In this document: positions 1 to 57,755 of the stretch, piece by piece
Numbering within the stretch: position 1 is the first letter of the stretch
Layout of the letters: every line of letters begins with the position of its first letter
From: Candidatus Gastranaerophilales bacterium
GTDB lineage: Bacteria > Cyanobacteriota > Vampirovibrionia > Gastranaerophilales > Gastranaerophilaceae
Assembly (NCBI GenBank): GCA_947589705.1
Contig: CANQCO010000002.1
Location: forward strand, 1-57,755
Length of the DNA stretch: 57,755 bases
Direction of reading: 5' to 3'
Program-made: the position numbers and the translations under genes
Notes under the pieces: model-generated
Seen by the model: the letters and a program-made list of their open reading frames with translations, nothing else
The model's database searches: none
Told to the model about the DNA's origin: nothing

Positions 1-56
1 ACCCTCAAGCCGTCCCCATTTAGCATGTCGTCTTTTGTTATATTGTGGTAATTCAT
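1..56 (-). CDS. nrdG: Anaerobic ribonucleotide reductase activating protein, N-terminal fragment
   Basis: The reverse strand from 56 to the window edge reads M-N-Y-H-N-I-T-K-D-D-M and onward to G-D-G-L-R-V, the usual N-terminus of NrdG, the radical SAM activase that installs the glycyl radical on NrdD. Only about 18 residues are inside the window, so the CxxxCxxC motif is not visible. The ATG lies four bases after the nrdD stop, so the two genes form one operon, as is normal for class III ribonucleotide reductase. Confidence 0.8.
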   Translation of the reverse strand, partial: MNYHNITKDDMLNGDGLR

Positions 57-60
57 ATCT

Positions 61-2202
61 TTACATACTTACTCTGTCTTTTATCTCTTCCATTTTTGCA
101 TCGTTAAGACGAGTATCACCTTTTACTCTTGAGTAAGAAAGATATCCGTTCATCCTCTCGATTTTTGTTAAATTTCTGCTTCCGCATTTTGGACACACAT
201 CCATGTTAAGTTCCTGATGTCCGCAATCATCACAATATGAGAGTGACAAGTTTACACCTTCATAAAATCCCATATCCATAGCTCTTTCAATCAAAGTTCT
301 GATTGCTTCTTTATTATAAGAAATAGGATATTTAACATATTGAATTTTACCGCCGTTCATCAAATCCCAGAACCTGTTTTCTAAATCCTGCTTTTCAATC
401 GGAGAAATTTTTTCCGTTACATGGCAGTGGAAGCTGTTTGATACATATCCTCTATCGGATACATTTTCAACAACGCCGTATTTTTCACGGAACTGTTTTA
501 CTTGAAGTCCACATAAGCTTTCTGCAGGAGTTCCATACAGTGCATATAAGTTGCCGTCTTCTTCTTTAAATTCATTTACACGTTTATTAATGTATTCCAT
601 AACCTCAATTGCAAACTGACCGTCTTCAACAAGTGACTTACCGTTATGGATTTCCTGAAGTTCATTTAAAGCTGTAATACCAAATGAAGCAGTTGCAGCC
701 TTTAGCAGAGGTTTAATTTTATCGTGAAAACCTAAATGTCCGCCATAGAATCCGCCTTCACAGTATGCTAAAGGATTTGTGGAAGCTCTCATTTCACCTA
801 AGTAATCATAAGTTCTTATATGAATTTTTCTGATTAACTGCAGGTAATAATCAAGCACTTCATAAAAATCTTTGCTTTCCTGTTTAGCTTTTGCATAAAT
901 CATCGGCAAATGCAGACTTATAGCGCCGATATTAAATCTACCAACAAAAACAGGTACATCATTTTCATCGGCAGGTTTCATTCCGCCTCTTTCATACCAA
1001 GGAGAAAGAAATGCTCTACAGCCCATAGGTGATATTACTTTACCATATTTTTTATATATACTTGCAACGTAACCTTCACCTGTTAAAGAAAGCCAATCAG
1101 GATACATAGAACGCTGTGAGCATTCTAAGCCTGCTTCAAATACATCTTCTAAAACTCCGCCTTTTCCGTGAAGCTCTTTATCATATAAAAATACTAATTT
1201 AGGGAATAGTACAGGCTTTTTACATTCTTTTTTGCCCTGTCCGTTCTTTCTGGTATTTAGTGCAGCGATTGAAGCCATTTTTTCATATTCGCCCGTACCT
1301 AAGCCAAATGTAATTGTAATAAACGGATAATCACCTCTTGATGAAGCAACTGTATTAAACTTGTACTCCCAGCCTTGGAATCCTTGTTCAAAATCAGTTT
1401 GAACATCTTTTAAAGCTTCTTGTCTTGCCTGCTCAAAACTTAATCCCATAGATATGTAACGCTCATATTGTTTGGTATATGATTTCTCTGCGTATGGAGC
1501 AAGTAATTTATCAACTTCAGGTACAGTAAAACCGCCATATTGCTGACTTGCTGCAGCCATGACAATATCACCTATTACATCAAATGCGACAGCCAAAGTC
1601 TTTGGTTCATTGTACCAAAGGTTGCCCATTTCAAATCCGCCTTTTAAGACAGATGCAACATCAAATAAGCAGCAGTTCATTGTATCACGTCTTGCGGACA
1701 TATCGTGGATATATATATAGCCATCACGAATAGCTTGCAAGTCTTCTACCGTTAAGAAGAATTTTTTATAAAGTTCTTTATTCAATTGATTAAAAATCAA
1801 AGAACGCTTTGTAGAAACCAAAGCCGAATCGGAGTTTGAATTTTCTTTATCTCCGATATACATTATCTTTTGACTTTCCTGATATACTTTATCAAGCATT
1901 CTTACAAAGTCTTGTTTATAATTTCTGTAATTTCTGTAGCTCTGACATACCTTTGGATTAACATTTTCAAGTGCATTTTCTACAATATTGTGCATTTCTT
2001 GAATGTATACTTCGTTTTTTCCTGAATTACTTACTTCTTCTTCAACAATAGAGCATATTTTATCAAGTTGTTCTTGTGTAAAATCAATTAAAACACGCAT
2101 TGCTGATTTTTTCACAGCATTTACAACTTTATTTATATCAAATTTTTCTTTTGTTCCGTCTTTTTTAATTATAAAAAGTTCTTTTAAATCCACATCTCCC
2201 AT
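61..2202 (-). CDS. nrdD: Anaerobic (class III) ribonucleoside-triphosphate reductase
   Basis: Reduces NTPs to dNTPs without oxygen, using a glycyl radical. The 713-residue protein starts with an ATP-cone domain (about residues 9-100) for allosteric control. The body matches the NrdD family, and the C-terminus has a zinc ribbon (C657, C660, C670, C673) followed by the R-M-N-G-Y-L glycyl radical loop with G686 as the expected radical site. Length is normal. The start is supported by an AAGGAGGG ribosome binding site 5-10 bases upstream. It is followed after four bases by nrdG. A long perfect-type palindrome just upstream may be its operator. Together with the radical SAM genes here it points to an anaerobic lifestyle. 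Confidence 0.96.
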   Translation of the reverse strand: MGDVDLKELFIIKKDGTKEKFDINKVVNAVKKSAMRVLIDFTQEQLDKICSIVEEEVSNSGKNEVYIQEMHNIVENALENVNPKVCQSYRNYRNYKQDFVRMLDKVYQESQKIMYIGDKENSNSDSALVSTKRSLIFNQLNKELYKKFFLTVEDLQAIRDGYIYIHDMSARRDTMNCCLFDVASVLKGGFEMGNLWYNEPKTLAVAFDVIGDIVMAAASQQYGGFTVPEVDKLLAPYAEKSYTKQYERYISMGLSFEQARQEALKDVQTDFEQGFQGWEYKFNTVASSRGDYPFITITFGLGTGEYEKMASIAALNTRKNGQGKKECKKPVLFPKLVFLYDKELHGKGGVLEDVFEAGLECSQRSMYPDWLSLTGEGYVASIYKKYGKVISPMGCRAFLSPWYERGGMKPADENDVPVFVGRFNIGAISLHLPMIYAKAKQESKDFYEVLDYYLQLIRKIHIRTYDYLGEMRASTNPLAYCEGGFYGGHLGFHDKIKPLLKAATASFGITALNELQEIHNGKSLVEDGQFAIEVMEYINKRVNEFKEEDGNLYALYGTPAESLCGLQVKQFREKYGVVENVSDRGYVSNSFHCHVTEKISPIEKQDLENRFWDLMNGGKIQYVKYPISYNKEAIRTLIERAMDMGFYEGVNLSLSYCDDCGHQELNMDVCPKCGSRNLTKIERMNGYLSYSRVKGDTRLNDAKMEEIKDRVSM

Positions 2203-2229
2203 GACAACCCTCCTTATATTTTATAAGTT

Positions 2230-2264
2230 ATTAAAAATACGTATAAACTATACGCATTTTTAAT
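2230..2264. promoter_or_regulatory. 35-bp palindrome upstream of nrdD, candidate operator
   Basis: Two 16-base arms (2230-2245 and 2249-2264) are inverted copies with one mismatch and a three-base centre. The sequence ends 28 bases 5' of the AAGGAGGG ribosome binding site region of nrdD. It does not match the NrdR box I know and has no T-run typical of a terminator, so an operator or a 5' UTR hairpin is inferred. Confidence 0.5.
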
Positions 2265-2352
2265 AGTTCTATTAAAATCCCAAATCTAACGATTTCTTAT
2301 TTATTTTAAACTATTTTTAAAGGCATGTAAATAGATCTAAAGAATATATTTT

Positions 2353-3654
2353 TTAATTTTCACTTTTTTTTTGCGGTTTACTTTTTGGAATATCTAATTT
2401 TCCAACATATTCTTTATCTTCGTTAAATCTACATATCATTTCATCATTCATTGTAGGAAAATCTTCCTGATTATATATTTTCATTTCTGCAATAATCATA
2501 TCTGCAGTAATGAGCTGTTCGGGGAAAGCCTTATGATGTCTTGCTTTGCTTACAAACAATTCTAATTCTGCAGGGGTATAAATTAACATATCATCTTTCA
2601 TAGTATCTATTACTTTTTGATAATCAAAATCTTGTGCACTATTTTGTTCACCATATTTATACAGAGTATATTTAATCATATCAGAAACCGCAAAATCTTC
2701 CATATTCCCAATAGGAATTTTTAAATCAGCTCTACCCGGTCGCAATATAGCCGGATCCATTAATTGAGGGTTATTTGCTGTTCCTATCCATACAGCTCCT
2801 TTTTGTGCACATTTATCGCTGCATTTTAGTAATGCTCTTATCTCTCTTACACATTCGGGATGATTTCTTCTATCCATAAAAAAGTTATCAATATCCTGTT
2901 TAAAGTTTATTAATGTTATTTTACCGGTTTTTTCATAATTTTCTTTAGCGTCCGAAAAAGCTTTTTGAATAGTTCTAACATTTTGTGAATGATTTGTTTC
3001 TGATAAATCCACATCAGTAACTTTCATTCCTAAATACCTTAAATGTTCGCATACTTTATCTGCCATATAAGTTTTACCGCCTCCCGTAGGTCCGTATAAC
3101 AATACACCATTTGGTAATTGTTTAGAATATCCCAAATATTGACCTGTAGATGCTGATACAATAGGCGCTATTAAATCCATTGCAAGTTTATACTTTTCAA
3201 CTCCGTAGCCCTGTACGGCGTTTAATCCCTTTTCGTTCCCATCATTCGTTATTGGTATATCAGCAAGCCTTAAGAAGCTATAATGATAATTTTTTGCATC
3301 TTCATAAGAAACTCCAAACTTTTGGGAAATGTTATTTATTGAATCATTTGTTTCTTTTTCAATTCTTGCTTGTTCTTCTGCTCGTTCTTTTTCATCCAAA
3401 TTAGTTTTATATACACTGGCACCAACCACTCCTGTATAAAACAAAGCATATCCCAATATTGCAGCTAACATTACAGGATCCATTCCAAATGAAGGATTAT
3501 AATGCCTATTTATAACAATTTGAGCTTTCCCATAGCTGTTTGTCATTTTTTGCAGATTATTTTCTTTTTCAATTCCTGCATTGTTTATTTTTGGAACATT
3601 TTTTCTCAGGCTAAAACTATTTAATTTTGTACCATTTAATGCTGAAATTCTCAT
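2353..3654 (-). CDS. Membrane-anchored AAA+ ATPase with altered Walker B
   Basis: The 433-residue protein has an N-terminal S-F-G motif (55-57), one predicted membrane segment (about 60-82), a charged helical stretch, and then an AAA+ module. Walker A is intact (G188-P-T-G-G-G-K-T195). The Walker B position reads I-N-F-K-Q-D (249-254) instead of four hydrophobics plus D-E, so ATP may be bound but poorly hydrolysed. Sensor 1 (G-T-A-N-N, 291-295) and the L-R-P-G-R motif (304-308) are FtsH/Cdc48-like. No protease or other effector domain follows. It lies 17 bases downstream of a second AAA-like gene with the same layout, so the two probably form one complex. Substrate unknown. Confidence 0.75.
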   Translation of the reverse strand: MRISALNGTKLNSFSLRKNVPKINNAGIEKENNLQKMTNSYGKAQIVINRHYNPSFGMDPVMLAAILGYALFYTGVVGASVYKTNLDEKERAEEQARIEKETNDSINNISQKFGVSYEDAKNYHYSFLRLADIPITNDGNEKGLNAVQGYGVEKYKLAMDLIAPIVSASTGQYLGYSKQLPNGVLLYGPTGGGKTYMADKVCEHLRYLGMKVTDVDLSETNHSQNVRTIQKAFSDAKENYEKTGKITLINFKQDIDNFFMDRRNHPECVREIRALLKCSDKCAQKGAVWIGTANNPQLMDPAILRPGRADLKIPIGNMEDFAVSDMIKYTLYKYGEQNSAQDFDYQKVIDTMKDDMLIYTPAELELFVSKARHHKAFPEQLITADMIIAEMKIYNQEDFPTMNDEMICRFNEDKEYVGKLDIPKSKPQKKSEN

Positions 3655-3671
3655 ATACTTCTATATACCTC

Positions 3672-4553
3672 TCATTTTAATATTTCTCTTACTTCTTGCA
3701 ATAATTTATCTTTTTTACTTCCATCTTTAAATCTTTCAATCAATGAAACATACATATCCCATACTTCTTTAGAATCTTGAACAGAAGGACGGACTAGAAT
3801 TTTATGTTCCATTCTGCCCATTCTGGTAATAGCAGGATCAACTTTTGAAATATCAACCGCTTCTGAAATCCATGTAATACCTTTTTTTCTGCAATCCTGC
3901 ATATTTATTAAAGCACTTACAGCTCCTGAAGCACTGCCATCATTTATTGTTCTTTCCATGGCTATTCTATCTAAATCTCTTACTACAATTGCTGTTCTTT
4001 GTTTTGTATTTATAAATCTCTGTTCTGCCTGCTTAATTAATTCGCTTATTTTCCCGCCAATATTTCTTGAAGAAGCTTCTGATGCTCTTGGAGCCTTTTC
4101 TATTGCGTATCCTGCCTGTTTAATATCTTCTAAGAATTTAGTCATTGCCTGTTCTTTTCCTATTGAATCAGGACCGTAAAAACATACACCGTTTACGGTT
4201 GCCTCATCTAATTTTTGTACATCGTCAATTAAAAAAGTCTTGGCTTTATTTATTAAATTTTCCATTACTCCGTTATTTTCAGTTTGTTCCATATTTTGGG
4301 TAACAGAGTTTATCACAGTTTTTGCGCCGGATGAATTTTTTCTTATTGCAAAAAAAGCTATTGCAGCTGCAATTACTGCCCCTGAAATTAATATAGCTTT
4401 CTTATTATTTTTTATTTTTTCTTTTACATTTTTTAATTCAAAAGCATCAGGTTTTTGCGGTTTTGAGCATGTCTGATAATTATTTTTTCCGGGCTTAATC
4501 ATGCCATCAAAAATACGTTCAGATGTATTATTCAGCCCAAATGTAACTTGCAT
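3672..4553 (-). CDS. Membrane-anchored degenerate AAA-like protein, partner of the next gene
   Basis: The 293-residue protein begins with a T-F-G motif (4-6), has a membrane segment at about 52-70, and an AAA-like module. The P-loop position is G-P-D-S-I-G-K-E (127-134), keeping the Lys but with an unusual insertion, and Walker B is V-V-R-D-L-D (190-195). The D-P-A-I-T-R-M-G-R segment (239-247) corresponds to the D-P-A-x-L-R-P-G-R element of the neighbouring ATPase. No C-terminal lid beyond about 280 is evident, so it is shorter than typical AAA proteins. It is the first gene of a two-gene operon; its TGA stop is 17 bases before the next ATG. A regulatory or dead subunit of a hetero-oligomer is inferred. 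Confidence 0.65.
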   Translation of the reverse strand: MQVTFGLNNTSERIFDGMIKPGKNNYQTCSKPQKPDAFELKNVKEKIKNNKKAILISGAVIAAAIAFFAIRKNSSGAKTVINSVTQNMEQTENNGVMENLINKAKTFLIDDVQKLDEATVNGVCFYGPDSIGKEQAMTKFLEDIKQAGYAIEKAPRASEASSRNIGGKISELIKQAEQRFINTKQRTAIVVRDLDRIAMERTINDGSASGAVSALINMQDCRKKGITWISEAVDISKVDPAITRMGRMEHKILVRPSVQDSKEVWDMYVSLIERFKDGSKKDKLLQEVREILK

Positions 4554-4680
4554 TTTTATTTGCCCTCCAAAGATTAAATTAATTTTAACAAATTTTGCAA
4601 GTCAAAATCTCGATGTTATATAACATTTGAAATATTATTTTACATTCTGACTTTAATTGTTGCAGCTATATTTAATCTAG

Positions 4681-4800
4681 TGTCGCACTCTACCACCGAC
4701 TCCTCGTCGCTGTACGAGTGCTCACCTTTTCAATAACGTCACTCTCAAAATTTTACTCACACCACTTCGTGTCTTATCGTAAAATTTTGTTCGGACACAT
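4681..4800. repeat. GC-rich intergenic patch with short inverted repeats
   Basis: The 279-base gap 4554-4832 holds no credible ORF. Its central part is clearly richer in G+C than the surroundings and contains ACGAAGTG-type words on the minus strand, also found in the repeats at 26716-26940 and 42091-42514. Two copies of AAAATTTTAC/CAAAATTTTAC in the order expected of a partial inverted repeat flank the CACTTCGTG core. It looks like a decayed member of the same family. Confidence 0.4.
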
Positions 4801-4832
4801 TTCTTTTTCGGTAATACCATAAGAATTTAAGG

Positions 4833-6023
4833 TTATCTCCTAAATTTTATTTTAATACCCAAAATACGTATCACTTTATGTGAATTTTCATTCTTTATTG
4901 AGAATATTTCTTGTATAAAAGGAATATGGCTTTTACCTATTTTTAGTTTTTTCAAATATTCCTTTTCGTTTTTTGTTTTTCTAATGTTGCCATAATTATT
5001 TGCAAAAGCTTTAATTGATTCAATGTCTCGCATCCCGGAATCCGAATTTCCGCATAATCTTCCACCAAGCCAGACAACTTCTAATCCGAGTAGATGTGTA
5101 ACAACATAATAAATTTTACCCGCAGCACTTAACATATTATTTGTTATATGTTCAGCATTAATCATATTATTTCTATAGTCTGCATCTATACAAATATTAG
5201 TTATATTCGGATTAAGTTCTGATATTTTTTTACATAAAAGGCAAAAACTGAATATATCTTTGTCTGACAAGTTTGAATTATCGCCCATTAAAATATATTT
5301 CAGAGTAATTTCATCATATATATCATTTTGAGCTAATTCTTCTAAATTTTGTACGACTTTATTAAAACAGTTATTACCTCTTAACCTTGCATAAGTTTTT
5401 TCCGTGCCGGCATCTATTGATGTATATAGCTTTCTGTTAATATTATAATATGATTTCATGGCATTAAAAAATTCATGTTTATTAGGAATAACAGATGAAT
5501 TTGATAAAAACTTTAATATCGGTCTTTCAAAATTTTCACCTAAAAATTTTACAATTTCAGGAATGTTATTAACAAACATAGGTTCTCCACCACCGATGAT
5601 TAATTCAAAATCATCTTTTAAAACATTTTGTTTTTTTAAGTTTTTTAATACGGGAAGAATATTTTTCTTTTCAAAATCAGGCTTTTGGGCGAGTTTCTCT
5701 TTAGGAATATAACAATATGAACATCGCAAATTGCAAGTTGTATAAGGCATATAAATCAATGTTTTTATTTTATTTATATCAATTTCGCTTTCTTCAATAT
5801 CTTTTAACATCGCGCATTTGTGGCAAATATGATTAGGGTTTTCATTAATTTCATTATATATTTTCTTTCTTGCGGTTATTATGTCATCATAAGTTAAATC
5901 AGCATAGTTTTTTTCGGGTACTATTTCTACGTCTGTTGCACAACAAGTGAGAATTTTATTATGCTCCAATCTTACAGTACCCCCTTCCTTACTATTTAAA
6001 TGACGACAAACTTTCTTTTTCAT
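4833..6023 (-). CDS. Radical SAM protein with surface-polysaccharide-type C-terminal tail
   Basis: The 396-residue protein carries the radical SAM cluster motif C97-x3-C101-x2-C104 and the G-G-G-E-P motif (144-148). Extra cysteines upstream (C27-C28, C67-x2-C70) could ligate another Fe-S cluster or zinc. The last residues read I-L-G-I-K-I-K-F-R-R, a tail I know from capsule and LPS glycosyltransferases. A role in modifying a cell-surface glycan or peptide is therefore inferred; the substrate cannot be read from sequence. The start has an AGGAAGAAAGGG ribosome binding site. The upstream gap holds two inverted recombination-like sites beside a tyrosine recombinase, so expression may be switchable. 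Confidence 0.7.
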   Translation of the reverse strand: MKKKVCRHLNSKEGGTVRLEHNKILTCCATDVEIVPEKNYADLTYDDIITARKKIYNEINENPNHICHKCAMLKDIEESEIDINKIKTLIYMPYTTCNLRCSYCYIPKEKLAQKPDFEKKNILPVLKNLKKQNVLKDDFELIIGGGEPMFVNNIPEIVKFLGENFERPILKFLSNSSVIPNKHEFFNAMKSYYNINRKLYTSIDAGTEKTYARLRGNNCFNKVVQNLEELAQNDIYDEITLKYILMGDNSNLSDKDIFSFCLLCKKISELNPNITNICIDADYRNNMINAEHITNNMLSAAGKIYYVVTHLLGLEVVWLGGRLCGNSDSGMRDIESIKAFANNYGNIRKTKNEKEYLKKLKIGKSHIPFIQEIFSIKNENSHKVIRILGIKIKFRR

Positions 6024-6064
6024 TTTTATCCCTTTCTTCCTGTTTTTAAGTTATGTATTCCACT

Positions 6065-6090
6065 CTTAACAAAATAGACATTTTGTTAAG
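6065..6090. repeat. Inverted site 1, candidate recombinase target
   Basis: A perfect palindrome with 10-base arms (CTTAACAAAA and TTTTGTTAAG) around the six-base centre TAGACA. Arms of 9-13 bases around a 6-8 base centre are the normal layout of tyrosine recombinase core sites. A second copy in the opposite orientation lies at 6207-6232; the two share 22 of 26 positions, including the 15-base core AACAAAATAGACATT. Confidence 0.55.
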
Positions 6091-6206
6091 AAAGGCAGAA
6101 AAGCTGTATATAGACGCAAAAAAGGAGAAATAAATATTAAGAAATTAAACATATTTTATTTAAATATGTTTAAAAATATTTTGGGATGAACTATAATATT
6201 TACAAT
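6091..6206. promoter_or_regulatory. Candidate invertible promoter segment (116 bp)
   Basis: This segment lies between the two inverted sites. On the plus strand it contains TATAAT at 6192-6197 with TTTAAA 17 bases upstream (6169-6174), pointing away from the radical SAM gene in the present orientation; inversion would aim it at that gene. It also has a hairpin with 12-base arms (TTAAACATATTT and its complement, about 6145-6173) and a GGAG element with no start codon after it. The promoter and the switching are inferred; the region is very AT-rich, so chance -10 matches are easy. Confidence 0.4.
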
Positions 6207-6232
6207 CTTAACGGAATGTCTATTTTGTTGTG
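6207..6232. repeat. Inverted site 2, candidate recombinase target
   Basis: This imperfect copy of the site at 6065-6090 has the centre TGTCTA, the reverse complement of the centre of site 1, so the pair is in inverted orientation. It ends four bases before the stop codon of the recombinase gene, the usual close association of an integrase gene and its target. Confidence 0.5.
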
Positions 6233-6236
6233 TTTT

Positions 6237-6779
6237 TTACAAGATAAAATTAATATAACTGTTATCAATTTGTTCCTGCTCAATACCTATATATCTTAAA
6301 GTAGTTGCAGGATTTGAATGATTAAATATTTTCTGTAGAATTACAACATCTTTAAATTTTTTATAATGATGATATCCAAAAGTTTTTCTTAAAGAATGTG
6401 TGCCTATTTTTTCCTTTATGCCAACTGATTTACAGGCGTTTTTAATAATATAGTAAGCTCCGAACCTGTCTATACGATTGTTAAAAACAGAAGTAAATAA
6501 TGGAGCTTCAGATTGTTTATCTTTAACAAAATTTTCTATCATAGGTTTAAGCTTTGAATTTATAGGAAAACTCTTATATTTACCGGTCTTTTTTTCTATA
6601 ATCCGAATATGAGTTTTATCCCTTACATCACCTACATTTAAAGCAACAATATCCGAAATCCTCAGTCCGCAATTTGTGCCGATTGTTAGTAAGAGAAGGT
6701 TTCTCATACTTTTTTTTCTTAAATAATTTTCCAGTTTTTTTAAATGTTCAATGTCCCTTATAGGCTCTACAGTTGTCAT
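6237..6779 (-). CDS. Small tyrosine recombinase/integrase
   Basis: This is a 180-residue catalytic-domain-type tyrosine recombinase, lacking the N-terminal arm and SAM-like domains of longer integrases. The catalytic set is complete: R40 in G-L-R-I-S-D, H128 and R131 in T-H-S-L-R-K, H154 in N-H-S and nucleophile Y163 in L-R-Y-I-G. The start at 6779 is chosen because AAGGAG sits at the right distance; the reading frame is open 13 codons further upstream. No phage or transposon genes are nearby, which fits a DNA invertase rather than an integrase of a mobile element. The two inverted sites downstream are its likely targets. Confidence 0.85.
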   Translation of the reverse strand: MTTVEPIRDIEHLKKLENYLRKKSMRNLLLLTIGTNCGLRISDIVALNVGDVRDKTHIRIIEKKTGKYKSFPINSKLKPMIENFVKDKQSEAPLFTSVFNNRIDRFGAYYIIKNACKSVGIKEKIGTHSLRKTFGYHHYKKFKDVVILQKIFNHSNPATTLRYIGIEQEQIDNSYINFIL

Positions 6780-6904
6780 ATATTTCTCCTTTTTCTCAAT
6801 TACATTTATAATTGTCAAACAAGGATTTAAAATATGATAACTGAATTTATCGGAACACTATATGACCGATTGTAAAAAATTCAATTATATTTTAAGATTA
6901 CTTT

Positions 6905-7873
6905 ATGAACTTACTAGGATATGTTATAAAAAGAATTATACAAACCATACCTTTACTGTTTCTGGTATCAATAATCAGTTTCTTTTTGATACGTTTAGCG
7001 CCAGTTGACCCTTTAGCAGAACTTAAACTCAATCCCTCCATTACGCAGGAAACCTTAAATTATGAAACACAAAGACTGGGATTGGATAAACCGATTATCA
7101 TTCAATACGGATTGTGGTTAAAAAGCTTTGTCAAAGGAGATTTAGGCTACTGCACAACGGGAGAGAAAGTATCGGATAAACTGCTTGAAAGAATACCAAA
7201 TACTCTTCTCTTAACAGGGTTTGTAATATTATTTACATGGCTTGCAGGTATACCTTTGGGCATTGTAGCTGCTCTACACTGGAGAAAGCCTATAGACAGA
7301 ATATTAACAATATTATCAAGTATAGGTATGGCAATACCTTCATTCTTTTTTGCCCTTTTATTATTAATATTTGCAGTAAAAACAGGCAGGTTTCCGACTG
7401 GAGGTCTTACAAGCTACAATTATTCAGAACTTTCACCTATAGGGAAACTCCTTGACGTACTACATCATCTGGTTTTGCCTGTTATAGTCCTTTTTACAAT
7501 TTCTCTGTCGGGACTTCAAAGACAGATGAGAGGCAATCTCTTAGATGTTTTAGAATCAGATTATGTTAAATTCGCAAGAGCTAAGGGTTTAAGCGAAAAT
7601 AAAGTAATATATAAACACGCTTTAAGAAATGCAATAAACCCGATGGTAACACTTTTGGGATTTGAATTTGCTTCATTATTAAGCGGTGCTGCTTTGACAG
7701 AATACGTATTTCAATACCCGGGACTCGGAAGACTGATTCTTGAAGCCGTTATGAAATCTGATATTAATCTTGTTATGGCTTCTTTAATGATTGGCACAAT
7801 TATGCTGGTTTTAGGCAACTTATTGGCTGATATACTTCTTAAAATAGTAGACCCGAGGGTGGAGGCTGTTTAA
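6905..7873 (+). CDS. ABC transporter permease, DppB/OppB type
   Basis: Inner-membrane subunit of a peptide/nickel-type ABC importer. The 322-residue protein has the family N-terminus with a first membrane helix (about 9-31), the periplasmic segment with G-D-L-G, five further helices, and the cytoplasmic E-A-A-like loop (E-S-D-Y-V-K-F-A-R-A-K-G-L) that docks on the ATPase. The end L-x-D-I-L-L-K-I-V-D-P-R is typical. It directly abuts the partner permease (stop at 7873, next ATG at 7874). No binding protein or ATPase gene is in the window, so these must be encoded elsewhere. Confidence 0.92.
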   Translation: MNLLGYVIKRIIQTIPLLFLVSIISFFLIRLAPVDPLAELKLNPSITQETLNYETQRLGLDKPIIIQYGLWLKSFVKGDLGYCTTGEKVSDKLLERIPNTLLLTGFVILFTWLAGIPLGIVAALHWRKPIDRILTILSSIGMAIPSFFFALLLLIFAVKTGRFPTGGLTSYNYSELSPIGKLLDVLHHLVLPVIVLFTISLSGLQRQMRGNLLDVLESDYVKFARAKGLSENKVIYKHALRNAINPMVTLLGFEFASLLSGAALTEYVFQYPGLGRLILEAVMKSDINLVMASLMIGTIMLVLGNLLADILLKIVDPRVEAV

Positions 7874-8971
7874 ATGGCTAATTTACCCGATTTTAATTCT
7901 CTGCAAAAGAGAAATATATTAAAAGAAATATTGAAAGATAAATTTGCAAAATATGCTTTTTTAATACTTATTATTCTTTATTTAAGCGTGTTCTTAGCTC
8001 CTTTTATATGCCCGTATTCAAAAGAATATTCCAACAGAAATAAGTCATACTGCCCGCCTTCTAAAATATATATCATTAACGAAAAGGGGAAACTTTCACT
8101 TCCTTACACTTATAACTACAAACGGTATTTTGATAAAGAAAATTTTGAAACCAAATATATTGAAGACAGAAGCAGAAAATACCGCGTAAAATATTTCTCA
8201 AAAGGTGAAGAATACAAATTATTAGGGTTTATTCCCTTAAAAAGACATTTTTATAATATTGATAAAGGCGGTGAATTATACCTTTTAGGCACGGATATAA
8301 ACGGACGTGATAATTTTTCAAGGCTTTTATACGGAGGACAAATCTCTCTTACAATAGGTTTTTTGGCACTTTTGGTTTCATTTCCTTTGGGAATGCTTTA
8401 TGGCGGACTATCAGGGTATTTAGGAGGCAAAACCGATTTTATTATGATGAGAATAGCTGAAGCCATTATGGCTATTCCGAGTTTTTACCTCTTGATTATT
8501 CTGGCTTCAATTTTGCCTGCAAATATGACAAGTATACAAAGATTTACCCTTATAGTCTTAATTCTCGCATTAATAGGCTGGGCAGGGTTTTCAAGAGTTG
8601 TAAGAGGAATGGTGTTATCAATAAAAAAGAAAGAATTTGTTATTGCCTCTGAAGCTATGGGAGCTTCTAATTTAAGAACGGTCATAAAGCATATTCTGCC
8701 TCAGACAATGAGTTATGTAATTGTTGCAATGACGTTAAGCGTTCCTTCCTTCATTTTGTCCGAATCGGGATTGAGTTTTCTAGGTCTTGGTATTCAACAG
8801 CCCGACGCAAGCTGGGGCAATATGCTTAAAGAAGCACAGGAATTCGTTAACATTGTTGAGCGTCCTTGGCTTTTAACTCCCGGTTTTTTAATTTTTATTG
8901 CAGTTTTATCTTTTAATCTGATTGGTGATACAATTAGAGATGTACTGGATCCTAACAGCAAGGAAAGATAA
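7874..8971 (+). CDS. ABC transporter permease, DppC/OppC type with long periplasmic insert
   Basis: Second permease of the peptide-type importer. The first helix (about 26-46) is followed by a roughly 95-residue periplasmic stretch before the conserved L-G-T-D-I-N-G-R-D segment, about twice as long as in E. coli OppC and more like the YejE type. The docking loop (S-E-A-M-G-A-S-N) and the G-L-G-I-Q-Q-P-D-A-S-W-G motif near the C-terminus are intact. It is translated directly after the DppB-type gene. The long loop suggests substrates or binding partners other than simple di- or tripeptides; that is inference. Confidence 0.9.
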   Translation: MANLPDFNSLQKRNILKEILKDKFAKYAFLILIILYLSVFLAPFICPYSKEYSNRNKSYCPPSKIYIINEKGKLSLPYTYNYKRYFDKENFETKYIEDRSRKYRVKYFSKGEEYKLLGFIPLKRHFYNIDKGGELYLLGTDINGRDNFSRLLYGGQISLTIGFLALLVSFPLGMLYGGLSGYLGGKTDFIMMRIAEAIMAIPSFYLLIILASILPANMTSIQRFTLIVLILALIGWAGFSRVVRGMVLSIKKKEFVIASEAMGASNLRTVIKHILPQTMSYVIVAMTLSVPSFILSESGLSFLGLGIQQPDASWGNMLKEAQEFVNIVERPWLLTPGFLIFIAVLSFNLIGDTIRDVLDPNSKER

Positions 8972-8974
8972 TAT

Positions 8975-9685
8975 ATGAATGATTTCTTTTTAAGTTTTTT
9001 GCCTGATACAAATATAATAATAAGAATAACAGCTTCCGTTATATTGGGATTTTCCATAGGCTTTGAAAGAGAAATAACTAATAAATCAGCAGGACTTAGA
9101 ACTCAAATTTTGGTTTGTTTAGGTTCATGTATATTTACAATTCTTTCTATATATGGATTTTCTACAGCAGTAACTGTTTATCCGATAGGAGATCCATCAA
9201 GAGTTGCTGCTCAAATCATTACAGGTATTGGTTTTATAGGTGCAGGTACCGTTTTAAGACAAGGTCTTACAATTACGGGACTTACTACCGCTTCAACTTT
9301 ATGGATTGCAGCTGCTGTCGGAATGGCTTGCGGTGCCGGTAAAATTAATATTGCAATCATTTCCACTATTTTTGCAGTTGCTATTCTTGTTTTAATTCGT
9401 ATTTTTGAAGTAAAAATATTACCCCATAATCAAAAACATTTTAGGAAAATAAAAATCTCTTTTATATGTCAATATGAGGATTATGACGAAATATATAAAA
9501 AATTATCCGAAATGTTTCCTGAAATTATCGACTATTCACAAAAAACAATTGAAGATGATACTGATAAAATCAAAATTAATGCTAAAGTTTTTTCTAATGA
9601 AAAAAGTCCCGTATTAAGTATTTATAAACATTTAGACAATATTAAAAAACTGCACTCCGTAAGTGTTAAAGAAATTTTTGATTAA
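8975..9685 (+). CDS. MgtC/SapB-family membrane protein
   Basis: The 236-residue protein has four or five N-terminal membrane helices with the family motifs G-F-E-R-E, A-G-L-R-T and D-P-S-R-V-A-A-Q-I-x-T-G-I-G-F-I-G-A-G. A soluble C-terminal domain (about 155-236) has the alternating pattern of an ACT-like fold. Family members are linked to growth at low magnesium or inside hosts; the exact role is not settled. The gene starts three bases after the permease stop, so it belongs to the same transcription unit. Confidence 0.88.
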   Translation: MNDFFLSFLPDTNIIIRITASVILGFSIGFEREITNKSAGLRTQILVCLGSCIFTILSIYGFSTAVTVYPIGDPSRVAAQIITGIGFIGAGTVLRQGLTITGLTTASTLWIAAAVGMACGAGKINIAIISTIFAVAILVLIRIFEVKILPHNQKHFRKIKISFICQYEDYDEIYKKLSEMFPEIIDYSQKTIEDDTDKIKINAKVFSNEKSPVLSIYKHLDNIKKLHSVSVKEIFD

Positions 9686-9705
9686 ACCTGAAAAAATTGC
9701 TATAA
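9677..9705 (+). promoter_or_regulatory. Sigma70-type promoter for the acyltransferase gene
   Basis: TTGATT (9677-9682) and an extended -10, TGCTATAAT, with the hexamer at 9700-9705, are separated by 17 bases. The -35 element overlaps the last codons of the MgtC-like gene. Transcription would begin near 9712, only about 16 bases before the next ATG, so the downstream gene can be expressed separately. Confidence 0.55.
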
Positions 9706-9727
9706 TCAAAATTGATTAAGGGAAAGT

Positions 9728-10561
9728 ATGCAAAAGACAGAACGATTATATTCAAATATTCCGCCGACTCGTTTAAGGAATAGAAAAGAAAAATTTAGAA
9801 AAGCTCAAAATTTACCATTTTGGACTTGGCTTGCTGATAGAATTTTATTCAGAATGCTCAGCCACAGATTTTATGCTTTAAGAATAAAAAATCTTGAAGC
9901 TTTTCAGACAAGAAGAAATAAAGATTACCCGAGCATAATTTATGCTCCCCACATGAATTGGTGGGACGGTATTGTCGGATATAATCTTATGCGAAGAGCA
10001 TTTAAAGTACGCCCAAGAATGATGATTGAAGAAATGAACAGATTCCCGCTGTTTGCTTTTATCGGAGCTTTTCCTGTTAATAAAGCATCTGCTCAGGAAG
10101 CCATGATTTCTTTAAAATATATCGTAGATGACCTTAAAGACCCGGATATGGGATTTTGGATTTTCCCGCAAGGTATTGTTAAACCGCCAAATTATAGACC
10201 AATTGAATTTCAAACAGGCTTGGCTTATATTGCACAGAATGTTGCTAAAAAACATGGCGGTGTCAATTTAATTCCGCTTGCCGTTAATTATACCTTCCTG
10301 CGTGAAGATAGACCTGAATGCCTCGCTCAAGTCGGTGAACCGATTATTATTAATTCTAACAACTGTAATTTTGACAGACATGAATTTACTAAAAGAATTG
10401 AGAAAGAATTTGAAATGTTATGTGATGAACAATTACACACTTTCTCAAAAGGCGAAGTCACTGGATATGAATATATTTTCAGGCAGGATTTACCTTGGAA
10501 CAGAAAAATTGAAAAAAAATTAAAAAAAATCGCACTCGAAAATGTAGATGAACCTGTTTAG
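9728..10561 (+). CDS. Lysophospholipid/1-acylglycerol-3-phosphate acyltransferase family protein
   Basis: The 277-residue protein has the PlsC-type catalytic motif H-M-N-W-W-D (HxxxxD form, about 77-82), the block with P-V-N-K that follows a hydrophobic stretch, and the F-P-Q-G motif that corresponds to FPEG(T) in the family. It would transfer an acyl chain to a glycerolipid intermediate at the membrane. There is no clear membrane helix, so it is probably peripheral. The start has the sequence AAGGGAAAGT before the ATG. Whether it acts in phospholipid synthesis or on another lipid cannot be told; no lipid genes are adjacent. Confidence 0.75.
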   Translation: MQKTERLYSNIPPTRLRNRKEKFRKAQNLPFWTWLADRILFRMLSHRFYALRIKNLEAFQTRRNKDYPSIIYAPHMNWWDGIVGYNLMRRAFKVRPRMMIEEMNRFPLFAFIGAFPVNKASAQEAMISLKYIVDDLKDPDMGFWIFPQGIVKPPNYRPIEFQTGLAYIAQNVAKKHGGVNLIPLAVNYTFLREDRPECLAQVGEPIIINSNNCNFDRHEFTKRIEKEFEMLCDEQLHTFSKGEVTGYEYIFRQDLPWNRKIEKKLKKIALENVDEPV

Positions 10562-10645
10562 TTGTTAAGTTTGTAAATAAATTCTATTTTTTAGTAAATT
10601 ATTATTCTTTTTTTTACTTTATATATTAGTAACAATAAGGCTATT

Positions 10646-10831
10646 ATGGAAAATAACTTAGAAATTGATTTAAATAAATTAGTAAAAGAAGCTAAAAAAA
10701 TATCTATCTCTACCTATAAAAAAGCTTCTGATAAATTTAATATGCTTAATAAAAGAATAAATTCCAGAATGGATTTCATTATTTTTCAATTCAAAAATAT
10801 TTATAATAATAATTTTTATTCGGGGAAATAA
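10646..10831 (+). CDS. Small basic hypothetical protein
   Basis: A 61-residue ORF, rich in Lys, Asn and Ile, predicted largely helical, with no motif I recognise. It is preceded by AATAAGGCTATT and follows an AT-rich 84-base gap after the acyltransferase gene. Its last 16 bases overlap the end of the convergent hpt gene. Codon use resembles that of its neighbours, but it may be a chance ORF. Confidence 0.4.
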   Translation: MENNLEIDLNKLVKEAKKISISTYKKASDKFNMLNKRINSRMDFIIFQFKNIYNNNFYSGK

Positions 10832-11361
10832 GCTATATAGGGAAGGTTTCTGAAATATCCTTTATAGTCAAGCCCGTATCCCACTACAAATTTATCATCT
10901 ATTATAAACCCATATAAATCAGGCTCTATTTCAACCTGTCTTGCACATTTTTTATTTAAAAGAGCTGCAAAAATAAGCTTTTTCGGATGATGTTTTATTT
11001 TAAATAAATCCGTCAAAAATCTTGCGGTCAACCCTGTATCTATTATATCTTCAACTATTAATACGTTTTTATCGTCCAGATTGGGAAGAGTTAAATCTAT
11101 TGCTTGCAGATTATTTGACGATTTAGTTTCATTTCCGTAACTTGAAATTCTTATAAATTCCATCTGTACATTATTTTTAAAATGCTTAACCAAATCAGCA
11201 CAGAACATAACAGAGCCTTTTAAGACACAAATTACATATATATCTTCATTTGAATTAAATGCGTTTTCTATTTTAAGAGCAAGTTCCGGAAGTTTATTCT
11301 GTATATCTTTTTCTGAAATTAACACTTTTAAATCGTTAATATCTTTATCAAGCATTGTCAT
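10816..11361 (-). CDS. hpt: Hypoxanthine phosphoribosyltransferase
   Basis: Salvages hypoxanthine/guanine to IMP/GMP with PRPP. The 181-residue product has the PRPP-binding signature V-L-I-V-E-D-I-I-D-T-G-L-T and the V-L-K-G-S segment of the PPi loop. The open frame extends upstream to 11406, but I place the start at 11361 (M-T-M-L-D-K-D), with GGAGAA upstream and a length normal for Hpt. This start overlaps the tilS end by 14 bases, giving the tilS-hpt order seen in many bacteria. Confidence 0.9.
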   Translation of the reverse strand: MTMLDKDINDLKVLISEKDIQNKLPELALKIENAFNSNEDIYVICVLKGSVMFCADLVKHFKNNVQMEFIRISSYGNETKSSNNLQAIDLTLPNLDDKNVLIVEDIIDTGLTARFLTDLFKIKHHPKKLIFAALLNKKCARQVEIEPDLYGFIIDDKFVVGYGLDYKGYFRNLPYIAYFPE

Positions 11362-12715
11362 CGGATATTTTCTCCATTTCAAATTTATAAGGCGGAATAT
11401 CTTCACTTCTGAATTTTTCGCTTACGCCAGCGCCTATCGCCCATAATACTTCCTTATCTTTACATATAAGCAGGATTTTATCTCTGTCGTGTTCGGGAAT
11501 ATTTTTATTTATGAAATATTTCTTTAATTTCATTTTACCCTGCATACCAAACGGCTGTATAATATCGCCGTTTCTTCTTGTTCTCAAAGTAAACGGGAAA
11601 CCAACTTGCGACAAGTTAGCATAGGCAATATTACCCGTTCCTTTCGGGTATTTTTCTATTTTTTTTGTATTTTTCGATATTTTAATTCTGTATTTGCCGG
11701 CAAATTCATATATGCCTTCAGAATTTATAATCAGTTCTTCTTCTATTTTTTGATAATTATCAGAATGCACAAAATAAGTATATTTATGAGATACAAAAAG
11801 CCATTTATCATTTGATACGGAAAGGGTTTTTCCTGTTTTAGATTTTTGGTTTTCCGTTATGAAATTAATCAGTTCCTGTATTTTAGTAAAACTGGGTTCT
11901 AAATCATTATTTAAAAGAAGTTTATATACAAAATGCTGTTTTATGGCAGAATTTAATATAAGAAAATTTTGAGTCAGCCATTTATCGCCTATTGTTATTT
12001 GATTTTCAATATTCTGCATAAGTTCATTAATAACTTTATTATTACCCGCAGCAATATCCGCTAAAGTTATCAGAGAATTTTCAATGTTGGGATTAATATT
12101 TTTTATAGCAGGCATAATATTGTGTCTTATATTATTTCTGGCATATTTTGTATTCGTATTGCTTGAATCGTTATTGGGATAAAGCTCATTTTTTATACAA
12201 TATTCTTCAATATCTTTTCTTGAAAAATTCAAAATCGGACGGATTACCTTGAACCCTCCCAAATCTCTTACTTCTCTTATACCTTCAAGTCCGTTAAGCC
12301 CCGTTCCTTTTATAATTCTGTATAAAATGGTTTCGGCATTATCACTCTTTGTATGAGCGGTTAAAATAGCATCCGCTTCAAATTCTTCGGCACATTTTTT
12401 GAAAAAATCATATCTCATTTCTCTTGCAACAAGTTCTGTTGCTTTTAAACCTTCTTTTAAGGTATCTGAAATAAAAGTTATATCATTTTCTTCGCAAAAT
12501 TCCAGACATCTTTGTTTTTCAAGCTCTGATTCTTTACCCCGCCAATTATGATTCAGATGAGCAGCAACCAGCAAAAAACCGTATTCTTTAGATAATTTAT
12601 TCATAATATCCAAAAGGCACATGGAATCCCATCCGCCTGAAAATCCCACAATAAAAGTACTTTCACAGGAGATATTTACATATTTTTCTATGATGTTTTT
12701 TACTGTTTCTTTCAT
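11348..12715 (-). CDS. tilS: tRNA(Ile)-lysidine synthase
   Basis: Converts C34 of tRNA-Ile(CAU) to lysidine so that it reads AUA codons, an essential step. The 455-residue protein has the PP-loop S26-G-G-W-D-S31 near the N-terminus, the A-H-x-N-H and T-A-H-T-x-S-D motifs of the N-ATPase domain, and a TilS-type C-terminal domain ending near the Q-P-F-G-M-Q-G-K-M-K-L-K segment. Its TGA stop lies inside the start of hpt. The AT-rich genome uses many AUA codons, which fits the need for this enzyme. Confidence 0.93.
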   Translation of the reverse strand: MKETVKNIIEKYVNISCESTFIVGFSGGWDSMCLLDIMNKLSKEYGFLLVAAHLNHNWRGKESELEKQRCLEFCEENDITFISDTLKEGLKATELVAREMRYDFFKKCAEEFEADAILTAHTKSDNAETILYRIIKGTGLNGLEGIREVRDLGGFKVIRPILNFSRKDIEEYCIKNELYPNNDSSNTNTKYARNNIRHNIMPAIKNINPNIENSLITLADIAAGNNKVINELMQNIENQITIGDKWLTQNFLILNSAIKQHFVYKLLLNNDLEPSFTKIQELINFITENQKSKTGKTLSVSNDKWLFVSHKYTYFVHSDNYQKIEEELIINSEGIYEFAGKYRIKISKNTKKIEKYPKGTGNIAYANLSQVGFPFTLRTRRNGDIIQPFGMQGKMKLKKYFINKNIPEHDRDKILLICKDKEVLWAIGAGVSEKFRSEDIPPYKFEMEKISDDNA

Positions 12716-12799
12716 AAATATATTATAGCAGATTTCTAGCCCTTAGGGTAATATAATCTTCTCACTTTTCATTTATATTGCTTATGAAAGGAGAATTAT

Positions 12800-13168
12800 A
12801 TGCTTTATAGAACTATGGAAATTGATGAACTGGTGGATTTAAAAGATGCTGACAGAGCAATTATTGACTTAATGGAAAATAATAATGCACATTTAAAATT
12901 AATAGGACTAAAAAAACATCAGATTTTAGAACCTCATATGTCACACACAGACGTTTGTCTTTATGTTACCGAGGGCGAAATAGAAATTATTTTCGGTAAT
13001 GACGACAACTGCACCTGTCAGGCTTGCGGCTGCTCCATGCCGGATGAAACCGATAAAGATACAAAAAAATATAAAGTTAAAAAAGGTCAGATGTTTTTCT
13101 TTGAAAAAAACGTTACTCATACCATTGAAGCACTTAAAGATTCATCTTTTCTTGCCGTTAAAATATAA
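12800..13168 (+). CDS. Small cupin protein with a cysteine cluster
   Basis: The 122-residue protein is a single cupin barrel: H-M-S-H-T-D near 48-53 supplies metal-type ligands, and F-E-K-N-V-T-H-T-I is the second cupin motif. Inserted between the two motifs is C-T-C-Q-A-C-G-C (about 75-82), an unusual cluster of four Cys in eight residues followed by an acidic stretch. This suggests a zinc or Fe-S site, or a redox sensor; it is not part of the normal cupin fold. Start: GAAAGGAGAATTAT before ATG. It is followed by a terminator, so it is a single-gene unit. Function unknown. Confidence 0.65.
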   Translation: MLYRTMEIDELVDLKDADRAIIDLMENNNAHLKLIGLKKHQILEPHMSHTDVCLYVTEGEIEIIFGNDDNCTCQACGCSMPDETDKDTKKYKVKKGQMFFFEKNVTHTIEALKDSSFLAVKI

Positions 13169-13173
13169 TATTA

Positions 13174-13196
13174 GGACTGCATTTGCAGTCCTTTTT
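13174..13196 (+). terminator. Rho-independent terminator after the cupin gene
   Basis: GGACTGC and GCAGTCC form a seven-pair stem with loop ATTT, followed by TTTTT. It lies six bases after the cupin stop. Confidence 0.85.
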
Positions 13197-13239
13197 AAAA
13201 TCGGTTATAATTAATTTTGTTTAGTGGAAGTAGAGTTGT

Positions 13240-13932
13240 ATGAAAAAGAAGTTTTTTATTTTTATTTTATGCTTTTTTATGAGCTTAAATCGTTCTTTTG
13301 CAGTTAGTGATTCTGATATACTTCAAGATATCAAAATTCAAAATCATATTGATGAAGTCGGATTAAAACTTCTCAATGCAAATAAAATAGATAGACGCAT
13401 AGTATTTGTATATGATAAAAAAGATAAAAAAATAAAAGGTGAACCTTCTTTAACAAAAAGGCAAGTTGTAGTTTATAAAGAGGTTGTTAATCATATTTCT
13501 GATGACAATGAAATAGCCGCAATGCTATCAAGTGAAATTTGTAAAGCAACAGAAGCACACTCAGGTCCTTTAAATGGTATTGTAAGCTCTGTTCAAGTAA
13601 AATTTGCACCTAAAAAATATGAAATATTTTTTGACAAAAAATCCGTTGATTTACTCGTAAAAGCAGGATATAATCCCCTTGCTTTAATTACGTTTATTAA
13701 TAAATCATACCCTCAAAAACGCTCCGATAAAATTTCAACTCATAATCTTACTTCTAAAAGACTTGCCAATATTTATGAATATATTTATTTCCAATATCCT
13801 TATTTCCTTGCAAATAACGAATATATTAATAATGATTCTTATCAAAATTTCCTTTTAAATTCTTTTGATAACAGAAAAAAATTAGAAATGAAAATATATA
13901 AAAACTCTAAAGAAAGAATAAAGTATGAATAA
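13240..13932 (+). CDS. Secreted M48-like protein lacking the zinc motif (pseudoprotease)
   Basis: The 230-residue protein starts with a clear signal peptide (about 1-21, ending F-A-V). The middle, D-D-N-E-I-A-A-M-L-S-S-E-I-C-K (88-102), aligns by pattern with the M48 peptidase helix containing HExxH, but the two His are S98 and K102; E99 is kept. Later, A-G-Y-N-P and the S-T-H-N-L-T-S-K-R-L segment match the M48 elements A-G-Y-D-P and S-T-H-P-S-x-x-R. I infer a periplasmic protein that has lost proteolysis and acts as a binding or chaperone-like protein. It overlaps the next secreted-protein gene by eight bases, so the two probably work together. Confidence 0.6.
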   Translation: MKKKFFIFILCFFMSLNRSFAVSDSDILQDIKIQNHIDEVGLKLLNANKIDRRIVFVYDKKDKKIKGEPSLTKRQVVVYKEVVNHISDDNEIAAMLSSEICKATEAHSGPLNGIVSSVQVKFAPKKYEIFFDKKSVDLLVKAGYNPLALITFINKSYPQKRSDKISTHNLTSKRLANIYEYIYFQYPYFLANNEYINNDSYQNFLLNSFDNRKKLEMKIYKNSKERIKYE

Positions 13933-14512
13933 TTTATTACATATTTTTATTTATATATTAAGTTTTTTTCTAAGTATAAATTATGCCTACTCAATGGTAA
14001 ATATGCAGGATAATCTTGTTGAAACAACTTTAAAAAAAAATAATATAGAACAGCCTGTTACTAATACAAATTATAATTATGAAAATTTGGAATCTGTAGC
14101 TATTAAATTAAAAATACAAAACAAGATAACAAGCAAAAAAGATATTCAAGACGGCGATATAATCACATTTATTGTAAAAGATGATGTTTTTTATGATAAC
14201 AAAATTATAGTCAACCGAGGAACCGTAATTAATGCAAAAATAAAGGCAGTTCTTAAAAGAGGCTTAGGCGGTATTCCCGGGCAAATTGTTATTGATGATT
14301 TTGAAATCCCAAATATTGATTCAAGAAAATTAAAATCTCGCTACATAAAACAAGGCAGAAACACCACTCTATTAATACTTCCTCTTAAATGGGCATTAAC
14401 TCCTATTCCTTTTGCAGGTTCTTTCACCAACTTAATTTTAGGCGGACATGCTAAAATTTCTCCCGATGATAATATTACTATTTTTTATTATCCTAACTGG
14501 CATTTAAAATAA
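13925..14512 (+). CDS. Secreted hypothetical protein, partner of the M48-like protein
   Basis: This 195-residue protein has a signal peptide (about 1-22, ending A-Y-S) and a beta-rich body. The stretch around V-N-R-G-T-V-I-N-A-K-I resembles the beta-barrel segments of VirB10/TraB-like or envelope proteins that specify a barrier or expose an edge, but I cannot assign a family. The gene overlaps the preceding one by eight bases, so translation is coupled. No terminator is seen before mscS. Confidence 0.55.
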   Translation: MNNLLHIFIYILSFFLSINYAYSMVNMQDNLVETTLKKNNIEQPVTNTNYNYENLESVAIKLKIQNKITSKKDIQDGDIITFIVKDDVFYDNKIIVNRGTVINAKIKAVLKRGLGGIPGQIVIDDFEIPNIDSRKLKSRYIKQGRNTTLLILPLKWALTPIPFAGSFTNLILGGHAKISPDDNITIFYYPNWHLK

Positions 14513-14579
14513 CTCTATATATTCTTGACTTATTCTTTTATTTTTAAGTTAATATTCTTAACAGAATAGGAGAATTATT

Positions 14580-15437
14580 GTGGAAGTAATACTTAATCAA
14601 ATTCTATCTAATCATATAGGTAAAATTAACCTTTTTTTAATAGGTAAAACTCTTTTGGAAATATTACTCTTCTTTATATTTTTGAAATTTATTAATAAAA
14701 CATTTAACATTTTTATTGATAAAATTCTTTCAAGAATACAAGACAGTGAATTAAGAAAACATTATTATACATTAAGACAGCTCGGTATATATATAATAGA
14801 CGCAATAATAATACTGTTTTTCATAACAAATATACTTGAAAACTTTGGAATAGATATGAAGCCAATACTTGCAACAGCAGGTGTATTAGGAGTTGCAGTA
14901 GGCTTTGGCGCTAAAAAATTTGTTGAAGATTTGTTTACTGGGCTTTCTATTATTTTAACAGGACAAATAAGAGTCGGTGATTATGTTACGGTTAATAATT
15001 CCACGGGAACAGTTGAAAAAGTTACACTTACAATGATTGTTATAAGAAGTTTTAACGGTGATGTTCATTACTTGAGAAACGGGCAAATAGACACTATTGT
15101 TAACCAAACCAAAGATTTTTCATACCCTCTGTTTAATTTCAGTGTAGCATATAAAAGTGATATTGCTCAGGTAATTAAAGTTTTAAAAGAACTTGGGCAG
15201 GAATTCAGACAAATGGAAGAATATTCTAAATTCATTCTATCTGACTTAGAAGTATTCGGCTTAAACGAATTTCAAGATTCCGCTATTGTCATTCTTGCAA
15301 GATTTAAGACAACTCCTCATGAACAGTGGATGATAAAAAGGAAATTTAACCAAATGGTTAAAGAAAGATTTGACAGAGAAGGTATCGAAATACCTTTCCC
15401 TCAAGTTGTTGTTCATGAAGAAGAATGCCAAGCCTAA
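14580..15437 (+). CDS. Small-conductance mechanosensitive channel, MscS family
   Basis: Opens under membrane tension to release solutes at osmotic downshift. The 285-residue protein has three predicted helices (about 20-40, 64-84, 96-118), a Gly/Ala-rich pore helix (V-G-V-A-V-G-F-G-A-K), the conserved D-L-F-T-G-L and the beta domain with G-D-Y-V-T-V and G-T-V-E-K-V. Length is the E. coli MscS size. It starts with GTG, chosen because AGGAGAATT lies directly upstream and the family length fits. galE follows after ten bases. Confidence 0.9.
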   Translation: MEVILNQILSNHIGKINLFLIGKTLLEILLFFIFLKFINKTFNIFIDKILSRIQDSELRKHYYTLRQLGIYIIDAIIILFFITNILENFGIDMKPILATAGVLGVAVGFGAKKFVEDLFTGLSIILTGQIRVGDYVTVNNSTGTVEKVTLTMIVIRSFNGDVHYLRNGQIDTIVNQTKDFSYPLFNFSVAYKSDIAQVIKVLKELGQEFRQMEEYSKFILSDLEVFGLNEFQDSAIVILARFKTTPHEQWMIKRKFNQMVKERFDREGIEIPFPQVVVHEEECQA

Positions 15438-15447
15438 GGAAATTAAT

Positions 15448-16431
15448 ATGATACTTATTACAGGCGGTGCCGGATATATAGGAAGCCATTGCGCAATTAA
15501 TCTTTTAAACGAAGGAAAAGAAATCGTTATCTTTGATAACCTTGAAAACGGACATATCGAAACGGTTAATTTACTTAAAGAAATAGGCAATGTACATTTT
15601 GTTAAAGGAGATTTGAAAAATCCTGACGAAATAAATTCTGTTTTTGACCGTTATAATATTGAAACGGTTATGCACTTTGCAGGTTATATTGAAGTGGCTG
15701 AAAGTGTTGAAAATCCTTCTAAATATTATAAAAATAATATTATAGGAACACTAAACCTATTAGATACAATGGTAAACCATAAAGTTAAACATATTGTATT
15801 TTCGTCCACTTGCGCAACATACGGAGAACCCCTATACACTCCGCTTGACGAAAAACACCCGCAAAACCCTATTAATCCGTATGGAAGAACGAAATTAATG
15901 ATTGAAAATATTCTTGATGATTATGATAGAGCCTACGGTATTAAATCAATTAAATTGAGATATTTTAACGTAATAGGAGCAGATTCTAAATCAAGAACCG
16001 GGGAATGGCACACCCCCGAAACTCATTTGGTACCTAATATACTAAAATCAATATTTGAAAAAGACAGAGTGTTTAATATATATGGAACAGACTATAATAC
16101 ACCTGACGGAACCTGCATAAGAGATTATGTGAATGTTGAAGATTTAGCACAAGCACACGCTCTTGCCTGTTCATATTTAAAAGAACAAAATAAATCAGAC
16201 TGTTTTAACCTCGGAACGGAAAAGGGTAGCAGTGTTAAAGAAATATTTAATGCCGTAAAAAATGTTACGGGTAAAAATATTAATGTTGAATTTAAGCCAA
16301 GAAGACAAGGTGACAGTGCAATTTTACTTGCCGATTCATCAAAAGCAAAAAAAATATTAAATTGGCACCCTGAAAAAACTCTTGAAGAAAGTATTAATTC
16401 GGCATATCAGTGGGAAAAAATCAGACATTAA
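15448..16431 (+). CDS. galE: UDP-glucose 4-epimerase
   Basis: Interconverts UDP-glucose and UDP-galactose for surface glycans. The 327-residue protein starts with the NAD-binding G-G-A-G-Y-I-G-S and has the catalytic S-S-T...Y-G-R-T-K set (S-S-T-C-A-T-Y and N-P-Y-G-R-T-K). The frame is open upstream into mscS, but the start at 15448 (M-I-L-I-T-G-G) has AAGGAAATT before it and gives the family N-terminus. Its stop overlaps that of the convergent acyltransferase by four bases (TTAA). Confidence 0.93.
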   Translation: MILITGGAGYIGSHCAINLLNEGKEIVIFDNLENGHIETVNLLKEIGNVHFVKGDLKNPDEINSVFDRYNIETVMHFAGYIEVAESVENPSKYYKNNIIGTLNLLDTMVNHKVKHIVFSSTCATYGEPLYTPLDEKHPQNPINPYGRTKLMIENILDDYDRAYGIKSIKLRYFNVIGADSKSRTGEWHTPETHLVPNILKSIFEKDRVFNIYGTDYNTPDGTCIRDYVNVEDLAQAHALACSYLKEQNKSDCFNLGTEKGSSVKEIFNAVKNVTGKNINVEFKPRRQGDSAILLADSSKAKKILNWHPEKTLEESINSAYQWEKIRH

Positions 16432-17540
16432 ACCCCTATAAACGTTCTTGTATTTTCTATTTTCGCCTTGTTTAACAATTTCTTTATTAAAAATAAAGTT
16501 ATAAAACTCATAAAAAGAACAAATAAATACCTTAATGACGCAATTCCTAATGATGAAATTACGCCGATAATATTATCTACAGGCAAAACCTTTGGCATTT
16601 TAAACCATTGATTAAATGCAAATACATAATACCAGTGTATAAAAAACAGACCGAAACTGTATTTTGCCGTAACATCCAGCCAATGATTTATTTTTTCATG
16701 CTTTATTATTGCCTCGTCATAGTGTTTTAAATACCCTAAGACAATAACAGTTAAGAATATTTTAGAGACTGTTCCATTTAAAAATATACCTCTGTTATTT
16801 AAAAAGACATCTAAACCCGCTGTTAACAGCATTAAAATAATAAATAAATATCTTTTTTCGTAGAAAATATCTATTTTTTCCTTATATTTAGATAAATACA
16901 TCCCGAAAACATACATAGAAGAGAAATGAACAAATCCCGAAAGAACATACTTTATATATTCAATATATTTATGAAAATAATCCAAATCACTTACCCACTC
17001 GGGTTCTATATCCGCTCTCGGTATAAAAACAGTAATTATAAACAATATAGGAAGCATTTTATATAAAATATTCTTTTTTTCTAAAGCTAAAAGAATATAG
17101 CTTAAAACAAAAAATATAACAATCATAGGAATAAACCACGTAGGAACATTATGTACTCTGCCTGTTGAGAGGAATACGCCGATTTGTAATATAGGATTCA
17201 GCCCTTCAAACGGATTCCCGTATAATTTTGGCAGGGTAAAACATAAAATTATCCCCGGAACCGCAGTTAAAATATATGGAATAATAACATTAAACCACTT
17301 CTTTTTCATATAATTTTTATACTCAAACTTATATGATAAATGCTGAAACAAAAATCCTGAAATAAATATAAAAAGAGCAGTACCCCCTGCAAATACTTCA
17401 AATGAAATATTATTAATTAAACTGCCTTTTGCACCTATCTGCATAGTATGCCCTGCAAGAATTAACAAAATAGCCAAACCTCTAAAAACATTTATATAAT
17501 TAAGTATCTGTTTCTTAGGCTTATCTTTTACTTCTTCCAT
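16428..17540 (-). CDS. Acyltransferase 3 family membrane protein
   Basis: The 370-residue protein has about ten predicted membrane helices and the family N-terminus (Y-I-N-V-F-R-G-L-A-I, then A-G-H-T with the conserved His near 27). Such enzymes O-acetylate or succinylate surface polysaccharides. A nearby galE supports a role in surface-glycan decoration, by context only. It stands alone, with a poly-T-rich region before the start. Confidence 0.8.
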   Translation of the reverse strand: MEEVKDKPKKQILNYINVFRGLAILLILAGHTMQIGAKGSLINNISFEVFAGGTALFIFISGFLFQHLSYKFEYKNYMKKKWFNVIIPYILTAVPGIILCFTLPKLYGNPFEGLNPILQIGVFLSTGRVHNVPTWFIPMIVIFFVLSYILLALEKKNILYKMLPILFIITVFIPRADIEPEWVSDLDYFHKYIEYIKYVLSGFVHFSSMYVFGMYLSKYKEKIDIFYEKRYLFIILMLLTAGLDVFLNNRGIFLNGTVSKIFLTVIVLGYLKHYDEAIIKHEKINHWLDVTAKYSFGLFFIHWYYVFAFNQWFKMPKVLPVDNIIGVISSLGIASLRYLFVLFMSFITLFLIKKLLNKAKIENTRTFIGV

Positions 17541-17606
17541 TTTTTATTCCTTTTTTGAAATCATTTTATCAAAAAAAGAAATTAAAAATATTATTTTATA
17601 ATAAAA

Positions 17607-17948
17607 TCAGATACCTTTTCTTTGTTTTATTTCAGCTATTTTAGCCTTCATATCAACACCTGCTTTTATTTCAAGTTTTCTAATTTCATCAAAAATTTCT
17701 TTCATAGTAATATCAAAATGAGGATTATTAATATTAGTACCAATAAGTGAATCTTTATGTTTTTGAATTTCTATTTGAGTTCTATCTAAAATATCCGTAA
17801 CTTCTTTAATTTCATCATTGGTAAAATTTATTGCAGAAAGAGCTTTTATCATATCATTTTTAATTTTCTCACGTTCCTGCATTATTTTTTCAGTTTTATT
17901 TTCCTCTAAGAATCCAAGAGACTCACCAACTTTTTTAAAAAAATTCAT
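17607..17948 (-). CDS. Small coiled-coil hypothetical protein
   Basis: The 113-residue protein is predicted fully alpha-helical and highly charged, with a heptad-like pattern over about 20-65. There is no signal peptide or known motif. It lies three bases after the stop of the radical SAM gene (stop at 17952, this start at 17948), so it is co-translated with that enzyme and may be a partner or carrier. This is inferred from spacing only. Confidence 0.55.
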   Translation of the reverse strand: MNFFKKVGESLGFLEENKTEKIMQEREKIKNDMIKALSAINFTNDEIKEVTDILDRTQIEIQKHKDSLIGTNINNPHFDITMKEIFDEIRKLEIKAGVDMKAKIAEIKQRKGI

Positions 17949-17951
17949 TTG

Positions 17952-19781
17952 TTATAACCCCCATATTTTCTTTAAATCAAACTCAGAAACATACTTAGTT
18001 CCATATTTAGAAATGTATAAGAAAAGCCATTCTCTATACCTTAAACACATCCATAACGGAGTTTTGTAGGCAATAGAACTTTGAGTTTTACAAATACCTA
18101 ATATTTCATTTAATTCGGCTTTAGATAAACCAACAGAATCAAAATTAATATTAGGAGAAAATTCTTCTTCAGCCGGATATATTTTTGTAATCCCATATTT
18201 CATAGGATCCATAGACAATTTAGAATGACGCCCCATAGTAAAAACACTTCTGCCGTATGAATGGATAATATCTTTATTTTCAACAATCATTTGTACAGTT
18301 TTTAAAGCATCTTGACGTGTTTCTGTTGGAAAACCAAAGAATATAAAAGCAAAATTCCATATACCGGCATTTTTGGAATAAGTTAAAATCTCAAATCGTT
18401 TATTAATATCAATACCCTTATTAATTAATTTCATAACATCTTCAGAACCTGATTCCAATCCCCACATTATCATTCTTAATCCTGCATTATAAGCTTTTTT
18501 TAGTATTTCTTCAGTAAAAGCAGTTTCTAATCTCGCATCACAAAAAAACTTCACATCCATTTTTTCATTATTCATTTTATCGGATAACTCATCCAAATAT
18601 AAAGGTGATACGGATTCATCAATAAATTCATATTTTGAAATATTATATCTATTTTTATAATATTTCATCTCTGATATTACTTTATCAATATTTTTTATAT
18701 TAAAATTCTGCCCAAAACCCTGATCGCAAAAACTGCATTTCCCCCAATAACATCCTCTTGACGATTGAAACGGTAGTACAATTTCAGGTGAAAAATACAA
18801 ACTTAAATTATAATCTTCTAAACTTACAGGAAACATATCATTTAATTTAACAGGCGTCATCTTTTCATTTTGCATTACCAAACCTGATTTTAAATACATT
18901 AAATTTGGAACTTCTTCAATCGAAATTTCATTATTAATAAATTTTGCAAGTTCAACAATAGGTCCTTCACCTTCTTCTATAGAAACACTATCAGCAAATA
19001 TTTCAAAAAAATCCTTATGTTTTTTCAATTCATCTGCTATTCTTCCAAAAAAGTTACCACCAATATTTATATGAGCATTCGTATTTACTTTTAATAAATT
19101 AGCAAGCGTAAGCCCTGCTATAATTTGACTTGAAGAATTTATTGATATAGCTATAAAATCATAATGTTCTTTTAGTATTTCTTCTTTCTTTTCATTAAAA
19201 AAATCTATAAATATATTTGAATTTTTATCAAAAACAAAATACTTTATACTATCATAATTAAATTTAAAAAAAAGATTATTTAAACTATCAAAATTTAGCC
19301 TATTAGGAAGATATGGAAGTGAAATAATATCCAATGCCTTATCTATAACATTTAGTGACTTTATAAAAAATTCAGGATTATAAAATTCTTGACTTTTTAT
19401 AGTTTTTACAGCATTCTCTATCATTTCCGGGATTAATTTTAAATAATTTTGATTATTATTTATATAATTCTTAATTTCACTATACTTATAAATACTTATT
19501 TGTTCACTAAAAGTATAATCATTAATTAATTTCTTCGGATTTAAAATACTTTTTAATTCAAATCTCAATATCTCATAAATAGCTTTTGCTTTCTCAATAG
19601 CATTAATTATATAATCTTTTTTTAAAACTTTATTATAAAATTCTATATTTAAATCTAATGCTCTTGCATTAAAGTTATTAGCTTTTAATTGTCCAATTAA
19701 AGAAGGTATAGCAAAATGAGGACTTATCGGAGTCCACTGTGGTGGGAAAATCAGTATTAGCTTTTTTGACCTTGAATCCAT
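17952..19781 (-). CDS. B12-binding-domain radical SAM protein
   Basis: The 609-residue protein starts with the P-P-Q-W-T-P-I-S-P-H segment typical of the cobalamin-binding (MTR/oxidative cyclase) radical SAM class. An inserted helical stretch (about 45-200) is followed by the G-G-N-F-F-G part of a Rossmann-like domain, and then the radical SAM core with C-Y-W-G-K-C-S-F-C (CxxxCxxC). The later motif G-L-E-S-G-S is the SAM-binding strand. These enzymes methylate or rearrange unreactive carbon atoms in antibiotics, lipids or cofactors. The long N-terminal insert has no match I know. Its only operon partner is the small coiled-coil protein. Confidence 0.75.
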   Translation of the reverse strand: MDSRSKKLILIFPPQWTPISPHFAIPSLIGQLKANNFNARALDLNIEFYNKVLKKDYIINAIEKAKAIYEILRFELKSILNPKKLINDYTFSEQISIYKYSEIKNYINNNQNYLKLIPEMIENAVKTIKSQEFYNPEFFIKSLNVIDKALDIISLPYLPNRLNFDSLNNLFFKFNYDSIKYFVFDKNSNIFIDFFNEKKEEILKEHYDFIAISINSSSQIIAGLTLANLLKVNTNAHINIGGNFFGRIADELKKHKDFFEIFADSVSIEEGEGPIVELAKFINNEISIEEVPNLMYLKSGLVMQNEKMTPVKLNDMFPVSLEDYNLSLYFSPEIVLPFQSSRGCYWGKCSFCDQGFGQNFNIKNIDKVISEMKYYKNRYNISKYEFIDESVSPLYLDELSDKMNNEKMDVKFFCDARLETAFTEEILKKAYNAGLRMIMWGLESGSEDVMKLINKGIDINKRFEILTYSKNAGIWNFAFIFFGFPTETRQDALKTVQMIVENKDIIHSYGRSVFTMGRHSKLSMDPMKYGITKIYPAEEEFSPNINFDSVGLSKAELNEILGICKTQSSIAYKTPLWMCLRYREWLFLYISKYGTKYVSEFDLKKIWGL

Positions 19782-19923
19782 ATTGATATACTATTTCATA
19801 TTTCCCATTTTTTTTCAATAATTTTAAATATTGATTTTTTACTTAATATTTCTTAACAAAAAAGGCAATAAAATCTTACACATATACTTTATATATATAA
19901 CAATAAAAAGAAAGAGAGTAATT

Positions 19924-20643
19924 ATGTCAAATACTATTAACTATAATGATTTTTTATCTGAATTACAAGCACAAGGTTTAAAAACTACATATACATCAGA
20001 AAAAGAAGCAGATTTTTCTGATTACGGAAATGCCTTATCAGCAGATTTGAAAGCACAAATAGCAGATAGTTTTGATAATGAAAGAGATTACCAAATGCAG
20101 GCAGAAATCGCAGGATTGTATAAAGGAAAAGGCTCAAACTTTATGAATAGTCAATCTTTTATATCAGGATGTAAAGGATTGGGATATGATGTAAAAGTCC
20201 AATATGTAAAAACATCATATATTTCAGATTATAAAGCAGGTAATTTTTCAAATAGTGTTACTAACGGAGCTATAGCCGTTTATACAATATCTGATGGAAT
20301 GGGCGGAGAAATAAAAATTGCCGATGCTAATGGAAACGGCGGACTTGAAACAGAAGAATTATTTATGAATAATATCTTAGGTGATGTTATGAAAGATATA
20401 AACATTCCTACAAATTCTGTCAGCACTTCCTCTTCTGAATCTTCAACAGAAGGAAATATAAATATTCTAAATACTAATAACAATCAAGATAAAAAAATTA
20501 CACAAGAAGATTTTAATACAAAAGTTGAAAAATATTTAAATCGTGGTTTTTCAAAAGAAATGGCAATTATAAAAGCAAAAATAGAACTTAATATTATGTC
20601 TATGAATTATACAGGTTCATATAATGATGAATCAGCTGCTTAA
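19924..20643 (+). CDS. EF-hand-type calcium-binding protein
   Basis: A 239-residue protein, with the start at 19924 preferred because AAAGAGAGTAATT precedes it. No signal peptide is evident. Residues 134-145 form a canonical EF-hand loop (D134, N136, N138, G139, L141, E145). A second, weaker loop sits at 185-196 (N185, N187, D189, K191, I192, D196), followed by a helix. A Ser-rich linker (about 164-176) separates them. The N-terminal 130 residues match nothing I know. It is a single-gene unit with a strong terminator. A calcium-sensing or dockerin-like role is possible. Confidence 0.6.
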   Translation: MSNTINYNDFLSELQAQGLKTTYTSEKEADFSDYGNALSADLKAQIADSFDNERDYQMQAEIAGLYKGKGSNFMNSQSFISGCKGLGYDVKVQYVKTSYISDYKAGNFSNSVTNGAIAVYTISDGMGGEIKIADANGNGGLETEELFMNNILGDVMKDINIPTNSVSTSSSESSTEGNINILNTNNNQDKKITQEDFNTKVEKYLNRGFSKEMAIIKAKIELNIMSMNYTGSYNDESAA

Positions 20644-20656
20644 ATAAAGAAGTAAA

Positions 20657-20689
20657 TAAAAAAAGCCGATTTTTTAATCGGCTTTTTTT
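20657..20689. terminator. Bidirectional rho-independent terminator
   Basis: AAGCCGAT and ATCGGCTT form an eight-pair stem, flanked by A-runs on the left and TTTTTTT on the right. It closes the EF-hand gene and separates it from the his genes. Confidence 0.9.
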
Positions 20690-20792
20690 ATTTACATATT
20701 TTTAAATACTTTTATTTTGTTATAATTAATTTTTTATCATTTTAAATATATTTTGTTTAATCTATAATTTATCCTAAAAGGAAGGGAAAAAT

Positions 20793-22019
20793 ATGATTAT
20801 TCCAAGTATAGACTTAATGGATGGAAAAGCTGTTCAACTAAGACAGGGAAAAGAAAAAGTTCTTGAAAAAGAAAATGTTTTAGAACTTGCAAAATACTAC
20901 TCTCGTTTTGGTGAAATAAGCGTAATAGATTTAGATGCGGCAATGAATAAGGGTGAGAATGAAGATCTTATAAAAGAAATATGTAAAATAGCCCATTGCA
21001 GAGTCGGCGGAGGAATAAGAGATATAGATAAGGCAAAAAGAATAATTGCAAACGGTGCAAAGCAAATAATAATAGGAACTGCTGCCAATGAAGAATTTTT
21101 GTCAAAACTACCTAAAGATAAAGTTATTGTTGCGATAGATTCAAGGCAAGGGAAAATAACCGTAGAAGGCTGGACTACGCAAATAAACGCATCACCTGAA
21201 GACTATATTAAAAGATTTGATAATTTCTGCTCGGGATATCTTTATACAATAGTTGATAAAGAAGGAATGATGCAGGGAACGGATATAGCTGCAATAAAAA
21301 AAATAAGAGAATTAACGAAAAAACCTATTATAGCAGCAGGCGGTATATCAACAATTGAAGAGATTAAAACTCTTGTTAAAATGAATGTATCGACTCAATT
21401 AGGTATGAGTATTTATACGGGAGCTGTCAACTTAGAAGATGCTTATATTTCGGTTATGGATTTTGATAAACAAAACGGACTGATTCCGACAATTGTTCAG
21501 GATATAGAAACAAAACAAGTCTTAATGCTTGCTTATTCAAATAAAGAGTCTTTAAGAAAGTCTCTGTCTGAAGGATTAGCTACATATTACAGCCGTTCAA
21601 GAAAAGAATTATGGACAAAGGGACTGACCTCAGGAAATACTCAGGAATTAATAAGCGCAAAATTTGACTGTGATCAAGATACGCTTCTATTTAAGGTAAA
21701 GCAAAAAGGAGTTGCCTGCCATACAGGAAGATACTCCTGCTTTGAAGACAGAGATTTTTGTATAAATGAATTATACAACCTGCTTTTGGACAGAAAGGCT
21801 AAAATGCCCGAAAATTCTTATACAACAAAACTGTTTAAAGACGAATTTAAACTACAAAGAAAAATCATGGAAGAAGCATTTGAGTCCGTAAACTTTGAAA
21901 AAGGTGACGGCTTAGAATGGGAAGCAAGCGACCTTACATATCATATGCTCACATATATGGCGCTTCACAATGTTACTCCGCAAGATATACTCAATAATTT
22001 AGCTTCAAGAACAAAATAG
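20793..22019 (+). CDS. hisA-hisIE: Trifunctional histidine biosynthesis protein HisA-HisI-HisE
   Basis: The 408-residue protein joins three enzymes. Residues 1-225 are HisA (ProFAR isomerase): it starts I-I-P-S-I-D-L-M-D-G-K, has G-G-G-I-R (72-76) and the second catalytic region V-D-K-E-G (154-158). Residues 226-330 are HisI (PR-AMP cyclohydrolase), with S-R-S-R-K-E-L-W, metal ligands in D292-C-D-Q-D296 and C309-H310. Residues 331-408 are HisE (PR-ATP pyrophosphohydrolase). HisIE fusions are common; fusion to HisA is unusual. There is no internal start with a good ribosome binding site. hisD follows after eight bases. These are four of the ten pathway reactions. Confidence 0.9.
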   Translation: MIIPSIDLMDGKAVQLRQGKEKVLEKENVLELAKYYSRFGEISVIDLDAAMNKGENEDLIKEICKIAHCRVGGGIRDIDKAKRIIANGAKQIIIGTAANEEFLSKLPKDKVIVAIDSRQGKITVEGWTTQINASPEDYIKRFDNFCSGYLYTIVDKEGMMQGTDIAAIKKIRELTKKPIIAAGGISTIEEIKTLVKMNVSTQLGMSIYTGAVNLEDAYISVMDFDKQNGLIPTIVQDIETKQVLMLAYSNKESLRKSLSEGLATYYSRSRKELWTKGLTSGNTQELISAKFDCDQDTLLFKVKQKGVACHTGRYSCFEDRDFCINELYNLLLDRKAKMPENSYTTKLFKDEFKLQRKIMEEAFESVNFEKGDGLEWEASDLTYHMLTYMALHNVTPQDILNNLASRTK

Positions 22020-22027
22020 GATTAAAT

Positions 22028-23284
22028 ATGAAAATATATACTTATAAAGAAATTGATGAAAATTTCTTTTCTAAAATTGAATTTGAAAATATTGATTCCG
22101 TAGCTCAAATAATAAAAGATGTAAGAGAAAACGGTGACAGTGCCGTAAGAAAATATTCAAAAGTCTTTGGTGATGGAGATATAGAGGAATTTAAAGTTAC
22201 AAAAAAAGAAATTGAGGATATTGTAAATTCAATTGACCAAAAGACAAAAGACACAATAAAATTTGCAATAAAAAATGTTGAAACATTTGCAAAAGCTCAA
22301 TTAAACAGCATTAAAAATCTTGAAACAGAAGTTAACGGAAATATTCTTGGACACAAAATTATCCCTATAGAATCAATAGGCTGTTATATTCCGGGAGGCA
22401 ACTATCCTCTTCCCTCAAGCGCAATAATGACAATAGTACCGGCTAAAGCTGCGGGAGTAAAAAGAATTGCGGCTGTATCACCAAAAATACAGCCCGTAAC
22501 AGTATGCGCAGCATACTTAGCAGGTGCTGATGAAATATATAGAATTGGTGGAGTTCAAGCAGTAGCAGCTCTTGCCTACGGAACTCAAAGTATAAAAAAA
22601 GTAAATAAAATAACTGGACCCGGAAACAAGTTTGTTACGTCAGCAAAGAAACAAGTATTTGGAGAATGCGGAATTGATTTTCTGGCAGGTCCGAGTGAAG
22701 TTCTGATAGTTGCAGATAACAGCGCAAACCCTGATTTTGTTGCAGCAGATATGCTTGCACAGTGTGAACACGATAAAGATGCCCGTGCTTTTTTAATTTG
22801 CACCTCAAAAGAATTTGCGCAAAAGGTTAATATGAAAGCAGAGGAATATTTAAAAACTCTTTCAACAAAAGAAATAGCAGAAATTTCCTACTCTAAATCC
22901 TATGCAGTAATTGTTAATAATATAGATGAAGCAGTAGAACTTGCAAATAAAAAAGCCCCCGAGCACCTTGAATTGTGCATAGATAATTTAGAAAAATACA
23001 CTGATAAATTTACGAATTACGGTTCAATGTTTATAGGCAGTTATTCGGCGGAGGTTTTCGGAGATTATGTATCAGGCACAAATCATACTTTGCCGACTAA
23101 TCAAGTTGCCAAATATTCAGGCGGTTTAAGCGTATTTGATTATATAAAAATACAGACATATCAAATAATTAAAGCTTCTTCTTTAAAAGAAACAGCTCAA
23201 AATGCTTCAGATTTAGCGAAAATTGAAGGACTTAGCGCACATAAACTGGCTGCTGACGTAAGGCTCAATTCAATTGATAAATAG
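22028..23284 (+). CDS. hisD: Histidinol dehydrogenase
   Basis: Carries out the last two oxidations of histidine synthesis (histidinol to histidine), using NAD and a zinc ion. The 418-residue protein has the NAD-site region G-P-G-N-K-F-V, the G-P-S-E-V-L-I motif, and the catalytic P-E-H-L-E-L and G-T-N-H-T-L-P-T motifs (in E. coli numbering E326, H327). Normal length. Co-transcribed with the HisA-IE fusion; the stop is three bases from that of the convergent acetyltransferase. Confidence 0.95.
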   Translation: MKIYTYKEIDENFFSKIEFENIDSVAQIIKDVRENGDSAVRKYSKVFGDGDIEEFKVTKKEIEDIVNSIDQKTKDTIKFAIKNVETFAKAQLNSIKNLETEVNGNILGHKIIPIESIGCYIPGGNYPLPSSAIMTIVPAKAAGVKRIAAVSPKIQPVTVCAAYLAGADEIYRIGGVQAVAALAYGTQSIKKVNKITGPGNKFVTSAKKQVFGECGIDFLAGPSEVLIVADNSANPDFVAADMLAQCEHDKDARAFLICTSKEFAQKVNMKAEEYLKTLSTKEIAEISYSKSYAVIVNNIDEAVELANKKAPEHLELCIDNLEKYTDKFTNYGSMFIGSYSAEVFGDYVSGTNHTLPTNQVAKYSGGLSVFDYIKIQTYQIIKASSLKETAQNASDLAKIEGLSAHKLAADVRLNSIDK

Positions 23285-23287
23285 CAA

Positions 23288-23845
23288 TTACAATTCTTTT
23301 ATTTTTTTAGCAGGAACGCCATAAGCAAGAGAATTATCAGGAATATCCTTAGTAACAACAGAGCCTGCCCCTATAACAACATTATTTCCAATTGTTACAC
23401 CACCCAAAACAACTACATTTCCGCCTATCCAAACATTATTACCGACATGAATCGGTTTTGCATATTCAAGTCCCTTATTTCTTGTAACCCAATCCAAAGG
23501 ATGACCTGCCGCATAAAAAGCACAATTAGGTGCTATAAAAACATTATCACCAAAAGTTACTTTAGCGCAGTCTAAAATTATCAGATTATGGTTAGAATAA
23601 AAATTTTCACCTATTTCTATGTTATAACCGTAATCACACATAAAAGGTTGTTCAATTAAAAATTTTTCTTTAGTTTTCCCTAATATTTTTCTGATTAAAA
23701 TTTCTCTTTCATTAATTTTTTCGGGAGAGAGATTATTATGTTGAAAACACAAAATTTTACAGTCAGTTCTTTCCTGAATCAAAGACTTATCATAATTGGC
23801 ATTATACAATTCGCCTTTAAGCATTTTTTCTTTTTCTGTAGTCAT
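23288..23845 (-). CDS. Maltose/galactoside O-acetyltransferase family (hexapeptide repeat)
   Basis: The 185-residue product has the N-terminal Maa/NodL-type domain (E-K-M-L-K-G-E-L-Y-N-A-N-Y-D) followed by a left-handed beta-helix of hexapeptide repeats, the catalytic His in Y-A-A-G-H-P-L-D and the acetyl-CoA loop I-G-G-N-V-V-V-L-G-G-V-T-I-G. The frame is open to 23938, but upstream codons run through a terminator hairpin, so I place the start at 23845. It acetylates a sugar or cell-surface building block; the exact acceptor is unknown. Confidence 0.85.
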   Translation of the reverse strand: MTTEKEKMLKGELYNANYDKSLIQERTDCKILCFQHNNLSPEKINEREILIRKILGKTKEKFLIEQPFMCDYGYNIEIGENFYSNHNLIILDCAKVTFGDNVFIAPNCAFYAAGHPLDWVTRNKGLEYAKPIHVGNNVWIGGNVVVLGGVTIGNNVVIGAGSVVTKDIPDNSLAYGVPAKKIKEL

Positions 23846-23876
23846 AAATATATGATAACATAATATAAAAAAATAA

Positions 23877-23909
23877 AAATGATGGCTTAATTTTTTTAAG
23901 CCATCATTT
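23877..23909 (-). terminator. Rho-independent terminator (minus strand)
   Basis: ATGATGGCTTAA and TTAAGCCATCAT form a 12-pair stem with a T-run on the minus-strand 3' side. It closes the small secreted-protein gene at 23920-24204. Confidence 0.88.
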
Positions 23910-23919
23910 GTTACATTAA

Positions 23920-24204
23920 TTAAATTCTGTTTTCCCAAACCCCGCCTTGCCTATCTACAACAGCATCATAGCAAGACCAGATTCTAAATACGCCTGTTAA
24001 ACCAAGAAGTGCATGAGTCCAATTCTTTTCTGATTTTTGACCGTTAACAGCTTGACCGATTCCAGGCCAAACAAGTAGTGATAAAGCACCTGCACCTATA
24101 GATTTAGCCGTAACTTTTCCATTTTGTCCATGTGTTCCTGCTAAAGCAGGCATTTGAACACATAATAATGAGATAATAAACATAATGATTAAACTTTTTT
24201 TCAT
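23920..24204 (-). CDS. Small secreted/membrane hypothetical protein
   Basis: The 94-residue protein has a signal peptide (about 1-22, ending A-L-A-G) and a hydrophobic stretch (about 36-50) with L-V-W-P-G-I-G-Q-A-V-N-G, reminiscent of small TM2-like membrane proteins with W-P-G-x-G-Q. The end (D-R-Q-G-G-V-W) is polar. Start: a GGAGG element precedes the ATG. It is monocistronic with a strong terminator. Function unknown. Confidence 0.6.
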   Translation of the reverse strand: MKKSLIIMFIISLLCVQMPALAGTHGQNGKVTAKSIGAGALSLLVWPGIGQAVNGQKSEKNWTHALLGLTGVFRIWSCYDAVVDRQGGVWENRI

Positions 24205-24280
24205 TTTCTATACCTCCATTTTTTTGAAATAAAATATAATATAAATTATCACTTAAAAAAAGTCAATTAATACTAAAAAT

Positions 24281-24320
24281 AATAAAACCGGTCATAACAA
24301 TAACTAATGCCGGTTTTATT
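24281..24320 (-). terminator. Rho-independent terminator (minus strand)
   Basis: AATAAAACCGG and CCGGTTTTATT pair over 11 bases, extended by CAT/ATG inside. It lies just downstream of the minus-strand gene ending at 24333. The stem is symmetric and could act in both directions. Confidence 0.75.
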
Positions 24321-24332
24321 ATTTATCGAATA

Positions 24333-24824
24333 TTAAGCATTGATTTTTTCTTGCAGTATTTCATCAATACTAACTTTACAATCCATTTTTTCTTGAATAT
24401 CGGACAATTGTTTTTCAATATTAAAATTAATGGCTTTTTTATTTTTATTTGTTCTTAAACCTTTAATTATTTCATCATATACGATATAAGAATTTAATTG
24501 CATGTAGGATTTAATATCTTTAGCTTTTTTATTAGATTTCAATAAATTTTCGCTTCTTGTGAATGTATATTTAATAATTGAATCAAGAATATATTTATTC
24601 TGTCTTAAAGATTGATGTTCTTCATTGTTAATGAGAGTATTCAATAAAATTTTGCAATGAGTTTGAATAGTATTAATAATACTTTTTCTTTGAATCCAAG
24701 GAATAGACTTAGAAATTGTCTTTTCACATTGATTCATCTTTTTTTGTGCATACTTAACAAACAAAAACTTTTTAATGTTATCTTTCAATTCATTCATTGC
24801 CAGTGTTTCCTCTCTATCCGTCAT
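24333..24824 (-). CDS. Hypothetical helical protein
   Basis: The 163-residue protein is predicted wholly alpha-helical, Lys/Asn/Ile-rich, with no signal peptide and no motif I recognise. An alternative start at M10 is possible. It is a single gene between two transcription units, closed by a terminator. Confidence 0.55.
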   Translation of the reverse strand: MTDREETLAMNELKDNIKKFLFVKYAQKKMNQCEKTISKSIPWIQRKSIINTIQTHCKILLNTLINNEEHQSLRQNKYILDSIIKYTFTRSENLLKSNKKAKDIKSYMQLNSYIVYDEIIKGLRTNKNKKAINFNIEKQLSDIQEKMDCKVSIDEILQEKINA

Positions 24825-24997
24825 ATTTTTTATATCATAAATTTATAATTTGGAACTACTCCATTTGAATGGTAATTTTAGTAAACCCAAAGTTAATTTT
24901 TGTTAATTAATAAATAAAGATACAAATAGATATGGCAAATTTTTTTATTCTTACTTTTTCAGATAGCGAAGTTAAGAGACAAAATAGGAAAAAGACA

Positions 24998-26026
24998 ATG
25001 GAAACTAAAATATTTAATGTAGAAATTCAAGGAAATAAAATAACAAGAATTACACCCCTGAATCAAAATGTACAAACAAATTTCAATGGAACACAAAATA
25101 ATAAGAAATCACAGCAGGATACATATGAAAGTACAGTAAAACATCCGATAAGATTAGATCAAAAAAATTATAAACCGGTTAAAGTAATTTGCGCACTATT
25201 AGCAGCACTTGGAATTACAACAGCATATCACGATATAGCACAAGGTAGCAATAAAGAACCTATAATTGATCCAAGTACAAGTACAAGTACGCAGGTAGGT
25301 TCAGACTCTGAAGAAACAAATATAATAAAAACTAGTAATGGCGACGTAGAAATTGAAATACCTGAAGAAAATTCTGAACAATCTGAAATAGATACTAAAG
25401 AAGCCAAGTTAGCAGAAGAACCTGAAATAAAAGAACCTACACTAGAAGAAAAAGCATTGCAAATAATAGAAAATGATGAAGAAGTAAAAGAATCATATGA
25501 AAATTTATTAGGAGCATTAAATACACTATCAGAAGAAATAGGAGAAGATGCACTGCCATTATTAAAATCAAGAATTGAAGAATTAGGTGAAGGGAAAGTA
25601 AATTTACATGATTTAGTAAAAATATTATACATAGAATCAGGCGGACATATATACGATGAAGATGGCGGATTACTTAAGAGTTCAAGTCAAGCAACCGGAC
25701 CTTTTCAAATCAGACCAATTGGAGAAAAAGATTTAAATAATAGATTTAATTTAAATTTAGATATAAATAATCCATATGACAATATTGACGCAGCAATAAT
25801 ATATTTAAGATTTTTACATGATCAAAAGCAGCAACAATTATCAGAAGGTGCAATTCTACCAACAGGAGACAATTTAACTCATGCAATTCTATGGGGATAC
25901 AATGCAGGTGCTTGGGCTGATGGACTTAGTGAACAAACAATAAATTATTTGGCAGAATTTGACAAATTAAGTATTGTTGATAAATATCCGGAAGTTGCAG
26001 CTTATCTATACAGAGAAGAAATATAA
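24998..26026 (+). CDS. Membrane-anchored lytic transglycosylase-like protein
   Basis: The 342-residue protein (start at 24998, AGGAAAAAG upstream) has an N-terminal N-F-N-G motif (28-31), a membrane segment at about 59-78, a Ser/Thr and Glu-rich linker (91-150) and an SLT-like domain from about 170. The domain contains the catalytic Glu E213 in Y-I-E-S-G-G, then A-T-G-P-F-Q-I, the Y-L-R-F-L helix and W-G-Y-N-A-G. It would cleave peptidoglycan outside the membrane, type II orientation. The linker includes a short tandem repeat of AGTACA at nucleotide level. Monocistronic. Confidence 0.75.
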   Translation: METKIFNVEIQGNKITRITPLNQNVQTNFNGTQNNKKSQQDTYESTVKHPIRLDQKNYKPVKVICALLAALGITTAYHDIAQGSNKEPIIDPSTSTSTQVGSDSEETNIIKTSNGDVEIEIPEENSEQSEIDTKEAKLAEEPEIKEPTLEEKALQIIENDEEVKESYENLLGALNTLSEEIGEDALPLLKSRIEELGEGKVNLHDLVKILYIESGGHIYDEDGGLLKSSSQATGPFQIRPIGEKDLNNRFNLNLDINNPYDNIDAAIIYLRFLHDQKQQQLSEGAILPTGDNLTHAILWGYNAGAWADGLSEQTINYLAEFDKLSIVDKYPEVAAYLYREEI

Positions 26027-26037
26027 ATATACAAAAG

Positions 26038-26069
26038 ATAAAAAGGGGCAAAAGTTTTTTGCCCTTTTT
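26038..26069 (+). terminator. Rho-independent terminator after the transglycosylase gene
   Basis: GGGCAAAA and TTTTGCCC form the stem, followed by TTTTTATT. It separates this gene from the convergent rhodanese-like gene. Confidence 0.85.
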
Positions 26070-26070
26070 A

Positions 26071-26469
26071 TTACATATCAGAATCTGTTTTGACTATATC
26101 GAAATCAAACTTTTTCCATTCTTTCATGCCACCTCTTAAAATAACAGCGGGATAATGTTTTTCAATTAAATCCAAGGCTGTTTTATAGGCTCTGGGGCAT
26201 GAATCCGAATATGTATAAACAACGGTTACTTTACTTTTATCAAGTATTTCAACGTGGTCTTTTGCTTCTTTATAAGGTATATGAACTGCATAAGGGATAT
26301 GACCTTCAATATAGTCATTATATTCTCTTACGTCAACTATATTTATTGTATTGACTCTATTTGCAATAATTTCATCCAATGTATAGGGTCCAACGGTAAA
26401 AGAGATAATATCTTCAAAAAACTTTTTAGCTCTTGATAAATCTTTTGTTATATTTTCGTGTGAAAACAT
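26071..26469 (-). CDS. Rhodanese-like domain protein with altered active site
   Basis: The 132-residue protein contains a single rhodanese domain: the I-V-D-V-R-E strand, E-G-H-I-P-Y-A-V-H-I-P and a C-terminal G-G-M-K-E-W. The usual sulfur-accepting Cys in V-V-Y-C is a Thr (T86). A Cys (C91) follows five residues on, in D-S-C-P-R-A-Y. Some family members use a second Cys there. Sulfur-transfer activity is therefore uncertain. An N-terminal helix (1-25) precedes the domain. It is divergent from the pyr operon leader. Confidence 0.75.
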   Translation of the reverse strand: MFSHENITKDLSRAKKFFEDIISFTVGPYTLDEIIANRVNTINIVDVREYNDYIEGHIPYAVHIPYKEAKDHVEILDKSKVTVVYTYSDSCPRAYKTALDLIEKHYPAVILRGGMKEWKKFDFDIVKTDSDM

Positions 26470-26592
26470 TTAGAATCCTTTCAAATAAATATTACATAAG
26501 TAATTTATTACAAGTTAAATCTGTTAGAATTACCTGTTTGTCTAATTTATAAGGATAATATAATTTTAATTGTAAATATGTTTGTTTTTTCG

Positions 26593-26621
26593 TTGACTTA
26601 AGTTTTTGTTGGCTTCATAAT
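26593..26621 (+). promoter_or_regulatory. Sigma70-type promoter of the pyr operon
   Basis: TTGACT (26593-26598) and CATAAT (26616-26621) are separated by exactly 17 bases, each one mismatch from consensus. Transcription would start near 26628, giving a 5' leader of about 330 bases before pyrK. The rest of the 26470-26592 gap is AT-rich, and I see nothing else in it. Confidence 0.6.
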
Positions 26622-26642
26622 ACTAAAAAATAAGGGAAAGTC

Positions 26643-26681
26643 ATGAAACATAATTTGTTAAAAATTGAATATAAGAGATAA
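26643..26681 (+). CDS. Candidate 12-residue leader peptide of the pyr operon
   Basis: ATG at 26643 starts a 12-codon ORF (M-K-H-N-L-L-K-I-E-Y-K-R) ending in TAA at 26679-26681. It has AAGGGAAAG before it, the same ribosome binding site as the acyltransferase gene at 9728. Its stop codon touches the first base of a terminator-like stem, as in translation-coupled attenuators such as E. coli pyrBI. It is too short to judge by composition. Confidence 0.45.
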   Translation: MKHNLLKIEYKR

Positions 26682-26712
26682 AAAGAAAAACTGTTCGTTT
26701 TTCTTTTTTTTT
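26681..26712 (+). terminator. Leader terminator/attenuator hairpin of the pyr operon
   Basis: AAAAGAAAAAC (26681-26691) pairs perfectly with GTTTTTCTTTT (26697-26707) around loop TGTTC; the U-run continues to 26712. No complete gene precedes it on this strand except the leader ORF. The stem has only two G-C pairs, so it is weak by itself. Confidence 0.5.
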
Positions 26713-26715
26713 AAA

Positions 26716-26940
26716 TTTTGCGTAGGGTGAAACGAAGTGAACCCGAAGTAACCGAGTGACGAAGTGACGACAGCGAAGCGAAGGAACGGCAGTCACGAGT
26801 GAAGCAAAATTTAAGACGAGCGTAGGATGAAACGAAGTGAACCCGAAGTAACCTACAAAGTGAAGCACCGCAGCAAAGCGAGGATGACTGAACCTGTATG
26901 CGGAACGAAGTGAAGCTGAGTGACAAAGTGACCAAGGAAT
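26716..26940. repeat. GC-rich repeat pair in the pyr leader
   Basis: A 34-base block beginning at 26720 recurs at 26820, exactly 100 bases later, with one difference; it contains GAAACGAAGTGAACCCGAAG. Between and after the copies the words GAAGTGA, GCGAAGCG and GAGTGAC recur in varying order. The region is far richer in G+C than its surroundings. It fills the leader between the attenuator hairpin and pyrK. Frames open across it give biased, repetitive peptides and are not genes. Confidence 0.75.
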
Positions 26941-26959
26941 AAGGCAGTATATAAGCAAA

Positions 26960-27718
26960 ATGATAACTAACAATACAAAAAAAGTATATAAAGCACAAGT
27001 TTATGAAATTCAAAAAGTTTCGATAAGTTCTTATTTAATGGAAATAGAATGCGGCAGAAAAGTTGATGTTAAAGCAGGGCAATTCATTTCAATATACTGT
27101 AGCGGCTTAACCCTAAGACGTCCGTTCAGTGTATTTTCCAATAACGAAGGCAGAATAGGCATTCTATTTAAAGAAAGAGGAGAAGGTACAAATTATATAA
27201 AATCACTTAAAAAAGGTGATTTTATTGATATAATAGGGCCATTAGGCAACGGCTTTGAGATAAAAAATAAAAAATCTCTGCTTATAGGTGCAGGTATAGG
27301 AGCTGCTCCCATCAGCTTTTTAAAAACAAAATTGGATGAAAAAGGAATAGAAAACCTGTTTGCATGCGGTTTTTTAAATAAAAATGAAGTTCCCTCCTGC
27401 GTAAATATTGATAAAATATATACTGATGACGGTTCATTGGGTGAAGCAGGAAGTATTATTAACTATTTAGGACTGTTAATAAATACATATAACCCTGAAA
27501 TTATATATTGCTGCGGACCGAATATTGTTTTAAAATCCACTGCCGAAATGGGCATTAAATACGATATAGAAACTCAAGTTGCAATGGAAAAAGTTATGGC
27601 ATGCGGTATCGGAGTATGCAGAGGCTGCGTTATAGATATAAAAACGGAAACTGAAACAGTTAATAAATCTGTATGTAAAGACGGTCCCGTATTTAAAGGA
27701 AGCGAGGTTGTATGGTAA
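26960..27718 (+). CDS. pyrK: Dihydroorotate dehydrogenase electron transfer subunit
   Basis: Transfers electrons from dihydroorotate oxidation to NAD in the PyrDB-PyrK complex. The 252-residue protein has the FAD-binding R-R-P-F-S-V-F motif, the nucleotide-binding G-A-G-I-G-A-A-P and a C-terminal 2Fe-2S site with four Cys in C-G-I-G-V-C-R-G-C and the later S-V-C. First gene of the pyr operon; it overlaps pyrD by seven bases. Confidence 0.93.
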   Translation: MITNNTKKVYKAQVYEIQKVSISSYLMEIECGRKVDVKAGQFISIYCSGLTLRRPFSVFSNNEGRIGILFKERGEGTNYIKSLKKGDFIDIIGPLGNGFEIKNKKSLLIGAGIGAAPISFLKTKLDEKGIENLFACGFLNKNEVPSCVNIDKIYTDDGSLGEAGSIINYLGLLINTYNPEIIYCCGPNIVLKSTAEMGIKYDIETQVAMEKVMACGIGVCRGCVIDIKTETETVNKSVCKDGPVFKGSEVVW

Positions 27719-28632
27719 GTGATATTTTACAGACAAACCTCAACGGATTAATACTTAATAACCCGATATTAACAGCATCGGGGACATACGGATACAATGA
27801 TGAATATGAAGAATTTATTGATGTTTCAAATCTCGGCGCTATAGTAACAAAAGCTATAACTCTTAAACCCAGAGCAGGCAACAAACACACCCGTATTATA
27901 GAAACAAAGGCGGGTATGATTAATTCAATAGGGCTTGAAAACGTAGGAATCGAGAAATTTTTAAACAAAAAGCTGCCTGTTTTAAAAGAGAAAAACATAA
28001 ATTTTATAATGAATCTGGCAGGTTCCACTCTTGATGAATACATTGAACTGGCTAAAATTTGTAATAAAAACTCTATAAAAGCTGTTGAGTTAAACGTTTC
28101 ATGCCCGAATGTAAAATCAGGCTGCCTTGAATTCGGAGTTGATGAAAATTCATTATATGAGCTTGTAAGTTCCGTAAGGCAAGAATATAAAGGATTTTTA
28201 GCGGTTAAATTGACGCCCAATGTAACATCAATTGAAAAGCTTGCCCAAGCCTGCCAAAGAGCGGAAGCTGACGCCATAAGTGCAATAAACACATTAAAGG
28301 GTACGAGGATTAAGCTTGATATAATAAACGGCAAGGTTAATAAAACGGTCGTGACGGGAGGATATTCGGGCAGAGGAGTAAAACCCGTGGCAATCGGCGC
28401 AGTCATAAGGATTAAACAGGCAACAGATTTACCGATTATAGGTATAGGCGGTATAGAGAACCTGAATGATGTGCTTGAATTTTTTACGGCTGGCGCCAAT
28501 GCGGTTCAGATAGGTACAGCTAACTTTACACATCCTGAAATTGCCGAAAAACTGGTTTTTGAACTTGAAAATTTTATCAAAACCAACGGGTTTAAAGATT
28601 TGGAAGAATTGAAGAAAGAATTGAGGAAATAA
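27712..28632 (+). CDS. pyrD: Dihydroorotate dehydrogenase, class 1B catalytic subunit
   Basis: Oxidises dihydroorotate to orotate with FMN. The 306-residue protein has the class 1 catalytic Cys in N-V-S-C-P-N-V-K, the FMN loops A-S-G-T-Y-G and G-I-G-G-I, and a C-terminal G-T-A-N-F. Class 1B is supported by the pyrK partner just upstream. The stop and the pyrE start overlap by one base (TAATG). Confidence 0.95.
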   Translation: MVSDILQTNLNGLILNNPILTASGTYGYNDEYEEFIDVSNLGAIVTKAITLKPRAGNKHTRIIETKAGMINSIGLENVGIEKFLNKKLPVLKEKNINFIMNLAGSTLDEYIELAKICNKNSIKAVELNVSCPNVKSGCLEFGVDENSLYELVSSVRQEYKGFLAVKLTPNVTSIEKLAQACQRAEADAISAINTLKGTRIKLDIINGKVNKTVVTGGYSGRGVKPVAIGAVIRIKQATDLPIIGIGGIENLNDVLEFFTAGANAVQIGTANFTHPEIAEKLVFELENFIKTNGFKDLEELKKELRK

Positions 28633-29207
28633 TGACAAACGAGGTTTTAAGTTTACTTGAAGAAGCACAGGGAGTATTACACGGACATTTTTGCCTTACA
28701 TCGGGCTTGCATTCCGATATATATTTTCAATGTGCAAAATTATACCAGTACCCTAATATAACGGAAAAACTCGGAAAAATGCTTGCTGAAAAGCTGTCGG
28801 ATATTGAATTTGATACAATAGTAGCCCCTGCAATAGGTGCCGTTATTATAGGTTATGAAACAGCTAAAAATGCTAAGAAACGTAATCTTTTTGTTGAAAG
28901 AAAAGACGGAATAATGCAGTTAAGAAGGGGTTACACTCTAAAGAAAGGTGAAAGAGTAGTAATTATTGAAGATGTAATAACTACCGCAAGAACAATAAAA
29001 GAAACAATGGAAGCAATAAAAGAGTTTGAACCTGAAGTTGTTGCGGTAGGCTGTATAGTTGACAGAACAAAAGGACTTACTGAATACAACATTAAGTCTT
29101 TAATGCAGATAGACCCTGTTGTATATGACCCGAAAGACTGTCCTTTATGCAGAGAAGGTATTCCTCTCGTAAAACCGGGAAGCCGTGAAGAAAAGGTAAA
29201 AGCATAA
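28632..29207 (+). CDS. pyrE: Orotate phosphoribosyltransferase
   Basis: Makes OMP from orotate and PRPP. The 191-residue protein has G-H-F-x-L-T-S-G-L-H-S-D at its N-terminus, the E-R-K-D-G loop and the PRPP signature V-V-I-I-E-D-V-I-T-T-A-R-T. A C-terminal C-P-L-C segment is seen in this subfamily. Overlaps both neighbours by one base, so it is translationally coupled. Confidence 0.94.
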   Translation: MTNEVLSLLEEAQGVLHGHFCLTSGLHSDIYFQCAKLYQYPNITEKLGKMLAEKLSDIEFDTIVAPAIGAVIIGYETAKNAKKRNLFVERKDGIMQLRRGYTLKKGERVVIIEDVITTARTIKETMEAIKEFEPEVVAVGCIVDRTKGLTEYNIKSLMQIDPVVYDPKDCPLCREGIPLVKPGSREEKVKA

Positions 29208-30121
29208 TGGAACATTTAATTGATATTGAAAGCTTAACAAAAGAAGATATTTTAAACATAATTAATCTCGCAAAAGAGTTTAAAAACGGCACTAAAAAGT
29301 CGGATGTTGAAAAGAAAACCCTTGCTCTGATGTTTTATGAAAACTCCACAAGAACAAGGTGTAGTTTTGAGATTGCAGGGCAAAAACTCGGAATGAACAT
29401 TATAAACTTTGACGCTCAGCACTCATCTTTATCAAAAGGAGAAAGCTTAAAAGATACAATTGAAAATTTATATTTCTTAGGTGTAAACGCCGTTGTAATA
29501 AGGCATTCTCTGTCAGGAATAATAAATAACGTAATGAGGCTCGTAAAATATCCGATTAAATTCGTAAACGGCGGCGACGGAACTCATGCTCATCCGTCTC
29601 AGGCATTACTTGATTTTTATACTATGCTTGAAAAAACGGGAAGCGTAGAAAACAAAAAAATAACAATTGTAGGTGATGTCGCCCATAGCCGAGTTGCTAA
29701 ATCAAATATAGCATTGCTTTCAAAGTTTAATGCAGACATTCATCTTTGTGCACCTTCATATCTCCAATTTGAGAATTTAAAAGCTTTTGATGTCAAGTAT
29801 CATCAAAACGTCAAAGAAGCAGTAAATAATAGTGACGTCGTAATGGTATTAAGGGTTCAAAATGAACGCCATGAAAAAGAAGGCTACCCTGAATCTTCCG
29901 AATATAAAAGGCTGTATGAAATAGATACAAATTTATTAAAAGAGTATGCTTCAAAAGACGTAATACTTATGCACCCCGGGCCCGCAAACAGAAATATTGA
30001 GGTTTCATCCGAGCTTTTAGATAACACCGTAGGTAAAACGATTCTTGAACAGGCACAAAACGGGGTATATGTCAGAATGGCAATACTAAATACTCTCTTA
30101 AACAAAGGAAAAGAGGTCTAA
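29207..30121 (+). CDS. pyrB: Aspartate carbamoyltransferase catalytic subunit
   Basis: Condenses carbamoyl phosphate and aspartate. The 304-residue protein has S-T-R-T-R for carbamoyl phosphate binding, H-A-H-P-S-Q-A-L-L-D, and M-H-P-G-P-A-N-R near the C-terminus. No pyrI regulatory gene is present, so allosteric control by that subunit is not expected. pyrC begins at the next base. Confidence 0.95.
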   Translation: MEHLIDIESLTKEDILNIINLAKEFKNGTKKSDVEKKTLALMFYENSTRTRCSFEIAGQKLGMNIINFDAQHSSLSKGESLKDTIENLYFLGVNAVVIRHSLSGIINNVMRLVKYPIKFVNGGDGTHAHPSQALLDFYTMLEKTGSVENKKITIVGDVAHSRVAKSNIALLSKFNADIHLCAPSYLQFENLKAFDVKYHQNVKEAVNNSDVVMVLRVQNERHEKEGYPESSEYKRLYEIDTNLLKEYASKDVILMHPGPANRNIEVSSELLDNTVGKTILEQAQNGVYVRMAILNTLLNKGKEV

Positions 30122-31396
30122 ATGCTTCTTAAAAACACCAAAATAGTTAATCCGAAAAATAATTTTGAAGATATAACAGACATTCGTATAGAAAACGGGA
30201 TTATTGAAGAAATACAAAAAAATATAACTCCTAAAAATAATGAAGAAGTAATAGACCTGACAGGCAAAATAACTATTCCGGGGCTGGTTGATATGCACTG
30301 CCATTTAAGAGAACCGGGATATAATTCTAAAGAAACCATTAAAACAGGGATTCTATCAGCTATTGATGGGGGATATAGTGCAATATGCCCTATGGCAAAT
30401 ATAAATCCCGTTAACGACAATTCAGCAACGCTTAATTATGTTATAAGCAGGGCAAAAGAAGTATCGGATATAGGTTTTTATCCGATATGTGCCGTAACAA
30501 AAGGACTTATGGGAGAAAAGATAGTAAATGTATCAGAACTTATTGCAAATGGTGCCGCAGCATTTTCCGATGATGGCAGACCCGTTGAAAACATGCACCT
30601 TTTAAGAGAAGCTCTAAAATATATAAACTCTCATAATTCAATAATAATATCACATTCCGAGGACTCATCACTTGCAAATTCAGGTGTAATTAATGAAGGA
30701 GAAATTTCAACAAAATTGGGTCTAAAAGGTATACCTTCAATAACGGAGTCTTTGGCAGTAGCAAGAGAACTGGAAGTTGTAAGAAGTATAAACGGCAGAT
30801 ACCATTTTGCACATATATCAACAAAACGTTCGGTTGAACTTATAAGACAGGCAAAAAAGGAAGGTCTTAATGTTACGGCAGAGACAGCTCCGCATTATTT
30901 CAGCCTTACTCAGGATGATATGGTTGATTATGACGCAAAATATAAAGTAAATCCTCCTTTAAGAACAAAAGAAGATAAAAAAGCAATTATAGAAGGGCTA
31001 AAAGACGGAACTATAGACGTTATAGCAACTGACCACGCTCCTCATACCGTACACGAAAAACAGCTTCCCATACAAAATGCCCCGATGGGAATAGCAGGAT
31101 TTGAGACGGCACTGGGTATAACTTTAACCTATCTTGTTCACACTGGAGAATTAACCCTTATGGAAGCCGTAAGAAAATTAACATTAGCGCCTGCTGATAT
31201 TCTTAAACTTGAAAATCAAGGCAGTATTGAAGTCGGGAAAGAAGCAAATCTTACAATTATTGATTTAAACGAAAAATGGATTGTTGACGCTTCTAAATTT
31301 AAGTCTAAATGCAGAATTTCACCATTTAACGGAAAAGAGTTAAAAGGTAAAGTGAAAATGACAATAATAAAAGGTAAAATACATATTATAGGATAA
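30122..31396 (+). CDS. pyrC: Dihydroorotase
   Basis: Cyclises N-carbamoyl-aspartate to dihydroorotate. The 424-residue protein is a type I amidohydrolase: D-M-H-C-H-L-R-E-P-G with the first metal His pair, the later H-S-E-D and H-I-S-T, and A-T-D-H-A-P-H. All the key metal ligands appear to be present, so it should be active alone. It directly follows pyrB without a gap and precedes the pyrF-carA fusion by five bases. Confidence 0.95.
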   Translation: MLLKNTKIVNPKNNFEDITDIRIENGIIEEIQKNITPKNNEEVIDLTGKITIPGLVDMHCHLREPGYNSKETIKTGILSAIDGGYSAICPMANINPVNDNSATLNYVISRAKEVSDIGFYPICAVTKGLMGEKIVNVSELIANGAAAFSDDGRPVENMHLLREALKYINSHNSIIISHSEDSSLANSGVINEGEISTKLGLKGIPSITESLAVARELEVVRSINGRYHFAHISTKRSVELIRQAKKEGLNVTAETAPHYFSLTQDDMVDYDAKYKVNPPLRTKEDKKAIIEGLKDGTIDVIATDHAPHTVHEKQLPIQNAPMGIAGFETALGITLTYLVHTGELTLMEAVRKLTLAPADILKLENQGSIEVGKEANLTIIDLNEKWIVDASKFKSKCRISPFNGKELKGKVKMTIIKGKIHIIG

Positions 31397-31401
31397 CAAA
31401 A

Positions 31402-33237
31402 ATGAATATAAGACCTGAAATAAAAGAAAAAATAGTATTGGCTCTTGATGTTGACACGTTAGAAGAAGCTAAATCGCTTATAACCGAACTCAAAGACTAT
31501 GTCGGAGTTTTCAAAGTCGGGCTTCAAATGTATACGGGCAACGGATATGAAATATTTAATTTTATGAAAGAGCAGAATATAAAGTTTTTCTTTGATGTTA
31601 AACTCCATGATATTCCGAATACCGTAGCAAAAGCGGCAGAAAATATAGTAAGAAACGGTGCATCATTTTTTAACATGCATACAACAGGCGGAGCGGAAAT
31701 GATGAAAACCGCCTCTGACGCTGCAAGAAAAACAGCACAGGAGCTGGGCAAAGAAAACCCCGTGATACTGGGCGTTACGGTTCTCACAAGTATAAGCGAA
31801 GAATGTTTAAAAAGCGAATTAAAAGTTCCGTACAATCCCAAAGATTATGCGCTGAATCTGGCTCTAATGGCAAAGAAGTCGGGACTTGACGGAGTAGTAG
31901 CCAGTGTTTGGGAAGCTAAAAAGATAAAACAGGTTTGCGGTAAAGATTTTAAAGTGCTTTGCCCCGGAATAAGACCAGAATGGTCAAATAAAAACGACCA
32001 AAAGCGCCTTGCAACACCAAGTATTGCAATAAAAGAAGGAGCTGACTACCTTGTAATAGGCAGAGCCGTTACGTCTGCCGAAGACAGGATTAAAGCCATT
32101 CAAATGATTTATGAAGAAATAGAAAATGCTCTTTTAACTCAAAATAAATCATACGCCGAATCTAAAGGAAAATTAATCCTTGAAAACGGCATGATATTTG
32201 AAGGTGAATCAATCGGAGCTGACGGAACTTCTTATGGAGAAATTGTATTTAACACTTCAATGGTTGGTTATCAGGAGATTTTAACCGACCCTTCATATGC
32301 AGGTCAAACAATAGTTATGACTTACCCAGAAATAGGCAACTACGGTATTAATAAAGATGATTTTGAAAGCGGAAGAATTTATGCAAAAGGATTTGTGGTT
32401 AAAAATATCTGTGAGCATGAATCCCACTACAAAAGCAATCTTTCTTTAAGCGATTACTTAAAACAAAACAATATAGTAGGTTTAAAAGGTGTAGACACAA
32501 GATATTTAACCCAAATTATAAGAAATTACGGGGCAATGAATTGCGCCGTAACAACAGGTGAAATAACCCCAGAAATTAAGCAGAAAGTTAAAGAATACAG
32601 AATAAGTAAGGATATAACGCTTGAAATAACTACATATAAGACCGAAAGATTTACGGGAAACGGCATTAAACTTGCCATAATTGATATGGGAATTAAAAAG
32701 AGCATTATAGATAATTTTAAATCACTTGATTGTGATATAACGGTATTTCCTGCGGATGTTAAGGCTGATGAAATACTTGAAGGCAATTTTGACGCAGTAT
32801 TAATCTCAAACGGTCCAGGGAACCCCGAAGATGCAGTTCAGGCAATAGAAACAACAAAAAATCTGCTCGGGAAAATAAAATTATACGGAATTTGTTTGGG
32901 ACATCAGATTATCGCACTAGCGTTAGGCGCTAAAACATTTAAACTAAAATACGGACACAGAGGCGGAAACCACCCCGTTATTAATACAAAAACAAATGAA
33001 ATATTTGTAACTTCACAAAATCACAGCTATGCGGTGGACGAAAATTCGCTACCCGAAGGAGTTGAAGCCACATATATCAACTTGAATGATAAGACGGTAG
33101 AAGGTATGTGCTGTGAAAAATATAATATAAAAACCGTACAATTCCACCCGGAATTAACGGTTGGTCCTTATGATTCATATAAAATCATTACGGACTGGGT
33201 AAAAGAAATTGAAGAATCTAAAACAGTCAGTGTTTAA
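31402..33237 (+). CDS. pyrF-carA: Fused orotidine-5'-phosphate decarboxylase and carbamoyl phosphate synthase small subunit
   Basis: One 611-residue protein. Residues 1-244 are PyrF (group 1/2-type OMP decarboxylase): K38, D65-V-K67-L-H-D70-I-P and P-G-I-R (188-191) are present. A short linker (245-255) leads into CarA (256-611), with its usual N-terminal domain ([16 protein letters not shown]) and the glutaminase triad C498 in G-I-C-L-G-H-Q, H582 and E584. It joins the last and the first reaction of UMP synthesis in one chain. No internal start with a ribosome binding site is visible at the junction. PyrE-PyrF fusions are known; I know no PyrF-CarA fusion. carB follows after 17 bases. Confidence 0.9.
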
Positions 33238-33254
33238 AAAGAAAGAGATATGTT

Positions 33255-36200
33255 ATGCCGATTAATGAAAATATAAAAAAAGTACTAGTAATAGGTTCAG
33301 GGCCTATAGTAATAGGTCAGGCAGCAGAGTTTGATTATGCGGGAGTGCAAGCCTGCAGAGCATTAAGAGAGGAAAATATAGAAGTTATTCTTGTTAACTC
33401 AAACCCTGCAACTATTATGACAGATGAAAATATAGCAGATAAGGTATATATAGAACCTTTAACGCTAGAATCATTGACATATATTATAGATAAAGAAAGA
33501 CCAAACGGCATAATAGCTACTTTAGGCGGTCAAACGGGGTTAAATCTTGCTGTAAGCCTCAATCAAGCAGGAGTATTGGAGAAATATAACGTTGAACTTT
33601 TAGGAACCAAAATTGAGTCAATAAAAAAAGCCGAAGATAGGGAATTATTTAAAAATTTAATGCTTGAAATAGGTGAACCAATCCCCGAAAGTGATATTGT
33701 ATCAAGTTTTGAGGACGCTAAAAAATTCGCTCAAAAGATAGGTTTCCCGATAATTGTAAGACCTGCATACACTCTCGGCGGTACAGGCGGCGGTATAGCA
33801 AATAACTACAGCGAGTATGAGGACATAGTTTATACAGGGTTATCCCTAAGCCCGATTTCTCAAGTTCTTGTTGAAAAAAGTATTGCAGGATATAAAGAAA
33901 TAGAATACGAAGTAATAAGAGATGCAAATAACACCTGTATTGCAATATGTAATATGGAAAATATAGACCCAATCGGTATACACACGGGTGACAGTTTTGT
34001 TGTTGCACCCACCCAGACCCTTACAAACAAAGAATGCCAAATGCTGAGAAGTGCAGCTTTAAAGATAATTAAAGCATTAAAAATAGAAGGTGGATGTAAC
34101 GTTCAATTTGCTCTTGATACAGTAAGCAACCAATATTATGTAATAGAAGTTAACCCCCGTGTAAGCCGTTCTTCGGCACTTGCCTCCAAAGCAACAGGCT
34201 ACCCGATACAACCTGCACGAAATTCCAAATTCAATAACAAAGAAAACAGTAGCCGCCTTTGAGCCTGTGCTTGATTATGTAGTAACAAAAATCCCAAAAT
34301 GGCCGTTTGATAAATTTAAACACGGCGACAGAATTTTAGGTACCAAAATGAAGGCCACGGGAGAAGTTATGGCAATAGGAAGAACATTTGAAAGTTCTTT
34401 TAAAAAGGCTGTAACTTCAATAGAGTCTAAATATACGGGTCTTTTAAGAGGCAGACACCTTGAATGCAGTGAGGATGAGCTTAAAGCACTTTTGCATGTT
34501 CAGGATGACAGAAGAATATTCAGAGTAGCGGAAGCCATAAACAGAGGTATTTCCGTTGATGAAATAAACAAAATTACTAAAATAGACAAATGGTTTATAT
34601 ATAAGATTAAAAGCCTCGTTGACTTTGAAAACAGGCTTAAAAATGAAAATTTAACACCCGAATTATACATGGAAGCCAAAGAAAAGGGATTCCTTGACGA
34701 AGAAATATCAAAACTTATGCAAATTCCTTATGAAGAAGTGGAGAAAATAAAAAAGGAAAACTCAATAAATGCTTCATTCAAGATAGTAGATACCTGTGCG
34801 GCGGAATTTAAAGCATATACGCCGTATTACTATTCAACATACAATGAAGTTGATGAAAGTGACGCCGATAATAACGATAAAAAAATACTAATATTAGGTT
34901 CAGGCCCCATAAGAATAGGGCAGGGTATAGAATTTGACTACTGCTCAGTACACGCAGCATGGGAAGTACGCAACAACAATTATAAATCTTTAATAGTAAA
35001 TTCAAACCCCGAAACGCTTTCGACGGACTTTGACGTAGCTGACAAGTTATTTTTTGAACCAATGCACATTGAAAATATAATGAATATTATAGAAAAAGAA
35101 AAACCTGAAGGTGTAATGGTTCAATTCGGTGGGCAAACAGCAATTAATTTGGCTCCAAAACTGTATGAAAGAGGAGTAAATATATTAGGAACTTCGTTAG
35201 AATCAATAAATATAGCGGAAGACAGAAAACTGTTTGAACAGCTTTTAAGGGATTTACATATACCGCAGCCAAAAGGTTTTGCGATTAAAAAGCAGTCTGA
35301 AGCACTTGAAGCAGCTAAAACACTCGGTTATCCGCTTCTTGTAAGACCTTCTTACGTTATAGGCGGCAGAGGTATGCAGGTTGTATATAACAAGGATGAA
35401 CTTTTATCATACATTGAAGGCGCTATGAAGTTCTCGGATGAACATCCAATACTTATTGACCAGTATATAGAAGGAACAGAGCTTGAGCTTGATGCTATTT
35501 CGGATGGCGAGAATGTACTTATTCCCGCAATAACTGAACATATTGAAAGAGCAGGCATTCACTCGGGTGATTCGATTGCTATTTACCCAACTCAGACAAT
35601 CCCCGAAAATATTATCAAAAACCTTGTTGATTATACCGAAAAAATAGCAAGAGCTTTAAAAATAAAGGGGTTAATGAATATTCAATTTGTAATGAAAGAT
35701 GATACAGCATATATAATTGAGGTAAATCCCCGTGCTTCAAGAACAGTACCGATTTTAAGCAAAGTTACAAATACACCCATGGTCAAAATAGCAATAGATG
35801 CTATATTAGGTAAATCCATAACAGAGCAAGGCTATACTCCGGGACTTGTTAAGACCACAAAGCTTGTATGTGCAAAAGTGCCTATATTCTCTTTCCAAAA
35901 ACTCAACCGAATAGACCCTGCTTTAGCACCCGAAATGAAATCGACAGGTGAAGTGCTCGGCATTGATACATCTTATGAAAGAGCATTAGTGAAAGGCTTT
36001 TTGGCAGCAGGGTATAAACTTCCGAACGAAAGAGGAAATGTTCTTATTTCAATCAATGACCACTATAAAAAGGAATCAGTTGATGTTGCAAAAAATCTTG
36101 TTGATTTAGGCTATAAGCTTGTTGCAACAACGGGCACCCATAAATTCTTAAAACTGCATAACATAGAATCAAAAGAAATAGAAAAATTTGATATCAAAAA

Positions 36201-36459
36201 AATGCAGAGAAATATGAAAAATAAAGAGCTGTGTTTTATAATTAACACTCCGACAACAAATAATAACTCCGTAAGATACGGCTCCGAGGATAGAGGCTTT
36301 TTAATAAGGACAATAGCAGAAATGTATTCAACACCATGTTTCACTGTTTTAGATACTGCTAAAGCTTATTTAACAGCTTTAAAATATTATAAAGACAATC
36401 CTGATTTAACTTATGACAGTATAGATAAATATAGAGACACTCAAATGGTGCATTCATAG
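33255..36459 (+). pseudogene. carB: Carbamoyl phosphate synthase large subunit, frameshifted by an internal loss
   Basis: The first frame (33255-34262) encodes CarB residues 1-318 up to A-T-G-Y-P-I near 34210, then 17 foreign residues and a stop. A second frame picks up at Y-N-L-H-E-I-P and runs to 36459 for about 750 more residues. The ATG at 34180 in that frame is out of the true frame. Comparison with E. coli CarB (G-F-P-I-A-K-V-A-A-K-L-A-V-G-F-T-L) shows about 11 residues missing and one base left over: a net loss of 32 nt. A repaired protein would be near 1078 residues, the family norm. Both ATP-grasp halves are otherwise well kept. True lesion or assembly error cannot be told apart here. 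Confidence 0.85.
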
Positions 36460-36470
36460 AAAGAATCAAT

Positions 36471-36617
36471 GTGGAAAACGAAAAGAAAAAAAAATTAAAA
36501 AAAACAAAATTTAAAATCAATATCAAAAATATGGGTGTTGATATAGATAAGAATGAATACAGAGAAATAGTCCTGTCTAATTCAAACCACCCCGAACAAA
36601 TAAATAATATTCGATAA
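36471..36617 (+). CDS. Small basic hypothetical protein
   Basis: A GTG at 36471, nine bases after the carB stop, with AAAGAA upstream, opens a 48-residue frame (V-E-N-E-K-K-K-K-L then a Lys-rich start, and a hydrophilic end N-N-I-R). It ends at 36617, one base before the end of the convergent leuC. The tight fit between both neighbours favours a real gene, but the Lys-rich composition is also expected in AT-rich DNA. Confidence 0.4.
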   Translation: MENEKKKKLKKTKFKINIKNMGVDIDKNEYREIVLSNSNHPEQINNIR

Positions 36618-37883
36618 TTATAAATCGGCAGGAGAAATAATTCTGCCTGCTATTGCGCTTGCTGCTGCTACATAAGGAGAAGCAAGATAAACTTCACTAT
36701 CTACATGCCCCATTCTGCCGACAAAGTTTCTGTTTGTAGTAGAAACAGCACGTTCTCCTGCCGCAAGAATACCCGCATGCCCGCCTAAACACGGACCGCA
36801 AGTAGGAGTTGAAACGGCACCGCCCGCTTCAATAATTGTTTCAATATACCCTGCTCTTAAGGCTTCAAGATAAATTTGCTGAGTAGCAGGGAAAACTATC
36901 AACCTAACATCTTTATGTACTTTTCTGCCTTTTAAAATCTCGGCAGCAGCTTTAATATCGGATAAACGCCCATTAGTACAGCTGCCTATTACTGCCTGAT
37001 CTATTTTTACCTCGCCTGCTTTTGATACGGGTTTTGTATTCCCGGGAAGATGAGGGAATGCAACAACAGGTTCAATTTCCTCGGTATTATATACAATAAC
37101 TTTCTCATAATCCGCATCTTTATCGCTCTTGTAGAATTTATAAGGACGTAAACTCCTTTTATCAAGATATTCTTTTGTAATTTCATCAGGTTCTATAATT
37201 CCGTTTTTAGCGCCTGCTTCAATAGCCATATTGCAAATGGTAAATCTGCCGTCCATCGGCAATTCACGAATTGTGCTTCCGGTAATTTCAAGAGTTTTAT
37301 ATAAAGCACCGTCTACACCAATATCACCTATCAAATATAAAATTAAATCTTTTGCGGTAACATATTTATTTAATTTGCCGTTAAATTCAACTTTTATGGC
37401 AGAAGGTACTTTAAGCCAAGTATCACCCGACGCCATTGCACAGGCAATATCGGTTGAACCCATGCCCGTAGAAAAAGCCCCCAGAGCGCCATAAGTACAA
37501 GTATGAGAATCGGCGCCTATAACGATATCACCTGCCGTAACAATTCCGTTATCAGGCAAAAGTGCATGTTCAATTCCCATTCTTCCCACTTCAAAAAAAT
37601 GCTCCAGGTCATGTTTGCGTGCAAATTCTCTAACCTGTTTAACCTGCTGTGCGGATTTAATATCACGATTAGGTACAAAATGGTCGGGAACAAATACGAC
37701 TCTTGATTTATCAAAGACCTTATCAACACCTATTTTATTAAATTCATTAATTGCGACAGGACCTGTAATATCGTTAGCTAAAGTAATATCGACCTTAGCG
37801 GTTATCAATTGACCTGCCGTAACTTCATTTAGCCCCGAATGGTCAGCCAATATTTTTTCAGTTATATTCATAGGTTTTGACAT
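36618..37883 (-). CDS. leuC: 3-isopropylmalate dehydratase large subunit
   Basis: Isomerises 2- to 3-isopropylmalate in leucine synthesis. The 421-residue protein has the Fe-S ligands in I-G-S-C-T-N-G and C-G-P-C-L-G-G-H, the G-A-D-S-H-T-C-T segment and P-S-A. At about 420 residues it belongs to the short HacA/archaeal-Firmicute LeuC type rather than the 465-residue E. coli type. The start at 37883 has GAGGA upstream. The small subunit leuD is not adjacent, so it must be elsewhere. Confidence 0.93.
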
Positions 37884-37955
37884 AATTAAATCCTCACACA
37901 AAAACTATTTAAATGATATTATAAAATTACAAAAAAAGCTAAAGGAAATTACAAA

Positions 37956-39008
37956 ATGCTTTCAAAAGAATTTAAAACACCTATAACAAATAAACCTGTA
38001 TTAATAGGACCTGACAGCGGATACGACAATATAATATTTGCAATAGAGTCAAGCTGTGATGAAACGGCAGCCGCAATAGTAAAAGACGGCAGAGAGGTAA
38101 TATCAAATGTAGTAGCTTCTCAAATTAAAACGCATATTGAGTTTGGAGGTGTAGTGCCTGAAGTTGCAGCAAGAGAACATCTTGAAGCCATAAATTTAGT
38201 TATAGCGCAAGCATTTGAGCAATCGGGCTTAACAGCGGAAGATATAACGGCATTTGCGGCAACGGTAGGCCCCGGGCTTGTAGGTTCATTGCTTGTAGGC
38301 ATGAATGCAGGCAAGGCTTTAGCTTTAGCAAATGATAAACCTTTTATAGGCGTAAATCATTTAAATGCACATGTATGTGCCAACTATCTTAATACTGATT
38401 TAGAACCGCCGTTTGTTGCTTTGTTAATAAGCGGAGGACATACTCAAATTATAGAGGTTAAAAGCTATACAGACCAAAAAATTATAGGTGAAACAATAGA
38501 TGACGCCATAGGGGAAGCCTATGATAAAGTAGCAAGGCTGATAGGACTTCCCTACCCCGGAGGTGTAAACCTTGATAAACTTGCTCAAACAGGTAATCCT
38601 TTTGCATATAAACTGCCTGAAGCTAAACTTCAAGGCGAATTTGATTTTAGTTTTTCGGGACTTAAAACAGCTTCGCTACAATTAATCCAAAAACTGAAAA
38701 AAGAATTTGAAGAGCTTCCAAAAGCTGATATAGCAGCAAGTTTTCAGGAGAATGTTACATCAACACTGTTCAAAAAGACAAAAAAAGCAGCTGATAATAT
38801 AAATGCGAAAACAATAGTTCTTGCAGGCGGAGTTGCAGCAAACTCGGAGATAAGAAAAAAATTTTTCAATCTTAGAAATGAAGGCTACAAAATATATGCG
38901 CCTGAAATGAAATACTGTACGGATAACGCTTCAATGATTGCTTCAAGTGCATACTTTTTGGCAGGCACTATGGATTCACTTGACGTAGAAGTATTTTCGA
39001 GGATGTAA
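37956..39008 (+). CDS. tsaD: tRNA N6-adenosine threonylcarbamoyltransferase
   Basis: Adds the threonylcarbamoyl group to A37 of ANN-reading tRNAs with TsaB and TsaE. The 350-residue protein has the ASKHA fold motifs: S-S-C-D-E-T near the start, the metal-binding N-H-L-N-A-H, S-G-G-H-T and G-G-V-A-A-N. An N-terminal extension of about 28 residues precedes the family start. AAAGGAAATT precedes the ATG. It is alone in its strand here. Confidence 0.95.
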   Translation: MLSKEFKTPITNKPVLIGPDSGYDNIIFAIESSCDETAAAIVKDGREVISNVVASQIKTHIEFGGVVPEVAAREHLEAINLVIAQAFEQSGLTAEDITAFAATVGPGLVGSLLVGMNAGKALALANDKPFIGVNHLNAHVCANYLNTDLEPPFVALLISGGHTQIIEVKSYTDQKIIGETIDDAIGEAYDKVARLIGLPYPGGVNLDKLAQTGNPFAYKLPEAKLQGEFDFSFSGLKTASLQLIQKLKKEFEELPKADIAASFQENVTSTLFKKTKKAADNINAKTIVLAGGVAANSEIRKKFFNLRNEGYKIYAPEMKYCTDNASMIASSAYFLAGTMDSLDVEVFSRM

Positions 39009-39011
39009 TTA

Positions 39012-39183
39012 TTATTTATCCAAATATTTCAGGGCATATTCACAACATTGCTGTACTATATTATTTAGAGAAACCTTTTTATTTTGAGCAACAGTTTGAA
39101 GTTCCTGTACAAGTTTCAAAGGTAATCTAAATGTCTTATTAATCGTTTCAGGTTTTTCTATTTTTAACGATTCAAAGCGCCAT
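39012..39183 (-). pseudogene. Ribbon-helix-helix DNA-binding protein, frameshifted after the start
   Basis: The minus strand carries K-T-F-R-L-P-L-K-L-V-Q-E-L and L-N-N-I-V-Q-Q-C-C-E-Y-A-L, a typical small CopG/Arc-like protein of about 55 residues ending at 39012. Its natural start would be the ATG that overlaps the stop of the XRE gene (TGATG at 39181-39185), but one extra base puts it in the wrong frame (M-A-L-stop). In frame, it follows the XRE stop directly without any start. I therefore call it a frameshifted gene of a coupled pair; a sequencing error or readthrough of the TGA are alternatives. Confidence 0.55.
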
Positions 39184-39401
39184 CAGTGAAAATCCAAAAG
39201 ATTATTAATATCAGTATCTATAAATTTCGACAATTCCAGTATTTTACCCAAAGACATATTTTGCTTTCCGCTTTCAACACGGGCCAGATAATTTGAACCT
39301 ACTTGCATTTTTTCAGCCAATTGTTCTTGTGTTAAATCTTTTTTTATTCTTTCAATTTTGACATTTTTGCCAAATTTTTTAAGAAGCTCTTTCTTTTCCA
39401 T
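39183..39401 (-). CDS. XRE-family helix-turn-helix regulator
   Basis: The 72-residue protein is a single Cro/C1-type domain: helix-turn-helix at about 21-45 (T-Q-E-Q-L-A-E-K-M-Q-V-G-S-N-Y-L-A-R-V-E-S-G-K), followed by two short helices. It is complete for this family. It overlaps the ribbon-helix-helix gene just downstream, so the pair may form a small regulatory or antitoxin-like unit. Its targets are unknown; interrupted palindromes at 39548-39564 and 39579-39592 upstream could be operators. Confidence 0.85.
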   Translation of the reverse strand: MEKKELLKKFGKNVKIERIKKDLTQEQLAEKMQVGSNYLARVESGKQNMSLGKILELSKFIDTDINNLLDFH

Positions 39402-39521
39402 ACTTATAATTATAAAAATATTTACTTATAACTTCTATTGTGTTATTAATACAAAATACAACACTAATAAGTATATTTTTAAAAGAACAAAAATTGAAAT
39501 TTTAGAAACTAAAAACGCAAT

Positions 39522-39541
39522 AAAAAAGCCGCTTGTGCGGC
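39522..39541 (-). terminator. Minus-strand terminator without an assigned gene
   Basis: GCCGC-ACAA-GCGGC followed by TTTTTT on the minus strand. The 419-base gap 39402-39820 has no gene that needs it; further upstream on the same strand are stem-loops at 39548-39564 (TTTGGAT/ATCCAAA) and 39579-39592 (TAGTCA/TGACTA). This could be the 3' end of a small RNA. The rest of the gap is AT-rich; TATAAT at 39761-39766 may serve the GH57 gene. Confidence 0.55.
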
Positions 39542-39820
39542 GTATCGTTTGGATTTTATCCAAATCTCCTCTCCCTAATAGTCATTTGACTAATTATTTC
39601 TCAAATTTATTTCTTTATTAAAACACTATTTATATATCTTGTACAGATTTTTTTTAAATTTTTTTTCAATTAAATTGTTAAAAATACACTCAACATCCAA
39701 TAATAGTAATGTATTTGTTGGTTACAAGTATTTGTTAAATATCTTAATAATTTCCTCAACTATAATATGGTTGTATATTTGAGCTAAAAATGTTATCATA
39801 GACCAATCGGGTAAGAGAAT

Positions 39821-42070
39821 ATGAATAAGAAATTATCATTAGCATTTATTTGGCACTTTCATCAGCCTAACTATCAAACACAGCCTAACGGTATCAGACT
39901 TATGCCCTGGGCAAGACTCCACGCTGTTAAGGACTACCTTGATATGCTTATCATTCTCGATAAATACCCAAAAATAAAACTTAATTTCAGTATAGTTCCT
40001 TCTCTTATAGACGCTTTTGAAGATTATGCCGATAATGACGGTCACGATATACACTCTAAACTCACCGTTACAGATGTAAATGAACTCACGGACGATGATA
40101 AACTCTATATTCTCAACTACTTCTTTGATGCTAATTATGAAAATTTGATATCTCAAAACCCAAGATATAATGAACTTTACTTAAAACGCTACGGAAAAGA
40201 AGAAATTAGTATTAATGATTTTACAAATCAAGAATACGCTGATATTATGCTTCTTTTTAACTTAGTTTGGTTTGACCCTATTTGGAAAGGAAAATACCCC
40301 GAACTTCAAAAACTTGAAAAAAAAGGTAAAAACTATACACTCAAAGACAGGCAAACAATTATTGAAATAAACAGAGAAATAATAAGACAGATAATTCCGG
40401 CATTTAAAAAATATCAGGATGAAGGCAGAATAGAAATTATTACAAGCCCTTATAATCACCCTATTTTACCTATTCTTATAAATCCCAATGATTTAAAAGT
40501 ACCTTCTTTTAAATACTCTTTACCGGAATGTAAAATAGCTCTTACTATAGACGCAAAAGAACAAATTAAATCAGCTTTAGACAGAATTGAAGAAGTATTT
40601 GGAAAAAGACCCAAAGGTTTTTGGCCTAGTGAACACTGTATTAGCCAAAAAACTCTTGATATTTTGGCAAACATGGGTATTGAATGGGTTGTAACAGATG
40701 AAAGCGTTTTATCTAATTCACTTAAAAAAGAATTTGTAAGAGATTTTAGAGGCTGCTATGAAGACCCTTATGACGTATGCTCTTCATATACATATACGAC
40801 AAAACGTGAAAAAAGCCTTAAACTACTTTTTAGAGATTCATTAATCCCAAATCTTATCGGGTTTGAATATGCTCATCATGACAGTGTTATGTCCGCAAAT
40901 GATTTGTTTGACCGTATAAAAACAGTAAATGATAAATTAAAAAACTCACCTGATAAACAACACATATTGACTATTGCTATGGACGGTGAAAATAACTGGG
41001 AAAAATACCCTAAAGACGGTGCTGTTTTCCTTGACAGATTATATTCGCTTTTAAATGATGATAAAGATATTTCAACTGTTCTTGTTAGTGAATATATTGA
41101 AAAAAAACAGAATACGGAAAGACCGCTTAAAAAAGTAACGGCAGGTTCTTGGGCTAATCAGGAATTTCAATTATGGATAGCTGAACCAACAAAAAATTTA
41201 GCTTGGAATTATCTTGTTAATGCAAGAAACGACCTTTTAGATGCAGAAAAATCGGGAAGATTATCTAAAGAACAGATTAAAAATGCGAAATCGGAACTTT
41301 ACATAGCTGAAGGTTCCGACTGGTTCTGGTGGTACGGTGAACCAAACAATTCAGGTCAAGACCACATTTTTGATTTTCTTTTTAGAGAACATCTGAAAAA
41401 TATCTATAATTTTATTGAAAAACCTGTTCCAAGTTATCTTGAAATGCCTTTAATATCATTGCTTGGAAAACCACTTAGAAATCCGAGAAAAGAAATCACA
41501 CCCTTAATTAACGGTTATATTAAAGACAACGATGAATGGCTTTCTGCAGGCTGTATTGATATACCTGCAGGTCCTGTATTACAGGATAACAAGTTAATTA
41601 ACAGAATATATTTCGGCACGGATAAAGATAACCTTTATATTCGGTTTGATATTAATAAATATCTTATGGACAGTAAAGAAAGTTTCAAAGAATATTTTTC
41701 AATATATATATATATCAAAGCCTATAACAATAATATGGAACTTACTTCTCCATCAAGAACAACAAATAAAAAAGACTATCTGCTGCCTGTTTTACTTGAC
41801 GGATATACCCATGAAGTTAAATTTGCTCTTACGGGAAACAGGAAATATCCCCTGCAGTTCTCTCAAGCAGTTAAAGACGGTCTTTGGGAGTTAAAATGGG
41901 GACATCATATAAAATATGTTCATAAAGAAATTTTTGAAGCTTCTATACCTTATGAAGATTTAAACATTAATCATGGTGAAAATTTTGAATTTTTCTTTAT
42001 CACTGGGTGCTCAGGCGTTACGGAAGAAATTTATCCTAAAGATATACCATTAACACTTAAAAGACCTTAA
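39821..42070 (+). CDS. Glycoside hydrolase family 57 protein
   Basis: The 749-residue protein is of the amylase/branching GH57 group. The catalytic (beta/alpha)7 domain opens with W-H-F-H-Q-P (11-16). G-F-W-P-S-E (267-271) contains the likely nucleophile E271; M-D-G-E-N-N-W-E further on holds the likely acid/base Asp. After about 500 there is a C-terminal beta-rich domain (about 550-749) like those of bacterial amylopullulanases. No signal peptide, so it acts on intracellular glycogen-like alpha-glucan. The exact specificity (amylase, pullulanase, 4-alpha-glucanotransferase) cannot be assigned. Monocistronic, start with GGGTAAGAGA upstream. Confidence 0.85.
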   Translation: MNKKLSLAFIWHFHQPNYQTQPNGIRLMPWARLHAVKDYLDMLIILDKYPKIKLNFSIVPSLIDAFEDYADNDGHDIHSKLTVTDVNELTDDDKLYILNYFFDANYENLISQNPRYNELYLKRYGKEEISINDFTNQEYADIMLLFNLVWFDPIWKGKYPELQKLEKKGKNYTLKDRQTIIEINREIIRQIIPAFKKYQDEGRIEIITSPYNHPILPILINPNDLKVPSFKYSLPECKIALTIDAKEQIKSALDRIEEVFGKRPKGFWPSEHCISQKTLDILANMGIEWVVTDESVLSNSLKKEFVRDFRGCYEDPYDVCSSYTYTTKREKSLKLLFRDSLIPNLIGFEYAHHDSVMSANDLFDRIKTVNDKLKNSPDKQHILTIAMDGENNWEKYPKDGAVFLDRLYSLLNDDKDISTVLVSEYIEKKQNTERPLKKVTAGSWANQEFQLWIAEPTKNLAWNYLVNARNDLLDAEKSGRLSKEQIKNAKSELYIAEGSDWFWWYGEPNNSGQDHIFDFLFREHLKNIYNFIEKPVPSYLEMPLISLLGKPLRNPRKEITPLINGYIKDNDEWLSAGCIDIPAGPVLQDNKLINRIYFGTDKDNLYIRFDINKYLMDSKESFKEYFSIYIYIKAYNNNMELTSPSRTTNKKDYLLPVLLDGYTHEVKFALTGNRKYPLQFSQAVKDGLWELKWGHHIKYVHKEIFEASIPYEDLNINHGENFEFFFITGCSGVTEEIYPKDIPLTLKRP

Positions 42071-42090
42071 TTTTTGTCTTTAATTAGTTA

Positions 42091-42514
42091 TACGAATATT
42101 CCCGCTCCGCCTGTCTCCTGTTCTTTCGGGTTCGCTCGTTTCTCTTTCGTTTCTCTTCCATTTATCTTCCGTTGCACTTCGCTTCACCCTCCCGATATTA
42201 ACTTTAATTTTTCGGGCGAGCATAGACACTCTGCTCCGCTTCATATTACTTCGTAATATCCCGCTCCGCCTGTCTCTTGCTCTTTCGGGTTCGCTCGTTT
42301 CTCTTTCGTTTCTCTTCCATTTATCTTCCATTCCACTTCGCTTCACCCTCCCGATATTAACTTTGATTTTTCGGGCGAGCATAGACACTCTGCTCCGCTT
42401 CATATTACTTCGTAATATTCACGCTCCGCCTGTCTCCTGCTCTTTCGGGTTCGCTCGTTTCTCTTTCGTTTCTCTTCCATTTATCTTCCATTCCACTTCG
42501 CTTCACCCTCCCGA
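42091..42514. repeat. Tandem repeat of a 159-160 bp GC-rich unit, 2.6 copies
   Basis: Units begin at 42101, 42260 and 42420 and differ at only a few positions; the last is cut off at 42514. Each contains CGCTCCGCCTGTCTC, a block of TTCGCTCGTTTCTC and the word CACTTCGCTTCACCC. The complement of the last (GGGTGAAGCGAAGTG) also occurs in the pyr leader repeat. Frames open on both strands give repetitive, biased peptides and are not genes. The 665-base gap 42071-42735 holds this, a terminator and AT-rich DNA. Confidence 0.9.
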
Positions 42515-42520
42515 AAAATC

Positions 42521-42548
42521 AAAAAAAACCCTTCTATAATTAGAAGGG
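42521..42548 (-). terminator. Minus-strand terminator without an assigned gene
   Basis: CCCTTCTA and TAGAAGGG form an eight-pair stem with loop TAAT (in DNA); on the minus strand it is followed by TTTTTTTT. The only minus-strand DNA upstream is 42549-42735, which has no ORF, so it may end a small RNA. TATTAT near 42600 on that strand could be a -10 box. Confidence 0.55.
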
Positions 42549-42735
42549 GATGAGCACTAAGAATAAGCAATCAGAAGAGTTGAGGATTTACTCTCTTATA
42601 ATAGATTATTTTCCTTTTCTCTTCATTGCACTTAATGACTATATTTGTTAGTTATACTTTTGTTTAAAAAAACTTATATCATATTTGTATTGTTATTATA
42701 AATAATGTAAAATACTTTAAAAGGCTGGTAAATTT

Positions 42736-43317
42736 ATGAATGAAAAAGAATCAAAACTTGAAAAACTTAAACATGAATGCAATTGCTGTTATAAATGCGA
42801 ACTCGGTAAAACAAGAAAAAATATAGTATTTTCGGATGGTAACCCCAAAACCGCAAAAATACTGCTCATAGGAGAAGCCCCTGGGGCTGATGAAGACATA
42901 ACAGGTACACCATTTGTCGGCAGAGCAGGCAAGCTGTTAACCAAGCTTATCGAAGACTCGGGTCTGTCTCGTAAAGATGATTTCTACATCGCTAATACCG
43001 TTAAATGCCGACCGCCGGAAAATAGAGTTCCTACAGATAACGAAAAAAAACTTTGTGAACACTTTCTTTTAGAACAAATTAATACAATTCAGCCAAAAGT
43101 TATTGTCCTTTGCGGGGCTACTTCCGCTAAATCTTTCTTGGGTGATAAAATAAAAATTTCTAAAATAAGAGGAAACTGGTTTAAAATCCTCAATAAATAT
43201 GACGCTACCGTTATCTTTCATCCATCTTACCTTTTAAGAAACCACTCGGAAGACCCAAACTCGCCAAGAGGTCTTACTAAACAAGATATTTTAAAAATTA
43301 AAAATTTTATTTCTTAA
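42736..43317 (+). CDS. udg: Family 4 uracil-DNA glycosylase
   Basis: Removes uracil from DNA to counter cytosine deamination. The 193-residue protein has the 4Fe-4S ligands (C-Y-K-C near 18-21, then V-K-C-R-P-P and C-E-H-F), the G-E-A-P-G-A-D-E-D motif, G-T-P-F-V-G-R-A-G, and H-P-S-Y at the C-terminus, all typical of the UDGa/family 4 group. Length is normal. No SOS-type neighbour is seen. Confidence 0.9.
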   Translation: MNEKESKLEKLKHECNCCYKCELGKTRKNIVFSDGNPKTAKILLIGEAPGADEDITGTPFVGRAGKLLTKLIEDSGLSRKDDFYIANTVKCRPPENRVPTDNEKKLCEHFLLEQINTIQPKVIVLCGATSAKSFLGDKIKISKIRGNWFKILNKYDATVIFHPSYLLRNHSEDPNSPRGLTKQDILKIKNFIS

Positions 43318-43469
43318 ACATTTGTAATATTTATTTTTTTTAAAATACAGTAATAACAAGCTTTTTTTAATTTATACCTTTTTTATTTATATAATTCATA
43401 TTACAAACTGTGCAGTAATTCTTTATGTTTGATAAAATAAAAAATGAAAAAAATAATAGAGAGTGTAAA

Positions 43470-46400
43470 ATGACTGAAGATAATAATTATAATGAAATAA
43501 TAAAACAAGTCCAAAATAAACTTAATCAAATTGATTCCTCTAACGGACTTAATTTGACAGGTTTAAAAAATTCAGTTGAATCTATTCAAAATTTATTAAA
43601 TGATTCACAAGCTAAATCTAACTTTGAAGATATTAAAAATAAACTTGAAAATATTGCTAATCGAGTTAACAGTAACAATGAACCACTACTTAAAGATTTG
43701 CTTGACAATATTAATTCTTTAAAAGAAAAATCTAAAGATATTGGAAGTTATCTTGAAAACATTAAAAACTCACAAAATTTATCCCTTACTAGTGCTGAAT
43801 TTGAAGAATTTCAAAAACAACAATTGGATTTTGCCACTAAAACTAATGATTACTTCCGTAATGAAATAAATACTCTCAAAGAACAATCAAAAAATATAAG
43901 TAATATTAACAATCTTGAAAACCTTGAAAATCAAATATCTTTAATACATAAAAATTTATCTGTTTATATTAAACAAATAATAGGCAGACTAGATAATGCT
44001 CCTGATATTGAACAAATTAGTTCTATAGTTTCTGATGTATCTACTTTAAATCAAAAAAATATTGCTCAAACTAATACTCTTTTAAAATCAATAGAAGAAA
44101 GAGTTTCTTATCTTACTAACAACGAATTTACTCAACAAATTTCTAAAATAAGTGACATATATGATAGTCTAAATATAATTCATGCTTGGATTGAAAAAGT
44201 AGGATTTCTTAATAAATCGATTGAAAATGTTTATGCACGATTAGGAGCAAATATTAATTTCGATGAAGTATCTGAAAAAGTTGATATTATTTACGATAAT
44301 ATGGCTGCTCTTAATAATTGGACTATGAAAATTGATAATATTGATGGAAATATGTCCGATGTTAAAGCTAAAGTTGCTACTTTAGGTTCCTGTATTGAAG
44401 ATACAAAAAATATTACAGAAACCATTTCCGGTATCAAAAACAAGCTTGATTCCTCTTTAAATGATGATTTAGATTTAGATGATTTATCTAATAAAATGGA
44501 TATTGTCTATGAAAATCTTACGGCACTTAATGAATGGTCTCAAAAAATTGACTCCATTTCTGATGATGTTAATTCAATTAATAATAAAATTAATGACAAC
44601 AGCATTGAATTACGAATTGATGAACTTTCTGAAAATATTTCTGTTATTACTGATAAAATTCAAAACTCCCTTACAGATTCTAAAATAGATAAATTATCCG
44701 AAGGTATTTCTGATGTATCTGAAAAAGTGTCATCTATTAATAATGCTTTTGAAGAAGAACTTATTTCTTCAAAAATAGACTTGATTTATGAAAATATAAA
44801 TCTATTGAATGATTGGGTTAAAAAAATTGACAGTATTTCTCAAAAAAGTGAAGAAATTGATAATAAAGTTAGTAGAACTGGTAATAATTTAAATATTAAA
44901 ATAGAAGAAATTAATGAAACTCTCTCTAGTATAACTAAAATTGTTGAAGATATTCCAAAAGTTATAGAAAATGTTTCTGACATTAATTCCAAGCTACAAA
45001 ATTCTACTACAGATTCTAAAATAGATAAATTATCTGAAGATATTTCTGACATTAATCACATATTACAAAATTCTACTATAGATTTCAAAATAGATAAACT
45101 ATCAGAAGATATTTCTAATGTATCAGGAAAAGTATCTTCAATGAATAGTGTATTTGAAGAAGAACTTATTTCTTCTAAAATAGATTTAATATATGAAAAT
45201 ATTAATTTATTAAATAATTGGGTTGGAAAAATAGATGGCATTTCCAAACAAAACGAAGAAATTGATAATAAAGTTAGTAGAACAAGCAATAATTTAAATA
45301 TTAAAATAGAAGAAATTAATGAAACCCTCTCTAATGCTTCTGATATTATTGATAATATTCCAAAAGTTTTTGAAGAAGATATTCCAAACATGAAAGAAAA
45401 GCTCAATGAATTATCTAATGAGCTTGATATCATAACAAAAACAACCAAATATGACTCGGATATTTATACCCTTTTAGATATTGAATCCGACTTTTTAAAA
45501 CTCAATAATTTTTTAGATAATACAAATCAACAAACCTCTAATGATATTAATGCCTTAAGGGAAAGATTTGATGAGTTAAATGATGATATTTCCAGTATCA
45601 GCAAAAGAACAAATAAGTTAATCTTATCTGCTGATGATGCAAATAAAGAGTTTAAAACTAACCTTGAAACATTTAAAAACACTATTTTTGAACTTGATAT
45701 TCAAAGACAAGAATTAAATCCCGAAAATAAATTCAATAACATAACTAATAAACTTTCTAATATTGCAGATTTACTTCAAAATACATTAAATACCAGTAAT
45801 AATATTAATACTGCTTTTATGTATCTTGCAGAATGGATTGATAGTACTGATAACACTTTAAATCAAATTCAAAATAATATTCTTGATTTAGCAGAAAAAT
45901 CTTTAAATAAAGATATTCAAACTGCAATATCTAAAGAATTTAATCTCATTAAGAAAGAAATTTCTAATATTATTGATAAAGTATCTGTATTAGATGAAAT
46001 ATTTGCAAATTATAGAAATGAAGATTTTTCTGAACTTAAAAGTCTAATTACAGGTGTAATTGTTCAACTCAATACCGCTTTAAAACCTGATATTGATTCT
46101 ATTAATGATAAAATAGATAAAATTAATGAAGATAATAACAATAATTTTGCTAAAATAGAATCCGCTTTTAATGAAAAATTTAACTATCAAGCTAAACAGA
46201 TTAATTCACTTGAAGCAAAAATAGATACTTTAAATACTAAATTTGACAAACTTATTGAAATATTAAGTGAAGACAACAGTAATGTAGAAATTAAGGATAT
46301 TTTAAATTATATTACTTCCCAAATAGAACAAACTAATCAAGAATTAGATAAGAAACAAGTACCAATAATAGATATTTTAAATAATATAACTTCTCAAATA

Positions 46401-46877
46401 GAGCAAACTAATCAAGAATTAAACAGAAAAGAAATACCAATTGGTGTTTTGAATAATATTTCTTCCCAGATAGCATCAATTTATGAGAAATTAAATAAAA
46501 AGCAAATACCAACTGATATCTTAAATAATATTAATTCTCAGATATCACTGATTAGTGAAGAATTAAATAAAAAACAAGTACCAATTGATATCTTGAATAA
46601 TATTAATTCACAAATAGAGCAAACTAACCAGGAATTAAATAAGAATCAAGTACCGATTGATATATTAAATAATATTAATTCACAAATAAAACAAACTAAC
46701 CAAGAATTGAATAAGAAACAAGTATCAATTGATGTATTAAATGAAATATCAGAAAAATTAGAAAACTATAATAAAAAACAAAAAGCTGCTGATAAGATTA
46801 TAAGCAAAGTTGCGGATAAATTAGAAAGCTTTGATAATAATATAAACAAGATTGTTTCATATATTGAAGAAGATTAA
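43470..46877 (+). CDS. Large coiled-coil repeat protein
   Basis: The 1135-residue protein (start at 43470 preferred, AGAGAGTG upstream; an ATG at 43425 is the alternative) is nearly all helix and rich in Asn, Asp, Ile, Lys and Ser. It has no signal peptide or membrane segment. At least five copies of a motif with I-Y-x-N-x-x-x-L-N-x-W-x-x-K-I-D are spread over about 230-640; the last two lie in 405-nt repeats (44759 and 45164) that are almost identical. At the C-terminus there are six 24-residue repeats. A filament or scaffold is plausible. It ends in an overlapping TTAA with a convergent gene. Confidence 0.7.
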   Translation: MTEDNNYNEIIKQVQNKLNQIDSSNGLNLTGLKNSVESIQNLLNDSQAKSNFEDIKNKLENIANRVNSNNEPLLKDLLDNINSLKEKSKDIGSYLENIKNSQNLSLTSAEFEEFQKQQLDFATKTNDYFRNEINTLKEQSKNISNINNLENLENQISLIHKNLSVYIKQIIGRLDNAPDIEQISSIVSDVSTLNQKNIAQTNTLLKSIEERVSYLTNNEFTQQISKISDIYDSLNIIHAWIEKVGFLNKSIENVYARLGANINFDEVSEKVDIIYDNMAALNNWTMKIDNIDGNMSDVKAKVATLGSCIEDTKNITETISGIKNKLDSSLNDDLDLDDLSNKMDIVYENLTALNEWSQKIDSISDDVNSINNKINDNSIELRIDELSENISVITDKIQNSLTDSKIDKLSEGISDVSEKVSSINNAFEEELISSKIDLIYENINLLNDWVKKIDSISQKSEEIDNKVSRTGNNLNIKIEEINETLSSITKIVEDIPKVIENVSDINSKLQNSTTDSKIDKLSEDISDINHILQNSTIDFKIDKLSEDISNVSGKVSSMNSVFEEELISSKIDLIYENINLLNNWVGKIDGISKQNEEIDNKVSRTSNNLNIKIEEINETLSNASDIIDNIPKVFEEDIPNMKEKLNELSNELDIITKTTKYDSDIYTLLDIESDFLKLNNFLDNTNQQTSNDINALRERFDELNDDISSISKRTNKLILSADDANKEFKTNLETFKNTIFELDIQRQELNPENKFNNITNKLSNIADLLQNTLNTSNNINTAFMYLAEWIDSTDNTLNQIQNNILDLAEKSLNKDIQTAISKEFNLIKKEISNIIDKVSVLDEIFANYRNEDFSELKSLITGVIVQLNTALKPDIDSINDKIDKINEDNNNNFAKIESAFNEKFNYQAKQINSLEAKIDTLNTKFDKLIEILSEDNSNVEIKDILNYITSQIEQTNQELDKKQVPIIDILNNITSQIEQTNQELNRKEIPIGVLNNISSQIASIYEKLNKKQIPTDILNNINSQISLISEELNKKQVPIDILNNINSQIEQTNQELNKNQVPIDILNNINSQIKQTNQELNKKQVSIDVLNEISEKLENYNKKQKAADKIISKVADKLESFDNNINKIVSYIEED
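46299..46745 (+). repeat. 72-bp in-frame tandem repeats, about six copies
   Basis: Within the coiled-coil gene, a 24-codon unit of the form I-L-N-N-I-N-S-Q-I-E-Q-T-N-Q-E-L-N-K-K-Q-V-P-I-D is repeated head to tail. All copies stay in frame. The repeats are near-identical at DNA level, so copy number may vary between strains. Confidence 0.85.
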
Positions 46878-49612
46878 GCTAATTTACTACCTTTGGGAAA
46901 TATTGTAACCATTGTTCCATCTTGGCTGAATACAGCTTCAATTGTATTTGAATTATAATTGAAATTTGCAGCAATAACATTACCATAGTTAGAACTTTTT
47001 ATAGAAGAAGGTAAATCGCAAAATATAGATTTGAACAAATTATGAAGTTTTTCTTGTGTTTCTTGAGTATATAGCTCATTCATATCTTTTACCCCTGCAA
47101 GAGCAAATCTATCAATTATTCTCATTCTTGCATGTAAAGATAAATTAGGCATTATAGACGATTTATTTTCATATAATAACCAATCATTAGAGTTGATAAA
47201 GTCTATAAATTTTTTAGGAAGAATTGTTTCAATTTTTTTAATATAAATCATATCAGAACAATCTTTACTAAGACCTAAACTTTCTCTATCAATCTTTAAC
47301 AATGAAGCAATATTACTATAAGATTCATCTGTTTTATCTATCTTAGATACAATTTCTGAAGCAATACGGAATTTTGAATAATGTTGTTGAGATTGTTCAC
47401 ACATTATTCCTGGAATTTTGGCTATAAAATTCTGTCTTTCAGAAGCACTAAATATTTTATTTAACATTTGATAGAATTCTTTATTAGAAATACAAGACAA
47501 ATAACCTTTAATATCAATGTTAGAAATATTGTCATTATTGATTTTTAATGGAATATTATATGAATCAATCTTACTTTGAATTTCAGACAGTATTTTTTTA
47601 TAAGTTGTAAAATCAACCTCTTGGGGTTGAGATTTTAAATGTTTGATTATTTTATCATACTTTCCATCCTCTGATTTATAATTTCTAATCAATTTAACTA
47701 AAGAAGGAAGTGAAACAATATTTCTTTCAGCAGCTATCTGAAGTATTTCATTTTTTTCCGATTTAAGTTTACGTGAATCAAGTAAATTGGATAAAAATGC
47801 TTTCGAATTTCCAAGAAATCCTGATTGAGAAATATAATCAATTATTTCTTGTGCTTTCTTTTCATCGTTATTTTCTACAATTAACTGCAATATATTTAGA
47901 CATTGATTTCTGTACGTACAAGATTCATCTTCGTCTTCAAAATTAATTTTATTTTTAATTAAGAACAAAGTTAATTCCTGATTATCGCCGAAGAATTTTA
48001 AAAATTTATTTACTTCATCAATTCTATGTTGATATTCATTGGAATTATTTGCTTTTAAACTAACTATTCCTTGAAGTATTTGAGTAGTATTCTGAGGATT
48101 TTTATTTATAGAATCCTTATACTCTTTATAGATATCCAGTGCGTCTTTTCCTGCAAAATAAACAATTTCATTATTAATAATAAAATTGTTTATTAAATCT
48201 TCTACTTGTTCAAATGCGGATTTTTCAGCCTGAAGCAATTCAACTACAGTCTTTTTTTGTGTTCTGGCTGTTTTTACAAGGTTATTAGAATCAGAATATT
48301 TAAATAATTTAATGAACTCAATAAATTCTTTAGAATTAATATTTTTTACTTTTTTCCCAGTCGCAAGATTATAAAAATCAAGCATTGAATCTGAATTGTT
48401 TATATTAAATCTTTTTATAACATCTAATAATTCTTTGATATCATTAATTCCTTCATCAGGGTTATATACAACATTAAATAAATCAGAAAATTTTCTATAT
48501 ATTTCCTGTGATTTTTTTAAGTCAATATTTTCATCTTCAGCAATTTCCGTTGAAATAGGTTTATAAAAAATTATATTATCTAAAATGTCATTATCATTAA
48601 TTATTGAGTTTTTTGCTATATCATTAAAATCAACAATACTCATAGAGCATTCTTTTAATATTGTATAGAAATTTATTTCATTATCAGTCTCACTAAAATT
48701 ACCAAAAAGACGTTCTGCAAGAATATATGCCGTTTTTTTCAATTTATTTTTTTGACTTACCGTATCAATTATATCTTCTAACGGGCTTAAATTTTCTCCG
48801 TTATTTTTCTCATAGAGGTAATCTACAATATTATTAATATCAGCATAAATTAATTCCGCCTTCTTATTTATACCTTTTTCTTTAATAATATTATCTATTA
48901 ATTGTTTTTTATCTTCATAGGTTTTAATTAAATAGTCAATTGCGTCAATTTTATCCCCGATAGATGCAAAATTATTAAATTTATCTTTTAAATGCTCAAA
49001 CTTTTGTTCAAAATCCTTAAATGATTTTAAACCTATCTTTTTGAGAAAACTAACGGTAGAATTAAGTTTACTGTAATCCGGATTCGGGGAAGCCTCCTCT
49101 TGATTATACAAATATAAAAGCATTTCACCATAATTATTTAAATCATTTTTATCTTTTAAATAACCATATATTTTGACAGCTTCTATCATTTGAAAATCAA
49201 ATATCTTTTTATTTTGTTTATTGCGATTAAAATTTTTCAAAAACACATCAAGAAGGAAAACTGTTTTAATACCAGACTGAACAAAAAGATTGGTAATAAA
49301 GTCTATATTAACAAATTCTATATTTTTAAAAAGATTATGAAAAGAATCGATTCTTTCATCTTTGAAGTTTTTAATCAGATTTTGATATTGTTTCAAAGAA
49401 AAAATTCTAAAATATCCTTCTAATATACCTTCATTTCGCATATTTTCATAAAATTGTGACTCATCATCACCCAATGAAGAGTCACCAAAAGATACTTGTG
49501 ATTTTTGAAAAACATCAGAACTTAAATTTTTATTATTATATTTTAACGGATTATACTGTTCTTTAACAATACTATTTTTTATACTTCTAGAATTGTAATT
49601 TAATATTCTCAC
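46874..49612 (-). CDS. Large helical hypothetical protein with N-terminal SFG motif and C-terminal toxin-like domain
   Basis: The 912-residue protein has S-F-G at 41-43 like three other proteins here. Residues 60-780 are helical and leucine-rich with no family I recognise. The last 90 residues contain H827-A-R-M-R-I-I-D-R835 and then a beta hairpin A-V-F-S-Q-D-G-T-M-V-T-I-F-P. That pattern resembles DUF4258/RelE-like (BECR) nuclease folds, where a short HxRxR start and a VVT-P end occur. No signal peptide is seen. Whether it is a toxin, effector or structural protein is not clear. Confidence 0.55.
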   Translation of the reverse strand: MRILNYNSRSIKNSIVKEQYNPLKYNNKNLSSDVFQKSQVSFGDSSLGDDESQFYENMRNEGILEGYFRIFSLKQYQNLIKNFKDERIDSFHNLFKNIEFVNIDFITNLFVQSGIKTVFLLDVFLKNFNRNKQNKKIFDFQMIEAVKIYGYLKDKNDLNNYGEMLLYLYNQEEASPNPDYSKLNSTVSFLKKIGLKSFKDFEQKFEHLKDKFNNFASIGDKIDAIDYLIKTYEDKKQLIDNIIKEKGINKKAELIYADINNIVDYLYEKNNGENLSPLEDIIDTVSQKNKLKKTAYILAERLFGNFSETDNEINFYTILKECSMSIVDFNDIAKNSIINDNDILDNIIFYKPISTEIAEDENIDLKKSQEIYRKFSDLFNVVYNPDEGINDIKELLDVIKRFNINNSDSMLDFYNLATGKKVKNINSKEFIEFIKLFKYSDSNNLVKTARTQKKTVVELLQAEKSAFEQVEDLINNFIINNEIVYFAGKDALDIYKEYKDSINKNPQNTTQILQGIVSLKANNSNEYQHRIDEVNKFLKFFGDNQELTLFLIKNKINFEDEDESCTYRNQCLNILQLIVENNDEKKAQEIIDYISQSGFLGNSKAFLSNLLDSRKLKSEKNEILQIAAERNIVSLPSLVKLIRNYKSEDGKYDKIIKHLKSQPQEVDFTTYKKILSEIQSKIDSYNIPLKINNDNISNIDIKGYLSCISNKEFYQMLNKIFSASERQNFIAKIPGIMCEQSQQHYSKFRIASEIVSKIDKTDESYSNIASLLKIDRESLGLSKDCSDMIYIKKIETILPKKFIDFINSNDWLLYENKSSIMPNLSLHARMRIIDRFALAGVKDMNELYTQETQEKLHNLFKSIFCDLPSSIKSSNYGNVIAANFNYNSNTIEAVFSQDGTMVTIFPKGSKLA

Positions 49613-49670
49613 TTTTTTCTACCACCTTTATATAAATTACAAAAAGAAACAATTTAAAATTTGCTAATTA

Positions 49671-50558
49671 TTAAAAAATATTTCTCAAAATACCGTTATT
49701 ATTTTTTAAAAGTTCTTTTGCTTCTTCAAATGAAATGTTATATTTGATTTGGAGTATAGCTTCTTTAACATTGAAAGAATTTTCTTCAAGTACTTTTTGA
49801 GCTTTTTCATAGTCCGCACCTGAAATAGCACAAACAATTCTGACGGCTCTATCTTTAAGCTTAATATTGGTAGGTTTTACATCGACCATATAGTTTTTAT
49901 AGACCTTGCCTATTTTAACCATAGCACCTGTAGTAAGCATATTTAGAACCATTTTTTGAGCAGTTCCGGCTTTCATTCTGGTTGATCCTGTTATTGCCTC
50001 GGCTCCTGTTTCTATACAGATTACAATATCAGCATATTTATTCATTAAAGCAGCAGGATTACATGTAAGGGATATTGTTTTAGCATTTTTTTCTTTTGCA
50101 AGCTTTAGAACTTCAATATCGTAATTTGCCCCTCCGCTTGCCGAAATAGCAACGACAGTGTCTTTTTCCGTAACATCAAGAGCGCTAAAATCTTTTTTTG
50201 CAAGTTCAATATTATCTTCAGCGCCTTCAATAGCATATCTTAATGCCCTGTCACCGCCTGAGATAATGCCTTTTACCATATCGGGATTTGTATTAAATGT
50301 AGGAGGACACTCAGAAGCATCCAAAACTCCCAGTCTTCCGCTTGTTCCCGCTCCAAAATACAAGAGCCTTCCGTCTTTTAAAAAGTTATCCGATATTACA
50401 TCAATAGCTTTTGCAATATCATTAAGTTTTTTTCCCACCTCAACGGCTACTTTTAAATCTTCATTATTTATCATCCTCGCTATTTCTAAAGATGATGAAA
50501 TGTCTATATCAACAGTATTTATATTGGTTTTTTCGGTAATAATTATATCGTCTGTCAT
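49671..50558 (-). CDS. murQ: N-acetylmuramic acid 6-phosphate etherase
   Basis: Cleaves the lactyl ether of MurNAc-6-P to GlcNAc-6-P in peptidoglycan recycling. The 295-residue protein has the SIS domain and the family signatures G-A-G-T-S-G-R-L-G-V-L-D-A-S-E-C-P-P-T-F and G-S-T-R-M-K-A-G-T-A-Q-K. Its ATG overlaps the ispE stop by four bases (ATGA), so it is coupled to it. It supports a cell wall-recycling bacterium. Confidence 0.96.
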   Translation of the reverse strand: MTDDIIITEKTNINTVDIDISSSLEIARMINNEDLKVAVEVGKKLNDIAKAIDVISDNFLKDGRLLYFGAGTSGRLGVLDASECPPTFNTNPDMVKGIISGGDRALRYAIEGAEDNIELAKKDFSALDVTEKDTVVAISASGGANYDIEVLKLAKEKNAKTISLTCNPAALMNKYADIVICIETGAEAITGSTRMKAGTAQKMVLNMLTTGAMVKIGKVYKNYMVDVKPTNIKLKDRAVRIVCAISGADYEKAQKVLEENSFNVKEAILQIKYNISFEEAKELLKNNNGILRNIF

Positions 50559-51406
50559 ACTTCCTGCACTCCAAAGGGAATTGTCGTAAGATTCTCAAAT
50601 ATATTATAGTTATTTTTATCTAAATTTGTATCAATTTTATCATCCAAAACAAAAAATGTAGAACCGCTGCCTGACATTAATGAACCTTTTACATTTTCTT
50701 TAATTTGTCTTAACTCTTTATAATCATTAAATAGAGCCGACTCAAGGCTGTTATATATTAATGTTTTATCAAATTTATTTTGCAAAAGCAGCTGTTTTAA
50801 TTTTAAAGTGTTATTGGGATTAGTTTTATCTTTTAAAAGAGCAAATTTTGTATATGCCTCTTTTGCACTTATTCCGAGTTTTTTAGGCTTTATAAGAGAG
50901 ACCTTCTGCTTAAAATACGGTAACTTTTCAAGTACTTCGCCTTTTGAAGTACATAGATAGCACCCCCCTGATAAACAAAAATTTATATCAGACCCAAGTG
51001 AAGCACAAATGTTATCTATATTTTCCTTATCTAAATTTTTGGGAAAAAGTTTATTTAAGGCATATAATATCCCTGCTCCGTTAGTGCTTCCGCCTGCTAA
51101 ACCCGCTGCAACGGGAATATTTTTCTCTATATATACACTGAGCTTCACATTATTTATATCAGCTTTTTCAAAGAATTTAACCGCTGCCTTATAAACCAAA
51201 TTTGACTCATTATATGGGATTTCACTTGAATTTCCGCTTAAATTTATTTCGAGTTTATCTGATTTTTCAACAGATACCGCCAAATAATCATATAAATTTA
51301 CACTCTGCATAATTGATTGAATATTATGAAACCCGTCAGGACGCCTGTCTAATACCTCTAAGGTAAGATTAATTTTAGCGGGTGTTTTTACTTTTATTTC
51401 TCTCAT
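50555..51406 (-). CDS. ispE: 4-diphosphocytidyl-2-C-methyl-D-erythritol kinase
   Basis: Phosphorylates CDP-ME in the MEP isoprenoid pathway. The 283-residue product has the GHMP kinase motif P-V-A-A-G-L-A-G-G-S-T-N and K-x-N-L-T-L near its N-terminus, and the C-terminal G-S-G-S-T-F. The start at 51406 (M-R-E-I-K-V-K-T-P-A-K-I-N) overlaps the rsmA stop by four bases (ATGA); the upstream open frame is not used. Coupled to murQ downstream in the same way. Confidence 0.94.
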   Translation of the reverse strand: MREIKVKTPAKINLTLEVLDRRPDGFHNIQSIMQSVNLYDYLAVSVEKSDKLEINLSGNSSEIPYNESNLVYKAAVKFFEKADINNVKLSVYIEKNIPVAAGLAGGSTNGAGILYALNKLFPKNLDKENIDNICASLGSDINFCLSGGCYLCTSKGEVLEKLPYFKQKVSLIKPKKLGISAKEAYTKFALLKDKTNPNNTLKLKQLLLQNKFDKTLIYNSLESALFNDYKELRQIKENVKGSLMSGSGSTFFVLDDKIDTNLDKNNYNIFENLTTIPFGVQEV

Positions 51407-52239
51407 AAATTCTCTTTCAATTTTTCGGATATTTTTCCCATTATTTCTATAGACAGACACTCACCTCTCAGATTTTCTGCAATATTGAGTTCAAAAAGAG
51501 TTTTTTCAACGGCATTTTTTGCAAAACCCATATTTATAAGAGAATTTTTGATATTTTTTCTCCTTGTGGCAAAGCACGCCTTAACAACTTTTCTGAAAAA
51601 AGTATAATTGGAAAGTTTTAATTTAGGTTCATCCTTTACGGTTAATTTAACAATAGCGGAATCAACTTTTGGTGCAGGATAAAAAGATTTAGCCACTACT
51701 TTTTGCACAAATTCCACATCTGCCCAAAATTGAGCCAAAACGGATAACAGCCCGAATTCCTTGGATGGCGACTTTTCATTTGCACATAATCTTCTTGCAA
51801 CTTCATACTGCACCATCAATACCACCTGTGAAATACTTGAACGGTTCTTATTTGTTAAATCATCAACCTCGCCTAAGAGATGAGCAAGTATGGGCGAGGT
51901 AATATAATAAGGAATATTTGCAACAACTTTTAAATTACTTCCAAACTCGGATAAATCTGTTTTTAAAATGTCTTTATGAATAATTTCAAGATTATCCGCA
52001 TTAATTTTTGATAACTCAACAACCATATCTTCATCGAGTTCTACTGCATAGACTTTTTTTGCGAGTTTAACAAGATGTTCTGTAACAAAACCGAGCCCCG
52101 AACCTATTTCCACTATAACATCATCTTTTTTAATATCAGAAACATCAAGAATAGTCTCAACAGCCTTTTCATCAATCAAAAAATTCTGTCCGAGTCTTTT
52201 TTTTGCCCTGTATTTTTTTGCACGTTCAAAATAGTTCAT
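51403..52239 (-). CDS. rsmA: 16S rRNA (adenine1518/1519-N6) dimethyltransferase
   Basis: Dimethylates A1518 and A1519 of 16S rRNA during ribosome assembly. The 278-residue protein has the start R-L-G-Q-N-F-L-I-D, SAM loop E-I-G-S-G-L-G and the catalytic N-I-P-Y-Y motif. The rsmA-ispE order is a common bacterial one; here murQ extends it to a three-gene coupled unit. Confidence 0.95.
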   Translation of the reverse strand: MNYFERAKKYRAKKRLGQNFLIDEKAVETILDVSDIKKDDVIVEIGSGLGFVTEHLVKLAKKVYAVELDEDMVVELSKINADNLEIIHKDILKTDLSEFGSNLKVVANIPYYITSPILAHLLGEVDDLTNKNRSSISQVVLMVQYEVARRLCANEKSPSKEFGLLSVLAQFWADVEFVQKVVAKSFYPAPKVDSAIVKLTVKDEPKLKLSNYTFFRKVVKACFATRRKNIKNSLINMGFAKNAVEKTLFELNIAENLRGECLSIEIMGKISEKLKENL

Positions 52240-52328
52240 AACATAATAATACTAAAAAATTAAGATTATATAAAGGCACGAATAATATGTGTTAAACTAA
52301 ATATATAAGGAAGTAAGAGGAGAAAAAT

Positions 52329-53447
52329 ATGATACCTATTTTAGATTCAAAAAGACAATACGCAAAAATCGGCAAGGAAATTGAAAAAGAAGTACTTGAA
52401 GTTTTGGCTTCGGGTTCATATATACTTGGGAAACACAATAAAGCATTTCAAGAGGAATTTGCAAACTTTGTCGGAACAAAATACTCCGTTGGTTTAAACT
52501 CCGGAACCGATGCTCTGCACTTAGCCTTAAGAGCATTAGATATAGGAAAAGGCGATGAAGTTATTACAACGGCATTCACCTTTGTTGCTACCGCAAGCGC
52601 AATAGGTTTAGCCGGTGCTACTCCCGTATTCGTTGAAATTAATCCCGATACATTTAATATAGACGCTGACAAAATAGAAGCGGCAATAACTCCGAAAACA
52701 AAAGCCATTATCCCCGTTCACTTATACGGACAGCCTGCTGAAATGGATAAAATAATGGATATAGCAAAACGCCACAATTTAAAAGTGGTTGAAGACTGCT
52801 GTCAAGCTATAGGTGCTGAATATAAAGGACAAAAAGTAGGTTCATTCGGAGATTTCGGATGTTTCAGCTTCTATCCCACAAAGAATCTGGGCGGTATGGG
52901 TGACGGCGGTATGATTACGTGCAATGATGAAAAACTGTTTAACAGAGTAATCGCTTTAAGAAACCATGGCGGCGCAATTAGATATTACCACGATGAACTC
53001 GGCGTAAATTCAAGACTTGATGAAATTCAAGCTGCTATCTTAAGAGTTAAAATGCCTTATGTAAATGAATGGAACTCAAAAAGGAGAGAAAATGCTTACA
53101 GATATAATGAAATGTTCAAAAAATATCCGCAAGTTATTACTCCTAAAGAAGCTGAGAATTCATACTGCGTATATCACCAATACACAATAAGAATTGAAAA
53201 CCGTGATCAAGTTCATAAAATGCTTCAGGAAAGAGGTATAGGAGCTATGATATACTACCCCGTTCCGCTTCACTTGCAAAAACTGCATAAAGAATTGGGT
53301 TACAAAGAAGGCGATTTACCGTTAACGGAAAAAGATACTAAAATGGTTATGTCGCTTCCAATGTTCCCCGAAATAACACCTGAAGAACAGCAAACTGTTG
53401 TTGATACGGTTATTGAATGCCTTGAACTGACAAAACAAGCCGTATAG
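52329..53447 (+). CDS. DegT/DnrJ/EryC1/StrS-family PLP aminotransferase
   Basis: The 372-residue protein makes amino sugars from keto-sugar nucleotides. It has G-T-D-A-L-H-L-A-L, the E-D-C-C-Q-A-I-G motif (acidic residue binding the pyridine nitrogen), and the PLP lysine in S-F-Y-P-T-K-N-L-G-G. It begins V-L-A-S-G-S-Y-I-L-G-K like the WecE/ArnB-type enzymes. It is a single gene between rsmA (divergent) and the terminator of the ribosomal operon. Its sugar substrate is likely part of an O-antigen or flagellin glycan, which cannot be told from sequence. Confidence 0.9.
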   Translation: MIPILDSKRQYAKIGKEIEKEVLEVLASGSYILGKHNKAFQEEFANFVGTKYSVGLNSGTDALHLALRALDIGKGDEVITTAFTFVATASAIGLAGATPVFVEINPDTFNIDADKIEAAITPKTKAIIPVHLYGQPAEMDKIMDIAKRHNLKVVEDCCQAIGAEYKGQKVGSFGDFGCFSFYPTKNLGGMGDGGMITCNDEKLFNRVIALRNHGGAIRYYHDELGVNSRLDEIQAAILRVKMPYVNEWNSKRRENAYRYNEMFKKYPQVITPKEAENSYCVYHQYTIRIENRDQVHKMLQERGIGAMIYYPVPLHLQKLHKELGYKEGDLPLTEKDTKMVMSLPMFPEITPEEQQTVVDTVIECLELTKQAV

Positions 53448-53466
53448 AAAATTTAATCTATGACAT

Positions 53467-53501
53467 AAAAAAGAGAGAGTTTTAAAACTCTCTCTTTTTT
53501 T
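53467..53501. terminator. Bidirectional terminator closing the aminotransferase gene and the ribosomal operon
   Basis: AAAAAAGAGAGAGTTTT pairs with its complement on the right, with A-run on the left and T-run on the right. It stands between the convergent stops at 53447 and 53515, so the ribosomal operon ends here, after rplR. Confidence 0.92.
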
Positions 53502-53514
53502 ATTGATTTTAATT

Positions 53515-53883
53515 TTAGAAATTAAGACCTGCTTCTCTTGCAGCATCAGCTAAAGCAGCAACCCTTCCGTGATAAAGGAATCCGCCTCTGTCAAATACAA
53601 CATCTTTAACACCAGCTTTTAAAGCTTTCTTGGCAATAGCTTCACCAACAGCTTTTGCACTTTCGATGTTTCCGCCATGAGTTAAATCTTTTCTCATGTC
53701 TTTATCTAAAGAAGATGCTGAAACAATTGTTACTCCTTTAACATCATCTATTATTTGAGCATAAATGTGTTTTGTGCTTCTGTATACAGCTAATCTCGGA
53801 GCTTCTGTCGTACCTGTTAATTTAGTTCTTAATCTTCTGTGGCGTTTTTGTGTTGCTTCTTTTTTGTTTACTTGTTTAATCAT
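53515..53883 (-). CDS. rplR: 50S ribosomal protein L18
   Basis: Binds 5S rRNA in the large subunit. The 122-residue protein has R-x-R-R-L-R-T-K, [13 protein letters not shown] and the C-terminal [24 protein letters not shown]. It is the last gene of the operon in this window. An imperfect hairpin (AGACC...GTCT) lies in the gap to rplF near 53902-53927. Confidence 0.97.
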
Positions 53884-53945
53884 TTTTCTTTCCTTTCACC
53901 CAGACCTTCTTACTTATGTAAGGGTCTATATTGGCTATTTATGTA

Positions 53946-54485
53946 TTACTTCTTACCTGTCTTACCGGCTTTTCTTCTGATGTGTTCGCCTTCGTATTTA
54001 ATACCTTTACCTTTATAAACTTCAGGAGGTCTCTTACTTCTTATTAATGCGGCAATATCGCCAACCAGCTGTTTATTAGCACCGGATATTGTTATTTTAG
54101 TATTTTGATCAACAGCAATCTTAATACCTTCAGGAGCAGGTATATCAATAGGATGTGAATAACCTAAAGCTAAGTTTAATGTATTACCCTGCATTTGAGC
54201 ACGATAACCTACACCAACGATTTCAAGTTTCTTAACAAATCCTGCTTTAACACCGTTAACAACATTTGCAACTAATGTTCTTGATAACCCGTGAAGTGAA
54301 CGTGATTTTCTTTCATCATTTGCTCTTGTTAAAACTACTGTATTATCAACTTTTTCAACTTTTATTTCAGGACGGATTTCAACTGATTCACTGCCTAAAG
54401 GTCCTTTTGCAGTGACAACCTGTCCTTCTACTTTTACCTCAACACCATCAGGTATTGCTATCGGTAATTTTCCTATACGTGACAT
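53946..54485 (-). CDS. rplF: 50S ribosomal protein L6
   Basis: Lies near the GTPase centre of the large subunit. At 179 residues it is of normal length, starting S-R-I-G-K-L-P-I-A-I-P and ending with the conserved R-x-P-E-V-Y-K-G-K-G-I-K-Y and basic tail. Confidence 0.97.
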   Translation of the reverse strand: MSRIGKLPIAIPDGVEVKVEGQVVTAKGPLGSESVEIRPEIKVEKVDNTVVLTRANDERKSRSLHGLSRTLVANVVNGVKAGFVKKLEIVGVGYRAQMQGNTLNLALGYSHPIDIPAPEGIKIAVDQNTKITISGANKQLVGDIAALIRSKRPPEVYKGKGIKYEGEHIRRKAGKTGKK

Positions 54486-54513
54486 TTTTTTATCTCCAAT
54501 TAAAATTATTTAC

Positions 54514-54915
54514 TTACCATACATAACAAAGGATTTCGCCGCCGACATTTTCCTTTTTAGCTTTTCTGTCGGTCAACAAGCCTTTACTTGTCGATATAAT
54601 AGCTATACCCATTCCGCCTAATACTTGAGGTATATCTTTAGCCTTGCAGTAATTTCTTAAACCGGGTCTTGATACTCTCCTTAAGTTTGAAATTACGGGC
54701 TTTGATTTTTCATCATATTTTAAAGTTAACTTTAATGTTTTAAAATTGCTGCCTTCTTTATCAATTACGGCATAGTCTTCAACATAACCTTCAGACTTTA
54801 ACAATTTTGCTAACTCAACTTTTAATTTTGAGCTTGGCATTTCAACTTCCGTTAAAGATACCATGTTAGCATTTCTTATTCTTGTCAGCATATCTGCTAT
54901 TGGATCTGTATTCAT
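54514..54915 (-). CDS. rpsH: 30S ribosomal protein S8
   Basis: Primary 16S rRNA-binding protein. The 133-residue protein starts T-D-P-I-A-D-M-L-T-R-I-R-N-A and has the C-terminal G-G-M-G-I-A-I-I-S-T-S-K-G segment. In E. coli S8 autoregulates this operon. Here a 242-base repeat-containing gap separates it from rpsN. Confidence 0.97.
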   Translation of the reverse strand: MNTDPIADMLTRIRNANMVSLTEVEMPSSKLKVELAKLLKSEGYVEDYAVIDKEGSNFKTLKLTLKYDEKSKPVISNLRRVSRPGLRNYCKAKDIPQVLGGMGIAIISTSKGLLTDRKAKKENVGGEILCYVW

Positions 54916-54980
54916 TTTTATTTTCCTTTACTTTTTACTACTTACTGAAATCTATTCGGCAGTATAGAAAAGCTTTTGGT

Positions 54981-55145
54981 GCAGCGACACCTTTATGGTT
55001 GGTTTGATTTATCATATTTGAGCCTAAGTTGAAACCCGCTCTGCGGGGCTTGAAATTCCTTTTCGCTCAAGCTTGTCGTTCGTTCGGTCGTAGCGACGAC
55101 CTTATATTTGGACTAGCTTATTATATTTGAGCCAAACTTTGACCC
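54981..55145. repeat. GC-rich imperfect repeat inserted between rpsN and rpsH
   Basis: Two copies (54981-55037 and 55090-55145, period about 109) share AGCGAC, ACCTTNTAT, ATATTTGAGCC and a final GACCC/AACCC. Each copy ends with a GC-rich hairpin: CCCGC-TCT-GCGGG at 55035-55047 and CCGGC-CGCT-GCCGG at 55144-55157. A smaller hairpin, GTCG-TAG-CGAC, is near 55087-55097. The element touches the rpsN stop codon. Such an insertion inside a ribosomal operon is unusual. It resembles the other GC-rich patches in style but shares no long word with them. Confidence 0.7.
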
Positions 55146-55157
55146 GGCCGCTGCCGG

Positions 55158-55364
55158 CTACCAACTTGCTTTAACTACACCGGGCAATAAACCTTGATGA
55201 GCCATTTTTCTTAAGCATATTCTGCATATACCAAAGTCTCTGTGGAACCCGTGAGGACGTCCGCAGATTGAACATCTATTATGAAGTCTTACTCTCGGAT
55301 ATTTACCTTGTGCTGCCAATGCTTCTCTTTTAAGCTCTTTGTCTATCATTGATTTTTTAGCCAC
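55158..55364 (-). CDS. rpsN: 30S ribosomal protein S14, zinc-binding type
   Basis: A 68-residue short S14 with C-S-I-C and C-R-I-C (CxxC...CxxC), so the zinc-containing (C+) form. It ends [17 protein letters not shown], as most short forms do. Slightly longer at the N-terminus than usual. Confidence 0.97.
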
Positions 55365-55379
55365 TTGTTTTACTCCTTT

Positions 55380-55931
55380 TTATTTTTTGAATGGCATACC
55401 AAGGGCTCTTAATAAAGCTCTTGCTTCTTCATCCGTATTTGCAGTCGTTATTATTGAAACATTCATACCATGAACCGCATCCAGTTCATCATAAGATATT
55501 TCAGGGAATAATGATTGTTCTTTTAAACCTAACGTATAATTTCCTCTACCGTCAAAACTCTTTGTGCTTACACCTCTAAAGTCACGAATTCTCGGAAGTA
55601 CAACACAAATAAGTTTTTGCAAGAAATCATACATTCTTTCGCCTCTGAGCGTTACCATAGCACCAACAGGCATCCCTTCTCTTAATTTGAATGCAGCTAT
55701 TGATTTTTTAGCTTTTGTTGATAATGCTCTTTGACCTGCTATTTTCGTTAATTGATTAACGATTGATTCAGCCAGTTTTGAATTATGACAAGCTTCACCA
55801 ACGCCCATATTTAAAACAATTTTGCTTAATTTAGGAATTTGGTGAATATTTTCATACTTAAATTCTTCTTGAAGAACTTTTTTAACTTCTTCGTTGTATT
55901 TGTCTTTCAAATTTTTTGTTACTACTGTCAT
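55380..55931 (-). CDS. rplE: 50S ribosomal protein L5
   Basis: 5S rRNA and central protuberance protein. The 183-residue protein has K-I-V-L-N-M-G-V-G, the [15 protein letters not shown] segment and [12 protein letters not shown], normal length. Confidence 0.97.
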
Positions 55932-55952
55932 TTCCTTATCCTTTCGTAGAAT

Positions 55953-55971
55953 GCACTCCCTTTCGGAGTGC
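55953..55971. other. Perfect hairpin between rplX and rplE
   Basis: GCACTCC-CTTTC-GGAGTGC, a seven-pair stem in the 52-base gap of the operon. No T-run follows on the minus strand, so it is not a terminator; it may be a processing or regulatory element. Confidence 0.45.
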
Positions 55972-55983
55972 CCATACTGAAAA

Positions 55984-56322
55984 TTAATCTATGCGTTCGC
56001 CGCATTTTTTACAAACACGGACTTTTTTATTATCAATAACATCATACTTTATTCTTGTTGCTTTTTCACAAGCTGAGCAATATAACATTACTTTTGATGA
56101 ATCCATGGCAGCTTCTGTTTTAATTAAACCGCCCTGATTACCGCCTTGTGCTTTTTGTGCTTTTGTTACTATATTTGCACCTTCAACAATTACTTTATTT
56201 TCAGATGTTATTACTTTTTTTACGGAGCTTACTTTGCCTTTGTCTTTTCCTGATGTTATAACAACTTTATCTCCGCTTTTAACATGTATCGGGTGTTTTT
56301 CAACAGTTTTTTTATTTCTCAT
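55984..56322 (-). CDS. rplX: 50S ribosomal protein L24 with C-terminal zinc ribbon
   Basis: Assembly-initiating large-subunit protein. The 112-residue protein has the KOW core ([14 protein letters not shown]) and a C-terminal zinc ribbon C-S-A-C...C-K-K-C, found in many non-proteobacterial L24 proteins. Confidence 0.97.
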
Positions 56323-56332
56323 AATTCGTCTC

Positions 56333-56701
56333 CTATATTACTTCCGGAGCAAGAGATATAATCTTCATAAAGTTTTTATCTCTAAGCTCTCTGGCAACCG
56401 GTCCGAATACACGAGTACCTCTCGGGTTACCGTCTTTGTTTATTATTACCGCTGCATTTTCATCAAATCTGATTACACTGCCGTCTGCTCTTTTGATGTC
56501 AGCTTTTGTTCTTACAACAACTGCTCTTACGACTTCAGATTTCTTTACAGCCATATTCGGAGTAGCATCTTTAACAGCCGCAATAATTACGTCACCTACA
56601 TGAGCATACTTTTTATTTGAACTGCCCATTACACGGATACATAACAATTCTTTTGCACCTGTATTATCTGCTACTTGTAATCTTGTTTCTTGCTGTATCA
56701 T
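56333..56701 (-). CDS. rplN: 50S ribosomal protein L14
   Basis: Contacts S12 and 16S rRNA in the subunit interface. The 122-residue protein starts I-Q[13 protein letters not shown] and ends in the usual [12 protein letters not shown]; normal length. Confidence 0.98.
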
Positions 56702-56724
56702 CTTATTTCATCCTTTGAAATTAC

Positions 56725-56970
56725 TTATTTTACTTTTTCAACAATTTCAGAAACAACCCAGCGTTTGCCGCCTGAAATCGGTTTTGATTCAACTATTCTT
56801 ACTATATCACCTTCTGAACATTGATTTTGTTCGTCATGTGCTTTGTAATTCTTTGTTGATTCAATAATCTTCTTATATTTCGGATGTTGACTATATAAAG
56901 CAACTTTTACAACCGCTGTTTTATCCATTTTGTTGCTTACTACAACACCTTGTTTTTCCTTCTTAGGCAT
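56725..56970 (-). CDS. rpsQ: 30S ribosomal protein S17
   Basis: 16S rRNA-binding OB-fold protein. The 81-residue protein has [11 protein letters not shown] and the [15 protein letters not shown] family signature. Confidence 0.97.
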
Positions 56971-56989
56971 TTCTCATTAACCTCATTAG

Positions 56990-57202
56990 TTATACTGATT
57001 CTTTTTGTTTTATTACTGTTTTTACTCTTGCTATTGTTTTTCTGATTTCTTTCATTTGAGAGTTTGCTCTTCCTAAATCAGTAGCATTTTCATATTTATT
57101 GGTAGATCTTTTAAATCTTAAATCAAATAATTGTTTTTTATAGTCAACAACCATATCATTAAGTTCTTTAACTGATTTTTCGCGTATTTCTTCTAATTTC
57201 AT
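56990..57202 (-). CDS. rpmC: 50S ribosomal protein L29
   Basis: Small protein near the peptide exit tunnel. The 70-residue protein has the I-R-E-K-S-V-K-E-L-N-D-M and L-x-D-L-R-F-K-R motifs. Confidence 0.96.
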   Translation of the reverse strand: MKLEEIREKSVKELNDMVVDYKKQLFDLRFKRSTNKYENATDLGRANSQMKEIRKTIARVKTVIKQKESV

Positions 57203-57204
57203 AG

Positions 57205-57618
57205 CTATTCACCTGTTTTCTCAACAATTTTGACTTTAATTGGAAGTTTTTGAGCAGCTAATTCAAGTGCATGAATAGCTACATCTCTTTGTGGATAATC
57301 TAATTCAAATAGAATTCTTCCCGGTTTAACAACAGCTACCCAATATTCAGGGTTACCTTTGCCTTTACCCATACGAGTTTCAGCAGGTTTTGCCGTTATC
57401 GGTTTATCGGGGAATATTTTTATCCAAACATTACCGCCTCTTTTAATTTCACGAGTTATTGCACGTCTTGCGGCTTCTATCTGTCTTGATGTAATCCAAG
57501 CAGGATCTTGTGCCTGAAGTCCATATCCGCCTAACTCTAATTGAGTACCACGGGTTTCATGACCTTTCATTCTGCCTTTCATCATCTTTCTGTATTTTGT
57601 TTTCTTGGGCATTAACAT
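57205..57618 (-). CDS. rplP: 50S ribosomal protein L16
   Basis: Binds 5S rRNA and tRNA. The 137-residue protein has P-K-K-T-K-Y-R-K at its start, then [24 protein letters not shown] and the [12 protein letters not shown] motif. An alternative start two codons downstream (M-P-K-K) is possible. It ends three bases before the rpmC start. Confidence 0.97.
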
Positions 57619-57645
57619 GATTGTTTTTCGCTCCTAATTCATTGT

Positions 57646-57755
57646 TTACTCATTTGTTTCATCTGTTGTTTCAGCTTTTACTTCTTGAGCCTGTGCAGCT
57701 GATGATTTTTTCTTTCTTCTTGCGCCTACAGGTTTTTCTTCAAAATTATTTGCAC
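57646..57755 (-). CDS. rpsC: 30S ribosomal protein S3, C-terminal fragment
   Basis: Only the last 35 residues are in the window: A-N-N-F-E-E-K-P-V-G, then A-R-R-K-K-K and an Ala/Glu/Thr-rich acidic tail ending T-N-E. Placement just before rplP is the standard S10 operon order. The tail is not conserved, so recognition rests on position and the basic G-A-R-R-K-K-K stretch. Confidence 0.8.
   Translation of the reverse strand, partial: ANNFEEKPVGARRKKKSSAAQAQEVKAETTDETNE

Follow-up and report, generated by a model that had tools for sequence, protein, structure and literature searches.

A short promoter segment bounded by inverted repeats, with a short tyrosine recombinase (FimB/FimE) encoded beside it, constitutes the fimS switch of Escherichia coli. 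The invertons described in Bacteroidota and further gut bacteria consist of a promoter flanked by inverted repeats; they lie close to surface-glycan genes, and a gene for a tyrosine recombinase is often found in the vicinity (PMC11892184, PMC8748976, PMC4747536). RecV, a tyrosine recombinase of Clostridioides difficile, inverts short regulatory segments in dispersed switches (PMC7446863, PMC9286219). The locus described here, in a 57,755-nucleotide stretch of DNA from a Candidatus Gastranaerophilales bacterium (the window), resembles FimB/FimE-fimS in that a short tyrosine recombinase gene adjoins a short, proposed promoter segment bounded by inverted sites. It differs in lineage and site sequence, in the targets, which in this family are usually polysaccharide genes, and in the recombinase, which scores far below the cut-offs of the E. 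coli FimB/FimE-type invertase models (NF007371, 35.1 of 222 bits; NF007370, 28.1 of 221 bits). With the RecV switches the locus shares a tyrosine recombinase and short segments but its arrangement is local and recurs with diverged recombinases, and, unlike in the Bacteroidota-type invertons, each Gastranaerophilales locus has its own recombinase, directly upstream of the switch, and its own site centre. Gastranaerophilales were not found in the three inverton papers cited above, and no paper linking the lineage with inversion phase variation was found in the open-access literature, where the statement of an earlier note on this DNA that the lineage offers no known example stands uncontradicted, the main 2019 inverton survey (Jiang et al.) being outside that search.

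The features of the locus, in window coordinates, are the following.

4554-6904, no strand: 2.35-kb stretch absent from relatives, holding recombinase, switch and target
4833-6023, minus strand: radical SAM enzyme, 396 aa, proposed target (PF04055, E 3.5e-14)
6065-6090, plus strand: recombination site 1, CTTAACAAAA-TAGACA-TTTTGTTAAG, a perfect 10-bp dyad adjoining the radical SAM gene
6091-6206, no strand: proposed invertible segment, 116 bp, between the opposed sites; segments of similar length in relatives are seen inverted
6145-6173, no strand: 12-bp perfect A+T-rich hairpin within the segment, from the repeat search
6169-6197, plus strand: candidate promoter TTTAAA-17-TATAAT, weak, read from the sequence and kept in the related genome G035
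6207-6232, minus strand: recombination site 2, plus strand CTTAACGGAA-TGTCTA-TTTTGTTGTG, an imperfect dyad
6237-6779, minus strand: tyrosine recombinase, 180 aa, catalytic domain only (PF00589, E 4.8e-25)

The recombinase belongs to the Phage_integrase family, with a PF00589 match of 88.7 bits (gathering cut-off, 27.1) that covers nearly the whole protein, and profile searches detected no N-terminal core-binding domain. All the catalytic residues, namely, R40, K64/K67, H128, R131, H154 and Y163, with roles assigned by motif position, are present and are conserved at or near 100% in 147 aligned relatives. Among solved structures, only the catalytic domains of XerA/XerC-like proteins, XerD and XerH gave matches, all of them weak, and the NCBIfam equivalogs for XerA and XerD scored below cut-off (92.9 of 220 and 75 of 329.6 bits, respectively), in each case over the C-terminal part only. 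Given these scores and the lack of the core-binding domain, identification as a housekeeping XerC/XerD/XerA recombinase was rejected. A protein scan of species genomes yielded 71 loci, almost all labelled as Candidatus Gastranaerophilales or uncultured bacterium, together with a few Bacillota relatives of 44-49% identity; of 289 genomes sampled across the class, 143, nearly all from the window's own family, encoded a relative with an E value of 1e-40 or lower. The viral collection yielded three relatives, none of them a window orthologue.

The two sites are, as the earlier note had it, inverted copies with the opposed centres TAGACA and TGTCTA, and the proposed four-base gap between site 2 and the recombinase stop codon (6237-6239) agrees with the coordinates. 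They form the top inverted pair of the repeat search (24 nt, 92% complementary). With up to three mismatches allowed, the site 1 pattern matches the window only at these two places, on opposite strands, against 0.01 matches expected; extension of the search to the 2.09-Mb genome at the same threshold, which the earlier note had suggested, recovered the pair and no further copies. In one half-site of site 2, GG stands in place of AA, whereas in G035, in which site 1 is identical, site 2 is present in the near-perfect form TAACAAAATGTCTATTTTGTTG.

When the surroundings of each recombinase gene of the family were scanned in an unbiased way for opposed pairs of dyad sites, such pairs turned out to accompany the recombinase at a rate well above chance. 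At a score of 25, the first scan, which included a few duplicate records, detected pairs at 52 of 149 genes compared with 1 of 149 shuffled sequences and, at a distance of 3 kb, 2 of 223 windows. Among Gastranaerophilales relatives, with duplicates removed and loci added after the first scan, a strong opposed pair was found at 66 of 154 distinct recombinase genes, compared with 1 of 154 shuffled sequences and 4 of the 239 windows placed at 2.5 kb from the gene; the score and thresholds were chosen after the first pairs had been seen, so the weight of these results rests on the shuffles and the distant windows, not on the raw counts. The centres and arms of the sites vary among loci and match within each locus, most pairs begin no more than ~50 bp past the stop codon of the recombinase gene, and the centre-to-centre length is near 165 bp in many segments. 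In 57 of the 58 strong cases in which a gene was found, the first downstream gene has the same strand as the recombinase, compared with 48 of 79 for recombinases lacking a detected pair, a rough control given that some of these may have sites missed by the scan.

Two variations on this layout were observed. In a smaller set of loci (L055, L056, L057, L058, L070, L072, L090), the inverted sites flank the recombinase gene itself (~620 bp), and comparison of L055 with L057 also reveals a larger rearrangement of the neighbouring cluster. Six loci (L097, L098, L119, L120, L133, L135) have three sites, that is, two tandem segments, and in several of these another, diverged recombinase gene follows the switch on its downstream side.

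Inversion between such sites is seen when orthologous loci are compared, all sequences of this analysis being draft metagenome assemblies. The recombinase genes of L119 and L120 share 527 of 531 bases and the flanks of the two loci are conserved, whereas the segment between the second and third of their three sites is inverted; when L119 is inverted in silico between the site centres, its identity to L120 over the segment is 199/200. As read from the sequences, the swap of half-sites is exactly that expected from a crossover inside the centre TTAGTA, which places the strand exchange within the six-base centre. The segments of L135 and L157 are also inverted relative to each other and, more weakly, so are those of L156/L157 and L133/L156; in several other orthologous pairs, the orientation is unchanged. 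Near the core sites of L119, L133 and L135, outside or inside the segment, there are extra words that resemble half-sites (TCAACATTTT, ACAACATTT, ATTACATTTT) and, judged by eye, seem to vary along with the core half-site; conceivably, words of this type are accessory binding sites.

The segments of the family also share a promoter-like motif. Scoring with a matrix of the E. coli type revealed no enrichment in them, a negative result owed to the choice of model, given that a de novo search for k-mers then found TTTGTGATAATAT-like words and, with them, the motif TTTRTGnTAWnAT, which probably represents an extended -10 promoter element. The exact motif occurs in 31 of 72 segments, compared with 0.48 in shuffled sequences and 0 of 68 windows 600 bp downstream, and is absent from the other 41; it points towards the target in 12 segments, away from it in 18, and both ways in one. 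No TATAAT signal emerged from the k-mers found upstream of other genes. ACGCTAATTGCCAAA is repeated upstream of genes in the collected loci, and AATTGCCA occurs in 19 intergenic regions against 2.4 expected.

The window segment itself is less clear in this respect. The TATAAT (6192-6197) with a -35-like TTTAAA (6169-6174) at a 17-bp spacing, on which the earlier note based its proposed promoter, is indeed there on the plus strand; however, the E. coli-type promoter score of the segment is no better than that of shuffled sequence (p 0.9), and the family motif has no match in it. In the assembled orientation, TTTAAA-17-TATAAT points away from the radical SAM gene, which lies downstream of the recombinase in the same direction; in the inverted segment, TATAAT would start ~80 bp upstream of the start codon of that gene (82 by coordinates).

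Given the site pairs, the motif in both directions, the strand of the downstream genes and the inverted orthologues in the relatives, the tyrosine-recombinase inversion switch put forward in the earlier note is well founded at the level of the family, although at the window locus itself G035 has the same orientation. We consider it probable that 6237-6779 encodes a dedicated DNA invertase with local action, which flips a promoter segment and so subjects the radical SAM gene to phase variation. Under this scheme, the recombinase would bind the half-sites of the two inverted sites, and strand exchange inside the six-base centres would flip ~140 bp, measured from centre to centre. The segment would carry the promoter of the radical SAM gene, so that the assembled orientation of the window, with the candidate promoter facing away from its target, is apparently OFF, as would be that of G035, and inversion, by setting the -10 element ~80 bp upstream of the start codon, would turn the gene ON. 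Phase variation would then affect a gene whose product probably works on a glycan or peptide of the cell surface. The radical SAM protein, for which no NCBIfam model scored above cut-off, has a C-terminal FSIKNENSHKVIRILGIKIK tail similar to the one found in some glycan enzymes; among the collected loci, the motif recurs in a GT2-type protein and in further proteins.

The explanation that best competes with an active switch is that the locus inherited a recombinase and sites that are now locked or decayed, with a half-site and the promoter degenerated, so that the segment does not flip or flips without effect. The GG substitution in site 2 and the missing family motif are compatible with such decay, and so is the single orientation: the search for a flipped copy of the window segment found none, and an alignment of strains, by which the earlier note had hoped to find both orientations, shows only one in the two genomes available. 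The locus occurs in the window genome and one close relative, G035, alone. Between these two genomes, the 59 bases at the promoter end of the segment are unchanged and the other end differs. Nevertheless, the recombinase is intact with its full catalytic set and is 99% identical in G035, site 1 is perfect, and half-sites of L119/L120 with a comparable two-base departure did recombine, all of which makes a locked switch unlikely.

The neighbourhood bears on a second alternative. In G028, a member of the genus (L206), only ~155 bp separate the AAA-like gene from dppB, and L207 and L209 are similar; in G028, G039 and G030, AAA-like genes come directly after dppB, and because neither the recombinase nor the radical SAM gene lies between them, we read 4554-6904 as a 2.35-kb insertion. 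dppB is found in 37 of 41 genomes of the genus, whereas a recombinase at this place together with a close relative of the radical SAM protein is found only in G000 and G035. The recombinase, the switch and the radical SAM target thus look like a cassette inserted beside dppBC in the G000/G035 clade. The gene for an AAA-type ATPase (2353-3654) and its related neighbour (3672-4553, with no Pfam match) are conserved beside dppBC in the genus. Just past the 3' end of the radical SAM gene, there is a dispersed non-coding repeat (4675-4835) with 19 matches in its own genome, including one 123-base copy that is 100% identical.

The inserted appearance of this stretch would also be expected if the sites served integration, excision or resolution of a mobile element, but they are inverted with opposed centres, both lie on one side of the recombinase, they do not bound the inserted stretch, and in relatives inversion has occurred between such sites, so we regard this role as very improbable. 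Dyads upstream of a gene can also be operators of an unrelated regulator, a reading to which we give next to no credence because opposed pairs with differing centres track the recombinase family across loci and mark inversion breakpoints in relatives.

Returning to the inversion switch, the genes that lie downstream of it in the family suggest what is being varied. Most of the scanned downstream proteins that had matches are glycosyltransferases and sugar-nucleotide or polysaccharide enzymes; the others are HsdS, subtilase, AlgX/MBOAT, SNF2/PLD helicase, CoA-activase-type proteins and a second recombinase. At L089:1-4798, a recombinase of the switch type lies upstream of an SNF2/PLD helicase (PADLOC HKD+Snf2) and a type IIG restriction enzyme, a possible case of phase-variable defence. 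It seems fairly likely that cassette-like phase switches exist family-wide in Gastranaerophilales, with several in a genome and each having a catalytic-domain-only recombinase and matching site of its own, and that these switches control operons for surface polysaccharides and, at some loci, genes of defence or restriction (HsdS in L073; the helicase and type IIG enzyme in L089). The many diverged recombinase/site pairs within one architecture are well suited to the study of site choice by small tyrosine recombinases that lack the N-terminal domain, and TTTRTGnTAWnAT offers a candidate promoter motif for a lineage with poorly described promoters. Phase variation is, perhaps, a common way to vary the cell surface in this uncultured gut order of non-photosynthetic relatives of Cyanobacteria.
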